Shown here: positions 1 through 64,000 of the stretch, one piece after another
How positions within the stretch are numbered: position 1 is the stretch's first letter
Layout of the letters: the number at the start of each line of letters is the position of its first letter
Origin: Pilasporangium apinafurcum
Lineage: Eukaryota; Oomycota; Peronosporomycetes; Pythiales; Pythiaceae
Assembly: GCA_001600495.1 (NCBI GenBank)
Contig: BCKE01000019.1
Coordinates: 477,717 to 541,716, forward strand
Length of the DNA: 64,000 bases
Reading direction: 5' to 3'
Made by a program: the position numbers and the translations under genes
The notes under the pieces: generated by a model
Told to the model about the DNA's origin: nothing
The model's database searches: none
Seen by the model: only the letters and a program-made list of their open reading frames with translations

Positions 1-474
1 CAGAATGCTACTTTGCCTTGGTCTCTCAGGATCCAGAGAGACAGTCATATAAAGGTACTGCAACATCACCACTGTTCTTAATATCCATTAGAAACAGCAT
101 CATGTGGGTGGTGGATAAATCTCTGTGTTCCATCGCCATTTTCCGACGACACAAGTGAGATGCATTCACTTCGTCAAATTGAGTACTGGTACTCTACACT
201 ACCTTGTATTAGATAGGTTGACCAACTTAATTGGTTGGTTGGAGTATTTCCATGCCTTCGCCATTCCCAGAGTGGCTTACAATATGGCCCCGGTGGATCA
301 TCTCTGCATCATCTTGAACTTCATAGTCATGTTACAAACTGAAGCTCGTCAATTTTCTCTGAATTGCATTTTTTTCCAATCTGACACCATGGATACTCCA
401 CGTGGGTTATTGACAGGACAGCGCATTTTGCCATTGTAGATTGATGCACTTCCTGGAAAGAAGTTGCTCGCCTC
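1..474. other. Intergenic, no gene seen
   Basis: This stretch lies downstream of the giant WD-repeat gene, whose stop codon is at 475. A plus-strand open frame at 125-439 starts with GTG rather than ATG and shows no family motif. I see no RNA gene or repeat here. Confidence 0.5.
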
Positions 475-3400
475 TCATCCTTTTCGCTGCAGTTGGCCAG
501 AACTATTGTTCTTGGTCATTTGCCCCTCGCAGGACAAATTACTAAGACTATAGGCAACGGGCTTCGGTGCAAACTGTGCTACACGGAGCGATGCATTTGC
601 TGATGGAAAGCTGATACCATTCCCATGCGCTCCAGCTTTGAGCGGTGACAGTCGTCGCTGGACTCTTTTGTTCACTGAAAGACGTTTCGCCCAGCGACTG
701 ACAGACTGTTGTATCTTCGCTGCAAGCGGATCGGCAACCAATGACTCCGTCTGTTCGCAAGTAGGCTTTGGAGACATTTGCTGGAGCTTGAATATTTCAT
801 CTTCAATAAAAGAAACTTGATCAGCACTTGGACCTGCTAACACAAACGACTTGGACCTCGACTTCTCCTGAGATTGGTGTGTCCGCTCGTTAATCGATTC
901 CAACAGATGCTGGAAGGATTTGCTATCACCTACGGATTCGTCCTCTGAACTGTTTCTCTCGCTTCCATCCGCGGTATCTGAGTTATTACCCGTGCAATCT
1001 TCATTCACATCGGGTTCATCGCTGGACGCGTCTTCCACTGGTTGACCCCGTCGTCGCGCCCTTTCGCGTTTGCGACTACGTGCTTCCATGCGTCGAAGCA
1101 ATCGTGCTTCGTTCATCGATGATGGCGATACAGTCGCATGCTTCCATTCGCTGTCGTTCTGTTTTAAATGAGCACCATATGTTCCACTTCCTTGAAAAGA
1201 TTTCGAAAATTGGTTAAAGCGGTCGATGAGTAGATCCACAGTCTGCATAGCCCTCGATGGCTCCGTTTTCTGCCCTGATGCCATCACACTGAGCGTGAAA
1301 TGTGTCTCTGGCTCTAACGCTATTACTGAAAGGTAGAACGCAACCGCACCACTAGCGCTATCGATAGCATCTGCGCTCGTAACAAGATGCATGAGGTCAT
1401 GTGGATACAGTACAATCTTCTTGCCATCTCCATCCTGTCCAATAGATGCATTCTCAACAGATCGCCACATAAAATCCGTCGAACAAGGAACTTTGGTATC
1501 AGTTGACATCAGCACTTCTGCGTCACCATGATCTAGGTGAAGCTTGAGTGTGATGATTGATCCATTTGTTTCTGGGAAGTAATAAAAATGATAGTACTGG
1601 ACATCATTCACATGTTTGCATTCTCCTTTCACAAGCTCGCCGTAACGAATCTCCGTTTGCAATTGACAGCAACTCTCTCGAGTCAAACGACGCAAGCGAA
1701 AGTGTATTGGGTTGTCAGTAGAGTGATCATCATTGTTATTATTTACCTCAGTGGCAGCCGTAAGCACTGCACTTTTGTGTTGCGACTTCTGTAATCGTTC
1801 AGAATCGCGAGCTTGCTGCTCCAACCGTTTCTTCATCAATTTACTTTGACGTTCTTCATCCTGTCGTTTTAATTCCTGCTTTACTTGATACTCTTCCTTG
1901 AGTGAAGAAAACATGGTGACTTCCGAGTCGGAAAAGAATTGTTTCCATTTGTCTTGCATCGACGCTTCTGCCTCTAGACTGAATACGATTCCTTCTTCAA
2001 GAGCATCTACTAGGTGCTCGCCGTACAAAGCGCGTCCAACATTTTCATCTAAACATGTCGACGCTCCCGCTGACCGTTCTATAGGGTTGATATCGTTATT
2101 GATGTCAGTATCTTCATGCTCTGTGTTTTTGCTAATGGACCTCCTCTCTCGTGCCACTGGCCTTGGCGAAACAGCCAACGCTGTCAAGCCGATCGTTTTT
2201 GTTGATATTCTTCTATGCTGAAAGATAGACGATCTGCGCCGGGATCTTTTCGCATGAGCTGCTAGGCGATCCATCTCTCGAGTCAATTGAATCTCAATAT
2301 CTCCCACATCCTGATCATCGTCTTCATTATCATCACTATCGCCCCATTTGAACGCATTCTCATCGTCACTTGAATATTCGTCAACTCCTGGACCCCATTG
2401 ACCCGACCGAAAGGGGTTATTAATTATTGAAGCACTAGTGCGAAAACGTGGTTGTTGGGAAAATCGAAAGGTGTGATGTTTTGTAATACCGATACTATTT
2501 GAATTTGGCTTTGTAGCGTGAGGATTAGCACTGACCAGCATTGGAAGTGCTTGCTTAATAGGATGTTCTGGTTCTTGTACTTTCACTTTATTTGCTGGTG
2601 AAACAGCAATCGCCGACTGTGTTGGTTTGTCTTCATTGTCGACTGGGGAAGGAATAGGCGCAACAATCGTGTTACCTTGATTCGCGGCTGATTTACCAGT
2701 GGAGAGGATCGCGATGGAGTCAAGTGTAGGGGCTATTCGAATTGATGCAGGGTCTTCAACTTCCTCCGTGGTGTTGGGAACTGGGCTAGATTCCATAACA
2801 ATAGGTTCAATAGTTGATACAGTATCTTCAACCATTTGATTAGTATCCATTTGAATTTCGTCATAGACAGTGGCATCGATGCTAGGACTTCGGGTTATTG
2901 TCACTATCGATTCATCGACGTCTGGACCTTCAGCATATTCACTTGTAACTGTTTCGATTTCATCATTTTCGATTGAATCACCGACCTCTTCATTCAGATT
3001 CTCCCATTGTTCATCAGTCTCATTGATCAGCTCCGAACTTTCATCAGTATAAATCAATGACTCCTGAGATGATGATGCCACTAAATTGTCATTTTCTGGA
3101 ATCAAAGAGGGTATCATCTTTTCGAGTGTGGTCATGTCGTCTTGAGGCAGAAGTTCAGGATCGCTTGCATCTTCACCATCTGGTTCTAACAATTCGTTGG
3201 GCTCCTGAAAGGCAATCTCCGTTGGCGGTTCCTCGTTTACAGGCACTGCCATACTATGATTGAGCGTATGAACAGAAACTCCGCCATTGTTGCCAATATC
3301 TGTTGCCGGATCAATGAGCAATTTCGACGATAAACTCTTTTCAATCATTGGGATTCTCACAACTGTACTTTGGATTGGAGCACTTGACGGATTCACCGGA

Positions 3401-6400
3401 ATTTGTTTCGGTTCCTTTAGCGCAGCAATATGCTTTGAAACGGTCGGTTTCTTGGTAGCATCATTTAACTGAATGTCGCTTCGAGATGCTCGTCTGGGCG
3501 GAAGGAGCGGTTGAACTATAGAGTAACGACGGTATTCTCGAGTAACTAATGTTGACTCCATTTGCTGAACTTTTGCTCTTTCTTCTTCGTCTTCCTCATG
3601 CTCCTTTAAAATGAGTTGATGCCAGTCGTTGACTGCAATATCCTCATCGCCTTCTAAATGTCCCTTTATGTGCTCGATTGAAGATGTGCTTTCTTTAGTA
3701 GCTACTTGAACTTTATGGCGCTGGGGATCGATGTGAGGAAACTGAATGTATACGTTGGAATATGTCTGTGCAAGTGCTGAAGATAGCGATGGGGCTACTG
3801 AACTTGTCTGTTGTAGTGGGCCGCTAGTACCTGGCATGACCGTATGCGTCATGTGTGCAACTGTGTCCAGTTGCTTGCCTGAACCCAGATCTTCATTTTC
3901 CAGAGCAGACCAATGAAGTACTGCTGGCGTTTTATTTGTCGGTCCACTTGGTCGAACTCCAAACACAGTTGGTTTCATCCTTTCTAAGCGTCGAGACATT
4001 CCATGATTCTTGCTGTTCTCATCCGATCCATGCGAGAGCGGCCGGAAGCGATCCATTGCTGATACACTCGCACTTTGTCGCAGAGCTGGAGCCAATCCAT
4101 CTAGGACGAGATGATTGTGACTAGCTAAGGTTCGATCTTCTGGGTCTACTGCCAGTAATGTTTGCATCGAAAGCGACAGACCAAGTTCATTCTTCATAAC
4201 GAATAATCCATCATGCAACCCAGCGACACGTCGACGATGTTGATGGTTAACCCGCTGATCCATTGAACTTTTTCCGAGCCGAACACCTTTGGGCAGCAAC
4301 AACGTACAAGAACACTGCATAAACCTCACAACCATTTGTTGCAAATCGGGTGCAACTTCTAGTTTATAGTCGCGACAGAAGGAAGGAATCTCTCGGAACT
4401 TCAAAAGGTCGTTCCCTTTTACTCCAACAATATAGAGCATCACCCAGAAGTCGAGATAACAGAGCTGTCCATCACGATTGACATCAGCAAACCGCTGTTT
4501 AGCAGACAAAATTGTGTTCTCAAACGTCAAAGAAACCTCCTTCGCAGTTGTCATTGCCGCTTCCTCTTCGGTCACATTCTCATTTGGCCATAAGTATCGC
4601 AACTTGCGAAGTATCCTTTCGAAGTCATTAACATTCATAACACCAACACGGTCATGATCGGAAAATACAAAGCAACTCAAAATTAATCGCAGTTTCTCCA
4701 AGACATTGGGACTTGGTTCTGGAGAAGAGCAGTTCATCAAGCTGTTTTGTGGATGAATAAAGAGAAGTTGTTCCACAGCACGAAATTCCATATTCTGTTG
4801 TCTCCACTCACCAACAAGAAGACGTAAGTAACGATGGATTTCGATCCATCGATCCCTCGTATTCACATTATCGCGTTCGTCTGAGAATTTATCATGTGGG
4901 TTGGATAAAGTGTTTTGAGCATATTCTCCAGCATACGTCAGAATGTTTTGTAAGAACCCTGGACTAACTAAAGGATACATGAGGATGTCCTGAGCACATA
5001 GTAGGGCATTATCAAGTCGAAGAAATTGCCAGTTTGTTCGCTTTCCGTTCTCAATATCCGCCAATGCGCTTGCCATCGAGTGGTTTGAAACACCATTGTG
5101 ATCACTTCCATGCTTCCCAATATGAGTATCTCCGTTGACAACCATCTCGCGTGTGTACGCCCACGAATAGCTACACGCACACAACGCGGCCAGTTCATCA
5201 GGAGCTTGATCAGCTTCAGTTGCATTATCCAGGACATATAATCCAAGCAGCTCGCCCAATACCGCAACAGCATCGAACATTCGTACATAATTGCACATCG
5301 ATACGAAGAAAAGCTTGAGTTTCGTCTCAACTATATCTTGCATACCATATTTCTTCACAAACACTTCAACCAGAGCATCATGGATACTCATTACGCTGTA
5401 CGTAGTGCGTTTTGACTCTTGCTGATTGTTTGTATATAGTAAATCGTGACTTGGGGCAGTCAATACAGTGTACACGTCTGCAATTATCTCCATCGTTGAA
5501 CGTAATGAAAAATGTGGCCCCTGATCAGTTTTTGACAACTTTACCTTGTGAATTCGTTTCTTACATCGCTCACAACTTCCATTTTCGTACACATCTCTAG
5601 GGTCTTCCCACACGACATGAATTTTAGACGAGTATGAACACCAACAATACCCTCGTGACCAGTGTTTCTGAAACTTCCGCGACAGCATGAGGCTATTAAC
5701 AAGATCTTCATTAGGAAATACCAACTTGGACACTGATCTTACGCGCTCAGCAATGGATTTTTTGCGGTTACGTTTTCGAGTATGACGTGCCTCTACCATG
5801 ATTTTGGCATTAGAAGCGAATTGATCATCACCATTCGCCTCAAAAGTGCCTGTAAATGTGGATTCGACGGACGGAGGGATGACTAGATCGGTAGGAACAT
5901 GAATGGAAGCCGTTGGGGAGTCAGGTATCATAATTGCCTGAGCTCTGCTGTCATCGCTTTGATTGGTTGATTTACAAGATTTCGACGTTGATTCAACAAT
6001 TTCCCACCGAATGGATTTCTCACCCAAAATATTGTAGGTGATGATCGGTTTCCGTTTCATCATTTCGCGCTCATGTTTCTTTCTCGAACGAATTAATTCC
6101 ATCTGTTTTCGCTTAACATTTTTGGGAACTGCTTGCAAAGTCAAATCTGCCTTATTTAGGATGAATTCTTGAGCTTTTTCCAAAACTTCGCACGCCTGAT
6201 AGACATCCAGCCGTGATTTTATATCCAACTTCATTTCTTTTAAGCACATTCGCACAGCGTATTCCGTTTGCCTCTTGCATAGTCGTTGAAGCGAAAAAAA
6301 ATCGCTCAGAAGCCCGGCCATTATTGTGCCCTTGCTTCCATGGGATTCGATAAACTGCTGGACATACACGTAAAGCACTTCTCCATGAAGCGGAAACTCA

Positions 6401-9400
6401 TTAGTGTTTTCTGTTTTCCATCCATTGATGCTTCCCACACTTTGCGACTCTATCTTGGATCGGCAATCGATATTCATGGTCAGTTGAGACTTGATGTCAC
6501 CTGTAATTTGACGCTCTTGAGACGGCATACTCGGAATACTAATCACTTGTTCTCGTTCTTGTGTAAATGGAGAGGGAATTTGAAGTGGCAAATCTTCATT
6601 AAAGCTTCGAGGTAACTGTTCATAAATTCCATCAAGTTCATCACTTTCTGCATTCGAGCGGCTCGTTGTTGTATATGGCGTAATCTGGTCATCCTCATCT
6701 TTGCGATCATCCTGTTGCGTAGCTGTCGCAACAGTGAGTACAATCCCGGATGCTTGTTCCTTACTGGCAGATGTATTTATTGCTTTATCAGCAGTAGTAG
6801 ACGTACTTGGATCGGCAGAATCCACACTGTAGGTAAACTTGCAAATTTCATGAGCAAGTGCAACCATAATCTGTGCTCCAGAAACACAAAGATCTATTAC
6901 GGGAGCACCAACTTCAAAATACCGTTTTTCTTGAACACTTTCCCCAACTATCGTCCATAATATAACAGTCATATCTAAAGAGCAGGTTAGAAATTCTACG
7001 TTCGAGGACGTAGAAACTGCCGTTGTGGTGGTAATTCTTGATATTCTGCGTTCATGGCGAGCTGAAACTTCCAGTTCAACGAATCTCATCTTGTCGGTAT
7101 TCATTCGCCATACCGATAACCGTCCATCCTCAAAACCTACACTGAGCATCGATTCACCACGATGGAATCCCACTGACGCCAAGCACGAGGCCATGCTGAC
7201 ATCACTACCTACTCCAGTATTCAAACAGCCAAGCATGGTCATCGATGGAACTCGCCAAAATTTCGCAATTCCATCTGCTCCCATCGAAGCCAGCGAAGCA
7301 ATTGAGTTATTCAACCCACTATGCATCTCTGCCATTTGTACGATATGTGTCGAGTGTGCTCCATTGACGTACATGTTGGATTCTAAGAGCAGTTGGTTTG
7401 TTGAAATAACTTGAGCGGTGTTAATCGCTACCTTCCACCCGAAGATGTGTCCACTTGCCGTTCCGGCCATAACATAGAACACAGACGTCTGAGGGTCTTC
7501 AAGTCCAGCGCAACTAGTTGCATCATTTACCATACACACTTCAGCTCTTCCCAGTGTTTTGCTACTCCTAAGTAGTCCCCCCCACGTCTGTGCAGATGCA
7601 TTTGGTGATGATGGCACTAGCAGAGGAACCGATGCTTTGCTTCCATTCATCGTATTGGGGGGTTTGTTCTTCTGAAATAGGATCACAGCTAATGTGCTAA
7701 CATGATCATTTAATCTTGGATCTTGAAGTAACATCACCCGTTTGTTTTTAAAGGCATCGCGAATCTCGACTATCCCGTTGCTCCAGCCGCATACAATGAA
7801 AGATACTTGCGAGGAAACTACTATGCACTCCATGGATGATACCCGCGCTGACTCATGCAACGGGCATGCAATCAAATATTGCTGGCTCTTGGATGATAGT
7901 GGAGAATCATGAAGAGGAATAATACGAAGAGTGTCGACCTGGCCACCACTCAGGCATACGATCTTCTGCTCGCCGTGATGATCAACGGCTCGAATGAAAT
8001 ACACTTCGTCGTGATGAGCTAGTGTTTCGAGAACATTCATCACGCATTGCACTTTCAACACGTGGATTACATCTTTGCGGAACACCAGCAACAGGCATTC
8101 CAGAAAGCTACCCATGTCAATATTTACACAAATGGTCAATATCGGGATAGCATCCCGCACACGATGCTTCTTCATGGATGAAATTTGGCTGGTTGCAGCA
8201 ACTCTTGGCTGCGTAGTGTAGTGGCCAACTAATTCTAAAACAAATAGTCGCTGCATATCTGTGGACTCGCGTTTATATTGCTCTATAGTATTTCCGTTCT
8301 GGTCAAGGTCGACAGGATGTGTAGCACTAAAGCGCCAATGTTTGGTAGTGCCAGTCTCTCTGTCGGATGTTATGACCATTGCCTCACTCGTGGAGACGGA
8401 TGAAGTGCTTGGACTATGAAATTCCACCAAGCTGATTGCTGCAGCGTGCGAAATAGTGTTCTGCGGCTGGTACGGCTCGGACCCGAATCCATATAATACC
8501 GTGTTGCCATTGCTTGTGTTCCACATTTTAAGCATTCCATTACTGTGACCGGTAAAGAACCACATACCACACGGGGAAACGGTAATAGCTGTAATGACAT
8601 CTTGATGTAGGATGCGACGTATGAGTACCAGCGTCTGCTCTGCATTTTCTCTCCATTCCACCACAAAACTCTGTAGTGGTGCTCCGGTGGCTCGCTGAAA
8701 CGAACCAGTTCCGTACACTTGTCGTAGATACGCAGACCCGCAAACGTACTCCACAGTATCTGCATGAAGCATCGACATCTTTGCCTTTACTACGCAGAGC
8801 ATCATCCGTGACTCCTGACCATCTGCTGGTGTCATCGGTTGAGTCGTACTGGATTGGAAAGGCCGTTTAGAAATTTGCAAGATATCGATCAGATTTCGCA
8901 TTGGACCACCATCCTGCTCCTGTGAATCAATATGGTCGGTAGAACCTATAGATGACTGTTGTTCTTTCATGCGAACTGCCAACACGAGTTGATCCCCGTG
9001 GGTATCGTAATACACACAACGCAGCAAATGCGTTACGGGACCTGGATAATACACCAATTTCCTCAAAGAAGCCGGTTCCAGAAACAGCACATTGTACCGC
9101 GTATCAGCTTCACAGCAATTCTTAACTCCACTCTTACTGCTGCTACTACCCTTGGCCACAAGGGCGACTGTTTGCGCACTGTAAACGCAGATATACACAT
9201 CCAACTTCGGAGCATATTGTAATGTGAGCGAATGCACCACCACTTCTTTGTCTACGTGTGATTTACCATGTTCTGTAGCATCTGTAGTTCGCACTGGCGG
9301 CGGATTTTCTTCATCAAAGATCTTGGTGTACTTGATTTCACGACGTAATGAGAATAGCCGCAAAGTGTGCGGCATGAGCGGCTGCGTATCGTAGGTGAGC

Positions 9401-9501
9401 ATATGATGACGCCGCGTGTCGTAAGTCGCCGCACGGATACAGATACCATTGCAGACTAGTTGATGACGTAGCTGCAGTGTCTCCTTCACAGCCATCGTCA
9501 T
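475..9501 (-). CDS. Giant WD40-repeat protein with EF-hands
   Basis: This single uninterrupted 3008-residue reading frame starts at an ATG at 9501. The N-terminal third is rich in WD40-type beta-propeller repeats, for example the segment around 8490-8590 ending KMWNTSNG and later ones with FWRVPS and VILWTI. Around residue 1307 there are CxC and CxxC pairs (YCWCSY ... CERCKK) that could bind a metal. Two EF-hand-like loops follow. One is near residue 1615 (DHDRVGVMNVND). The other, near residue 1672, has a canonical loop (DVNRDGQLCYLD) with acidic residues at positions 1, 3, 5 and 12. The second half is long, low-complexity and acidic, with a basic coiled segment near the C-terminus. The mix suggests a calcium-responsive scaffold, perhaps ciliary or vesicle-associated, but I recognise no named orthologue. 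Length and a single exon are unusual in a window where many genes have introns. Confidence 0.85.
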   Translation of the reverse strand: MTMAVKETLQLRHQLVCNGICIRAATYDTRRHHMLTYDTQPLMPHTLRLFSLRREIKYTKIFDEENPPPVRTTDATEHGKSHVDKEVVVHSLTLQYAPKLDVYICVYSAQTVALVAKGSSSSKSGVKNCCEADTRYNVLFLEPASLRKLVYYPGPVTHLLRCVYYDTHGDQLVLAVRMKEQQSSIGSTDHIDSQEQDGGPMRNLIDILQISKRPFQSSTTQPMTPADGQESRMMLCVVKAKMSMLHADTVEYVCGSAYLRQVYGTGSFQRATGAPLQSFVVEWRENAEQTLVLIRRILHQDVITAITVSPCGMWFFTGHSNGMLKMWNTSNGNTVLYGFGSEPYQPQNTISHAAAISLVEFHSPSTSSVSTSEAMVITSDRETGTTKHWRFSATHPVDLDQNGNTIEQYKRESTDMQRLFVLELVGHYTTQPRVAATSQISSMKKHRVRDAIPILTICVNIDMGSFLECLLLVFRKDVIHVLKVQCVMNVLETLAHHDEVYFIRAVDHHGEQKIVCLSGGQVDTLRIIPLHDSPLSSKSQQYLIACPLHESARVSSMECIVVSSQVSFIVCGWSNGIVEIRDAFKNKRVMLLQDPRLNDHVSTLAVILFQKNKPPNTMNGSKASVPLLVPSSPNASAQTWGGLLRSSKTLGRAEVCMVNDATSCAGLEDPQTSVFYVMAGTASGHIFGWKVAINTAQVISTNQLLLESNMYVNGAHSTHIVQMAEMHSGLNNSIASLASMGADGIAKFWRVPSMTMLGCLNTGVGSDVSMASCLASVGFHRGESMLSVGFEDGRLSVWRMNTDKMRFVELEVSARHERRISRITTTTAVSTSSNVEFLTCSLDMTVILWTIVGESVQEKRYFEVGAPVIDLCVSGAQIMVALAHEICKFTYSVDSADPSTSTTADKAINTSASKEQASGIVLTVATATQQDDRKDEDDQITPYTTTSRSNAESDELDGIYEQLPRSFNEDLPLQIPSPFTQEREQVISIPSMPSQERQITGDIKSQLTMNIDCRSKIESQSVGSINGWKTENTNEFPLHGEVLYVYVQQFIESHGSKGTIMAGLLSDFFSLQRLCKRQTEYAVRMCLKEMKLDIKSRLDVYQACEVLEKAQEFILNKADLTLQAVPKNVKRKQMELIRSRKKHEREMMKRKPIITYNILGEKSIRWEIVESTSKSCKSTNQSDDSRAQAIMIPDSPTASIHVPTDLVIPPSVESTFTGTFEANGDDQFASNAKIMVEARHTRKRNRKKSIAERVRSVSKLVFPNEDLVNSLMLSRKFQKHWSRGYCWCSYSSKIHVVWEDPRDVYENGSCERCKKRIHKVKLSKTDQGPHFSLRSTMEIIADVYTVLTAPSHDLLYTNNQQESKRTTYSVMSIHDALVEVFVKKYGMQDIVETKLKLFFVSMCNYVRMFDAVAVLGELLGLYVLDNATEADQAPDELAALCACSYSWAYTREMVVNGDTHIGKHGSDHNGVSNHSMASALADIENGKRTNWQFLRLDNALLCAQDILMYPLVSPGFLQNILTYAGEYAQNTLSNPHDKFSDERDNVNTRDRWIEIHRYLRLLVGEWRQQNMEFRAVEQLLFIHPQNSLMNCSSPEPSPNVLEKLRLILSCFVFSDHDRVGVMNVNDFERILRKLRYLWPNENVTEEEAAMTTAKEVSLTFENTILSAKQRFADVNRDGQLCYLDFWVMLYIVGVKGNDLLKFREIPSFCRDYKLEVAPDLQQMVVRFMQCSCTLLLPKGVRLGKSSMDQRVNHQHRRRVAGLHDGLFVMKNELGLSLSMQTLLAVDPEDRTLASHNHLVLDGLAPALRQSASVSAMDRFRPLSHGSDENSKNHGMSRRLERMKPTVFGVRPSGPTNKTPAVLHWSALENEDLGSGKQLDTVAHMTHTVMPGTSGPLQQTSSVAPSLSSALAQTYSNVYIQFPHIDPQRHKVQVATKESTSSIEHIKGHLEGDEDIAVNDWHQLILKEHEEDEEERAKVQQMESTLVTREYRRYSIVQPLLPPRRASRSDIQLNDATKKPTVSKHIAALKEPKQIPVNPSSAPIQSTVVRIPMIEKSLSSKLLIDPATDIGNNGGVSVHTLNHSMAVPVNEEPPTEIAFQEPNELLEPDGEDASDPELLPQDDMTTLEKMIPSLIPENDNLVASSSQESLIYTDESSELINETDEQWENLNEEVGDSIENDEIETVTSEYAEGPDVDESIVTITRSPSIDATVYDEIQMDTNQMVEDTVSTIEPIVMESSPVPNTTEEVEDPASIRIAPTLDSIAILSTGKSAANQGNTIVAPIPSPVDNEDKPTQSAIAVSPANKVKVQEPEHPIKQALPMLVSANPHATKPNSNSIGITKHHTFRFSQQPRFRTSASIINNPFRSGQWGPGVDEYSSDDENAFKWGDSDDNEDDDQDVGDIEIQLTREMDRLAAHAKRSRRRSSIFQHRRISTKTIGLTALAVSPRPVARERRSISKNTEHEDTDINNDINPIERSAGASTCLDENVGRALYGEHLVDALEEGIVFSLEAEASMQDKWKQFFSDSEVTMFSSLKEEYQVKQELKRQDEERQSKLMKKRLEQQARDSERLQKSQHKSAVLTAATEVNNNNDDHSTDNPIHFRLRRLTRESCCQLQTEIRYGELVKGECKHVNDVQYYHFYYFPETNGSIITLKLHLDHGDAEVLMSTDTKVPCSTDFMWRSVENASIGQDGDGKKIVLYPHDLMHLVTSADAIDSASGAVAFYLSVIALEPETHFTLSVMASGQKTEPSRAMQTVDLLIDRFNQFSKSFQGSGTYGAHLKQNDSEWKHATVSPSSMNEARLLRRMEARSRKRERARRRGQPVEDASSDEPDVNEDCTGNNSDTADGSERNSSEDESVGDSKSFQHLLESINERTHQSQEKSRSKSFVLAGPSADQVSFIEDEIFKLQQMSPKPTCEQTESLVADPLAAKIQQSVSRWAKRLSVNKRVQRRLSPLKAGAHGNGISFPSANASLRVAQFAPKPVAYSLSNLSCEGQMTKNNSSGQLQRKG

Positions 9502-9730
9502 ATAAGAAAATATCTAAGCCCCTAGCAGCTTCTCGTTCATGTCGGCATGCTCATCCTTCTACCCCACATTTCGCTTACTCAGGCTACAGTTCGTTTCCCT
9601 CAGGAGTGATGGTTTTCTCAAAATATATCACCACAAAAATATTTTATCCAATCATGAATATCTTCACCAAAGTATTATCCAATCACATGAAGCACAATTA
9701 CTTCAACCAACTGAACTTGCTGTCTGGCAC

Positions 9731-10826
9731 TTATGGTTGTTCTCCTATGTATGTCGAGACTTCGACACCATCGCGCATTTCGCAGTACTCGAGGAAGGAA
9801 TCGTGAAAAACGGACTCAAAATGTGCGTGACTGCGAACGTACTCTAGGTAGTCAGGAGCACCAGGGGTGATCACGTTATCTGCCACTACAACGGATCCCT
9901 GTGCGAAGGACAGCAATCCAAACAAAACAATCCCTCACATGACCGTTCCAAACGAGGACAAGATGTAACCAGACTTCCTTACCAGACGTAAGAGCCCACT
10001 GCTTTCGATGAGTTGCAAATCATTGAGGTAGTGTCGCTTATCATGGTCAATGAAGAAGACCTGCTTTGCCACATAGGAGACCAAAAAAACATAACCGCTC
10101 AAGTAAACTGCTCACAGTCGCATTAACGCTTTTTCACACGTACATCGACATATTCGACGCCCAATTCCTTCAACTTCGTGTAAGTTTCAGCAAACGTACC
10201 AACAAATATCGTGATGATATCCGATAGCCCAGCGATGTCCACAATCTACACAACCTGCATCATTGAGCGTTCTTGCATTCCCATTCGCACATGTAAACGA
10301 ACGCATACTATTAAGCAGATAGAATACCTCAGTCGCGATTGCGGCAAACGTTGGGGAAGCTTCAAAGGAATAGTAGCGTGCATCAGGACCCGAAACTTCT
10401 CGCATCTTGTTCGCAAATCGTACGGCACTGTAGCCACAGAAGCCGCCCAATTCCACCATCACCTGCTCCACAACATTTATTATAAGCATTTCTGCAGTTG
10501 CTTTCGTATCCAAACAATTCGTAAAAACATACCTGGGGTTTGGCTATGGCGATCTCTTGGTCCACGATCATGCCTTTCACGTCCCCTACGTTCATCATCC
10601 AGTGCTCATACGCAAACTTGTCCATTGTTGCCACAACAGAAGCGGCATCGCCACGGGTGGCGTGTTTACGAACGTGCTCCAAGCATTCAGATAGACTAGA
10701 ATACACAATAGGAGGCAGCGGAGGTGAAGTACTTGTTATTCATTACCCAAAATGAAAGGCATCGACGTACGTGCGATCAACCTTTCCAGGCGGAGGAGGC
10801 GGTGGTGGACTACTTCGGCGAGCCAT
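9731..10826 (-). CDS. COMT-like SAM-dependent O-methyltransferase, six exons
   Basis: Joining six minus-strand exons (10747-10826, 10533-10695, 10328-10462, 10144-10245, 9983-10060, 9731-9898) gives 241 residues with GT..AG introns and a continuous frame. The product closely follows animal catechol O-methyltransferase. It has the N-terminal MNVGDVKG segment, the SAM-binding ELGGFCGYSAVR motif and the metal-site FIDHDK, which carries Asp and the catalytic Lys. The ADNVITPG motif carries Asp-Asn and FLEY carries the final Glu. All catalytic and Mg-binding residues known from rat COMT therefore appear present. It should transfer a methyl group from S-adenosylmethionine to a catechol-like hydroxyl; the true substrate is unknown. 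A proline run (PPPPPP) lies near the N-terminus. The fragments are invisible as one reading frame because every exon is short. Confidence 0.88.
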
Positions 10827-11002
10827 TGTTGTTCAACTTCTTTGAAGTAAAATGTCTAGCGCTTTAGTACCGTACTTATCGTATAAGTATCCCTATTGAT
10901 TTGATTGAGTATTTTGTTAGCAACGTGAGCTATATCTCGTTTAAGTACGTTTTCGTATTTTTTATGAAAAGCTCGCCAATTTTCTTGATGAGAAAATAAG
11001 GT

Positions 11003-11018
11003 GCTTCATTGCTCTTTC
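11003..11018 (+). promoter_or_regulatory. Oomycete-type initiator-like element
   Basis: GCTTCATTGCTCTTTC lies 31 bp before the ATG of the LRR gene. It resembles the oomycete core promoter (initiator TCATTYY followed by a pyrimidine/T-rich flank). The match is partial. The 222-bp gap between the divergent COMT-like and LRR genes probably holds both promoters. Confidence 0.4.
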
Positions 11019-11048
11019 AATAGGCAATTCCGTGATTTTTGAAGCAAG

Positions 11049-13088
11049 ATGGAGGCGCCTCTGCTCAACCTGATGAGTATAGAAGTAGACGACGACAGGT
11101 ATGGGAAGTTGCCAACGTTATTTGTGCATTTCTGGCATCTGAGTGCGAAAAAATCGGAGCTGCAGATCGAAAACGTGCTCCAGAGTATCTCCTCGATGAT
11201 GGAGTTCTCGTCGAAAGTGCAAGCGTCCCCGAAATTGAAAAAGGAATACTGGCGACAGGTGCTACAGTCAGACGTGATGTGTGGCACAGTGCCCAAGATC
11301 GAAGATTGGGAGCTCGAGAACGAAGAATTTCCGCAAATTATGCTGGATTTCTCACGGATACAGCCGACTAAGGCGGTGTTTGATGCATTAATGCGCTTTT
11401 TAATCCCAGAAGTTACCGATGCAACAACATCTCCTGTCGTGAGCAAACGAAGAACATCAATTGGGTTGAGTTTTGCACGCACGCGATTGAAAACAGATTT
11501 GCTGCTCATGCTGCAACAGTTTCTTGAGCAGTACGGAACTTCCATCCACACCCAACTACTTGGGGCTTTTGCCATTCGAAAGCTCGATTTTAGTGACAAT
11601 GGCATGAACGCCATGGAAATGACGGTCGTCGCGGAAATTCTCAAGATGAACCACCAACAATGTCTAGGAATTGAGGAGATTGTACTGGAAAACATTTGTG
11701 CAAAAACACTCACGCATGCAAACTGGGTGGCGTTTCGAGCGCTGACTGCGATTGCGTTTGACGTTGATACTATTGAATCAGATCATCAGAATCATGGAGC
11801 GGGCAATAGTACCCATCACAGTCCGCTAAAACGATTATCACTCGCGCGGAATTCATTTACAAGTCGCCACTTTGCATCGATTTGCTCTGCGATTCGCCAT
11901 GCACGAGCCGTGGAAGAGCTTTCTCTGGCGCGAACATTATCATTGATCGATGCCAGTGACCGCGAGACATGCTGGCGATATCTTGCTTTTGCACTCTCTC
12001 AGCGCCGCTTGCGCTTAGATGGTAGTGATCATACATTAAGGAAGCTGGATCTGTCGAGCAATCCGCTATATACAAGAGATGTGGATGCATGGCAAAAGAC
12101 ATTATGCTCTCCAGCTGCACAGTTATTATCGATCGATAGTAGTAGCAATGATGAGAATACTGATACCGTGATGGCTGGGCAATTGAAAAAACAATCACAA
12201 TTGTATTCATTCCCAGATAGGAGCGCGATGTGCCTGTTTAATCTAGAGAGCGAGCGCAAGCTGGAAGTGCTGTATGTCCATGACAGCTGGATCTGTGTGG
12301 TAGTGCCAGGCTTCGGCAACACTTGGGTTGAAGCCTCGAACGTAGAGCATATCGAACACCACCAAATACCAGGATCGTCAAGCTCCTTCACGCGGCTATC
12401 TGAATTAGTGATGAACGAGCTCACATTATCAGAGCCAGCTTCACCAGCGTTAACATCATTGCTCAACACCATTGGTCCCGGACTGGCATCGTTGTCGCTT
12501 CGACACAACCTCCTTTCCAGCGACCAGCTGAGTGCGATTCTATCCCCATGCATTAGCCTGCAACATTTAGACTTAGAAGGCTCTCGCTTGTATAATGTGG
12601 ATCCACAGTTAGCAGCATTACGTGGCGATCTTGGACAACGACTGCGCTCATTGAACTTGAATGGAAATCTGATTGGCTTCCACGGTATAGAACTGCTAGC
12701 GGAAATCTTGGCAAGCCCTCAAATGCCAGTGATCCAGGAATTACATCTTGCGAAGAACGAAGTCGGTGCTCACGGCATTGCGTGTTTGCATAATGCATTA
12801 CATGTGAACAAAGTGCTGCATGTGTTGGAATTAGAGAGTGAGTCGGTGGCCGATCGTGAAGAAGGGGACAGTACCTATCGCGTCTGCTGCGAGCGGCTGG
12901 ATGCAACATATCAAAATGAATTGCTGCAGGTCTTGCCATTGCCATTGCAAAATCGACTTGCTTTCCTCAGTGTCTTGTCAGCATCGAATGGTTTGGAGGT
13001 CATGGACACAGGAATTGTCGCGTTGATTTTTGCTTATGCCGCCAGTGAACGACGTCGACGGATCATCTGGAAGCAGAGATTAAACTGA
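11049..13088 (+). CDS. Leucine-rich repeat protein (RNI type)
   Basis: This single-exon frame encodes 679 residues from an ATG at 11049. The middle and C-terminal parts hold several long leucine-rich repeats of the ribonuclease-inhibitor kind. Examples are the segments with RKLDFSDNGMNAMEM, LKRLSLARNSFTS, LRKLDLSSNPLY, LQHLDLEGSRL, LRSLNLNGNLIGFHGIELL and LHLAKNEVGAHGI. No signal peptide or membrane segment is apparent, so the protein is probably cytoplasmic or nuclear and acts through protein-protein contacts. A non-LRR insert with short beta-type sequence (VLYVHDSWICVVVPGFG) sits between the LRR blocks. The N-terminal 150 residues are not recognisable. No catalytic domain is seen, and a specific partner cannot be named. 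Confidence 0.85.
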   Translation: MEAPLLNLMSIEVDDDRYGKLPTLFVHFWHLSAKKSELQIENVLQSISSMMEFSSKVQASPKLKKEYWRQVLQSDVMCGTVPKIEDWELENEEFPQIMLDFSRIQPTKAVFDALMRFLIPEVTDATTSPVVSKRRTSIGLSFARTRLKTDLLLMLQQFLEQYGTSIHTQLLGAFAIRKLDFSDNGMNAMEMTVVAEILKMNHQQCLGIEEIVLENICAKTLTHANWVAFRALTAIAFDVDTIESDHQNHGAGNSTHHSPLKRLSLARNSFTSRHFASICSAIRHARAVEELSLARTLSLIDASDRETCWRYLAFALSQRRLRLDGSDHTLRKLDLSSNPLYTRDVDAWQKTLCSPAAQLLSIDSSSNDENTDTVMAGQLKKQSQLYSFPDRSAMCLFNLESERKLEVLYVHDSWICVVVPGFGNTWVEASNVEHIEHHQIPGSSSSFTRLSELVMNELTLSEPASPALTSLLNTIGPGLASLSLRHNLLSSDQLSAILSPCISLQHLDLEGSRLYNVDPQLAALRGDLGQRLRSLNLNGNLIGFHGIELLAEILASPQMPVIQELHLAKNEVGAHGIACLHNALHVNKVLHVLELESESVADREEGDSTYRVCCERLDATYQNELLQVLPLPLQNRLAFLSVLSASNGLEVMDTGIVALIFAYAASERRRRIIWKQRLN

Positions 13089-13426
13089 TTTTTACCAAGT
13101 ACTTAGAACACATGGACAGGAAGTAACAGACACAAAATGGAAGAAATTACGTACATTACACCTGCTCAAAGCCACGCAAAGTGAATGCTGCATGTTCATT
13201 CACTTTTGCTCAACAGTTACACCACATTTGCTGTTCTTTTGAAACTGAAGCACATTTAGAGGTATTATTGGTTAAAATCTATTCAAAATGCCATTCTGAT
13301 TGGTTGAAATGAGATTTCCAGACCTGATTTGTTGCTCTGCCTCTATCTCCTTCCTGTGCTTCTCATCAACTGATTATCCTTTGGCCATCACAACCATCAG
13401 TGCAAGTGATCAATCCATCCTTCATC
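13089..13426. other. Intergenic, promoter region of channel gene
   Basis: This 338-bp gap lies between two plus-strand genes. Near the downstream start it holds CT-rich sequence with TTCTCATCAACTG, a weak initiator-like match. Nothing else is recognisable. Confidence 0.4.
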
Positions 13427-16400
13427 ATGAGCTCCAATGGAGAATACCAGGACGAAGCGACACCGTTGATCAACATCTCTACTGGCACTAGCAATAGTAG
13501 TGGAGAAAGTAGTGTGCGTGCGGGTCTACCTGCTCCCAGTTCCTCTTCTTCCACCTCTGAACTCTATACCACACCCATTCCTCCTCCTTCTTCTTCCTAC
13601 AGAAACCGCGTACGTGTGGGATTGGATACTGCGGTCTTAGACAACCAAAAGAAATGGAAACATCTCACGGATATCAGTGATGACAATAGTACCGCCAAAG
13701 ACATGGCGAGCGAAGTACAGAACGAATTCCTCAAGTTTCGCAAGCAGCGCACTCAAGAAGAAGCGACACTGCAAGGATCGGGGATCCCAAACTACCATTT
13801 CGGCGGAGAGAACGGCGAAGACGATAAAGACCCCGACGCAATTGATGAAGAACTTCAAGACGCTTTTTCATCTTCCAGGTATGCGCTATTAGAGACGGAC
13901 AAGTATCTGATCGCAGCGGCATTCATCAAAGACGGAATTCATGGTCGGAAAATCGGCTATCGACTCGACCGAACGGCCATGTTTCTCAATGAAATCTGGC
14001 ACTCGGGATCTTACCGACTCATGTACACATTGGTGGTTGCCGTGGCATGTTTGTTGGCGTTTGTAGAAGCGCCTGGCGAGTGGAATGCATATTTAGCAGC
14101 CGATATCACATGTGTCTTGCTGTTTACAACGGATGTTGCGATTTGCTGGTACATGAGTTCAGACGTGACCAAGGCCAAATTTATTTCCCGACAACCGTGG
14201 ACGTTCGTGCAGATCCTATTGCTGGGTGTGACAGTCTTGGATATGACAACAAATTTATTACTGCCAATGTGGAATCCGTACCGCTATTCACGAGCATTAC
14301 GGCCATTTTTCCTGATTACACGACGAAGAAACATTCGCATCATCTTTGCGAGCTGTCTACGTGCATTGCGGGAAGTGTTGATCGTGTTGCTGCTAACGTT
14401 TTGCCTCATTGGGTTCTTTGGATTGATCGGCTACTTGCTCTTCTCCGATGTGACCAACGACCCGAGCGCCACGTACTTTAATTCGCTCTCTACATCACTC
14501 TATACGATGCTGCTTATCCAGAATTGCTTGCCGTATATGGTCAAGGCCATGTATCCGTATTACAAGCTCACGCACTGGAGCTCCGTGTTTTTCGTGCTCT
14601 TTGTGTTGCTGACGACGCTGTTTCTCATGAAACTCACCATCGCCGTCTCCTATCGTTCCTATAAGCAACACACGGAGAAAATGCTTTACAAGCGATTACA
14701 GAAACGCAAGGCTGCATTGTTTGCCGCGTTCGATATCCTGGCTCAGGACGTTGATTTGGGCAAGTCCAGTAGCCCCAGTACCCGGATGCTCAGTAATAAG
14801 AACCGCCGTGGCTCTTCGCGGTTCTTTTTGGGGGGCATTGACAAATTTGCCAACACGTCGTTTAGCCAGACAACGACGCTTATTACACCAATCAACCGAC
14901 GACAGATTTCGTTGGACACATGGGTGCAAGTTTGTCAATACTTAAAACCCAAATGGTCAGCAACAGAAGCTGGTTTGGTATTCAACACCATCGATATTGA
15001 ACACGTTGGATACCTCGACTTGGGTGATTTCTATCAATTGTGTTCATTGTTGAGTGTGCAATTGGAGCGTCCAGCTCCAAAAAGTATTCTACGCAATTGC
15101 TGTTCCTCTGCGAGTCGACATAAGATTCGACGACTGCAATTGCGGCTGCGAAATTTGTTGTTGTATGAGATCCTTCTATTTGGGAAATACCCAGTCGTGG
15201 TAGCTGAATTGATCGTCGGGTGTTTGATTTGCCTCTCGGTGATCCAGGCAGTGCAGGTGAACAACATTGAACTGGCATTCTCCGTAAATCGCTCATGGCG
15301 GCTGCTGGGATTTACCTTGCTAATCTTATTCACGATTGAAGTCATCTTGAAGCTGTTTGCGTTTGGGTCAAGTGAGTTTTTTCTACGTCCGTTCTGCAAA
15401 TTGGATCTGGCGATCGTCTCGGTTGGCTGGATATTCTATGTAATTACGAGCATGGACGACCCATCAAGTGTATCGCTCGTGTTTTACGATCTTGCACTCG
15501 CGGTTCGATCACTGCGGATCTTGAAATTACTCAATTTATTCCCTCCATTCCATGAAATTTTGTACACGATGAAGCGGATCCTGGCGCTGATTCTGCAGCT
15601 ACTATTGGTAATTTTCTGCTTCATGTATGCGTTTGCGATCTTCACACAAGCAAATTATGGATTGGCGCTGCGTAAATTCCCTGAAGAGAAGAAAGCGCTG
15701 TCTCCGAATTGGTATGCAGTGCGTGAGGAATTCCAGGTCGACACTTTTGACGAAACGCTGGTAACGCTCTTTGGCGTGGCGAACCTGGCTGGTTGGGATA
15801 TTGTGATGGACGCTGCGCATGCTATGACGAACTCGAACACGACCTACGTCTTCTTTTTCTGTTATCGTATTGGCATGAGCAACATTCTGTTGCCAATCTT
15901 TGTTGGTTTTCTTGTTGAGTCGTTCGTATCGAATGCCAACAGTGTCAACAATACCATCCAGACATATGTCGATGCCGCTGTCCAGAATCAGGATGAAGCT
16001 GACCGGATGGCAATCCTTGCAAGTAAAGTTGATGGCGCGGAGGGGAAATTGGCAAGCGGTGGTGGCCCACACTCTCCTGTGTCATGGTCAAATTCCTCTG
16101 AAGGTGGAGGAGAATTACGCTTAAAGTTTCAAAGGCGCGGCAGTTTGGTGCATAATCCCATGTTTGACAGTGTCAAACTCTCGGATGTGAGTCGTTTGAA
16201 GTTGTTGATTGAAAAGAAAGATGAAGAAATCGCAGAGCAGGACATGACGATCCGCAAACTCGAGGGCAATGTGCTGGGCATGCAGAGTAGATTGACCCAG
16301 TCACAGCGCGTGATTCTCGCCTATGAAGCGAAGATGGAAGAGCTCAGCGCGGCGCTGCGCGAGGCGCAGATCCTGCAACGGCACCATCACAGCACCACAC

Positions 16401-16453
16401 CGGGTTCATCTTCTCATCGACGATCCGCATCCTGGCGGCTCTGGAATCCGTAA
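13427..16453 (+). CDS. Two-repeat voltage-gated cation channel (TPC-like)
   Basis: The ATG at 13427 gives 1008 residues; an in-frame GTG lies nine codons upstream and is not used. Two hydrophobic blocks of about six segments each are visible, at about residues 190-420 and 580-840. Each ends in a pore-loop-like segment (SLYTMLLIQNCLPYMV; LVTLFGVANLAGWDIV). The linker carries an EF-hand-like helix-loop-helix near residues 520-545 (IDIEHVGYLDLGDFYQL). This layout matches two-pore channels, including plant TPC1 with its EF-hand linker. The second repeat has an S4-like run (LALAVRSLRILKLL). The C-terminus has a heptad-rich coiled coil at about residues 918-980, followed by a Ser/His-rich tail. The protein probably passes Ca2+ or Na+ across an endolysosomal or plasma membrane. 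Ion selectivity and localisation are inference. Confidence 0.82.
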   Translation: MSSNGEYQDEATPLINISTGTSNSSGESSVRAGLPAPSSSSSTSELYTTPIPPPSSSYRNRVRVGLDTAVLDNQKKWKHLTDISDDNSTAKDMASEVQNEFLKFRKQRTQEEATLQGSGIPNYHFGGENGEDDKDPDAIDEELQDAFSSSRYALLETDKYLIAAAFIKDGIHGRKIGYRLDRTAMFLNEIWHSGSYRLMYTLVVAVACLLAFVEAPGEWNAYLAADITCVLLFTTDVAICWYMSSDVTKAKFISRQPWTFVQILLLGVTVLDMTTNLLLPMWNPYRYSRALRPFFLITRRRNIRIIFASCLRALREVLIVLLLTFCLIGFFGLIGYLLFSDVTNDPSATYFNSLSTSLYTMLLIQNCLPYMVKAMYPYYKLTHWSSVFFVLFVLLTTLFLMKLTIAVSYRSYKQHTEKMLYKRLQKRKAALFAAFDILAQDVDLGKSSSPSTRMLSNKNRRGSSRFFLGGIDKFANTSFSQTTTLITPINRRQISLDTWVQVCQYLKPKWSATEAGLVFNTIDIEHVGYLDLGDFYQLCSLLSVQLERPAPKSILRNCCSSASRHKIRRLQLRLRNLLLYEILLFGKYPVVVAELIVGCLICLSVIQAVQVNNIELAFSVNRSWRLLGFTLLILFTIEVILKLFAFGSSEFFLRPFCKLDLAIVSVGWIFYVITSMDDPSSVSLVFYDLALAVRSLRILKLLNLFPPFHEILYTMKRILALILQLLLVIFCFMYAFAIFTQANYGLALRKFPEEKKALSPNWYAVREEFQVDTFDETLVTLFGVANLAGWDIVMDAAHAMTNSNTTYVFFFCYRIGMSNILLPIFVGFLVESFVSNANSVNNTIQTYVDAAVQNQDEADRMAILASKVDGAEGKLASGGGPHSPVSWSNSSEGGGELRLKFQRRGSLVHNPMFDSVKLSDVSRLKLLIEKKDEEIAEQDMTIRKLEGNVLGMQSRLTQSQRVILAYEAKMEELSAALREAQILQRHHHSTTPGSSSHRRSASWRLWNP

Positions 16454-17537
16454 AGATGCAGCACATGCGCTTGCTTGATGTGATGTCTCTGTGCGTAGCT
16501 GCTCGTTGCCTGTTGGTTGTTGCTGGCATTACTAGCGCTCACTTCTTTCAGTAGAGCTGGTTAGATGTACTGTCTTTTCCTCAATAGTGTCACTTATTCG
16601 AATAAAGGACTGTAGGTCCTGACTTTGTTCTCGTTGAGTGTTGTCTTGTCACAGGTCAGATGCAAAACGCACAAATAATATGAATAGTAAACGGTCTTCT
16701 ATTTGAAGTGCATACGCAAGGCTTTGAGTAAACAGGATCCCTGAATGAACAACGCAAGAGAGGGTAGGTGAGCAGAAGGATACATCGGCGCGTCACCGAG
16801 TGGCTCACGTTCACAATTGACATAAAACGGCGTGAGAGTTTAGAAAATCGCTGTTATTTCTTTATAAGAGACTATGTACAAAAAATGTGCAATCTAGAAT
16901 CATCAACGATGTGTGGATCCAGTTGAGCTCATTCATCCATCCACCCAAATGCAAGCACCTATGATTAATTGGTAGATAAGTGCTGGAAGAAGAGAAGAAA
17001 GTTGTAGAACTGATTTAATGATTAATACACGACCTGACTAGCAAAAACTATCCTACGCTGTTTAGAGAAATGAGATTCCAGCCTTGGTGCCTATTGTTTC
17101 CCATGTGCTATCATGTGCTTGGACAAAGCAGGGCTGTAACTTGATGAATCAAGTGAGAGCCTCCACCTCTTTATAAGAGGCTCCAACTTCGCTCGACGAC
17201 TGTTTCGGTTGGTTCCTGGCGTTGTTTCATGTCAACAACTCGAAATGGCGCGTAAGCAAGCGCTAACGTCCCAACGACCAACCACCTTGCGTTCGAAAAA
17301 ATAATGAAAACGATGGCACCACCGTCGCTTCATATGCTACCATTCTAAAAAATTTAATCTAAAATTTGGCACTACTACTTACTTCATCACTTTCAGTCTT
17401 ATGTCTTCTATCTACTACTTACTTACATGGGCAATCCTGGATCAAAACAAAATAACTTACTTTCTACTATGCACTCTTCCTAAAAATTTTGTCACCAACA
17501 TGTGTGCTTTGTTCTTCTCTTCTTCCTTTCATCTTCT
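16454..17537. other. Convergent intergenic region, no gene seen
   Basis: This 1.08-kb region lies between the 3' ends of the channel gene (plus) and the RING-PX gene (minus). It is AT-rich with no long frame, no splice-able coding pattern and no repeat that I can support. It probably holds 3' untranslated sequence from both sides. Confidence 0.5.
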
Positions 17538-18908
17538 TCAACAAGCCAATAGATCCGCCAGATGATGTGCTGTGGTGCTTTCCACCAGCAATGTATGAGC
17601 AAATTCTTCCAACAATTTGCAGCGGCGGTGTAGGTAACCCAACTCCAACCGATTGAACCAACGACTACTGGCTTCTAGTCGCGTCCAGGCAGTAAGTGTC
17701 TGGCGGAATTGACTGGTACCAAGTGTTCCAACGAATCGAACGATCGACGAAAATCGTTTCCAACGACTGAAATACTTGCCATCAAGCTGCAATTCTACCA
17801 AATATTCAGCATGCTGTGCTTTTGAATCTTTCGCTTCAACAATCCGGAAACTGCGAATCTGGATCTTGGCCGCAATGTGCCGGTGTGAAGGCAGTGAATG
17901 CATCCATGTGTACTTGCTTTCCGAGTACAGCATATCATAATCCGCCCGTAATGGTGGAAATGTTCTGCAAACAGTAAAGGTACTTGAAAGTTCACGCTTC
18001 ATCAGTGGCTGCAACTGGTGCGTACTGCCATGGTTACTTGACGGAAACGTTGGCAACGACCGACGGGATGAAAAGATAAATCCGTCATCAGTGTTGTTAT
18101 CCTCACAATCATCGAAATCTTCAAACCATCCCCACTCATAGTGCTCCTGCTCTTCCGTTGAATTATCGGAAGATGAACTCAGATCCACGTGGTCTTTTTC
18201 AAGCATGTGCATATGTACACTAGCCGGTGCGGTAAAGTTTTCTTCGACGTCAGTCACTTCTTCGCGACACACAGGGCATCGCGTGCCCGACTGAATCCAC
18301 CGCTTGATACACTTTGCATGGATAAGGTGGCCACAATTGGTTAATTGTGTGTCTACGTCATCCATCAGACACACGGGGCAAATAGCCCCCACCTGCATGC
18401 CAACATGGCGCTTCCCCTTTAGAATCTGTTCCGCGCGGTCCATGATTGCTTGTCGTCGGGTGATAACTTGGGCATCCACCTGTTCGTTCGCAAAGTAATT
18501 ATTTTCGTCGCAATCGTAGACACTCTGCAGCGATGCACTTGTATCAGGACGACTCGTCCCACCGTTTGACAAGCGGATGCTGCTGCCTCCTCCGCTACTA
18601 CTCCGTGCACTGAGTACCGAATCACTCAGAGGTTTCTCGCTATAGCTCTTGCGCAACAGGTTTCCTAACCGTGCGCTGCTTGGTTTCCGCTTCAACGACG
18701 CTGTTTTCGAATTGGAGGTCAATGAAGGTTGCTGTTTCGTCGATGCTGTTGTTATGGTAGACGATGCTGCAGTTGACGGTTGAGGCACGTCCCAGAGCCA
18801 ACCTTGGCCGAGTGTCTCGTACTGTTGATTATGGCGCTGTTGCTGCGGTGGAAGAAGTACGACCTGCTGTGGCATGCCGAAGAAAGCCGCTTCCACTTCC
18901 ATCCCCAT
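17538..18908 (-). CDS. RING-H2 finger plus PX domain protein
   Basis: This single-exon gene encodes 456 residues from an ATG at 18908. A Ser/Thr-rich, probably disordered N-terminus is followed by a RING-H2 finger at about residues 177-214. It has CPVC, then CGHLIHAKC, then CPVC, giving all eight metal ligands (C3H2C3). The last 110 residues (from about 348) resemble a phosphoinositide-binding PX domain, with a YLVELQLDGKYFSRWKRFS core and a helical end rich in Leu. The combination suggests an E3 ubiquitin ligase recruited to endosomal or other PI3P-bearing membranes. The RING is clear. The PX assignment is weaker because the family is poorly conserved and I cannot align it here. An acidic stretch separates the two domains. 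Confidence 0.85.
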   Translation of the reverse strand: MGMEVEAAFFGMPQQVVLLPPQQQRHNQQYETLGQGWLWDVPQPSTAASSTITTASTKQQPSLTSNSKTASLKRKPSSARLGNLLRKSYSEKPLSDSVLSARSSSGGGSSIRLSNGGTSRPDTSASLQSVYDCDENNYFANEQVDAQVITRRQAIMDRAEQILKGKRHVGMQVGAICPVCLMDDVDTQLTNCGHLIHAKCIKRWIQSGTRCPVCREEVTDVEENFTAPASVHMHMLEKDHVDLSSSSDNSTEEQEHYEWGWFEDFDDCEDNNTDDGFIFSSRRSLPTFPSSNHGSTHQLQPLMKRELSSTFTVCRTFPPLRADYDMLYSESKYTWMHSLPSHRHIAAKIQIRSFRIVEAKDSKAQHAEYLVELQLDGKYFSRWKRFSSIVRFVGTLGTSQFRQTLTAWTRLEASSRWFNRLELGYLHRRCKLLEEFAHTLLVESTTAHHLADLLAC

Positions 18909-19907
18909 CGCTTTTCTCGTTCTCTTAGCTGGTGTAGCTGTGCGCTGGGCGGCGATTTGGCAACTGATCCACTGACAATTGTTACCAATAGAGCTCTTGG
19001 GTGTGTGTTTAGATGAAGAGGGCTTTTAAAAAGGAAGACAGTTAAACAGGGCACAATACATGTGGGGTAGGGTTTATGAACCAATGAGGGACTAAGAAAA
19101 AAATCATGACGAGTTAAAGATAGTACATATAGTGAACGCCAGTGAAAAGCTCTGACGATACGCCGACAGAAGTGGGATGACGGGTTGTTCTGTTTCTGCA
19201 ACGATCTTTCAAGTGAACGTAGACCAGCGAGTTGTTTCTTAAGGGGAGAGAGAGGAGTAGGTTTAGGAAGTTTTTAGATAGAGCGGCGAAGTGTCCCATT
19301 GTGAAAATAAATATGCAGTACTGTAAATAAATTCATACCTGCCCCCCCTCTTTGTAAGAGAACGGACAGAAGAGGGGGTGCGTGCTTGAAGTACTACCGT
19401 AACTTTGCCGCTGTTCTCATCAATCCGCTGGGTACATGTGGGAACATGAGTGTATGTTTGTGAGAGAGAGAGAGAGAAGAGAATAAGCAGCCAAGCGAAC
19501 GACATGGCGCTGAATTCCTTCTCTCGCTCTGGACGTCTCTCTGTGCACAAACACTTCAAATCTTATTACCCACGTGAGAATATCATCCGACTTTGTTCCC
19601 ATCCCTCGGACGGGTCCATGCTTTGTGGATGGACCGATCATCGACTGAAATTTCCGCCATCCCGTCTCCTCTATCGACTACTTCCTCTTCTCTTTCTGCT
19701 TCGACAACATTGCGTGACACCATGTTCAAAATAAAAAAAGCAGTGTATGTTCTTCGTTTGCTCATCTGCAACTGAAATTTTCGTCAAAAGCTTTGAATAT
19801 CTCTATGGTCCATCTTCCTCCACTTCTGCAGCATCAAATGCGTGTTTATAGCTCAATCTTGTGATTCGCTCGTTTTGCACACCAAGCAAAACCACGAACA
19901 CTAACAA
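18909..19907. other. Intergenic with purine-rich tract
   Basis: This 1-kb region upstream of the RING-PX gene contains a short GA dinucleotide run near 19461-19476 and a C-run near 19344. Open frames on both strands lack domain motifs. It probably carries the promoter of the RING-PX gene. Confidence 0.45.
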
Positions 19908-21930
19908 TCACATAATCTGGTTTATGTAAAAATTTCGACACCGCGCGTTCTCGAATGTTACGACACGAAATGAGGGATTTGCTTCTGCAATCTTCAGCAA
20001 CCACTCTTTGCACGCACCACAGGGCGCCAACGGATTACGATCCAGTGCATCTATACGCGTGAGCGCTTCCAACGATGTGTCGTCACAGGAAAATGTGCGT
20101 GGTCGCTTGGGTTTCCGAGCAGGAGATGTGTAGTTCGAATTCACTTGCTCTGGCCGCCTCTTTTTAAATTTGCGCTGCAGTGAACTCGCTGTAGAACTTC
20201 CATTAGTCGTTGAGAGCAATAAAGATGCAACTGAGCCATCCTCTTCTTCTTTGTTCGTGGTATTGGTTGAAGTCTTGTGCTCGGGTGTGCTGGACGCAGG
20301 TGAACCTCCCAAATTCAAACCCAATACACCTATCATCTTCAGTGCTCGACGCTTCAAAGTGGGGTCACTGGCCAGTGCACTTCCTATCGCATTCCGCTCG
20401 GCGCAAAGAGACCCTGTGGGCATGGAGACCTCACAGTTCATCCCTCGGTACACTACCAATACCTTGTCACCCTGTGCATCTTCTTTCTCAATTAGTAACA
20501 CCGCCAACACGGGTTTTCTGGACTTCCGCAACCAGAAATTACCCACTTCCCCCTCACCTTCTGCTTTGAGAAACTGGTCACGGAAGATCCTCATCTCCTT
20601 CACCAGCATCTGCGTTATTGGGTCTGCTTCGACGAGTGATGTGCACGGTGAGGCTTCAATATTTTCGAATGAATGAAAATCCACATCGCTAAACGACAGT
20701 TTCCGTTCATGCCAATAGGTTTTTAGCTGCCAGATGTGCAGATAGGACGGTCGAAAGATCCGTAGCGAGGCATTCAATGCACTCAGACGTGCTGGAGGAC
20801 CATCAGTATAGGCAATCGTCACATGGAAATGAGCTTTCCATGCTTCGCCACATTTGTCCACTAGCGTTTCACGATGTGCCTCCAATAGCGGTCGTAGCTT
20901 CTGAGTCATAAACTGCACATTGTCGTCAAATCTGATGAATTATAGAGCAACAATACGCATATTGTTAAGTCAGCTCATATTGAGTTTGTCCTATAGAAAA
21001 ATGGCTTACCTGAAAATGTTGGATCCTGAGTGAACTTGAATTACATCCATCTGAGGATAATACTGCTGTACAAATAACCGAATCAGCTGCGCAGTGATCT
21101 CCGTCGAATTACCGTGCAAGCTGTGTGAAGTGTTTCGAGGTATACCAGCGCCACTGATCAAGTACACCAATTGTTTGCTTGTCTCTGACTTGAATTCTGT
21201 TAATACTTGCAGCCATTTTGGCAATAGCAGCGCAATAAGTGGGAAGTACACAGCCGTAATCGCCACTTTCGACCAGTGCTTCTCAATTAATTGGGCAACT
21301 TCGCTGCCTCCTACATATATGAACACAATCGCCAGAAAATCTGAATGAATAGACAATAAACACTCCATGATGATTTCATAATAAGCACTTACCACGAATC
21401 TGGAAATCCTGCAGGTCATCTACACTAATGGGACACTCTTTCAAGCTGAATCCAATGGGCGATTGTGTGTATTCACACTTGGCTTTCCATCTCACTACTT
21501 TCTTTTTCTTCTTCCTTGAGCTCGCCTTTTCGTCTACCCGGTTTTCCGATACAATATCCAAGAAACTCGGTGCCAAAGCTGCCTTTCGCTTGCTGGGACT
21601 CTCAAGCCCTTCAATCACAGTTATTCCACCGCTAGGAGGATCTGTGACTGGCGTAAACACTTGGCCAGCACGGAGCTCCTCGACCTTCTCCATGATCTTT
21701 TGACTGATTTGCTGAAACAAACTGAACTTTGGTCGTCCCAGCACTGCCAATGGCACGATTGTTCCATCAGCAACCGTCACAAACTGTGATTCATTGTGGT
21801 CATTACTACTATTCGATGCATTGGATGAGGGGCTGATGGTCGCCGCCTGACCGGCTGTATGTGTTTCAGAAATCCACGACAGCTCCACAATCAGATCCGA
21901 ATGCGAGATGTTATGCACGAGAAACTCCAT
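19908..21930 (-). CDS. Cytidine-deaminase-fold protein with novel N-terminus
   Basis: Three exons (21393-21930, 21010-21340, 19908-20931) join in frame to give 630 residues. The C-terminal part has the zinc-dependent deaminase signature. TGSLCAERNAI, at residues 466-468 for C-A-E, supplies one zinc ligand and the proton-shuttle Glu. LAPCGACKEWL, with Cys 594 and 597, supplies the other two ligands. This is the cytidine-deaminase arrangement (CAE with PCxxC). The gap between the motifs is about 125 residues, against roughly 30-35 in free-standing cytidine deaminases. The insert is Ser/Thr-rich and contains two basic clusters (KFKKRRPEQ, RKPKRPR) that look like nuclear localisation signals. The N-terminal 290 residues include a conserved-looking stretch (YLISGAGIPRNTSHSLHGNSTE) that I cannot assign. 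The substrate could be a nucleoside, nucleotide or nucleic-acid base. Confidence 0.82.
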
Positions 21931-22191
21931 AGTTCCTGCCAGTCGAAGATTCGATTGTGACGCATTCAGGCGTTCGCATGCAAACGAACATTCAACGATT
22001 CATAAAAAAGTACTTTTCTACAAGTGATGAGACAAACCAACGTTTCACTGGAATTGATTACTATGCATTGCCCAGTAAAAAAAGCACTTTTTATAGAATC
22101 AGATTCATTCATTGCGTGCTGCATCCATCACCTTCATTCTACTAAATAATCATTTCTCTCTCTTTGCTCAGTCTGCTAATACGATTATGAA

Positions 22192-24320
22192 CTATCCTAG
22201 CAGTTCAGCCCGCTTTCGGGCTGCATCCCAATTCAGAAGATCAGTCAAAAGCGCCACAACATCTTGTGCAACTTCCACGCCAAATTGAATCCCACCGCCA
22301 GCGGAATACGAGGCTAGAGCACCTTGGATATCTGCCATGCGACGAAACTGCAGCAGCATCTCTGGATGAATGGAGAGGCGGCACTCATGTGTAAACAGCC
22401 CACGGTATTCAGGGCTATCGCGAAGCAAAGCAAGCTGACCATAGACATGCAACGGTTCACATTCTTGCTTGATCCTCCGGAGAGATGGTCGCATTTCGAG
22501 ACTGACACTGAGAAGAACTTCATCAATGATCCGAATACCCTGTTGGACCACGCGGTTCGGCTGAAATGGTGCTTCATAAATTAAATATCGCAACTGGCGG
22601 TCCCACATCCGACAGAGTGGCAAAAACAGCGCAATGTTCTGAAGAAGCGGTTTCGGTAGGCGCATCGTCTTGTCCAGCAATGCGTTGAACTTTATTCGCT
22701 GAGGATTCTTGAATGCCGGTGCAAGTTCTGCCCGGGAGAGCACGTATAAAGTCGAGAGACGCATTAATACGAAGCATCTTTGGCGGCGCAAATCTTCTCT
22801 CATTAGCCGTAATTGATTCTACAATATCACAAACAAAAGTTCCATTAGTAACATATTCAACGAAGCAGTCCAACATCAACTAACAAAGCATCACATACCG
22901 CTACAGAAATCTTTAGACACAGATCTACATGTCCGCGGCGGTGAGCAGTTTCGGCAGCGGTTTTGTCACGATCATCTTTGAGAAAGATATCTGCGCCTGC
23001 CGTCAGCAACGCCTCTACGGCACCAGTGTGGCCACGTTTCGCTGCTAGCAGCAATGCTGTACTGCCCTGTCGTGTCTGTTTATTTACATTCGAGCCAGCT
23101 TTGATGAGCATGGTGGCAATATGTGCATGACCACGCTGTGCAGCGAGCATCAGTGCCGTCATTCCTTCGTTCTACACCACATCAATATAGCAATTCAGCA
23201 TTAGATACACACACCAAAGCTTTAGTATTTAATATGTCACTTACATTGGCAGCGCACGCATCCGCTCCATGTCGAAGCAAAAACCTGACCACATTGTCGC
23301 GACCTTCCTGGGCAGCGCGCATCAATGGAGTCGTTCCTTTCTTGTTGGCATAATTTTGATTGGCACCAGATTCCAGCAAGTATTGTACCACCTGCAAGTG
23401 TCCGAAATGCGCCGCAGGGATGAGCGACATATTCTTTGATTCTTCATTGGCACCATGGTCAACAAGGAACTTGGTTATCTCATCCAATCCTTTCTGGGCA
23501 GCGAGAAGCAGTGCGTATGTTCTCCTTTCCTACAAATCCACAAACAACATTCGCAAGCGATTAAATACTGCAAACAGTATCACTGCACGACAAATAAAAC
23601 GTTCTCAGGTAGACTTACGGTATTGTGGTTCACGTTTGCTCCTTGTTCCAGCAAGAAAGTACACACAGGAAGCGAGTTATTTTTCACAGCAATCATCAAT
23701 AGCGTGAGACCTGTGTCGTCCACGGTTTCCATCAATTTCTGCATCAATTCGTCGGCATTCTTGCTTTTCTGTACCATACGCAATCCTTTCAGCACACTCG
23801 AAATTTTCTGCTCCTTGCTCATGTTGAACAAAAAATTCTTGACATGCTCAAAACTCAACTCGCCCACTTCTGCGCGCGCAGCTGCGTCTTCTCCAGCGAC
23901 CAGCAGCGCGTCAGGATGTACCATTGATAGTTGCTGCAGTTCTTCATCGTCGGTGCTGCTGGATTCCTCGATCTGTGCGGCCGATGAACGCGCATCCGAG
24001 GGGAATCCAAACATATTTTCTTCGGTCGATGATGTTGTCAGCATCCGCGCGCGAAGTGTCCCCATAAATGGGTCCGGCTGCATTTGCGGCGGCGGTAAAA
24101 AAGAAGAAAGCATTGGTAACGCGAGTACGCGATCATTAGCGTTATCGAGACGTGCGCGCTTCTTCGGAGGAGAGTCTCGATCGCTCATTTTTGCTTCGTT
24201 CGATTGCTTTGACTGGTCTTTGGTGACGTGTTTGTGTTTGTTTTTCTCTTTGGCTTCCCTTTCTGGTTGACTGAACGATGTCGTGTTCGGGACTTTTTGT
24301 ATCGGATTTCGCAGGGTCAT
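22192..24320 (-). CDS. Ankyrin repeat protein, four exons
   Basis: Exons 23619-24320, 23245-23529, 22899-23171 and 22192-22818 join in phase 0 to encode 628 residues. The N-terminus is charged and has a nuclear-localisation-like PPKKRARL at about residues 50-57. An alternative in-frame ATG at 24188 would shorten the protein by 44 residues and keep this motif. The centre holds at least five ankyrin repeats with typical cores: TGLTLLMIAVKNNS, ALLLAAQKGLDEITKFLVDHGA, GTTPLMRAAQEGRDN, MTALMLAAQRGHAHIA and STALLLAAKRGHTGA. Introns fall near repeat boundaries. The C-terminal 200 residues are helical and unrecognised. It is probably a nuclear or cytoplasmic protein-binding scaffold; no enzymatic domain is seen. 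Confidence 0.85.
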
Positions 24321-24559
24321 CTGATCACTGTACTCAGGATAGATCTCAGAAGAAGCTTACTTAAGTTTACATTTTCTATGTTGAAAGAGTGCAAAAATGA
24401 AATCGCAAAGTTGCTGTTTAAGTATCTATACGCACTTAGTAGAAGTTTTACTGTGTTATGATGACTTTTTTACAGTAAAACTACTATGATTTTATAATTT
24501 TATGTGGGGTTTAGGGGGAAAACACTGTGCCTCAATAAAATAAGAGAGTCACGAGTGTA

Positions 24560-24700
24560 CAAACTTCAACTCACAAAGAGGCAGAGAACTAGGTTACTCC
24601 AACTCGCTTCGTGAGTTGTGCCTACCAACTGGCTACACCTAGAATACGGGCTGTACCGTGTGAGCAGGTTCAAGTCCGAAGACCTCGAGCTCACGCTTTT
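24560..24700. repeat. Hairpin-rich, tRNA-like segment beside Fanzor remnant
   Basis: On the plus strand there is a perfect 6-bp stem with a 7-nt loop (CAACTC GCTTCGT GAGTTG, near 24600-24618). A second upstream CAACTCAC, near 24567, could pair with the same GTGAGTTG. GGTTCAAGTCC, near 24667-24677, matches a pol III B box. On the opposite strand TAGCCAGTTGGTAGG resembles an A box. The two boxes face each other, so this is not an intact tRNA. It may be a rearranged tRNA-derived SINE or the structured 3' guide-RNA region of the neighbouring Fanzor-like element. Confidence 0.35.
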
Positions 24701-24709
24701 TTTGCGCTT

Positions 24710-25075
24710 CTACGACTCACTTAATTCTCGTTGCAAGTACTCTGGTCTTGCTCGATTGTTGAAAAGTTCTGTCGTCACGCGCATAATATTCAGCGAAGCG
24801 TTCACGTCGCGATCCCAAAACGTCTTGCATTCACTGGATTCACAGTGCAAAACGAATTGAGATTCAATTGTACCATCGGGAACGCCGTTGACCATTTTCG
24901 GGAAGACTATCCTCAAAAGTTCAGCGTGACAGTGGAAACATCNCTTGCTTATACGAAACTCGTCGANGGAACGAACGGTAGTGCGCTTTGCNAGTTCCTT
25001 CTTGAGCGCTTTGACGCCATGGTGNCGAATTGTCGAATGANATACCAGTNAAAANATTNCCCATACTGGTTGCAA
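24710..25075 (-). pseudogene. C-terminal fragment of Fanzor/TnpB-like nuclease
   Basis: The minus-strand frame of about 122 codons ends with the zinc-ribbon and RuvC-III end of the TnpB/Fanzor superfamily. It shows an FRISK-x-CFHCH knuckle, a second Cys pair (HCESSECK), and then WDRDVNASLNI, where Asp is the third RuvC catalytic residue. A tail (NNRARPEYLQREL) of the sort seen in eukaryotic Fanzor proteins follows. Upstream of this, the RuvC-I Asp and RuvC-II Glu regions are not visible in any continuous frame. Nine ambiguous bases fall between 24943 and 25079. I read this as a decayed or 5'-truncated mobile element that once encoded an RNA-guided DNA endonuclease. The family call rests on the C-terminal motif alone. 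Confidence 0.6.
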
Positions 25076-26051
25076 AGANACACTTGCAGTTGGTTATACT
25101 GAAAATAAGATTTCGAGGTAACTCGTTTGTCAGGTTTTCTAGTCAGTATGACAGGTTTGGCCAGACGGACAAAATGGATACTAAATCTCATACGTTTTCC
25201 GTACGGACGGACAGCTTGCGAAAATAAGATGAAAGGGATGTGAGCCTCGTGACATGGTAGCCACAAATGCGCGAATGGGATGCACGTGAGCTAGCCGACT
25301 GTTTTTTCACGCTTGATGAGGGAGGATTTATGCATCAGCTATGTCTGTCGGGGTGTCTCTTTGATTAACATAGCGTATAAATAGCAGTGTTAGAGAAGCC
25401 GGAGCTCTCTCACATGCATGATGCTCGTCGTGGCACTCGCAATCAATCACTCCAACGAAGATCTTCTCGGTAAATCCAATGGAAGTAGTGCTGCAGTAGT
25501 CAAAATATGCTTTGGATGGTGGCGCTGTCATCGCTAACCTCAAAAATCGCTCATTGAACCATCACTTATCCACCCAGCAATAGACGAACAGTCTTCAGTG
25601 TATATCGACTACCCCTACTGTTCGTCCAATTTTGTGACCACGATCAAGTTCCGTGGAATTGTTTCTCATCAAAGTATGTAACGCCTTCAATCCTAATTCT
25701 CGTACCATTGAGGTATGGCATCAACCTCATCTTACCCAACCAGAAACCTGTCGAAACATGGCGACACTAGTCGCCTTCAATGGCCAGAACAAGATTGCGC
25801 TACTTTTGATGGAACAAGCCTGAGCATATTCTGAATGATCATTCTCCAACCCCGTGCAGCCATCCCCTATCGGATCTCAGTGTGTAATTCTGTCGACGTG
25901 AATGGAAGAAAAAATGTTCTCTTGCAAATTGACCCATTTGTTTTGAACAAGATATAACATAAGCGACATAGTCGCAAAACACTATCAGCAGTCTGATTTT
26001 CTGTTACCATTTGTCTGTACAAATATGTCCATTCAAGCCATAAGTCTCCCA
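25076..26051. other. Probable mobile-element debris, no intact gene
   Basis: This region continues upstream of the Fanzor-like fragment on the minus strand up to the 3' end of the nucleotidyltransferase gene. Short frames occur on both strands, for example minus 25328-25543. None carries recognisable motifs or lines up as a splice-able gene. It may hold the degraded 5' part of the same element. Confidence 0.35.
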
Positions 26052-29000
26052 TCAGTCCTGAGCAACAGCAATCTCAGTATATTGCGCCTTCGCGTCGTTG
26101 TTTTTCTTTCGCGAATCTTTGGCTTTTCGGCGGCCTGAATGGTTCTGATGCTCTCCACGTGGTAGTTTCTTCGATGATGGGGAAGTTGGCGCTTGTTTTT
26201 CACTGTTGGCTGGTGGTTTTGATGTCACCTTAGTCCCTTCCGTAATAGTCCCATTTGACTTTGCCTGCTTGTGCTTGTTTCGCTTCTTACGTGATGATTG
26301 CTTTCGTGCTTTCGCTGAAGCAGCGGCTCCACTACCCAATATAACCTTGAGCACGTGGCGATGAGATTTATCTTTTGCACCATTATCTGCTTCGACCACG
26401 TCACAGTTCGAAACGGCGTGCAGAGGAGATAAGCATTTGGTGCACGGGACATTAGGGAATATGCTTTGATGATGCAGCCACACCATTCCTGTTGTATTAT
26501 CATCCGACCAGTCCACGCGAGTCTTGGCGTTTAATGCGCGAGGACACTGCATGGCTCTCGTGATCAGTTCGGTGCGCCATTTTTTGTTCTTGGCTGCCGT
26601 CGATTGTACATTCGAGTCCAGTTTTTCGAACTTTGCACCAATTCGGCCCACACGAAATGACGCCTCAAAGGCTTTAAACAACTGCATAATCTTCCCCTTG
26701 GTCAGCTCCTCATCGTCACTCCAGAGTGTCACCACGTAAATTTTCTCCTCATTTTTATGCGCTTCCTTGTCTTTCTTTATGTTTTGCTTATCTGGTTTCC
26801 CTTGTTGCGCACCTTTCTGTTCGCTCTTGGGTGGCGAAGGTGCCGTTGATGCGCATACATTCGTCGAGAAACTTTCGCCTTTCGTCAGCAGATCATGTGC
26901 GCGCTGGAATTCTAGGAAGATCTTTTCCTGTCCTTTGAACTGCAGCACACAGCCCAGATCACGTGTGACCTCAAGCGGATCTTCAATACTGATGCGCCAG
27001 CTTTTCGCCTTTCCCACACCCCATTTGGTAGATTTTTCGGCTTCTACCTCCGGACTGCGAATCGTTACAACTTGTCGAGCGAAATCGAATTGTGTGGCGT
27101 AGAATGCAAAGAACCCCACCAGTAATGACGATATCGACAGCGAATCGGCTTCATTTGATGACTCGACAATCGGATGGCGTTTATGGAAATCACGCGCGAC
27201 ACTTTGGTCCTCGCAAAAGGCAATATTGACATTATTGTACATGTGCGGAGGTATATTGGCAGCAGCCAGTAATTGAGGATGCTGCAAATTCGGCAATATG
27301 CCCACTACTCGCTGGAGAAAGTAGATGCTCAGCAACACATACGAATAAGAACTCAGAAATCCTGTGGAAGCATCGTTGATTGCACGTTGCTTTGCCCAAT
27401 GCTTGATCGCAACTCCCAACATTCGTGCTCGTTCGTCAAACGACGCGTAGGCACGTAACAAAAACGTATTGCGCGCCGCCAACACGTTCTCAAAACAGAG
27501 ATCACACTCCATCTGACTTGGTGTGTGTTGGAACCGAATGATCGGGATACGGGCTCCACTGAGGACCAGACGAACTTCGCATTTGGCTCGGTCCAGCACG
27601 GCGCGCAGACGAAACAAATCGTCACAACGCCGTTTGGTTTCTGCTTTCAGCAGCTTAAGCCGTTCAGCAGCTACTGCTGCTGATGCCTTTGTGACTGCCT
27701 TCAGCTCTTCTTCTGTGGCCATTAACGTCAGCAACTTTGACTTGATCGCTTCGCGCAGCATTCGAAAATATCGCTCAAAGAGCACCAATAGCGTATGCTG
27801 CTTGCTAGATTTGCCTGCGTTATACCCGCCTATCTCCATACCGTTGAGTGCCAATGCGACCTTCTCAACGCTTTTACCGACCTGTCCAAAGAGTTCCACA
27901 AGGATCGCCTTCTCATCTTGCTCCCCTGGGCTAGCAGAAGCCCCGTTGCTCTTCATCAAATGTCGAAGTTCTCGGGTACTAACAGCAATACTTGCCGAAA
28001 TATCTCCTGCTAAAGCATTTGACCCATTCGCGAGGAGACACATGTCTGCATCTGAGTTCTTTGAGCCGTAAAGTGACAATGAACTGCCAAAGAGCATGAG
28101 CTCACAGCACCGCCATTTGCTTACATCCCGACGAATCACGCGCTGGAGTTCATGCGTGACCTCTAACCGTCGTGCTTCGTCTGATGGTTCAATCCGCAAA
28201 TTACCGTAAATGGAGTGCACTTCTTCGTTCAAACGAAGTGCGAACGTGTTCTCCACCATAGGCATCACAATGGGGTCTACTGACTGTTTTGACGTGGTTT
28301 TTTTGCGTGATTCTTCCAGAAATTTCAGGAACGTATTGATCTGCTCTATAGCAGCTTGTTCAGCATGAGCGGTGGGACCAAGTTTCTGTCGCTTCCGTTC
28401 ACGCCGCGCCTTCTTGCCACTTTTTACTTGACCATCAATGACAGGCAAACTAACTTCCTCTTTCATTTCCTTCTGCTCATCAGTCTTCGCATCCTCTTTC
28501 GAATCAGTTTCCTCCTCCTTCTCTGAATTTTTCAGTTCTTCTTGCAAGAATGTCTTCCAACGTTTCAACACCGCACGATCATTCCACGTCGCGCGACTCA
28601 GCAACAATTCTGTCGTGTTTTCAATCACTTCCACCAGCACAATCCGTTCTAAATGCACTTCCGACCGCTGTTTCTTTCGATCAACCGCTAAAGCTGTACG
28701 ATGCTGCTCCAGTAGATGCATTCGTGATGGCCGCACCACAGTCGCAACTTCGTCAAAAATCGCATTCACGGTCCATATCGCGCCTGATTCCGCTGGAAGA
28801 GCATCATCATCAACTAGGGCTGCAATTTCTTCATCTTTCTCTTCGTTTACCATATCATTATCGTCACCTCCTTCTTCAGCATCTGCTGAAGGGACAGCCT
28901 GTAGCTCTAGGCGAATTTTTTTCTGGATCAGATAAAGTGGATATAGTCGCTGCACGGTCGTCAAAGACTCGGGTGTTTTCAAGTCGCCGACGCCCTGACA

Positions 29001-29489
29001 TCGACCAAAAAGCCACTGTGCAAACATGAAATCACCATTACTGCCCACAAACCACGCGCTTTCGCGCCAGTCTGGTAACGGCGCATTTCTGGATACTTCC
29101 GATGCAGATGCTGTGGCTGGTGGTGGTAATGGCGACTGATCATTTTCGGGATGGGGTTTCTCCTTCATTTGCCCATTGCACTGTTTCTTCTGATCATATT
29201 CTTTATCTACAGCTGGTGCAGGTGGAGGTGGTGCTGGTTGCGGTCCATTGCTCGCGACAGGTTCAGTGATGAGTTGTTTGTCTTGGCTTTGATCTGTTGA
29301 CTTGTGCTTCACTGTCCATTTCGCGCGTGGTTTTTCGGTTGTTTTCTCAGCCATTACCTGTTTAGCTGCGTTGTTATGTGGCTTCGCACGCTTTGGCTTT
29401 GTTTCACTTACTTTCCCATGCGTAGACTCGCCCACCCTCGCGTCCGTGTCGCCGTGATTGTCGGTCGACTTGCCCTCCTCGTCTTCCAT
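26052..29489 (-). CDS. Non-canonical poly(A) polymerase / terminal uridylyltransferase
   Basis: The ATG at 29489 gives 1145 residues; an upstream in-frame GTG at 29561 is an unlikely start. A charged, proline-rich N-terminus precedes a DNA polymerase beta-type nucleotidyltransferase core at about residue 467. There FGSSLSLYGSKNSDAD holds the Gly-Ser motif and two catalytic Asp, and ECDLCFEN near residue 663 holds the third. The helical central domain (IKHWAKQRAINDASTGFLSSYSY) and a PAP-associated region (SISSLLVGFFAFYATQFD) follow. The enzyme should add uridines or adenosines to RNA 3' ends. About 180 residues separate the second and third catalytic Asp, far more than in Cid1-type enzymes, so there is a large insertion. 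The C-terminus has a CxxC...H...C pattern and a strongly basic tail likely to bind RNA. Confidence 0.85.
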   Translation of the reverse strand: MEDEEGKSTDNHGDTDARVGESTHGKVSETKPKRAKPHNNAAKQVMAEKTTEKPRAKWTVKHKSTDQSQDKQLITEPVASNGPQPAPPPPAPAVDKEYDQKKQCNGQMKEKPHPENDQSPLPPPATASASEVSRNAPLPDWRESAWFVGSNGDFMFAQWLFGRCQGVGDLKTPESLTTVQRLYPLYLIQKKIRLELQAVPSADAEEGGDDNDMVNEEKDEEIAALVDDDALPAESGAIWTVNAIFDEVATVVRPSRMHLLEQHRTALAVDRKKQRSEVHLERIVLVEVIENTTELLLSRATWNDRAVLKRWKTFLQEELKNSEKEEETDSKEDAKTDEQKEMKEEVSLPVIDGQVKSGKKARRERKRQKLGPTAHAEQAAIEQINTFLKFLEESRKKTTSKQSVDPIVMPMVENTFALRLNEEVHSIYGNLRIEPSDEARRLEVTHELQRVIRRDVSKWRCCELMLFGSSLSLYGSKNSDADMCLLANGSNALAGDISASIAVSTRELRHLMKSNGASASPGEQDEKAILVELFGQVGKSVEKVALALNGMEIGGYNAGKSSKQHTLLVLFERYFRMLREAIKSKLLTLMATEEELKAVTKASAAVAAERLKLLKAETKRRCDDLFRLRAVLDRAKCEVRLVLSGARIPIIRFQHTPSQMECDLCFENVLAARNTFLLRAYASFDERARMLGVAIKHWAKQRAINDASTGFLSSYSYVLLSIYFLQRVVGILPNLQHPQLLAAANIPPHMYNNVNIAFCEDQSVARDFHKRHPIVESSNEADSLSISSLLVGFFAFYATQFDFARQVVTIRSPEVEAEKSTKWGVGKAKSWRISIEDPLEVTRDLGCVLQFKGQEKIFLEFQRAHDLLTKGESFSTNVCASTAPSPPKSEQKGAQQGKPDKQNIKKDKEAHKNEEKIYVVTLWSDDEELTKGKIMQLFKAFEASFRVGRIGAKFEKLDSNVQSTAAKNKKWRTELITRAMQCPRALNAKTRVDWSDDNTTGMVWLHHQSIFPNVPCTKCLSPLHAVSNCDVVEADNGAKDKSHRHVLKVILGSGAAASAKARKQSSRKKRNKHKQAKSNGTITEGTKVTSKPPANSEKQAPTSPSSKKLPRGEHQNHSGRRKAKDSRKKNNDAKAQYTEIAVAQD

Positions 29490-29851
29490 ACCAAGTGTTC
29501 TTGTTTTGCAGAAATCTTTTGTTGTTCTGTGATCTGCTTGGCAAATCACATATTCAAGCACGATGATTGGCTATAATTATGCAGAAGACAATAAAACCAT
29601 TGGATAATAATATGATGGGGACTTTTGGTCTTATGGTGATACTAAATCATGTACATTGGCATTTTGAACACATGGTTCCGCTTCATTTCCTTCCTTCATA
29701 GGAATGCATGCTTGTTCTTTATCGGCATAAGCGTAGTCCATGCATTTATTATTGTCGCTCTGCATGTGACTAAATAAATCACAGCTTTGTAGCTACCCTT
29801 CTCTTCTATTCGATAGAACTCGACGTATCCTTACATCAACTTGTCCAATTT
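29490..29851. other. Intergenic, no gene seen
   Basis: This 362-bp AT-rich gap separates two minus-strand genes. It must contain the 3' end of the CFAP44-like transcript and the promoter of the nucleotidyltransferase gene. I see no distinct motif. Confidence 0.45.
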
Positions 29852-32800
29852 CTACAGTCGCGGTGCGTAGATCTTGCCATCTTTGCCCCGCAAAAGCCCA
29901 ATCTCCTGCTTCAGCGCTTCCAATTCCCGTGCCTGTAGCTTTACCAGTTTGACGAGTTTGTTGCGTTCATTCATTTCTTTCTCTAATAACTCGGTATCGT
30001 CCTGCAACACGCTCTGGCTAACGTTGACCTGGTTCAGCTCTTTCTCCAGCGCAGCCTGCCTTTCATTCAAGTGAGCGATTTGTGAAAGTAGCATCGTGTT
30101 CTGCTCCGTGGCTTGGAGGATCTGTCGCTTCATCTGCTGCTCATTCTGTTTCGTACGCATGAGTTCGCGCTCAGACTCGATTTCTTTCACGCGCACTTTG
30201 GCCTGCAAAGCATGCACACGTGTTGTGTCACATGCCTTGTCGAGCAGTTCGATGTCCACTAGCTGACCAAACTTGAGCAGCTGTAGCCGGTCACAACGCT
30301 CCTGAATGTGCGCGATCGTTTCCTGTTGCACTTTTTTCTCTTTGCTTAGTACGTTCTGTTGCTTGTGAAGATCTTTAAATTGTTGCCGAAGGCTTCGATT
30401 CTCCTTCTGCAGACTCTCAATCCGCTCAACAAGTTGATGAAACGATCGCATTGTGAACACCAGGCAGGAAGTGGCTTGTTCTGGTACAACCCATTTGGCA
30501 AGTTGACCGAAGGCTCCAGTTTTTGTAACCGAACCAACAGCAGCGGTGCTGGATGGCATTGTACTGGGCACCAAGCATTCAATTTGTTCTTTGCTAAGCG
30601 CAAGCACGACATCCAACTGGTTAAAACGCATCTGCTTCTCACTCTGAAATTGTTGGATATCTAGCTCTGTCGCCTGAAGCTCCTTATCAATCTGTCGCTG
30701 CTTGCTGACTTGTCGATCGTTGCTCTTCTTCAGCTCTTCGATCGCTTTGGTCAAATCATTCATGGCGTCATCAATATCTGCACGTTTCTCGCGTGTTGCG
30801 AGTACTTTTTCATACAGCTGGAGATCGCACCCTGGTGGACAGACATCATCTTCATCATCATCTTCATCATCGTCGTCGTCGTCATAATCGTCATCATCAT
30901 CCTCTTCATCGTCTTCGTCTTCATCATCGTCTGGATTGTCTTTGTCACCACTTGGATCATTGTTACCACCGCTTCCATTCGTCCCGTCTTTCCCGCTAGC
31001 GCCACTTCCTGCTTTCTTCTTCGGTCGTTTGATTTTCTTCTTGAAAATCTTTTGCAATGCTGCAAAGTTTGGATGCTGTGACGATGATGATCCACTGGGG
31101 CCATTCACGAGCGTCAGGAAATCATTCTGAATCAATTTCTCCTGTTTATTCCATTCATCCAACTCCTTCCGCTTCTGTGTCAAGTTTTCCTGAATTTCAC
31201 TAATCTCGGACATTATCTGCGCCTTCTCAGCTTTGTTTCGCTCCAACTTCGAGCTCAGCAGGTTCTCCTTGCTCTCGAATTGTTCCAGCAGCATCAACTC
31301 GCTCAGCAGCGTGAATAATTGCAGCTCACATTTCTTGAAAATCACCTCCAATTTCATTTTTTCGTGCCGCAAATGTGCAATAGCCGCATCAAATGCCGTC
31401 ACCTCTTCGTGTTTCTTCTGCTCCAGCTTCAGCACTTCTTGCTTCGCCAAGTAAATACGAACTTGCCTATCATCAATGTCCAAGTTATTTGGTTGAGATT
31501 CTGGAGCGAGCGTGAACGAGGGATCCACTTCTTCTATACAGACATGACGAACTCTCAGCCCATCGCCATTCTTGTGCATTGTTCCATCAGCATCTGTATT
31601 ACCGCCAGTCCCTCTATGCAGCTTCCTCGAAAGTGCGGCGATGGAGCGATCTGTAAACTGGACACGTTTTCCATCCACAACCACTTCATCACGCCCATTT
31701 ACTGAAGCTCCTTTCCTACTAGATGGTAATATTCCTGTAGTAGAAACATCATAATGGGATAAAATCTTCTTCTCACGCATATACAATTCAATGTCAGCGT
31801 CTGTGACACGTTCACGCTGTTCGGGCCATTCACTCAAATCCACTTCCAGCGTTTTAGTTATCACAGCCTCCCCTTCCATAGCGAGTTGTTGGTGTAACAT
31901 GTTGAGTCGATCTTGGTCTCGTTTAAGCTCATTGATTAGTAATAGTTTTAACTCACGTAACTCTAGGACTTTGGCATTGAAACTGAGTCGTGCTTCATAC
32001 AATTTCTCTTCCAGCAATGCCATTTGCCGACGTTTCTTGGCGGCATTTACGCGTTGATCCTCAGGAACAACGTAGTTTGCTGCAGTTTTCAGTTTGTAGT
32101 CGCCCATGTTGCGCTGGGCAAACGCGATGGCAACGAGATCTCTCGGATCATCCGCGTCTTCTCCTGGTTTGTTGCTCATCCAGTGCGCTAAGCGTGCTTT
32201 CCGATCCGCTCGAAGGCGTTTACGTGCCTCGAAACCATGGACTGATGCTCCACTCGATGCGTTTCCGTCATGTAATTTCGTTGGCACTCCTGGTGGTAAC
32301 AATTTCGCCTGGTTAATGTTCTTTGTGACGCTGTCTTCCATCTCAGACAGTGATTTGTGCTGTAGCAGCTTTCGCTCATCTTCTTTCAGTGGGAACTCTC
32401 CGTCTAATGCTGTGTCCTTTGCCATAATATGCAGTACCGATGGTTTCCGCTGGACAAGTGATTTACCCATCCCATCATCCGTGATTCCAACACCAACAGA
32501 ATCAGAAGTTCCCAATGAAGAATGAAAAGATCCTTTCTTCGTCATTCCTCGGGAGCTGTTGACTTCGTTCGTGTGAATTTCGTTTAAACGCTTCTGCAAC
32601 ACAGTCGGCATCTTCATTGTTCGAAAAGATTGCACGCATAGTCCACTTTCAAATGCATGCAGCGTGATCAACTCTACTGCTAACGGACTCACGTACGTCT
32701 CACGTATCTTCATCAAAAGCAATTCTTCTCGTTCCACAGCGTATCCCAATTCTTTTCGAACTTCCTCACACGCAGCATCTCCTTTCTTCATGAGTAACTC

Positions 32801-35800
32801 GCTGTAGTCCAAATCGATTTCCCATTCCTCTTCGTCGAGACGATGTTCCGAAGGGTACGACGCATCGAGGGCCTTTAAGTCTTGCAGTTGCTGGCGCATA
32901 TGAGCCAAAACATCTCGTGTTCGATCTTGCTTGCTCTTAGTCGCACTGGCTTTTGCATCTTCTTCACTTTTCCGCTTTGCATCCTCAATCGTGTAAGCTT
33001 CTCTCGGATTGCCAATATCCGGTACCTCTAACAATTGCCCAATACCACTCTCTGGTTCCTTGACATCCTCCAACGGTGATATGGCTTTGGGCAGCCCAAC
33101 AGTGTTTTTAGGATCATGCATGAGACGGACAACACCGCGAAAATTTTCGACTTCTACAGCAACAGAAGGTGTCTCACCGCCTCGAGCAAGTTGAGCTTCC
33201 AAGTAGGCAGCATACGCCTTTGCCGCATGGAACGCTGGCAACGCACCCAACTCGTTCCCACTCGACCCTCCAACATTTCCTCCCATCATACCACCTTCAT
33301 CGCTATCTTTGCTGTCTGCCATGGCTTTCTGTAGCAGATCCAGCTGTGTTTGCTGCTTTTCATGCGCTTGGTCCGCCACAATCTTCGCCTGCGCGCATAA
33401 GTTCTCGAATTTTTCACCGGAGACTCGCGCTGCGTGTTCCATCGTCTCGCTATGCAAACGGCAAATGCTCAAATTTCCGTCGCTTCCTGCCGTCAGCACG
33501 AACGAATCGTCAAAAGACATCGCGGCGAACAGTTTCCCAGCAAAGTTTGTCGATGCTGATCCGTCATGGAATTCACCCGTAAGAAACGCGTGAGGCTTCT
33601 CTATACTGCGGACATGGAACTTGCCATTCGAAAGGCCACACAATAAAAATCTTTTGCTCGTAGAATACATCATTGTTTCGATGTGACCCGTTTCTTCGGA
33701 AGCAAGTTCCTGTTGAGGCAATGACTGCCCAAATTGGCAAACAAACAAGGCGCCATGGAATGGTGGTTGGCAACTCAGGTAGAAATTTTTATTTGTCGCG
33801 TACAGAGCTGTCCGTGCATTCGGTGAAGGTGCACGCGTCTCGATTTGGAAGTGATTTCGAATCTTCTCTTCCACGTACGGAGGATTATTACCGCTAGGTG
33901 AGCTTTGTGCCTCTAAGTCTTCCAGTTCCTTGATGCTCATGTGACGATTCCGCTGGAAAGGCGCAAACTCACGACTTTGTAGATGTCGCTCATAGGTTTC
34001 CTGTTCAGTATTGGAGCCATCGCCAAGCTCTACATTCTCAGCACGTGACGACAAATTATTATTTTTTAAATGATCAAGGCCATCAGGAGGAAGAAAATAC
34101 TCTATGACTCTGCCATTCGCCAGCGTGACCAATACCGCTTCATCATCTGGCCGCCAAGAAACGGAAACAACACCCCCCGGTACTCGTTGAAAACCTAACG
34201 GTTCATATTCTGGCGGGTACGTAGAATACTTGGACGATTTTGTACTTGGAACAATTTTAAAATGGAAAAATGTGCCATCTTCACTCGCTGTCACGAACTG
34301 TTTGCCTGACGTTGAGAAGGAAAGACAGGTAATACGGTTGCTATGCGGCTTGAATACATTCGTTCTTATCCACATGCGCTTTGCCAAATCCATGAAAAAC
34401 ACTCGCACAAGCCCGTCGCTAAACCCGACCACGACTTGCCGGCTCTTCCCTACTTTATCTGTGGTAAGCGCAGCTGCATTTGGTACCCACGTAATCGCAG
34501 TCGCTGCTGCGCGAGCTAGAGCTTCCGTTCCTGAATCTATTCCAGTTGTAGACGGTGACTGCTCAGCCATGGTGGCGAACAAACATCGTTGAGAGACATA
34601 ATCCCACGCACGAATGCTGCCATCTTCGCCACACGAGGCAGCAACGTGTTCATAGGGGGAACATACGATTCCTGTCATCCTGCCCGTCTGATTTGCCAAG
34701 TAGTGCATCGCCACATGATGCTCATCACCGTCAAGCGTAAGCAAGTGAACGCCGCCTGCGCCATCTTGAATGAGATAGCGCGAGTCACTTTCCTTAATCA
34801 CGGCGCGAATGTTCATCCGCGGCTCGATCAGAATCTGCCGCTTCATGGGCATCAAAGCCACCGTGTCATCCGGCGGGATATCTGCGCGATCAATCTCTTC
34901 AAAACTCCAGAATTTCACATTACCGTCTTTTCCCGCCGTCACAATTTGCTCCCCCGCGGCATCATAGTCTACGACATTGATGGCGCCGTTGTGCGGCAAA
35001 TGCCGTCGAGATGTCATGATTTCGCACTTGATAAAGTTTCCGTCCCAGAGCAACAGCACACCACGCTCTGTACCACTAAGTACCTTCTTGTCAGGCAATA
35101 CGCAAAATGCTTCAATATCGCTCAGCTCACTCTTCCCGAACTTGCCAATGTCGCCCTGAAGCTTCAAACCTGTAAAAGTCGCAGCCATTTTCCATAAGCG
35201 AATATGGCCCACACCACTCGTCGTGAGGAATCCACTATCCGTCGGAGCGAATTGAACACTAAAGACGTCCTGACCAAACGCCTTGCACCGCAAAATCGTT
35301 TGTTCTTGTCGCCAGTTCCACACGGTGAGCAAATAATCAGGTGCACAACCGACCGAGGCCAATTTTTCACCGTCCTGACTAAAGACGACGCTACTATACG
35401 CGAACTCGGTACCATTCCGGAGTACTCGGCATACTTTTGGATTCGGATAGCGATAAATCGAGATATTTGGTTTGACACCTTTCTCACCCACGGCAAAGAA
35501 TCGCCTTGTCGGATGAACAGCAAGACTTCCAATGCCACTACCGCCAAATCCGAACAGATACTGCTGGTCCAAGACTGTGTTAGTAAACGGTCCACTTTTT
35601 TTCTCTCCTGGCGCTGGTAGCGGCGCGAGTGTGAGCAACTGAACTGTATTCCCGGCAGCAACCAGCAGCACGCCACCATGGACTCCTTCCTGCTTCGGTT
35701 CCAAAAAATGAATGATCTTATGTTTCCCAGTATCCAGTCCTTGTATCTCACCAAAAATTAAGTAATCTCTGGAAATCTCCCAGTCCTGAATTGGTCGCAC

Positions 35801-35899
35801 AAGTTCAGCAGTGTCATAACTACTATTCTCATCGAGAAGTGGATCCTGTGGCGATAGACCGTCATTATTCGCTTCAGCTCTTTGTCCTTCCTCAGCCAT
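29852..35899 (-). CDS. CFAP44: Cilia- and flagella-associated protein 44-like
   Basis: This is a single-exon, 2015-residue gene starting at an ATG at 35899. The N-terminal 800 residues consist of WD40 repeats, with segments such as GNVKFWSFEEID, GSIRAWDY and LRVWNWR-like strands, forming two propellers. The C-terminal half is almost entirely coiled coil. Near residue 1690 a strongly acidic run of about 40 Asp/Glu residues, encoded by a TCATC-type triplet repeat, precedes CPPGCDLQLYEKVLATREKR. This matches the CPxxCD..L....L.LREKR motif that I associate with CFAP44/WDR52. CFAP43 and CFAP44 form the tether connecting inner-arm dyneins to axonemal doublets, so this protein probably acts in the zoospore flagellum. 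The paralogue CFAP43 is the main alternative. A diverged copy of the last 50 residues is present at 38301-38471. Confidence 0.78.
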   Translation of the reverse strand: MAEEGQRAEANNDGLSPQDPLLDENSSYDTAELVRPIQDWEISRDYLIFGEIQGLDTGKHKIIHFLEPKQEGVHGGVLLVAAGNTVQLLTLAPLPAPGEKKSGPFTNTVLDQQYLFGFGGSGIGSLAVHPTRRFFAVGEKGVKPNISIYRYPNPKVCRVLRNGTEFAYSSVVFSQDGEKLASVGCAPDYLLTVWNWRQEQTILRCKAFGQDVFSVQFAPTDSGFLTTSGVGHIRLWKMAATFTGLKLQGDIGKFGKSELSDIEAFCVLPDKKVLSGTERGVLLLWDGNFIKCEIMTSRRHLPHNGAINVVDYDAAGEQIVTAGKDGNVKFWSFEEIDRADIPPDDTVALMPMKRQILIEPRMNIRAVIKESDSRYLIQDGAGGVHLLTLDGDEHHVAMHYLANQTGRMTGIVCSPYEHVAASCGEDGSIRAWDYVSQRCLFATMAEQSPSTTGIDSGTEALARAAATAITWVPNAAALTTDKVGKSRQVVVGFSDGLVRVFFMDLAKRMWIRTNVFKPHSNRITCLSFSTSGKQFVTASEDGTFFHFKIVPSTKSSKYSTYPPEYEPLGFQRVPGGVVSVSWRPDDEAVLVTLANGRVIEYFLPPDGLDHLKNNNLSSRAENVELGDGSNTEQETYERHLQSREFAPFQRNRHMSIKELEDLEAQSSPSGNNPPYVEEKIRNHFQIETRAPSPNARTALYATNKNFYLSCQPPFHGALFVCQFGQSLPQQELASEETGHIETMMYSTSKRFLLCGLSNGKFHVRSIEKPHAFLTGEFHDGSASTNFAGKLFAAMSFDDSFVLTAGSDGNLSICRLHSETMEHAARVSGEKFENLCAQAKIVADQAHEKQQTQLDLLQKAMADSKDSDEGGMMGGNVGGSSGNELGALPAFHAAKAYAAYLEAQLARGGETPSVAVEVENFRGVVRLMHDPKNTVGLPKAISPLEDVKEPESGIGQLLEVPDIGNPREAYTIEDAKRKSEEDAKASATKSKQDRTRDVLAHMRQQLQDLKALDASYPSEHRLDEEEWEIDLDYSELLMKKGDAACEEVRKELGYAVEREELLLMKIRETYVSPLAVELITLHAFESGLCVQSFRTMKMPTVLQKRLNEIHTNEVNSSRGMTKKGSFHSSLGTSDSVGVGITDDGMGKSLVQRKPSVLHIMAKDTALDGEFPLKEDERKLLQHKSLSEMEDSVTKNINQAKLLPPGVPTKLHDGNASSGASVHGFEARKRLRADRKARLAHWMSNKPGEDADDPRDLVAIAFAQRNMGDYKLKTAANYVVPEDQRVNAAKKRRQMALLEEKLYEARLSFNAKVLELRELKLLLINELKRDQDRLNMLHQQLAMEGEAVITKTLEVDLSEWPEQRERVTDADIELYMREKKILSHYDVSTTGILPSSRKGASVNGRDEVVVDGKRVQFTDRSIAALSRKLHRGTGGNTDADGTMHKNGDGLRVRHVCIEEVDPSFTLAPESQPNNLDIDDRQVRIYLAKQEVLKLEQKKHEEVTAFDAAIAHLRHEKMKLEVIFKKCELQLFTLLSELMLLEQFESKENLLSSKLERNKAEKAQIMSEISEIQENLTQKRKELDEWNKQEKLIQNDFLTLVNGPSGSSSSQHPNFAALQKIFKKKIKRPKKKAGSGASGKDGTNGSGGNNDPSGDKDNPDDDEDEDDEEDDDDDYDDDDDDEDDDEDDVCPPGCDLQLYEKVLATREKRADIDDAMNDLTKAIEELKKSNDRQVSKQRQIDKELQATELDIQQFQSEKQMRFNQLDVVLALSKEQIECLVPSTMPSSTAAVGSVTKTGAFGQLAKWVVPEQATSCLVFTMRSFHQLVERIESLQKENRSLRQQFKDLHKQQNVLSKEKKVQQETIAHIQERCDRLQLLKFGQLVDIELLDKACDTTRVHALQAKVRVKEIESERELMRTKQNEQQMKRQILQATEQNTMLLSQIAHLNERQAALEKELNQVNVSQSVLQDDTELLEKEMNERNKLVKLVKLQARELEALKQEIGLLRGKDGKIYAPRL

Positions 35900-36172
35900 T
35901 TGGAATTAAACAGCCTCACATCTAGGGGTCTCTTCGACAGTATACAATATGCTTGTGTAAGAAAAGCTCACTAAAAAGGCGTGACGTTTCATCATCTGGG
36001 AGGTATAGCAAAATAGTAATCGTATATGGTGTTAGTCGTGAAGGGATATACCTGAGCAACTTCGGCGCAAATGGTGACTGGAGGCCACTTTGTAAGAAAG
36101 GCGAGAATAAAAGCAATTTCGAGGCAGCAGCACAGAGGCAGAAAGTAAGTACATACATAGGACTATAAATCA

Positions 36173-37641
36173 TTAGACTTTTGTGCGACTGGACTGGATG
36201 ACCTCAAGAAGCTGACTATTGTAGTATTGCGCAGCCATCTGAAGCCGAGAGTACATCTTCAGTGATAACAGAATTGCGTTCACAATTAACAATTGAAATG
36301 ATAAGAAAGTACACTGAAAAGCAAATGCATTTTTCGTACCTGCTGGAGATCGTAAAGCTCCTTCTGATACTTGAGTTCCTCTTCTCGCACCTTGCGTTCC
36401 AGCTCTCGATTGGAATCTTTGATCGCATTGATTCGTTGCCGCGCATCCATATGTGTGGCTTCCAGGACCCGCAATTCTTCCTGTGCCTGTTTCAGCGCCG
36501 TGTCAGATGCCTGATCCTTTACACGCGACTCCTCTTTGTACCGTTCAAATTGCTCGCGCTTTTGTTCCACGAGTTTCTCCATGCGTTTCCGCTGGGCAAG
36601 GACGTCCATCGTTTTGCGTCGATTTTCTTCAATCTCTTTTTTTTGCATCTTGACTTGTTCTTTGGCTTCTCTGCATTTGTCAATATCTCGTTGCGTTTCT
36701 TCCATCAATTCAAGCAGCCGCTGAACGTCTCGTTCCGAACGCGCAAACGTATCCGAGTACGCCAGCAATTCCCGCTCACGACGGTCCATCGCACTGACTT
36801 CGACTTTGGAATCTTCCAACGACACAGCAATACCGGCGAGTTCCTTCTTGACACGCTCCGGCGACGTGACGATCTTGGTGTTTAGTCGCTCAATCTCTTT
36901 TTCGGCTTGAAGAATGTTGAATTGGATTGATGTGACTTCATCACGCAAGGCGTTATTCTTGGATTTCAATTCATTAGTTTCATGGCGCATCACCGCCTGT
37001 TTCTTATTGAGCACGTTGATCTCGTTCTCCAACTCTGTACATTCCTGCGAGATCTGCTCAATCGCTGGTGCCTCCGATTCCTGTTCTTGTAACAACTTTT
37101 GTAATTGCCGTTGCAGCGCCTCTTGCTCTTCCTGCAACGTCGTCTTCGTTTTGAGCAACTGGTCGGTCTCACGCGTCAACTCTGCAAACGCCGCGAGCCG
37201 CTCTTCCCTAAATTTGGCAAAATTGATCATCGCACTCAAATGGCGTCGCACGCGCTTTGGTGTGGGTGCAAGCACGTCTTTTGGTGAGAAATCGTAANCC
37301 CCACACGCCGTAAGCAGCTTGCTCGCTGTGCGGTAGAACCCCAAATCGGGAATCGATTCTTCGTGCAATTCCGGGAAACTAAGCGCACTGAGCCCAACGA
37401 ACGCAGGCTGGTTCATCTCTTCACGAGTGGTACCCATGATATTCTCAATAAACACCTCGAGGATCTTGCGGATAGCACCAACGTCACAGTTTCGGATTTC
37501 GTCTTCCGTGACTGGGATCTGCATCTCGCGGATGCATGCGAAAATCTCGCTCGGCTTGAGCAATGGGAAAGAGTAGACCTGTCCTCCAGTGGATCCTCCA
37601 GTGGGGATGCCACCACCTGCTCCAGTTGCGCCGTTCTTCAT
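36173..37641 (-). CDS. NUF2: Kinetochore protein NUF2
   Basis: Two exons (36340-37641 and 36173-36238) give 455 residues, close to human NUF2 at 464. The N-terminal 150 residues fit the NUF2 calponin-homology-like domain. They start with a Gly-rich leader, then YSFPLLKPSEIFACIREMQIP, and a motif with DLGFYRTASKLLTACG. The rest is a long heptad-repeat coiled coil. NUF2 pairs with NDC80 in the NDC80 complex to attach microtubules to kinetochores. The short last exon encodes 21 residues ending in SSRTKV. One ambiguous base at 37298 makes a single codon unknown, just after the LTACG motif, without breaking the frame. Confidence 0.88.
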
Positions 37642-38300
37642 GGCTGTATGAGCGTTGACGTAGAGAAAGAGACGCTTACTTCTCGGTTCCCTTTCGTTTA
37701 ATTTCCTTTTGGAATCGGGAAAATGGCGGCATTGGCGCGCATTGAGACATTACTGGATTAAAAAGAAATTTAAAATATCTCGATCAAGATTGGTAGAAAT
37801 GCGGATATAGATGGATATTTTGGCCAGTAATATGAGATAATGAGGCCGAAACATAGTCTCAACACTATACGATTAGCCAATAATATCATTTGTTTTCAAT
37901 ATTAGCTATATGAATGCGATATGCTCGATGTTGAAGGTCCTCTCGTTCCTCAAGTCATTTTGTTGGCTCATTGAAACGACACGGCACATTCACGACCTCA
38001 ACTATAAGGCTGAACTTGATGTTCGATGCCGTCTTTCAGAATGGACGTATATTGCGACTGCGTGTGGGCAGTTACATGATAACTGTGGACAAGTGCGGCC
38101 CAGTGTACGGACATTGTATGGATTTGGTGTGTGTAGGCAGGATGTTGCGCATAGAACAAGATCATCCAACATACGAGTTTATCCAGTTTGGGCATGGGAT
38201 GCAGTAAGCACAGTAGCAGAAAACCATGCATGAGCACGTGCCAGATCAACGGAAGAGGTTACCAACGAAATCCCTGCTCACAAACCCCCTAGAGTCGTAG
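37642..38300. other. Intergenic, no supported gene
   Basis: This 660-bp region lies upstream of NUF2. A plus-strand frame at 37971-38207 (78 codons, with RILRLRVGSYMITVD) is open but matches no family I know and could not be joined in phase to the CFAP44-like fragment that follows. The NUF2 promoter should lie near 37700. Confidence 0.4.
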
Positions 38301-38471
38301 ACCTTCCCAGGAGCGGTTCAATCCCAACAATCCATGCTATATGACGACATAAAATTCTTGGACAAAGCGATAGACGAACGAAACATGCTGCTAAAGCGCA
38401 TGAAGTTGCAGACACGGGAGTTGAATGCACTAAAGCACAAGATTGGGGAAAATTTGGCACCTCGACTGTAG
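38301..38471 (+). pseudogene. Diverged copy of CFAP44 C-terminus
   Basis: A 56-codon plus-strand frame, preceded directly by an in-frame stop, is alignable to the last residues of the neighbouring CFAP44-like protein. Here SQQSMLYDDIKFLDKAIDER and RMKLQTRELNALKHKIG compare with SQSVLQDDTELLEKEMNER and LVKLQARELEALKQEIG in the intact gene. Both end in APRL then TAG, and the following bases (GAAAT) also agree. The copy is inverted relative to the intact gene and about 2.4 kb beyond its 5' end. No upstream part of a second CFAP44 gene is visible, so I treat it as a remnant. It could be the last exon of a small paralogue. Confidence 0.65.
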
Positions 38472-39319
38472 AAATGAACAGATACAGTTTTGAATGCTCG
38501 GAAATATCTGATTCTGATTCCAATTCCCGCACCGAATTTCGTCGTGTAGAAGAGGTAGAAGGTAGAGAGTAGTAGGTCTTGCGCGATCGTATGCAGAATA
38601 GGTTGGATACAGCCACACACATGTCGACGAGGAACTCGCAACCTTCGTGAATAGCTAGGGTGTAAGGATGCATAACGTAAAGTTGGTCTCTATTATATGG
38701 TGGTGGCTCCAGTCTTGCCACTATTTGAAATTGGTTAAATACGGTGTGATGGTTACTGTATTTGGAAACAGGCTTTTTGCTTTTTGGAGACCGAGTCTGG
38801 CCGGTTCCTCTCTAGCGGGACCCCTACCCGTTGGATATTTTTCTACCGTACGCTTGATTGAGGAAGGCTCCAGCTGCCACAAAAACAATTTCTGGGTCGT
38901 GTGCAACACTAGTTTTTTGTCGCCTGAAATATATTCGCAGGAGGGATAGGGCGATTATATTTTTGCTTTTGTGCAGGGTGCGGGATAACCAGTGACGTCC
39001 TAGCCTTAATGCAGACAAACAGGGGAAGGGGTCCAATGTAGTTTACGTCCTTTTTATTTTCAGAAAGAAAGAAATCAATCGGTAATGAGGTTTTTTACAT
39101 CGAAAGGGTATTTTGACAGCAGATCGGTGGTCTTTAGCACAATCAGAGACATTTCATTGCCCACACATAGTAGAGAAGGAAGCAATCAGGAAAGGAAATC
39201 TCAAGTGCCGACGGCGATATCCGAACGGGCTCACCACCATCAGACAAACAAATTGAAAATCAACCGCAGGTTGATCAGCTTATTTAGCTGAATAGCCGAG
39301 AGACGTGTGTTCTGAAGTG
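38472..39319. other. Intergenic left flank of inverted repeat
   Basis: No gene is supported in this 850-bp stretch. It contains scattered short frames and directly abuts the start codon of the left AT-hook gene copy. The last bases before that ATG (TTCTGAAGTG) differ from those of the right copy (TTTGATAGTGA). Confidence 0.45.
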
Positions 39320-40303
39320 ATGATGCGGACGCGAGAACGGAGCAACAGTGGTCACAGTGAGATAGCAATGCGTTCGAAGCGACAGCGGATAACTGCGCCA
39401 ACGGAAGATGGGTCAAAGGATGATCAGCTGATGCATATGAACCCAAGTCTGATGACAGAACGTCAGCAATTAGCTTTTCTGCTGCGGACAACCGCACGGA
39501 CGGATGCGGCGACGTCCTCTGGTGCGGAGTCGGCTGCGCGGAGTGGAGGTTCCTCTTCCTCCTCGGAGGAAGAAGAAGAGGGAAAGATGGTTTCTCGTGT
39601 GTCGCGGAAAGCCAAGCGGATAGCATGTAAGTGATAGTGAAAATGATTAATATGTAGAGACTGCATGCTTATGCGTATATTTTGTGGGAATATAGACAGA
39701 GCGACTCGAGGTAGTAGTGCCAACAATCACGGTGGAGGCAAGACTTCTCCACGGAAAGCAGCGTCTACGCCTAGAAATACAAATACAGACACCAAGACTG
39801 GTGTTGTGCACCGTGGACGTGGTCGTCCACCCAAAAATGCGATCAGAATCCCAGCAGAAGGGAAGATTGGTCATCCAGTAGTCCCATCTCGAACATCTCC
39901 TCGATATAGCAAATTTAAAGAGGAGTCGACTACATCCACAAGTGCGAATACGTCGAAGCAACTAAAGGTGGCGACTTCTGCACCTACGGAACAGGTGAAA
40001 ACGGTAGAGAATGTATCGACCAGTGACGCGATTGCAGACGACTTAAACATGAGCGCCAAGATCAGTCCGTCAAGTACAAGTGATATTGTACACATGAATG
40101 TATCGTTCCAGGAAGAAGAAGCGGTGATAAACCAGCATCGTCATCATCATTTACCAGCAGCGAACGAATTTTGGAGTCTTCATTGTGCGTTATGCTGTGA
40201 CTCGCCGTGGGTGGCCGCATCGTCAGATGCGCTGTTTTTATGTCCGGCATGTGATCAGAAATATCCGACACAACAGGCTCTGGGTCGTGTATGTATGACA
40301 TGA
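39320..40303 (+). CDS. AT-hook and zinc-knuckle protein, left copy
   Basis: Two exons (39320-39626 and 39696-40303) join in frame to give 304 residues. The N-terminal part is charged and has a Ser-Glu-rich acidic patch (SGGSSSSSEEEEEGK). The second exon begins with a basic region holding a classic AT-hook core (RGRGRPPKN, about residues 141-149), which binds the minor groove of AT-rich DNA. The C-terminus has a four-cysteine pattern (HCALCCD ... LCPACDQKY), probably one zinc-binding knuckle. A chromatin-associated role is likely. The same gene is present again in opposite orientation 1.4 kb away. Two adjacent ATG codons open the frame. Because the repeat begins at this ATG, the two copies have entirely different upstream sequences, and only one may be expressed. 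Confidence 0.75.
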
Positions 40304-40316
40304 GGAAGAACATGGC
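39320..40316 (+). repeat. Left arm of 997-bp inverted repeat
   Basis: This arm is the reverse complement of 41687-42683 over its full length. The encoded proteins are identical residue for residue, and the intron and arm ends match where I compared bases. Outside the arm the sequences diverge immediately at both ends. The arm starts exactly at the first ATG of the gene and ends 13 bp after its stop codon. Confidence 0.9.
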
Positions 40317-40820
40317 GAATAAGCGGAAGCAATGCAAGGCAAGGTGAGTGGAAGAGCGGAAAAAGAAGAGCATTGGTATTTAATATTTTTCATTCGTTTA
40401 GTGGAGTATGTCCTATGAGCCAGAGAAAGAGATGGTGAGATACGATTATATATTGAAGCAATATAACACGTAGTGCAGTCGCTGAAGAGTTTGAAAGCGC
40501 AAGTCATGGTGATTCCAGTGTATGATTGCTCTTTACACCTTCCGAATCTCGCAAGGTTCATGCGGTACATAATGGAAGTGAGCGACTTGAGTCCCTCAAA
40601 TAACCGGTGCTTCCATAAAGCTATACATAGCCGTGCAATACAGCGCATGAGTGAGCTAATAATAATCTTTGTGAGGGTAGATTCTTACAGAAATATTAAC
40701 AAATTATTGCTAAAAATAGGTTGGTGGGTGATGAGCTTCTCCGTTAAGTACGGTTTGTTATAATATTCCCAACTCTCGCTCTCTCATCTGGACGAACTTT
40801 TCGAACGCAAGTCAGCAAGC
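40317..40820. other. Left part of inverted-repeat spacer
   Basis: This 504-bp stretch runs between the left AT-hook gene and the SNARE gene. It has no supported coding region. The last 60 bases contain CT-rich sequence with TCTCATCTGG, a weak initiator-like match for the SNARE gene. Confidence 0.4.
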
Positions 40821-41523
40821 ATGTCGACGCGCGGATTCCCTTCGAGTAAGCCCTCGAATTATGCCAAGATTGGGAGCGACGTGAGTTTCCCGATGAATAT
40901 TGAGCAGCTTCGACACGGTGCTGACCCAGCTGACTGTTTCTTGTATAGCCTACAGATAGTGGTGAGGATGACTATATTCAGAGGGAGCGGCAACTGCAGC
41001 AGGTAACGTTACTCTTAAATCTCTTCATTCACTATGAAGGTGAAGAACAAGAACTGACGAAGATGATGATATGTTTTGCAGCTAGAACGACAGAAGCAGG
41101 ATGAGAGTTTAGACGAGCTCCACACTGCCGTAAAGCGGCTTGGCGACATGAGTCTTTCTATCAGCACAGAGCTCGATTCACACAACAAGTACAAACGTCG
41201 TTTTGTCTCAACTGAAATGGTGTAGGAGGTTGAATGCTCATAATGATGGTGCGGTATGTAGGATGCTGGATGAACTGAATGACGACACAGACAAAGCTTC
41301 AGAAGCACTGCAGTTAGTAACCAAGAAGACAAAAGAACTCATCGAACAATCAGGTACGTCCATAATAATAAAACAAATTACGTGTTTTTCTTGGTTTATC
41401 TCTTTGACGCAAACGATCCTGTGATTGTTTGTTGCGGCTATAGGCGGCATGAAGAACTTCGTAATCATCATTGTGCTTGTTTTGGTGTTGCTGTTGCTCA
41501 CATACTTGGTGATAATGACCTGA
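40821..41523 (+). CDS. Small Qc-type SNARE, five exons
   Basis: Exons 40821-40880, 40949-41002, 41082-41188, 41262-41353 and 41444-41523 join in frame to give 130 residues. After a short N-terminus there is a SNARE coiled coil (residues about 39-100). It starts LERQKQDESLDELHTAV and continues SLSISTELDSHNKMLDEL, then DKASEALQLVTKKTKEL. A C-terminal membrane anchor follows (FVIIIVLVLVLLLLTYLVIM) with almost nothing after it, so this is a tail-anchored protein. The pattern is closest to Qc-SNAREs such as syntaxin 8, syntaxin 6 or Bet1, which act in ER-Golgi or endosomal fusion. The residue at the expected ionic zero layer is His72 instead of Gln. The gene is intact and sits wholly inside the spacer of the inverted repeat. 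All four introns are 68-90 bp with GT..AG ends. Confidence 0.82.
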
Positions 41524-41686
41524 TCGCCTGCTCCACGCATCGTTTTCGCTGCATCTCTTCTTCGAAGGGATTATAACTATTCGCCTCAATATATATAGAC
41601 TCTTCCACTGACGCAAACACCTCGATCCACCGATTATAAATATTCAGTCTTGCTTGTCTCCACTCACTGTCTCTTTCGTCTTGATT

Positions 41687-42683
41687 GCCATGTTCTTCCT
41701 CATGTCATACATACACGACCCAGAGCCTGTTGTGTCGGATATTTCTGATCACATGCCGGACATAAAAACAGCGCATCTGACGATGCGGCCACCCACGGCG
41801 AGTCACAGCATAACGCACAATGAAGACTCCAAAATTCGTTCGCTGCTGGTAAATGATGATGACGATGCTGGTTTATCACCGCTTCTTCTTCCTGGAACGA
41901 TACATTCATGTGTACAATATCACTTGTACTTGACGGACTGATCTTGGCGCTCATGTTTAAGTCGTCTGCAATCGCGTCACTGGTCGATACATTCTCTACC
42001 GTTTTCACCTGTTCCGTAGGTGCAGAAGTCGCCACCTTTAGTTGCTTCGACGTATTCGCACTTGTGGATGTAGTCGACTCCTCTTTAAATTTGCTATATC
42101 GAGGAGATGTTCGAGATGGGACTACTGGATGACCAATCTTCCCTTCTGCTGGGATTCTGATCGCATTTTTGGGTGGACGACCACGTCCACGGTGCACAAC
42201 ACCAGTCTTGGTGTCTGTATTTGTATTTCTAGGCGTAGACGCTGCTTTCCGTGGAGAAGTCTTGCCTCCACCGTGATTGTTGGCACTACTACCTCGAGTC
42301 GCTCTGTCTATATTCCCACAAAATATACGCATAAGCATGCAGTCTCTACATATTAATCATTTTCACTATCACTTACATGCTATCCGCTTGGCTTTCCGCG
42401 ACACACGAGAAACCATCTTTCCCTCTTCTTCTTCCTCCGAGGAGGAAGAGGAACCTCCACTCCGCGCAGCCGACTCCGCACCAGAGGACGTCGCCGCATC
42501 CGTCCGTGCGGTTGTCCGCAGCAGAAAAGCTAATTGCTGACGTTCTGTCATCAGACTTGGGTTCATATGCATCAGCTGATCATCCTTTGACCCATCTTCC
42601 GTTGGCGCAGTTATCCGCTGTCGCTTCGAACGCATTGCTATCTCACTGTGACCACTGTTGCTCCGTTCTCGCGTCCGCATCAT
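41687..42683 (-). repeat. Right arm of 997-bp inverted repeat
   Basis: This arm pairs with 39320-40316 such that coordinates sum to 82003. The spacer between the arms is 1,370 bp. Both arm genes point toward the spacer. Confidence 0.9.
41700..42683 (-). CDS. AT-hook and zinc-knuckle protein, right copy
   Basis: This is the second, inverted copy of the gene at 39320-40303. Its exons are 42377-42683 and 42307-41700, and the 304-residue translation is the same. The AT-hook, acidic serine patch and C-terminal cysteine knuckle are all intact, and no disabling change is visible. Upstream on the minus strand the sequence is unrelated to that of the left copy. It ends in TTTGATAG before the start, which could be a splice acceptor, so this copy may have an additional upstream exon. 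The 3' end lies 176 bp beyond the stop of the SNARE gene, and the two are convergent. Confidence 0.72.
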
Positions 42684-44615
42684 TCACTATCAAAGTTGAG
42701 AGTTTGTGTAGGAACTAAATCCACACCACGACGTGTGGAAAACCGAGAAAGAGGCGGCGCTTTCGCTTAGGTAGATAGAGAATCGCGTCGGGCGAGATGT
42801 GGTTGAGTCTGGCGTTGCACTTGCGGTTGATTGCTTTTCTTTTACTACAGAGGTCATCCATCGCACACACCCTGTGTTGCATTCGGGACAGAAGCGACAC
42901 ATACTTTCGAGGTTAGGGCCACAAAACCTCGGAAAAATGGCAAGGTTTTTTTTACTTCCAATCACAGCAGAAAAGTTATAACCCAATAAATTACCCCTAC
43001 TCTTACACATTCGCGATTTTATTTGCAAGTTTTGATGGGTTTGCGTTTGAAGTTTTAGAGGCTCGTATCATTAGTGATGCAGACTCGTCATTCCAAGCAT
43101 AAGCGTATAACCAGTAAATATCAGTTATGTATCTTGAACAGACACGAACTTCTCGAAATCACAACTGATTAGTCCAAAATTCAAACCAACACCATCGATT
43201 GTGTGTAGTCAAATCGACAGTCTCATATTTCATGAACCAACTTCTAGATGTGTAGACGATCACTTGGTTTATAAATGACCAAGACGAGTCCATACAAACG
43301 TATTGGACCCGTCAACTAACATTGATGTATCAATTATATGGTATCTTAGCAGTACCGAAGGATTTTTTGTGTGTTCGGGGGTACCATTTTCGATGCAATG
43401 ATGAGATATCTCAGACACAAATTTTGCCAGATTCCGTTTACAGAGTGGAACATCATGAACTAAAATTATCTGCACCCAGTAAACGCTTTCTTCCACTTAA
43501 CTGCCACCGTTGCAGCACTTTACTACATGCGACACTATTGCTCTATCTTTATTGACTGAGGCAGAATCCCACCGGTGGGAATAATGGGGGATAGAAGCCA
43601 ATCTCTATCCCCATTTTTCCTACTTGTAGGATGCATTTTGACGTATTTTTTTAAGTGAGCAGCTCACATCGATAGAAACAGCAACTTGCTTCGAATTCTC
43701 TGTAACGAACTTTTTTCTTCTCTATCTTTCTTTTCAAGAACAGATACGAGGCGATGACAATACATACCCGAGCAGATCAGATGCATGGAAAATCAAAGTG
43801 ATTGTCCAGAAAGCACGGCGTGATAGTATCGGTGCAAAAGGAAGGAAAAAATCACACTAGAAGCGTCTTTCTCAAGAATGACCACTTACTCATCGAGTCC
43901 AGGCGTCAGAGATGCCTACTCCGTGGTTGTCTAGTCTTAATTAGTTTTTGCTAGTCAAACTGGACTCAAACAAAAAAAACAGGAGGTCCTCCCTAGGGTA
44001 CTTTCGGTATTCCATATGACCCTTGATGCGCACAAGACTCTTGCATGTACATGTGAGGACATCGTTGCAGATCGCGTCATGTTTCTTTGAAAAATAGAAA
44101 GTGAAAAAGTCCAGACATTCAAAGAAAGAATCCAGATAACTATTGGGTACAGGAGATTTATATTGATTTTCCATGGAAGACACATCCTTTGAAGTGGCTC
44201 TCTTATACACCTCTTCATAAGGATCGCAAGAGCACTCACTTCGCCGCTATCTCATCATCTCGATGGTGTGGATCCAATATTTGCATGGCCGAAAACACAC
44301 GAAAGCGACAAGAAAAAAAATAAAACGTATTTACAAGTTGTTTGCTGTCGTTCTTTGTGAAAAAGTTGGTTGTCTTGTTCCTATAATGACGGAGATATCG
44401 TACTTTATAAAGAGGGGAGCTTCTGGTGATTTTTCCGTTCAGAACATGGATGCGTCAGTAACTGGTAAAACAATTGGGCAGCACCGATACTGCTGGTCGC
44501 TGCCCCACGGGTGGAAAGAACGCACCACGCAACAAACAGCAAAAATACAAGAAGGCGAACCGACACGGCATGTCCATCAGTGTGTAATGCAACATCAGTA
44601 CGTCCAGGTAAATGA
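42684..44615. other. Long intergenic region with a Cys-rich reading
   Basis: No full gene is supported in this 1.9-kb region. On the minus strand, 42715-42900 encodes MCRFCPECNT in one frame and continues in another as VCAMDDLCSKRK and NRKCNARLN. This is a cysteine-rich reading broken by a frame change. It could be a spliced 5' exon, a decayed zinc-finger gene or transposase debris. The rest is AT-rich with only short frames. Confidence 0.35.
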
Positions 44616-47273
44616 ATGTACCACTCACTCAGTTTGCTCTTGCTGTTCGTGAATGTAGGCAATGCACAAATTCAGGAGTACGTACTCGAGGCGCTAGACG
44701 AAGGTGAAGCACAAGTGCGCTATCTGGACCCAGTGCTAACGTTAGGTACAGGATTGTGTGCGCGCGGCGCTATCGTCGTCACAAAGTCTTCCACTGTGGT
44801 CGCCAACGGCGCGTGTCCGGACACATGGACGAATATTTCCTGCACGTGCTTCAACGTGGTATTAGACGGTAATTTTTTGGCGTGGCAATTGCCCATCACG
44901 AAACGCATGGCTACGGATGTATTGGAGCCACCAGCAACGAGCGTCATGAGTGGTGTGGCCGAGATCACAACCATCGGTCGCATTGCTCTTCCTCAACCCG
45001 TCACTTCTCTGTAAGAGACCATTTGCACATAAAAGGAATTTAAGCGTTGCCTGAATGGGTATGTTTGTCCGACGATAGGAGTATTATGGGTCAGACGGCT
45101 GCACCGGAGGAGATTCCGATCCATAGTTTTCCGTTGGTAGGCTACCCAAGCTTCGTGACCAAGCAGAGCACAGATTCCCTCAATTCTGTGTAAGGAAGTA
45201 GCAATTTAATGGTGAAAAACTGCGAGCTGCGAGCTAATTAGCTCTTTGTTTACTGTGGACTGAGTAGGCTGATCTCCAACATCAGCCTAGCAGATGTCAC
45301 TATTGATGGTGAGTTTTTGCCCAGTGGACTGATATCCATGTACGTTCCTGCTATCTGTCGAGTCGCTTATCTGAAGGAGAACAAGGTAAACTGATGCGAA
45401 TCCAATGATCTGTCGATATTATTGTCGTATTTGGTGTTGTTTAGAACGCTCCAGAACTGTGGTATCACAACGTTCACCTCGAGTTTTCTCGCAGATCGCC
45501 ATGCCACTCTGACCACCCTGTAAGTCCATCTTTAAGATGGTTAAGCTCTTTCCAATACCAGCATTTTGTATTTATTACATTGTATTTTATTGTGTAGCGA
45601 TCTCTCATACAATCAGCTTTCGGCGTTTGATGCAAGCGCCACTGATAGCAGTACGATCACAGAAATGTGCGTTCTTTCAACATTGTCACTGCTGTTCTAG
45701 AAGAATTTCAGTCATTCTGGGCATCAATTTGATCTTACATATGGCGTTGTCTGTCCATTGTAGCAATCTCTCGTACAATAACTTTACGTCTATTCCATCG
45801 AGTCTATTTTCCTTGTCCAGTCTCGACAAGCTGTAAGAGCATAGATGAATGTACTTGCTGAATCCCGCATGTGACGTTGGTGTATGTATTTGTTACTGCT
45901 TTGCGTGCAGGTACCTTACAGGCAATCCCATCACCAACTACACTATCTCAAGTGAAGACTTCACACTACTCTCGCAGCTTTCGACATTCAAAATGGACGG
46001 TCATGACACTTCTATCCCATGTGACAATGGAGGAGCATGGCAATCAATCCATGACACCAAACTCTGCGTAACTAGCTATGCCACGGTCGGTACTGACTCC
46101 TCCGCCTCTTCCTCCTCCACCTCCTCCTCCTCTACCCCATCCACAGAAGCAACCGACCGGGGCAACAGTAGCAGTACAGCACTCTATGCAGGAATTGGCA
46201 GTGCCATCGGCACCGCCATCGTCGCGCTCTTGCTATTCTTTGGACGAAGATACTTTCGGACCAAAGCTAACAGTGCCAAGAACGACGGCACGAGCGACGG
46301 AGTAGCCTCAACACTACCAATCATCAATTCCAATGTCTCTTCTTCGCAAGATTTCGTGTCAGGGTCCATCGATCCGGAGCTGCTCGCTGATCCTCGCATT
46401 GTTTCGCATCGCATCCCATTAGCAGATCTCACAATCAATCACGCGGTTAACAAAGGCGGCTTCGGGATTGTATATTGTGGTGCCTACCGTGGACGAACTG
46501 TGGCAATTAAGCGTATTCGCGCTGAGAACAACAAAGAAGCGTCGTCCATCGAGACGTTTCTCAAAGAAATTTGCCTCATGGCGGACCTGGAACATCCACG
46601 GATCGTCGAATTTGTCGGTGTGGCGTGGGATTCACTGAAGCATTTGTGTGCGGTCACGGAATTCATGGACAATGGCGATTTGCATGACGTTCTGCAAACG
46701 TACAAGCACCATCCGACTCGCAAACTGACGTGGGCAACCGAGAAAGTTCGCTTTGCCCTACAGATCGCGGAAGCGCTGGTGTATCTGCATTCCCTGGTGC
46801 CGATCGTTATTCATCGTGATTTAAAAGCCAAGAACGTGCTAATGACGCAGGATTTAAACGCCAAGCTGAGTGATTTCGGGATTTCTAGGCAATGGCGCGA
46901 AGAAGATACGCACATGACCGCAGCGATTGGTACAGCATTTTGGATTGCACCAGAAGTCCTTTTAGGCGGCAAATACGACGAACGTGCTGATGTGTATTCG
47001 TTTGGCGTGGTGTTGAGTGAGATTGACACCGATGATTTCCCGTATTGGAACTCATCGAATGCAAGTGAGACCAAGATGAATCAGAATGCAATTTTAAGAA
47101 TGGTGATCGATGGCGAAGTGCGGCCATCGTTCTCGTCTGATTGCCCGTTTGGAGTGTTGGAGTTAGCGAATATGTGTTTGAGAGGCGATCCATCGGAACG
47201 GCCATCAGCGGCGCAGGCTGTTTTCCTGCTGCAACGATTGCAAGCGACCTTGCAAAGGGGTGGAATAGTGTGA
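44616..47273 (+). CDS. LRR receptor-like protein kinase (TKL class), seven exons
   Basis: Exons 44616-45010, 45079-45189, 45268-45339, 45445-45519, 45598-45666, 45764-45832 and 45911-47273 join to 717 residues. All junctions fall in phase 2. The ATG begins a signal peptide (MYHSLSLLLLFVNVGNA, cleavage likely before QIQ). A Cys-containing N-cap follows (CPDTWTNISCTC), then LRRs such as LTTLDLSYNQLSAF and INLSYNNFTSIPSSLFSLSSL. Next come a Ser/Thr-rich juxtamembrane stretch and one transmembrane helix at about residues 355-375. The cytoplasmic kinase has a Gly loop (NKGGFGIVY), VAIK with Lys464, HRDLKAKN at 565 and DFG at 585, so it should be active. The HRDLKAKN form and overall sequence fit the tyrosine-kinase-like group. 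It is probably a cell-surface receptor; the ligand is unknown. Confidence 0.87.
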
Positions 47274-48222
47274 AATCGGATGGGTGTGTGCTTAGTATAT
47301 GGATATATCGATATGTGTGGAAGAGTGATGTGTAAGCATGTGTCAATCACTCGACTGACTGGATCGGAGAGCAGATTCAATTCCAACACATTATTATTGC
47401 CGGAGAAGGACAACGAAAATGAAATTCGCTCGCCCTGTATGAAGCTATTGAACTATAAACTCAAATAAATTGCAAGATAATTGTAAATTTTGAGATGCTT
47501 GCTTTTGTATTACACATCAGGTTGTCGTTGGCACCTGAGAAGAAGATTATAAGTGTTGTTAATGTGTGGACAGCAGCGATCGCCCTGGCTCAATGCTTGT
47601 ATCTCAAAACTGCATTGACTCTTTCGGCCATCTTGTTACTGGAAAGCTCGCCAATTCTGCATCTGTAGCATTTGGCAATTTTCCACGTCACAGACAAGAT
47701 CCAATTCCAAGAACCGTTTTTTTCTGTGTTATCAGAAATGCCTTCCAATCTTTACACATGGATGCAAGAAGCTATAGAGTGGCCGCTACCACTAGCCACA
47801 CAACACACAAAATCTTGCTACAGCATGGAATGATGGTCTCAACTTGTCATTTTGCTGACTCTCTCGCGAATGCTCGCTTCATTGGTTCGCAATATGCTCC
47901 TTGTTATCGTAATCTTGTGTAGATACGGCGCCGCTTTCGCTGTTTGAACGCTGCCAATCGTTGAACTAGCTCATGTGAATCTGAGAATTGTTGGGCTGAT
48001 TTGATTCTTTCATCCCACTATTTGAGCAAATTCTTGAAACGGAATGGTAGCCATCCGCCTGAACATATCTACTACTCAGATCGCCCATCCGATCTTCGAA
48101 CAGGCAAGGCGCCCAGCTTTGACAGCTTAATCTATCTGTGAAGAGCAAATATTCACCCATCATACACCAATCGAAGGATGTCACAACTGCTACATTCGCA
48201 GTAGTGCTGCTTTAGTTCATCG
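47274..48222. other. Intergenic, no supported gene
   Basis: This 950-bp stretch separates the receptor kinase from the first carboxypeptidase. A plus-strand frame at 47566-47922 (118 codons) has no recognisable motif and no promoter-like support. It probably holds kinase 3' sequence and carboxypeptidase upstream DNA. Confidence 0.4.
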
Positions 48223-48238
48223 CTTCATTCTTCAATTT
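48223..48238 (+). promoter_or_regulatory. Oomycete core promoter (initiator plus FPR)
   Basis: CTTCATTCTTCAATTT agrees at 14 of 16 positions with the consensus GCTCATTYYNCAWTTT described for oomycete genes. It lies 38 bp before the ATG of the secreted carboxypeptidase, the usual distance. Transcription would be expected to start at the A of TCATT. Confidence 0.65.
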
Positions 48239-48275
48239 ACTTTCTACTTCTCAGCAGCTCACCTCTAGCCTTCTC

Positions 48276-49671
48276 ATGAAGATCTTCCGTACACTCGCCT
48301 TCGTGGCTGCCTTTGTGGGGGCCCAAGTTGCGGCTCAAGAGAATGCCGAAGAAACGAAGCAACTCTTCCACGTTACGGTCCCCAAGGTTGTCTTGGATGT
48401 GGCACTCCAGCAATTCGGGGACGAATTGGACATCTGGAAGGTCGACGCTGTTGATGGCGGCAAGGTGCAGGCCGATATTTACGCCACGGACACCACGATC
48501 AATAAATTTTACGCCGGTTTCCCAGCATCTGCCAAAGAAACTATCTCGACTGCTTCCTCGGTCATTTCGATCGAACGGGATTCAGTGGACACGCAGGCGC
48601 TGCTACAAGAAGAAGCCGCGACCTTGGCGACCTGCACGACCAGCACGCGTCGCCATTTGGAGGAACTCGCCACCACGACGTACGTAAACAACGCCTTTTT
48701 TGACTGCTGGCGCACTGCAACAGAGGTGTTTGCGTTCTTGGACGCGTTGGTCACTGAAAATCCGAACTATATTTCCAAGATCGCCTCCGTGTCCACCACG
48801 ATCGAAGGACGATCAATTCCGGCGTACAAGCTATCGACCGGTAGCTCTACGTCGAAAAAAGCCATTTACATCCAAGGCTTGATCCACGCACGTGAGTGGC
48901 ATGCAGGCAGTACGACTTTCTATGCTATCGCTGCGTTATTGGATGGACTTCGCGCCTCAGATTCGACCATCACCACGGTAAGCTTTTCGTTCTTCGACTT
49001 TTTATCCTTACCACACTTTTGGCTAACTATCTCAAAATGTGTAGCTCTTCAACTCGTACGACTTTTACTTTGTACCGATCGTGAACCTCGACGGCTTCCT
49101 CTACACGTTCAGCAATAACCGCCTATGGCGCAAGAACCGTCGTCGCATCTCTGGATCTACATATGGTGTTGACCTCAATCGCAACTTTGGTCCAGCGCAA
49201 TACTTTGGCAAAGGTGGCGAGAGCCCTTCGTCCGAAACTTATCCAGGCTCGAAACTGCTGAGTGAACCTGAGACCGCGGGGATCTTTGCTTTCGTCAAAT
49301 CGCTTCCACTTGCGGGTGCCTTGGACATCCACGCCTACTCGGGGCTGGTGCTGCGTCCATATGGTGTTCAATACGCGGAAGCCGCTGCCCCTTATGGTGC
49401 TAAGCTCAAGACGTTGGGTGATAGCGTGAAGAGCGCTATTCAAGTGGGCAACACGGCCACGTACACGAGCCAAACCGCCGCACAGTTGTACTTGGCGTAC
49501 GGCACATTCATGGACTCGGTCTTTATTGAACTCAATAAGACAGCATCGATCAGCTTTGAGATGGAAGGCAACAACTTTGTGCAAGATGTGAGTGTGATCC
49601 GTCCTGGTGGACTACACATCTTCCAGGGCATCTTGCAATTCGTCAAGGGCTTGAAGGCTTATTACAGTTAG
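48276..49671 (+). CDS. Secreted zinc carboxypeptidase (M14), copy 1
   Basis: Two exons (48276-48977 and 49045-49671) encode 442 residues. A signal peptide (MKIFRTLAFVAAFVGAQVAA) precedes a propeptide of about 100 residues. The M14A catalytic domain then shows the metal motif HAREW (His and Glu), the substrate-binding DLNRNF, and a third zinc ligand in LDIHAYSG. The general-base Glu lies in SFEMEG near the C-terminus. All key residues of carboxypeptidase A/B are therefore present. It should be exported and trim C-terminal residues from peptides, either for nutrition or on host proteins. It has a strong promoter-like element upstream and forms a tandem pair with the next gene, which shares the same intron after the ATTACG-type Thr codon. 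Confidence 0.9.
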
Positions 49672-50189
49672 AAGGCACAGACTGTTGTGATTAGCATGAC
49701 CCAAGATGACTGATTTGGAGTCCGTAGTCCATTTTATGTGTGCAATTTTGACTGTTGAGTGATAAAAATGCGAATGTACGAGTGCGCTTTCGTGTGATAG
49801 TTTTGTGGATTTCCTCCAAATGCTTCCTTTCTAACTAGCAAAGCAAGAAATTCTGGATCAATAATGTAACGTCACCGCTTCTGTTTGAACCTATATCGAT
49901 TCAGGGAGCACATCATGCTAATTTTGACACTATTTTTTTAGTATAAAATAGTATGTGTAATCAGTGATAACGATCGTTGTCCCACTCTTGATGGAGAGCT
50001 CGACAACTTGCATCTGAGAATGCCTGCTCCTTGTGCTTCTTCTATGAACAACTACAAGCTGAGAACGCTATGGATCCGTGTAATCCAATTGTAATCGATA
50101 GCTATCACGAGAAGCCCGATGTGGATACCAAAGAAAGCATCAGAACATAGTGCAGTGAGTCACAGCTTCCATCATCTTTCAGCAAGAGG
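49672..50189. other. Spacer between tandem carboxypeptidase genes
   Basis: This 518-bp region contains no gene. AT-rich sequence near 49920-49970 and CAGCTTCCATCATCTTTCAG, about 30 bp before the next ATG, may be promoter elements. The latter only loosely resembles an initiator. Confidence 0.4.
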
Positions 50190-51658
50190 ATGAATATGCA
50201 GACCATTATCCACTGCATCCTCGGATTGCTGATAGTTACCATCGCCACCGTCACTGCTTCTCAGGAGGTGAAGCAGCTCTTCCACATCATCCTTCCACAG
50301 CCGCTTTTCAGGAATGCACTGCTGCAATTTGGAGATGAATGGGATATTTGGCGAGTCCGACCCATTCCTGACACCAAAGAACTTGTCCGTGTCGATATTT
50401 ACACCACAGAGATGTCAATTCGCCAGTTTCGCGAAGATATTGGCTCACTTCAGGAATTGAAAATCGAACGAAATGCTGTCAGTACTGCACGCTTGTTGCA
50501 AGAAAGCGAGACTACGTTTGTGTTATGTAGTGAAAAGACACGACTGCACCTGGATGAGCTCGCATCGACAAAGTACGTGGACAACGCGTTCTTTGACTGC
50601 TGGCGCACAGCCGATGAGATCTATGCGTTCTTGAACAAACTAGTCAAGGAGAATTCGGGCATATTTGCCAAGATTGACTCCATTGCCACAAGTATAGAAG
50701 GCAAGTAATTTCCGAACCATGTTTATCGATTCAATTTTACTGACGCTATGTACTGGCTTAAATTTTATGAATGCCAGGCCGAGCCATTCCAGCGTACAAG
50801 ATCTCGACGGGACCAGGCAGGAAAGTCATTTACGTCCAGGGACTGCTTCACGCGCGTGAGTGGCATGCTGGAAGCACAACATTCTATGCTATCGCTGCAC
50901 TTCTCGATGGATTTCGATGCAAGGACCCCGAAATCACTCAAGTGCGTTATCTCCCAGACAGCCCGTTCTATACGTCTCTATATTGACGATGGTTATTGTT
51001 CACTTTGCCTGGAACTCTGTAGCTGCTCACACTATATGACTGGTACTTCGTTCCGATCGTCAACATCGACGGTTTTCGATTCACCTTCAAAGGCGATCGT
51101 CTTTGGCGCAAGAACCGACACAAGATTAATGTGGATGGGAGAATACGTTTCGGTGTCGATCTGAATCGCAATTTCGGCCCAGCAGAGTACTTTGCGCTCT
51201 CTAAAGGTGGCCCTCGGTCGGACACGTACCCTGGATCATCCCCACTCAGTGAACCAGAGACTTTTGGATTGTTCCAATGGCTTCAAACGCTCCCATTGGC
51301 TGGCGCACTGGACATTCATGCTTTTGCAGGGTATGTATTACGTCCACTAGGTAATCAGAAGGCTGGTGTTCTTGCTCTGTATGATACAAAGCTCAAGACA
51401 CTCGGGGATAACGTCAAAAAAGCCATTGAAGTCAGCAACAATGCGACCTATACGAGCCAATCTGCTTCTGAGCTTTATCTGTCGTACGGATCGTTTATGG
51501 ATGCTGTCTTCCTCCAGATGAACCATACCGCTACACTTACGTTTGAAATGGAAGGCGAGGGGTTTGTTCTTCCTGAGACTGTCATTCGCCCTGGGGGGAA
51601 GCACGTCTTCCAGGGTATCCTCCAATTCGCCAAGGAATTGCCAGCATATTATAGCTAA
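50190..51658 (+). CDS. Secreted zinc carboxypeptidase (M14), copy 2
   Basis: Three exons (50190-50700, 50778-50941 and 51023-51658) encode 436 residues. The product aligns along its length with the gene upstream. It shares the signal peptide (MNMQTIIHCILGLLIVTIATVTA), KQLFH start, DNAFFDCWRTADEIYAF, HAREWHAGSTTFYAIAALLDG, DLNRNFGPAEYF, LDIHAFAG and FEMEG. Zinc ligands and catalytic Glu are all conserved. The second intron matches that of copy 1. The first intron is absent from copy 1 and has a GC donor (GAAG then GCAAGT) with an ordinary AG acceptor; only this choice restores the EGRAIPAYK sequence. The pair arose by tandem duplication, with intron gain or loss since. Confidence 0.9.
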
Positions 51659-52205
51659 AGTGGTGAAGACGGGGAACTGGACGATTGTAGGCTTGGATAA
51701 TGTCTTTAAAGTGAAAAACTGGATCCAAATGGCATGAACAAATATGCAAGTAATAGTGAGAGAGAGTGGCATAGTATATAATGGATGCGTAGCTTGTAGA
51801 TGTTTTCCGTCAAAATAAATTACAGTATTGCCAGCAAAAAGCGCTTAGTTCACATCATCTGTACACTCTCGTCGCACAATTCATGCAAAATGTGGTAATG
51901 TACTTATAAATCCTTTGAAAGAGACCAGACTTGATAATCAAGCGAATTCATCAACATGGTGGGAAACATTATCATGGGTCGCTGCCCGTTCTAGAGCCGC
52001 ATAGCGGCAGAGAGCGAAGAACTGGAATCCATCGAATGATTTGCGTTGTGAGGGAGAGACATGTACTTTAGCTGCTTTAAGGCTTTCGCCCACACTTCTC
52101 TTAGTCAGCTTTATTGTTCTAAACCTTGCATGCTTGTCCATAGCCAACCAGGTCTGTTCAGATCATTGCTTTCTGTACCACTAGTCTCTCTCACTCAGGC
52201 GTAGA
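51659..52205. other. Intergenic, no gene seen
   Basis: This 550-bp region lies downstream of the second carboxypeptidase. A minus-strand frame at 51938-52147 (69 codons) has no motif that I can identify. It is mostly 3' flanking sequence. Confidence 0.4.
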
Positions 52206-52416
52206 ATGCTCACGCTCTGTGTTTACATCTTCTACCAGCTAAGTGTTTTTGAGCATTTGACCAAGTACACCATCTTTCAGATCATTCAAATCAAGCGCAA
52301 TGTTTCAGATGAAGAGAAAAAACTCAAGATCAAGTAGAGAAACCTTTAACGTGTTATCTATGCGAACACGCTCTTGTCTTATATGCAGGAATGCTGCTCA
52401 AAACTTTGAAAATTAA
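52206..52416 (+). CDS. Possible small hydrophobic-start protein, two exons
   Basis: An ATG at 52206 opens MLTLCVYIFYQLSVFEHLTK and continues as a charged helix (RNVSDEEKKLKIK). Splicing GT at 52334 to AG at 52388 would give 51 residues ending NAAQNFEN. The N-terminal third could be a membrane anchor. I do not recognise the product, and the model rests only on splice signals and composition. Confidence 0.25.
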
Positions 52417-52706
52417 TGCAAAAACCTTGAAAAATACTCTTTTTCAAGATGAACACTGGAAATGGTCCACAATGGAACAAAATCGCGCAATGACATCTCG
52501 ATGGTGGAAATGTGCAGCAGTAACATGTCCCACAAATGCAGCGACTGACACCAGTCCACTCGTCATCAAGGAGTTGCCCGCGACTCCCATGGCTCCTCTC
52601 TTTATTGTCTGGTAATTCTTGTTTCTGGTGGGCTGAATTGTCTTTGCGAGAAAGTCACCTTATCAATGTATGTATTGCCAGTGGCAACTCTTCTTGCTCA
52701 CTTCGC

Positions 52707-53940
52707 ATGGTGCCTTGTGAGTGCTGCCAGTCGCTTGTGGATGCAAACAAAGAGGTCGATGGCGTATTGTTGTGCAGGCGGTGCGGATTTCTCACGGTTT
52801 TGGATCCAGCACTGCGGACGTTATTGCAGATCGCTCCATTTAACCGCTCCATCTTGGTGCGAGTTCTCGTGAATTATTGATCAAAGTATTTAGTTCTACT
52901 GACCAAGGAATTTTGTGCATTTTGTTACTCTTCGAAATGCATAGAATCACATACCAGTGTTTGTATCAGAGATCCTCGCGCTTCGTCACCAAATCGTTGC
53001 ATTCAATAGCGATCATCCCCACAATGTTGACGCTGACAATCATGTTGTCTCCCAATGGCTGGGAGAGCACCACAAGCTTCAACGGCAACTGCATGAGCTC
53101 GTAGGCCAATGGGAACAACTCAAGCATGAAGCCGAGCAGACTTTTACGTCACCAACACACCAGACATTCTCATCCACGCATTTGAATGTAAGTCAGTTTA
53201 TTTCTTAGAGCAACCAAGATTGGAAGTGATTTGCGCTGATGGTGGACTTGGTTTGTTCATTCTAGATTCTGCGGATCATGTACGAAAGCAGCAGTGATCA
53301 AGCGGAATTAATAAAGGTAGTGGAATTGGCCAATCAGTTTTTGCTGGATCAGTCGACGTTGTTGAAGATGAAATACGATATTCTAGCCGCACTGCAAATA
53401 TGTGCGCATGTGGATCAGCTGAAATCTCCAGTGTTTCAACCGTCCGTATCACTGAATGTACTGCAGTTAATCACAAACTGTACAAAAGATCGAGTGAAGC
53501 ACCAATACAAGGCTTATCAAGCGCTCTGTCGTCAATACTTGCCATTGGTCGGGATCGCCAACAAGCATTTGTTTGCATTGTTCAACGCTGCACAAAGCTT
53601 ACATAGGATGCGCCAGAGCGAAAACCACTCAATCAACGGTCATGGTCATCAACTTCTTTCCGATCATCAACCAATTGATGCTGCTGCCTTCAATGTAAAT
53701 GACCATATACGGAAGCGTCGGCGGTTTAGTGGATCAAATTTTACCAAGTCTGGTAACAATTCCCACAGTTCAATGGACGATGCACAAGTATCACGCATGC
53801 AGCAAACGATTGAATTCGGTAACCGCGTGACGGAGGTCTCCAAGAAAGTCGATCTCTGGCGGTCATTGAGTGCTACTATTGCATCTGTGTGCATACTAAA
53901 CGTTATAGAACTGGCAACAGCAATGGAAAAGAATGTATAG
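52707..53940 (+). CDS. Unrecognised protein with N-terminal Cys pairs, three exons
   Basis: Exons 52707-52856, 52945-53187 and 53266-53940 join in phase 0 to 355 residues. The N-terminus has two CxxC-type pairs (CECC and CRRC, about 22 residues apart) that could form a small zinc ribbon. The remaining 300 residues are predicted to be largely helical, with amphipathic segments (HKLQRQLHELVGQWEQLKHE; DQAELIKVVELANQFLLDQS). A basic cluster KRRRF lies around residue 285. There are no membrane segments. The first-exon donor could also be one of two further in-frame GT sites a few codons downstream. No family can be named. The 3' end lies only 46 bp from the convergent UreF gene. Confidence 0.6.
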
Positions 53941-53986
53941 TGCTTTGTTGCTTGTACTGAAAAGACTGCTATTTTCTTTCTAGACT

Positions 53987-54742
53987 TTAACTATTGAAGA
54001 TGCGCGTATAGAGTTGATCATGCATGGCCTGGATCAGATCTAGCAATGGGGCTGACGAATACGAGTCCTCGATCAATCGATCTTTCTTACTCTGGAACAC
54101 TTTCTCCACCAATGGACCCATTTCAAACTGAAGTCGCGTCGCCTCAAATGGCCCAATGAGGTTCAGTCGCGTAGCAGCACTGAGTGTATCTCTCAACACG
54201 AAGAAGAGGTACATGCGCTGACAGGTAGCCGCATCTACATTCAACAACGCTGTCACCAAGCCAAACATGACTGTGTGGTGGATACCCAGCTGCTTGTGCC
54301 GTTTGGACGCTTTGCGAATTGTCACCAGCACCTGAAAGCGGTCATTGGGGGCGGAATGATACGTGGAAATAGCAAGACGTAGCAATGCTGCTCCCTGTGC
54401 AATGGAAGCTTTCTTCGCCACGTGGTTCGAGATCAACGCTGTCGCTCGCGCATTCAAGCTCAGAAATGCATCAACAATCGCTTGTTCCTGTTGCAAGTGG
54501 CTACTCGCGGCAGAATGCATGGAATAAACAATCGGGAGCGCGAAATTGGCCGTTTGATGCACGGTGGATGAGAGGAATTGACGTAGTGATACCGAGTCGT
54601 TGTCCTTCGAGACGATTTTTTCCTGCACAGCAGCCTCTAACCCGTTCGAGTGTGCGAATCCACCGGTTGGATAGAGTGAATCAACCATCTGCCACACCAC
54701 CCAGTCTTTCGTGAAGCCATCATTCCCTGGTATTGATGCCAT
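53987..54742 (-). CDS. ureF: Urease accessory protein UreF
   Basis: This single-exon gene encodes 251 residues from an ATG at 54742. The diagnostic UreF stretch is clear near the N-terminus: DSLYPTGGFAHSNGLEAAVQ. It is followed by the all-helical body typical of the family and a late GPFEATRLQFEMGPLVE segment. UreF works with UreD/UreH and UreG to deliver nickel to apo-urease. None of those partners is present in this window, so they would be encoded elsewhere. The length is normal for the family, and the C-terminal helical tail extends to the stop without truncation. Confidence 0.88.
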   Translation of the reverse strand: MASIPGNDGFTKDWVVWQMVDSLYPTGGFAHSNGLEAAVQEKIVSKDNDSVSLRQFLSSTVHQTANFALPIVYSMHSAASSHLQQEQAIVDAFLSLNARATALISNHVAKKASIAQGAALLRLAISTYHSAPNDRFQVLVTIRKASKRHKQLGIHHTVMFGLVTALLNVDAATCQRMYLFFVLRDTLSAATRLNLIGPFEATRLQFEMGPLVEKVFQSKKDRLIEDSYSSAPLLDLIQAMHDQLYTRIFNS

Positions 54743-54913
54743 TTTCCTTGTTGTTCAGTGTTTCTCCTGATTGTGAATGCATGAAAAATGATGTGCATGC
54801 TGGCGATGCTCATCTGATCGCAAGACCTTCTTCTAAAAAATCTGATTCTATCACAACAATGAAAATATACAAATCTGATTCTGAATTTAGGGCTACTCAA
54901 GAAGAGGACTCGC

Positions 54914-55759
54914 TTAAGATTTTGACTGCTGTTGTTTGTCTACAATGAACTTTACGCGGAAGATATCGCCGCCTTGGTCTTGAACGAATTTCTCACGGTC
55001 GGTGGGGATGCCAAACGGATTCTGATGCAATGCATCAAAGTCGAAGCATCTCGATCGCTCAAAGACCTCGACCATGTACATAAAGAGCTCTTCGACGTCG
55101 GTCTGTACGTATATTGGTGTGCCATCATTCAGCAGCCGTGCAAGTTCAGCGACAAATTCGTCAGTCACTAGTCGCCGTTTTAAGTGGCGTTTCTTCATCC
55201 ACGGGTCCGGGTGGAAGATGGAAACGCTCTTGACAGGTGCTGGGAAGGATGGGATCAGCAATTTCTGTTGGAAATTTATGTTCGCATGCAGAAATGCCAA
55301 GTTTGTGAGATTGCGCTGCTTTGATTCTTGGATGGCTTCATGGATGACGTTTTGTCGAATTTCTACACCCACGTAATTCATGTGTGAAGTATTCTGCTTG
55401 GCAACGTTCATCAAATACTTTCCACGAGCACACCTATCCAACCGGAATCAAATGCAAAATGATGAGTTAGATAAACTACAATGAAAATCGCGGTATAGTA
55501 GAACTAAAAGAACTCTTTACCCAATGTCCAGATGAATCGGCAGCGACGTGTCAGCAAAGCATGCAGACCAGTCAGGCAGCTCAATCGGTGCTCGGTATTG
55601 CATGGACAACGGGTTCACGTGCTGTCGAAATCTGCGTGACACATTGGTGCTAGCTTCGCTGGTATCTGCTGTGCTAAAGTTACGTTGTGTCCATGTGCGT
55701 GTATTGTCAATGCAACGGCGCGCATAGCTTGTAGCATGCAACGTCAATTGTCTCCTCAT
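54914..55759 (-). CDS. trmB: tRNA (guanine-N7)-methyltransferase (TrmB family)
   Basis: Exons 55521-55759 and 54914-55433 give 252 residues. The SAM-binding motif spans the intron (LDIGCARGKYLM). The TrmB signature follows, with YVGVEIRQNVI, then FHPDPWMKKRHLKRRLV, which binds tRNA and carries catalytic residues, and finally YVQTDVEE. It methylates G46 in the variable loop of tRNAs. The N-terminus (MRRQLTLHATSYARRCIDN ...) is Arg/Ser/Thr-rich without acidic residues over its first stretch and looks like a mitochondrial targeting presequence, so the enzyme may act in the organelle. The bacterial-type TrmB appearance agrees with that. The start at 55759 is the first ATG in frame. Confidence 0.87.
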
Positions 55760-56061
55760 GCTTCTGCTCACGGCTGTCAAACTGATCTGATCCAACAGCT
55801 ACGATTGTTTTTAACATTAGACGGCTCTCTATTCAGATGTCCAGTCAATTGGTAAAAAGAAAAGGCTGTCAGTATTTATCGATTTTTATTGGCTAAAATA
55901 AAGATTCATACGTTATGAGTGGTCAAAAATGGATTGTCATGCTTGGTCCGACACGTCACACAGCGACTTGAGTGGCGCTGTCTACTTCCAGCACAAGAGA
56001 GACGAGATAAACGTGGCCAGACGCTGAACTAGCTTATTCAATCTCTGCTGTTCTTCTCAAA
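55760..56061. other. Bidirectional promoter gap
   Basis: This 302-bp region lies between divergent genes. TTATTCAATCTCTGC, about 30 bp before the plus-strand ATG, is a loose initiator-like match. No gene is present. Confidence 0.4.
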
Positions 56062-57401
56062 ATGGATGAGAATACGAGCGGTATCTGGGCCGCATACCAT
56101 GAAACATATGGCCGCAAGACACTATCACAATTGGATTTTCAGCGGTCAAGCACTGGATGGCAGTACTCGCTCCACAATGGCTTTGAGATCTGGTGGCTTG
56201 CCGGCATGCCCATCACGTTAGTATTTCTGCTGACGCTGCTAAGCTTTTCAGTCGTATCAGGGATGAGTGGACTGCAGCGAAAAATACGCTGGAAGCTTTC
56301 CTTGCCGACGTTCCTCTGGAAATGGATCGCCCGTATAACTGGTGTTTCCGATGTTGTCTTCCGGCCATCGAGTACTGGGCATTCCATGGAGAATTTGAAG
56401 GTAAAGTGCCATGATCCGTTATATATATACTGTGCGGATATTAAAATGCCACTCATAATGCTAGATACCACGTCACATTGCTGTGATAATGGATGGCAAT
56501 CGTCGGTACGGGAAGCAAAAATATGGCGCAGGCGTGCGCGGTCATTCTGATGGCAGCAAGACGCTTGTGGCGTTCACAGACTGGTGTATCGATGCAGGCA
56601 TCAAGGCGCTGACGGTGTTTGCGTTCTCTACAGGTATAATGGCTGGTCTGACGATCAATATGGTTAAGAAACATAGATAGATTACCGGTTTTTTGTTGCG
56701 TAGAGAACTGGAACCGCGAGCAAACCGAGGTGGATGCGTTGATGGGACTCTTCAATCAGTTTATGCATCAAATCGTACCAGAGGCGTTGAAACGCGACAT
56801 TCAGATACGTGTGCTGGTCTCGGATGGCCGCAAATTCCCATCCCACATTACTGAGGCAATTGACGAAATTCATGCCAAGACCAAGGACTGTCAATCCTTT
56901 AATCTCAACATCTGCGTCAGGTATAAACATGCATCTTTGCTATAATCTACATAACGTTTCCTTTCTTAACTAAGCTTGATTTGAATGTGGCTATTCAGTT
57001 ATGGTGCACGAGATGAAATCGTCGGCGCCTGCAAACGCATTGCCACCGAAGTTGCACGTGGTGAAACAGCCATCGATGAGATCAATGAAGATTTGCTCAG
57101 CCAGCGCATGCTCACCGCGTACGTTGTAATGTTTTTCCTTCTCATCACTCGTTGAGCGAACACATAAGGAAGAAGCTAACGGAGGTGTCTCGATTTTGAC
57201 TTTGGTCATTGTAGAGGTTTACCTGATCCAGACATTCTGTTGCGCACGTCAGGGGAGATCCGCATTAGCAATTTCCTCTTATTTCAAATTGCGTACTCTG
57301 AATTGATCTTTGTGGAAAAATTCTGGCCGGAGATCACACAGGATGATCTCCACGACATCATCGTCGAATTCAACCGCCGCAAACGCCGCTTTGGTAAGTA
57401 G
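56062..57401 (+). CDS. cis-prenyltransferase (dehydrodolichyl/undecaprenyl diphosphate synthase)
   Basis: Exons 56062-56400, 56465-56633, 56704-56920, 56999-57118 and 57215-57401 join to 343 residues. Exon 1 encodes a 113-residue leader with a hydrophobic segment ([13 protein letters not shown]) that may anchor it in a membrane. From exon 2 the catalytic domain is unmistakable: [15 protein letters not shown] (catalytic Asp), then [18 protein letters not shown], and the C-terminal [23 protein letters not shown]. The enzyme extends farnesyl diphosphate with cis isoprene units to make dolichol or related carriers for protein glycosylation. The reading frame ends at TAG after RRFGK; that GGTAAGTAG also resembles a splice donor, so a further exon is possible. 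A second long open frame overlaps exon 1. Confidence 0.87.
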
Positions 57402-57751
57402 ACAACGAGTGCAATGCAGTTGAGCTTGTTAAGCTTAGCATGAAAAAGCACAGCCAAATGTTCCATACATACACAACAATGAGGGGGGAAAAATATTTTG
57501 GAACACTTGGCGTTTCATCTAGATAGTAGCTTTGGCAAAAGCTGAAGCCATCTATCCCATTTTCGTTATCTGATCCTTGAGGCTTTTCCCTCCAAAACCC
57601 AAGCTGGTCTTTCCGCCTATACCATCCTAATTTTATGTAAAATAGGATAAAATGCCTGTTTTCACCTTGTAAAAAGTTCAAAAAAAGGATTATCCTGACG
57701 TTTTTGGTTATCTCTGCGCTTCGCCCAGTGTTGTTCCCACACTGAAAGTAA
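57402..57751. other. Intergenic, ADA2 promoter region
   Basis: This 350-bp region has no gene. It holds 3' flanking sequence of the prenyltransferase and the upstream region of ADA2. No clear core promoter motif is visible. Confidence 0.4.
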
Positions 57752-59679
57752 ATGAATATGACGACGAGTGGGGTGGGTGTGCCAGAAGCAGACGCGTCGG
57801 TGAAGATGGAGCAGCCATCGCGCGACACTACGACGATGGAAGGGACGCCGCCAGCCAAGAAGAAACAGCGTGTCGCCTCGGCATCCACAGAAAAAGTGGC
57901 GGAGAATTCAACTTCTTACTCTACCGCAACAACAACAACAACCATCGCTAGCAAATCTAGCGGGAAACCCAAGTTTTGTATCAATTGTCAGAAGGACCTC
58001 ACACGCAATATCCGTATTACGTGTGTAGAATGCATATCACCAACGACCGGGCAGCCGCTTATTGAAATTTGCATCGAGTGTTTCGCTGTGGGGCTGGAGC
58101 TTGGTGACCATAAGAAGACGCACAAGTACACTGTCTCCGACTGTTTGGCATTTCCAATTGTGCGTGAGCCCTCGACAAATCCTAGCGCTGCTGCATCAAC
58201 CAACATAACAGATGGTAGTATTTTAACAACGCCGGTGAAAGAAGCAAGCTCTGCATCGATTGCAAATGACTGGTCTGCTGATGAAGAGCTATTGCTGCTG
58301 GAAGGGATTGAAATGTTTGGCATGGGCAACTGGAAGGATATCGCCGAGCACGTCGCGACCAAAAGCGAAAAGAAATGCGAAACGCACTACATGACTGCTT
58401 ATTTAGGTACAAGCGACTTGATGCCGCGGTTTCTTGACGATCAAGAGCCAATTGAATCAAATACATTGGAAGGCAAGCCACCTCCATCCGCCACGCCGAC
58501 CACTGCAGGCGATACTATCAATACTACAACGTTTCCAGAGAGAAATGGCACGAGTGAGTTAGCAGGATATATGCCACTGCGTGGCGATTTCGACGTGGAA
58601 TACGATAACGAAGCAGAGCTGATCCTGGCAGACATGGAGTTTTCCGAAGATGACCAGCCTACAGAACGCGAACTGAAACTGCGAATTATTGAAATCTATA
58701 ACAAGAAATTGGATGAGCGTGAACGGCGGAAGAAATTTGTGGTCGAACGTGGGTTATTGGATTACAAGCGCCACCAACAAATGGAGCGTCGACGGCCGAA
58801 GGATGAACGGGAACTGATCGCGCAGATGCGACCGTTTGCGCGCTTTCAAACACCGAAAGAGCACGAAGAATTGCTGAACGGCCTCATTACAGCGATGAAA
58901 CTTCAGAAACAGATCATGTTGTTGCAAGAATACCGCAAGAATGGTGTACGCACATTGGCGGAAGCAGAGCTTTACGATATTGAAAAGAAGAAACGTGAAA
59001 CCGAGCAAGCGCTGCAAAAGCAACGCGACAGCGCAGCGTATTTATACGAGTCCGGACGGCCTGCATCTAGTGGGAGAGACCGTGCAAGTCGATGGCTCAA
59101 TCGGGAACAAAGTGCAAATAACGAAACTACTAGTGAGAAAACTGGACGGGAAGGTGACCATCCACGAACAAGAGGTAGTGTTGGCGTAGGTGCTGCAAGT
59201 ACAGTTGCAAACGGGGCTAGCAGTTCGTCTGGATTTTTGATTGATGGTACTCCTGGCTGCCATTTACTCACCCCAAAAGAGAAGGAGTTATGTTCAAAGC
59301 TGAAGCTGCTACCAAAGGTATTTCTTCTATATATATTTTTTCGATGTATTGATATGGATATGAGTAGCTGATAACGTTTGTATATCTCGTTGTGTTTGGT
59401 GTTACAGCATTATTTGGTGATCAAAGATGCATTGGTGCGCGAGTGTCATCGATTAGGATACTTGACAAGGTCTACAGCGAATGAAACGGTGAAAATAGGT
59501 AGGTTCTGCGACAGAGTCTACGCTAATCAGTAGGATATTGGCGTTCTGGAATTTACACTGACAGAGTTCTCTATTAATATTTCTAATATCCAGACGTGAA
59601 GAAGACAGGTGAAATTTACGATTTTTTCGTGAAATGTGGCTGGGTCTACACCGAAAAAAGCCCCATTGTCAAAGAGTGA
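57752..59679 (+). CDS. ADA2: Transcriptional adaptor ADA2
   Basis: Exons 57752-59317, 59408-59498 and 59594-59679 encode 580 residues. A Thr-rich N-terminus with PPAKKKQR is followed by a ZZ-type zinc finger (about residues 75-133, FCINCQ ... CVEC ... CIECF ... H). Next is a SANT/Myb domain (about 172-217, DWSADEELLLLEGIEMFGMG and GNWKDIAEHV). A charged helical middle and a C-terminal SWIRM domain follow (LCSKLKLLPKHYLVIKDALV, ending KKTGEIYDFFVKCGW). This order is diagnostic for ADA2, the partner of GCN5 histone acetyltransferase in SAGA-type complexes. The last two short exons complete the SWIRM domain, and without them the frame ends early in intron sequence. Confidence 0.9.
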
Positions 59680-59727
59680 GTCCATCTTGATATTCATCGC
59701 TGCTTCTGTATTTATAAACCAACTCAA

Positions 59728-60033
59728 TCACGCTTCTTTTCTCTGCGTATGTACTGCAGTTTCTCCATCTCCAAAGGTGAAGACATCGTCCACGACTCCA
59801 AAAAGCAAAGCACTGGCCACGTAACCTCCCAAATCTCCAGCCTCGATCACGCCAGCAAAACCAGTAGTTACGACCGTACCAACCACACCAGCAACAGCCA
59901 TCCCAATCAACAAGGATAACGCAGGAACGACATCATCTTCTACAACGCCATTGAGGGACAAAGTCGACGAAATGAGCACCAATCCAGGCAGCAATAAACA
60001 GCAAATGGCCACCACTGTGTACCTAAGAGTCAT
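59728..60033 (-). CDS. Small hydrophobic or secreted protein
   Basis: An intact 101-codon frame starts at an ATG at 60033, convergent with ADA2. It begins with a signal-peptide- or anchor-like segment (YTVVAICCLLLPGLVLISS). A second hydrophobic stretch follows (ALSLLIGMAVAGVVGTVVTT), then a third, weaker one (YVASALLFGVVDD). No cysteine-rich effector pattern, RxLR or known family is visible. It could be a small membrane protein. Its stop is 48 bp beyond that of ADA2, so it might overlap the ADA2 3' UTR. Coding status is plausible because the hydrophobic pattern is coherent, but it is not proven. Confidence 0.5.
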   Translation of the reverse strand: MTLRYTVVAICCLLLPGLVLISSTLSLNGVVEDDVVPALSLLIGMAVAGVVGTVVTTGFAGVIEAGDLGGYVASALLFGVVDDVFTFGDGETAVHTQRKEA

Positions 60034-60181
60034 AGTGCATCATTGAGTCTAACTAAAAGCAATACCGTATGTTTTACCCTTGCGAACTGGTTAATTATAC
60101 AATCGATACTTAATTGAGTGCACGCCCAACACGCTTCTCTCACTCAAAGCCTCAGCATCCCCAAGAACAAAGAAAACTGGA

Positions 60182-62346
60182 ATGAGCATCTTGGATGAGA
60201 TCACTGCGCAGCGGCGGCTGGACGTAGTGGCTGCAAAGCAGGGTGTCTCGAAAGAAGTGCTGCAACAGAAAATTGCGGAGATTGAGGCGGTCTATGGGTC
60301 TGCGTTGAACGTCCTGGATCGACTTAATGCCCCTACTGTAAGTGAAAGGCAAAGGATACAATTATCACTACAATGATTGAAATCGTTACTCAAATTGCGT
60401 GCTCCCTGTGTTTATATACTGCTATTGGCTTTCTGGCTTGTTTTATCAGAAACGTGGGTGGTCTAATGTGGCATTAGCAGCGGAGTTTAAACGCGCGAGT
60501 CCCAGCAAAGGCGACATCGCCGTTGGTCTCGATATCAAAGGTGATCAATGAGCTAATGGCTGTGTCTATAGCTGCTCGCATAAACGAAGAATTATATTGA
60601 ACTGACTTGATGTTGTGTAGAGCAAGTGCATGCGTATGCATCTGGTGGTGCAAGTATGATCTCGGTGCTTACTGAACCCAAATGGTTCAAAGGGTCACTA
60701 GAGGATATGCGCACGGCTAGAGACACCGTGGAAAGCATTCCCGATCGCCCAGCCATCTTGCGAAAGGATTTCATTATTGATGAGTATCAATTGCTGGAAG
60801 CGCGTGCGTATGGTGCCGATTGTGTGCTGCTTATCGTGGCGATATTGACACCAGAAGAACTCGTGAAACTCATTCAGGTAAGATTGGATTATGGATACAA
60901 AGAGCTGATACGTCAAGTCACTGAGTATTTGTATACTGATACTGAATATGGACTATGTGGGGCAATAGGCTACTATCGCACTAGGCATGTATCCGTTGGT
61001 GGAAGTGAACTGTGTCGAAGAACTCGATATCGCCTTGAAAGCTGGTGCCAGGTCAGAATTAGCCTATTAATTATCTATTTGGTCATGAAAGCAACTAAAA
61101 TGGTCATCCTTTTATACCAATTGAATGTAGATTAATTGGTGTCAATAACAGGAACCTGCGTACGTTCAAAGTAGAACTGGATACAACCGTCATCATCGCC
61201 AATTCACTTCGCAGTCGCGGCATCCCGTTGGGCCGCGAAGGCGTCACATTGTTTGCACTCAGTGGCATTCATTCTCGCGCCGATGTCGTGAAGTTTGAGA
61301 CCTGTGGTGCGCGAGGTATTCTCGTCGGAGAGTTTCTTATGAAAAGTGGCAATGTTGAGACCACGATCGAGCGGCTGTTGATGGCACGTCGCCAGTCACT
61401 GGAGCTGGCGGAATCGCCACCACTCGCCAAGATCTGTGGTGTCACAACTGTGGCATACGCTAAAGCAGCGCTGCGTGCTGGTGCGAATCTGATTGGCATG
61501 ATTTTCGTCGAAGGTACGCCACGCCAGATTCAAATTGAAGAAGCGAAAAAGATCGTCAGTGCGGTGCAGCAATATGGAGAGCGAACTGGACCTGTGCTAC
61601 CCGCTGCTTTGGAGAACCACCTCGCGGGTGGTGCCACCAGTACATCCGATTGGTTTCACCGAAATGCACTTGCACTCCGAGATGTGTGTTCGCGGATTCC
61701 ACTGGTTGTTGGGGTGTTCTCCAATCGATCTGCTGAAGAAATGAATGCTATCGCGGAAGAAGTTGGGTTGGATATTGTGCAATTGCATGGTGATGAAGGG
61801 TTTGCGATCTGTAAAGACGTCAAGTTCCCGACCATCCGTGTCATGCACCTACCGGACACAATCACTACTGACAGTGTCGACCCTGAGGGCATTCTTCACC
61901 AAGTACAAGGAGGTATGAAGTGCAATGAATGCAATAGCATCGGTTTCGTCTATAGAATCATGATGATTATTAACGTTGTGCATTATACTGTCTGTGGTGC
62001 GTTTGTGTTGGTTTACTGAGTAGGGTTGGCAAATTTCTTGCTACTGGATACGAGCGTGAAGGGCCAGCAGGGTGGCACTGGTGTCACCTTTGACTGGAAA
62101 ATTGTGAATGCCTTCACGCAAGTAAGACTACCATGTCTGATGGCTGGTGGACTGACCCCAGAGAACGTTGGAAAAGCCATCGCGACTGTCCATCCCCTCG
62201 GCGTGGATGTGAGCAGTGGCGTCGAGGTGAAAGGCTCGCCAGGAGTGAAAGACCTGGACAAAGTGGCGACGTTTTTGAAAATGGTGAAGGACTATTTTTC
62301 GGTTGCGACGCTCAAGATTGACGAAGAACAAGAACTGCGCAATTAA
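60182..62346 (+). CDS. trpCF: Indole-3-glycerol-phosphate synthase / phosphoribosylanthranilate isomerase fusion
   Basis: Six exons (60182-60337, 60450-60540, 60621-60877, 60969-61051, 61131-61912 and 62024-62346) give 563 residues. The N-terminal half is IGPS (TrpC), with [45 protein letters not shown] and [11 protein letters not shown]. The C-terminal half is PRAI (TrpF), starting [13 protein letters not shown] with the catalytic Cys. It continues with [21 protein letters not shown] and [15 protein letters not shown] with the catalytic Asp, and ends with [10 protein letters not shown]. The protein performs steps 3 and 4 of tryptophan synthesis from anthranilate. The order is as in E. coli TrpC; it lacks the glutaminase domain that fungi place in front. 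Confidence 0.93.
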
Positions 62347-64000
62347 ATCTATCAGAGCAACAATAAGAAAAATAAAATGTGTTTGTTTTTGCTGGTACTC
62401 CAGCTGTGTTTCCTTCTTCACAGGGAGCTTACGTGAATTGATCAGGAATGGATCCGCAAGGGAGTGTGCTAAAGCGTTGTTTCATCTAATAACAATTCTC
62501 AGTTACTGCCGGCTAGAATCAGGGATAAATCGTCGACGGTCCGGAATCTCAGTTGCAGAAGTGGGTTTTGGCCACTCAGTATATAAAGTTGCGCGTATGG
62601 TTAGAATACATGTATATGTGTCTTATATGGAAATTGTCATTCTATTTAAATTTAGGGTGAAAACAATGAAAGCATATATAGAGAAAACAAAAAAGAACAA
62701 AACCCAAAAATTGTTGAAATGCTGATGAATCACGTTGATCAGACACTGGTAGAGTCGGCTTGCTATTGCGAAAATGATTCTGAAGTGACCATTGTCCAAG
62801 TCGAAAGAAGACTTGCGAGCCACACGAAGTGCTATCAGCCATTCCGAAAATGTCGGATCCGTATTCGGGTTTAGTCTGGATCGGGTTTCAATTTTTAGAA
62901 TCCATATGGTTATGGGTAATTGAACCCGTGGATTGAACACTGGATCGGTTCAGTTGCTCCTGTTGGATTGATCTGATCGGCTAATTGGATCGATCCAATT
63001 GTTTGAAATCTTTTGGATCTGAAGAGTCACGGCTTCTTGAAGAAGTCCGTTCAATTAGTGGGAGATTTTATTCATTTATATACAGGAATTGCATGGAATT
63101 TCATTAACTCACTTAATAGTGGTGTGAAATTTATCTACTCATACACAAGCAATCGAATATTCCCCTCCATGTCGCTGGAATAGTAGTTGGAACTTGTTTC
63201 GTTATTGTCTGCATGCGACACCTGGAAGCGTCAAGAAGGTAAGTGATGTTTGGTTCTAGGAAGGGCTTTTTAGCGCCTTTATTCAGTTGTCATTGGAGCT
63301 GGAGGAGGATTGTAAGATCTCCCCCTTACTTTGCGCAGTAGATTAAAATTTGAGGTGAACTCATTATAGCCTTATCTATTTTCACGTCACACCTCTACCA
63401 TGCTACGCTTCTATATCCATTATCTATGTCCATGAATAATATATGCAGTTTGACACATGTAAAATACATACAACTTGGTAAACTCTAACCGTGAGTCGAT
63501 TAACTGATTGGAAGGATTGACCAGTGTTCGCTCTCAGCATAGTTCCCTTGTATATATAGTTCATATCGATCTGTGTATACCCCCACGAGAGGTTTAGCTC
63601 AATACCAACGAAATCGATATCTGTATACAGTACTTTTAGCGATTGTATTAATAAAAGGATCTAAGAAATATTCGAGTTAATCGAATTGATAGATTTCTAA
63701 TCGTTATTTTGTATATCGTATATTGGTTCGAGCACTGAACACACTTCCAATTGTTATTCGATCAATTGACTCGATAATCAAATCGACTTGATCTGGTCAG
63801 TTTAGCCTTGTCAATTGCCGTGTCATCGGCTATGTCCAGTAGTCTCTCTGAAAACCTCCTGTCTCGATGTGAGCAACGTTGCGATGTTTCGAGCTAAAAA
63901 TCATCATTCACGTCAAAGTGCACAGTGGTGAGAGGTCTATTGTGTGCAAAGACGTGCGAAAAGGGAGGAAATGAGAGGATGTAATGAATAATAACAATAC
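62347..64000. other. AT-rich intergenic tail, no gene seen
   Basis: No coding region is supported in these 1.65 kb. A GATC-rich patch near 62940-63020 contains the palindrome ATTGGATCGATCCAAT and several GGATC/TGGAT repeats. The rest is AT-rich with only short frames. It may be old repeat sequence, but no terminal repeats or element genes are visible. Confidence 0.45.

What the first reader, a model, noticed from the sequence alone, without database searches (positions are those of the whole stretch)
39320..42683. Two 997-bp inverted arms with identical genes flank an intact SNARE gene
The AT-hook protein gene is present twice in opposite orientation, with identical translation of both exons, separated by a 1,370-bp spacer. 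A perfect or near-perfect inverted repeat this long is unstable and usually recent or kept by gene conversion. Read-through from either arm would make an RNA with a 1-kb double-stranded stem, a potential small-RNA source, with the SNARE in its loop.
Basis: seen in the sequence. Interest (0 to 1): 0.72.

Follow-up and report, generated by a model that had tools for sequence, protein, structure and literature searches.

The report
Inverted gene pair kept identical
In what looks like a water mould, two mirror-image copies of one gene flank a third gene and match letter for letter almost exactly from start codon to stop codon; the likeliest cause is that the copies overwrite each other, a known process.

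Summary
Window 39320-40316(+) and 41687-42683(-) are 997 bp without a difference, 1,370 bp apart. Each arm runs from the ATG of a two-exon, 304-aa protein with an AT-hook core to 13 bp past its stop. Beyond that there is no alignable homology except 4 bp after a 1-bp indel. The spacer holds an open SNARE-like gene. No other copy of the surrounding 5 kb was found. The genome looks like an oomycete's.

It is not alone. In 312 kb of this contig, 4 of 18 listed duplicate pairs lie under 10 kb apart. Three are inverted with long identical tracts; the direct one is 65% identical. One inverted pair (DGAT2-like) is a conversion mosaic: 69% identical overall, then a 483-column run without a difference. 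In six inverted sets, three from one family and picked for likeness, homology ends within 13 bp of the stop codon.

Best explanation: an older inverted duplication homogenised by gene conversion within the coding unit, as in Drosophila Amy and Hsp70. Open rivals: a recent coding-only duplication, and consensus smoothing, suggested by mirrored Ns in other pairs. The hairpin small-RNA idea is geometrically possible, untested.

The parts
39320..40316 (+). left arm: 997 bp, identical to the reverse complement of 41687-42683
39320..39626 (+). gene of the protein with the AT-hook core, left copy, exon 1
   Evidence: best of six frames by codon score
39627..39695 (+). inferred 69-bp intron (GTAAGT...ATATAG), identical in both copies
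39696..40303 (+). left copy, exon 2 with stop TGA; 304-aa protein in all
40317..41686 (.). spacer, 1,370 bp; no other copy found in the genome
40821..41523 (+). SNARE-like gene (Qc type by its nearest matches), exons 40821-40880, 40949-41002, 41082-41188, 41262-41353, 41444-41523; 130 aa
   Evidence: exon borders placed by eye
41687..42683 (-). right arm: identical inverted copy; exon 1 42377-42683, intron 42308-42376, exon 2 41700-42307
   Evidence: exon coordinates mirrored from the left copy
39316..39319 (+). 4 bp upstream of the left ATG that still match the right copy after a 1-bp indel; homology ends here
36286..37749 (-). left neighbour: Nuf2 kinetochore gene (context)

Best explanation
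The two genes are an older tail-to-tail inverted duplication that encloses a SNARE-like gene, kept identical by interlocus gene conversion. The arms can pair by folding back or between sister chromatids, and one copy is repaired from the other. Flanking DNA diverged until no homology was left there, so conversion can act only inside the block that selection keeps alignable: the coding unit from ATG to stop with its short intron. Each copy has its own upstream and downstream sequence, so one protein could be made from two separately controlled loci. Shown: identity, limits, no other copy of flanks or spacer found, and the same anatomy plus a conversion mosaic in other pairs of this genome. Inferred: the age of this duplication, the conversion step in this pair, and expression of both copies.
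For: 997 bp without a difference, intron included, starting 4 bp or less before the ATG and ending 13 bp after the stop, with unalignable flanks. On the same contig a DGAT2-like inverted pair (Pfam DAGAT) is homologous from ATG to stop; before the tract it is identical at 598 of 871 columns, exons and introns together, and then has a 483-column run without a difference (N columns skipped), with an inferred intron inside, ending in the stop codon; 0 of 2000 shuffles reach that run (the shuffled alignment included flanks, which favours this result). With Ns read as letters the longest exact run there is 328 bp. A GY-rich inverted pair is identical over 735 bp with one mirrored N, ending 1 bp after its stop. 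Elicitin-family inverted pairs on C8 (580 bp, ends 1 bp after the stop) and C19 (749-bp run with two mirrored Ns, ends 2 bp after the stop), and a C24 trio, show the same 3' limit. In one search three of the four listed pairs under 10 kb apart are inverted with long identical tracts; the direct one (M14 carboxypeptidases) is 64.6% with no identical run over 17 bp. Elicitin hits within 20 kb: equal score in 3 of 12 inverted and 0 of 63 direct pairs; counting two C24 pairs by their sequenced likeness gives 4 of 12 and 1 of 63 (p=0.002). [quoted passage not shown]
Against: This pair has no diverged remnant and no outgroup, and no third copy stronger than a weak match (37%, E=0.09), so conversion is not demonstrated for it. 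A duplication that covered only the ORF would look the same (PMC3966223, passages). Consensus smoothing may add to the identity (mirrored Ns in other pairs). Orientation is not decisive: two C24 elicitin copies in direct orientation are 98% identical and two on C19 are 91.6%, while many inverted pairs are not homogenised: elicitin pairs at 70-81% on C24 and 73% on C8, and two inverted pairs at 67%, 10.6 and 13.1 kb apart. CAP (10 hits), trypsin (19) and P450 (34) show no neighbouring pair of equal score. A genome-wide C. elegans study cited in that review links conversion to same orientation, with distance as a possible confounder. With adjacent hits only the contrast is 2 of 9 against 0 of 18, p=0.10, and pairs within a cluster are not independent.
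Confidence: 0.62

Rival explanations
1. A very recent inverted duplication whose breakpoints happened to fall at the ends of the coding sequence; no conversion is needed.
For: Zero differences in 997 bp, intron included. Only two strong matches in the genome and no diverged tract. ORF-limited duplications are described in C. elegans (PMC3966223, passages).
Against: Both ends lie within 4 and 13 bp of the CDS ends. If a 3' edge fell at random within 200 bp after the stop, an edge within 13 bp has a chance of about 0.07 for one pair and about 1e-7 for six (a crude null, and three of the six sets are elicitins). Five other inverted sets show the same 3' limit, one of them clearly old.
Confidence: 0.18
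2. Assembly effect: two real but slightly different copies were given one pooled consensus, or the second arm was misplaced altogether.
For: Single Ns sit at mirrored positions in other inverted pairs: 128803/138350, 163989/168761, 217698/236562 and 218209/236051 on C19, and three pairs of Ns on C24. In C19:1-200000, 5 of 7 Ns lie in the 2.2% of bases that are arms; one of the five, 168818, has no mirrored partner. C19:220992-221500 reads all N, a scaffold gap or a withheld stretch. In the C24 trio the resolved differences lie only near the block ends.
Against: The AT-hook arms hold no N. The four junctions to unique sequence all differ. Copies that differ by more are kept apart elsewhere (DGAT2). 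An assembler has no reason to end arms at stop codons.
Confidence: 0.14
3. The inverted pair works as a hairpin or antisense source: read-through from the left gene or the SNARE-like gene into the right arm makes double-stranded RNA that is cut into small RNAs and damps expression of the pair (and perhaps of the SNARE-like gene).
For: Geometry: the SNARE-like stop at 41523 lies 163 bp from the convergent right arm. In P. infestans, inverted and tandem repeats give the most small RNA per megabase, and inverted repeats favour 18-23 nt (PMC3804510, passages). Two open Piwi-domain genes are in this genome.
Against: No transcript or small-RNA data were available. Both copies keep an open frame, which a pure silencing source does not need. 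It does not explain why arm ends match CDS ends. It does not exclude conversion.
Confidence: 0.1
4. A composite mobile element with long terminal inverted repeats that carries a SNARE-like cargo.
For: Long perfect inverted repeats around a cargo gene.
Against: No other copy of the 5 kb was found (that search skips very common words). Spacer frames beside the SNARE-like gene gave no transposase in Pfam (3 frames). No target-site duplication is visible at 39310-39319 against 42684-42693. The arms are themselves a spliced protein gene.
Confidence: 0.01

Closest known systems
Drosophila Amy-p/Amy-d and Hsp70Aa/Ab palindromic gene pairs (ectopic gene conversion; PMC3924832, passages)
   Same: Linked inverted copies with near-identical coding sequence; in Amy the flanks evolve independently.
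   Different: No between-species or polymorphism data here; the genome looks like an oomycete's; an unrelated SNARE-like gene sits between the copies.
C. elegans hsp16-1/hsp16-48 inverted modules 416 bp apart (PMC3966223, passages)
   Same: Identical inverted gene modules with a short unique spacer; conversion or recent duplication debated.
   Different: Single-gene arms here, limited to the CDS; the spacer carries a gene.
Small-RNA-generating inverted repeats of Phytophthora, e.g. the 714-nt pin-IR2758 (PMC3804510, passages)
   Same: Long inverted repeat in an oomycete-type genome with Piwi genes.
   Different: No small-RNA evidence here; the arms code for protein; the spacer is 1,370 bp and holds a gene.

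Membership tests
Palindromic gene pair under coding-limited gene conversion | two linked paralogues in opposite orientation | tested here: met
Palindromic gene pair under coding-limited gene conversion | near-identity confined to the coding unit, flanks diverged | tested here: met
Palindromic gene pair under coding-limited gene conversion | mosaic of identical and diverged tracts | tested here: inconclusive
   absent in this pair, which is fully identical; present in the DGAT2-like pair on the same contig
Palindromic gene pair under coding-limited gene conversion | copies closer to each other than to orthologues, or shared polymorphism | not testable with these tools
   no population data; the tool states that this genome has no relatives here
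Inverted-repeat small-RNA locus | long near-perfect inverted repeat | tested here: met
Inverted-repeat small-RNA locus | transcript crossing both arms and 21-25 nt reads | not testable with these tools
   no RNA data
Terminal-inverted-repeat transposon | several copies in the genome | tested here: not met
   no other copy found
Terminal-inverted-repeat transposon | target-site duplication | tested here: not met
   flanks read by eye
AT-hook protein | Pfam AT_hook above its cut-off | tested here: not met
   11.6 bits against 17.4; the GRGRPPK core is present (motif recalled), so 'with an AT-hook core' only
SNARE (Qc type) | SNARE motif plus C-terminal membrane segment | tested here: inconclusive
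   PDB matches to SNAP-29 and syntaxin 8 and a hydrophobic C-terminus by eye, but Pfam SNARE below cut-off; that these matches mean Qc is recalled

The most novel reading that the evidence does not exclude
This genome carries a whole class of inverted gene pairs, perhaps one per 100 kb (three in the 312 kb searched), kept identical by conversion up to the stop codon, while most direct copies diverge. Orientation would then help decide which gene families evolve in concert, and pairs like this one would supply one protein from two separately controlled promoters.
Probability: 0.22. Interest if true: 0.5.

Novelty: new member of a known kind. Interest (0 to 1): 0.32.

Why it matters
If the pattern is general, the orientation of duplicates becomes a testable predictor of concerted evolution in oomycetes, whose gene families are much studied. 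It also warns that mirror-image genes in this assembly may carry pooled consensus bases, so variant calls there need long reads. Four searches of the paper library for such pairs in oomycetes (17 papers, 15 listed; 53 papers, 12 listed; 19 papers, 15 listed; 1 paper) listed no title on the subject; only the listings were seen, and most subscription papers are not in that library.

Tried and rejected
Mobile element: set aside, no other copy and no target-site duplication. Foldback or missing-adapter read artefact: set aside, because the spacer is long and not palindromic and all four junctions differ. Telomere motif TTTAGGG x4: no hit, uninformative. 18S search to name the organism: the machine gave no usable answer; not repeated. 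'136 contigs' with 'oomycete' in papers: 3 papers listed, none that by its title fits this assembly. Family census for equal-score neighbours: sugar transporters not usable (9 of 55 candidates scored; one equal-score pair on different contigs); CAP, trypsin and P450 negative.

Full report
What is there. The window is the last 64 kb of contig C19 (541,716 bp) of a 36.5-Mb, 136-contig genome. That genome has 50 elicitin-domain matches, and none of the 14 control genomes has one, so I take it as an oomycete (that elicitins mark oomycetes is recalled). The inverted repeat is exact: 997 bp, 39320-40316 against 41687-42683, with a 1,370-bp spacer. Each arm is one gene: exon 1 39320-39626, an inferred 69-bp intron, exon 2 to the TGA at 40303, giving 304 aa with a GRGRPPK AT-hook core and a Cys-rich C-terminus. 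The frame has the best codon score of six for both exons (0.216 and 0.14 bits per codon). Pfam gives only sub-threshold hits (AT_hook 11.6 bits, a treble-clef zinc finger 13.3 bits). The only other match to this protein in the genome is weak (37% identity, E=0.09).

The arms' limits. Homology starts 4 bp before the ATG (with a 1-bp indel) and ends 13 bp after the stop. Local alignment of 1.5 kb of outer flank and 0.7 kb of inner flank gives only 14- and 18-column matches. A genome search with the 5 kb around the repeat finds only itself and its two arms. The SNARE-like gene in the spacer is open over five exons, 130 aa, nearest in the PDB to SNAP-29 and syntaxin 8. Its stop lies 163 bp from the right arm. 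Other spacer frames gave no Pfam family above its cut-off.

The surroundings changed the picture. I compared 311,716 bp of C19 (1-200000 and 430001-541716) with itself, each part separately. Of 18 listed pairs, 4 lie under 10 kb apart: three inverted (this one; a GY-rich frame, 735 bp identical, 8.3 kb apart; a DGAT2-like gene, 2.6 kb apart) and one direct (M14 carboxypeptidases in this window, 64.6%, longest identical run 17). Just beyond 10 kb there are two inverted pairs at 67%. The DGAT2-like pair is the key. Its copies are homologous from ATG to stop. Before the tract they are identical at 598 of 871 columns, exons and introns together. The last part holds a 483-column run without a difference, N columns skipped, with an inferred intron inside and its end in the stop codon; 0 of 2000 shuffles reach it. 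I read that as a gene-conversion tract between inverted copies.

Elicitin hits pointed to more sets: C8 (580 bp, 100%), C19 217569/236691 (755 bp, 99.9%, 17.6 kb apart) and a C24 trio (97.8-98.5%). They were picked for equal scores and opposite strands, so they illustrate and do not measure a rate. In the six sets homology ends +13, +1, -1 (inside the stop codon), +1 and +2 bp from the stop, and at the TAA in the C24 trio, whose exact run ends about 11 bp earlier.

Orientation. Elicitin hits within 20 kb have equal scores in 3 of 12 inverted and 0 of 63 direct pairs (p=0.003). The score is an imperfect stand-in: shared Ns lower two C24 scores alike, and two direct C24 copies are 98% identical. 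With those counted as near-identical, it is 4 of 12 against 1 of 63 (p=0.002). With adjacent hits only, it is 2 of 9 against 0 of 18 (p=0.10). CAP, trypsin and P450 gave no equal-score neighbours. Near-identical direct copies may also be missing because assemblers merge them or recombination removes them; I cannot separate these.

How far to trust 'identical'. Single Ns occur at mirrored positions in arms of other pairs, and 5 of 7 Ns in C19:1-200000 lie in 2.2% of the sequence, four of them mirrored. The N cluster at window 24943-25079 lies in a repeat with 39 other scored matches of 90 candidates. I infer that Ns mark sites where reads of several copies were pooled. This argues that two copies exist, but also that the last fraction of a percent of identity could be smoothed. 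The AT-hook arms have no N.

Mechanism. I favour an older inverted duplication homogenised by gene conversion inside the coding unit, as described for palindromic Drosophila Amy and Hsp70 genes (PMC3924832, passages). For this pair the conversion step is inferred. A recent ORF-limited duplication stays possible (PMC3966223, passages). The hairpin idea fits the geometry, the small-RNA output of P. infestans inverted repeats (PMC3804510, passages) and two open Piwi genes, but rests on no RNA data.

Verdict. What lifts it above ordinary is the repeated anatomy, mirror-image copies whose identity stops at the stop codon, which a whole-genome self-comparison could test at once.

Noticed in passing
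window 24713-25093 (-); C19:136690-137520: TnpB/Fanzor-like zinc-ribbon frames (Pfam Cas12f1-like_TNB: 26.7 bits, just above the 26.3 cut-off; the second 22.9 bits, below it). The window copy lies in a ~540-bp repeat with 39 other scored matches at 91-97% (40 of 90 candidates scored).
   Followed up: partly
C19:128703-129437 / 137716-138450: Identical inverted copies of a GY-rich frame with a signal-peptide-like start (by eye), 8.3 kb apart, with a TnpB/Fanzor-like frame and a 1,579-codon frame between them.
   Followed up: partly
C19:163604-165070 / 167648-169146: DGAT2-like inverted pair with a gene-conversion mosaic, flanking a RabGAP-TBC frame.
   Followed up: yes
C17:200587-213533: Trypsin-domain hits in mirror order with near-equal scores (176.1/176.2; 171.8/172.2), perhaps a larger palindrome.
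   Followed up: no
window 48806-49670 and 50776-51657: Direct tandem pair of M14 carboxypeptidase genes, 65% identical, longest identical run 17 bp.
   Followed up: yes
C19 and C24 arms: Single Ns at mirrored positions in inverted arms, probably pooled consensus sites of two copies.
   Followed up: partly
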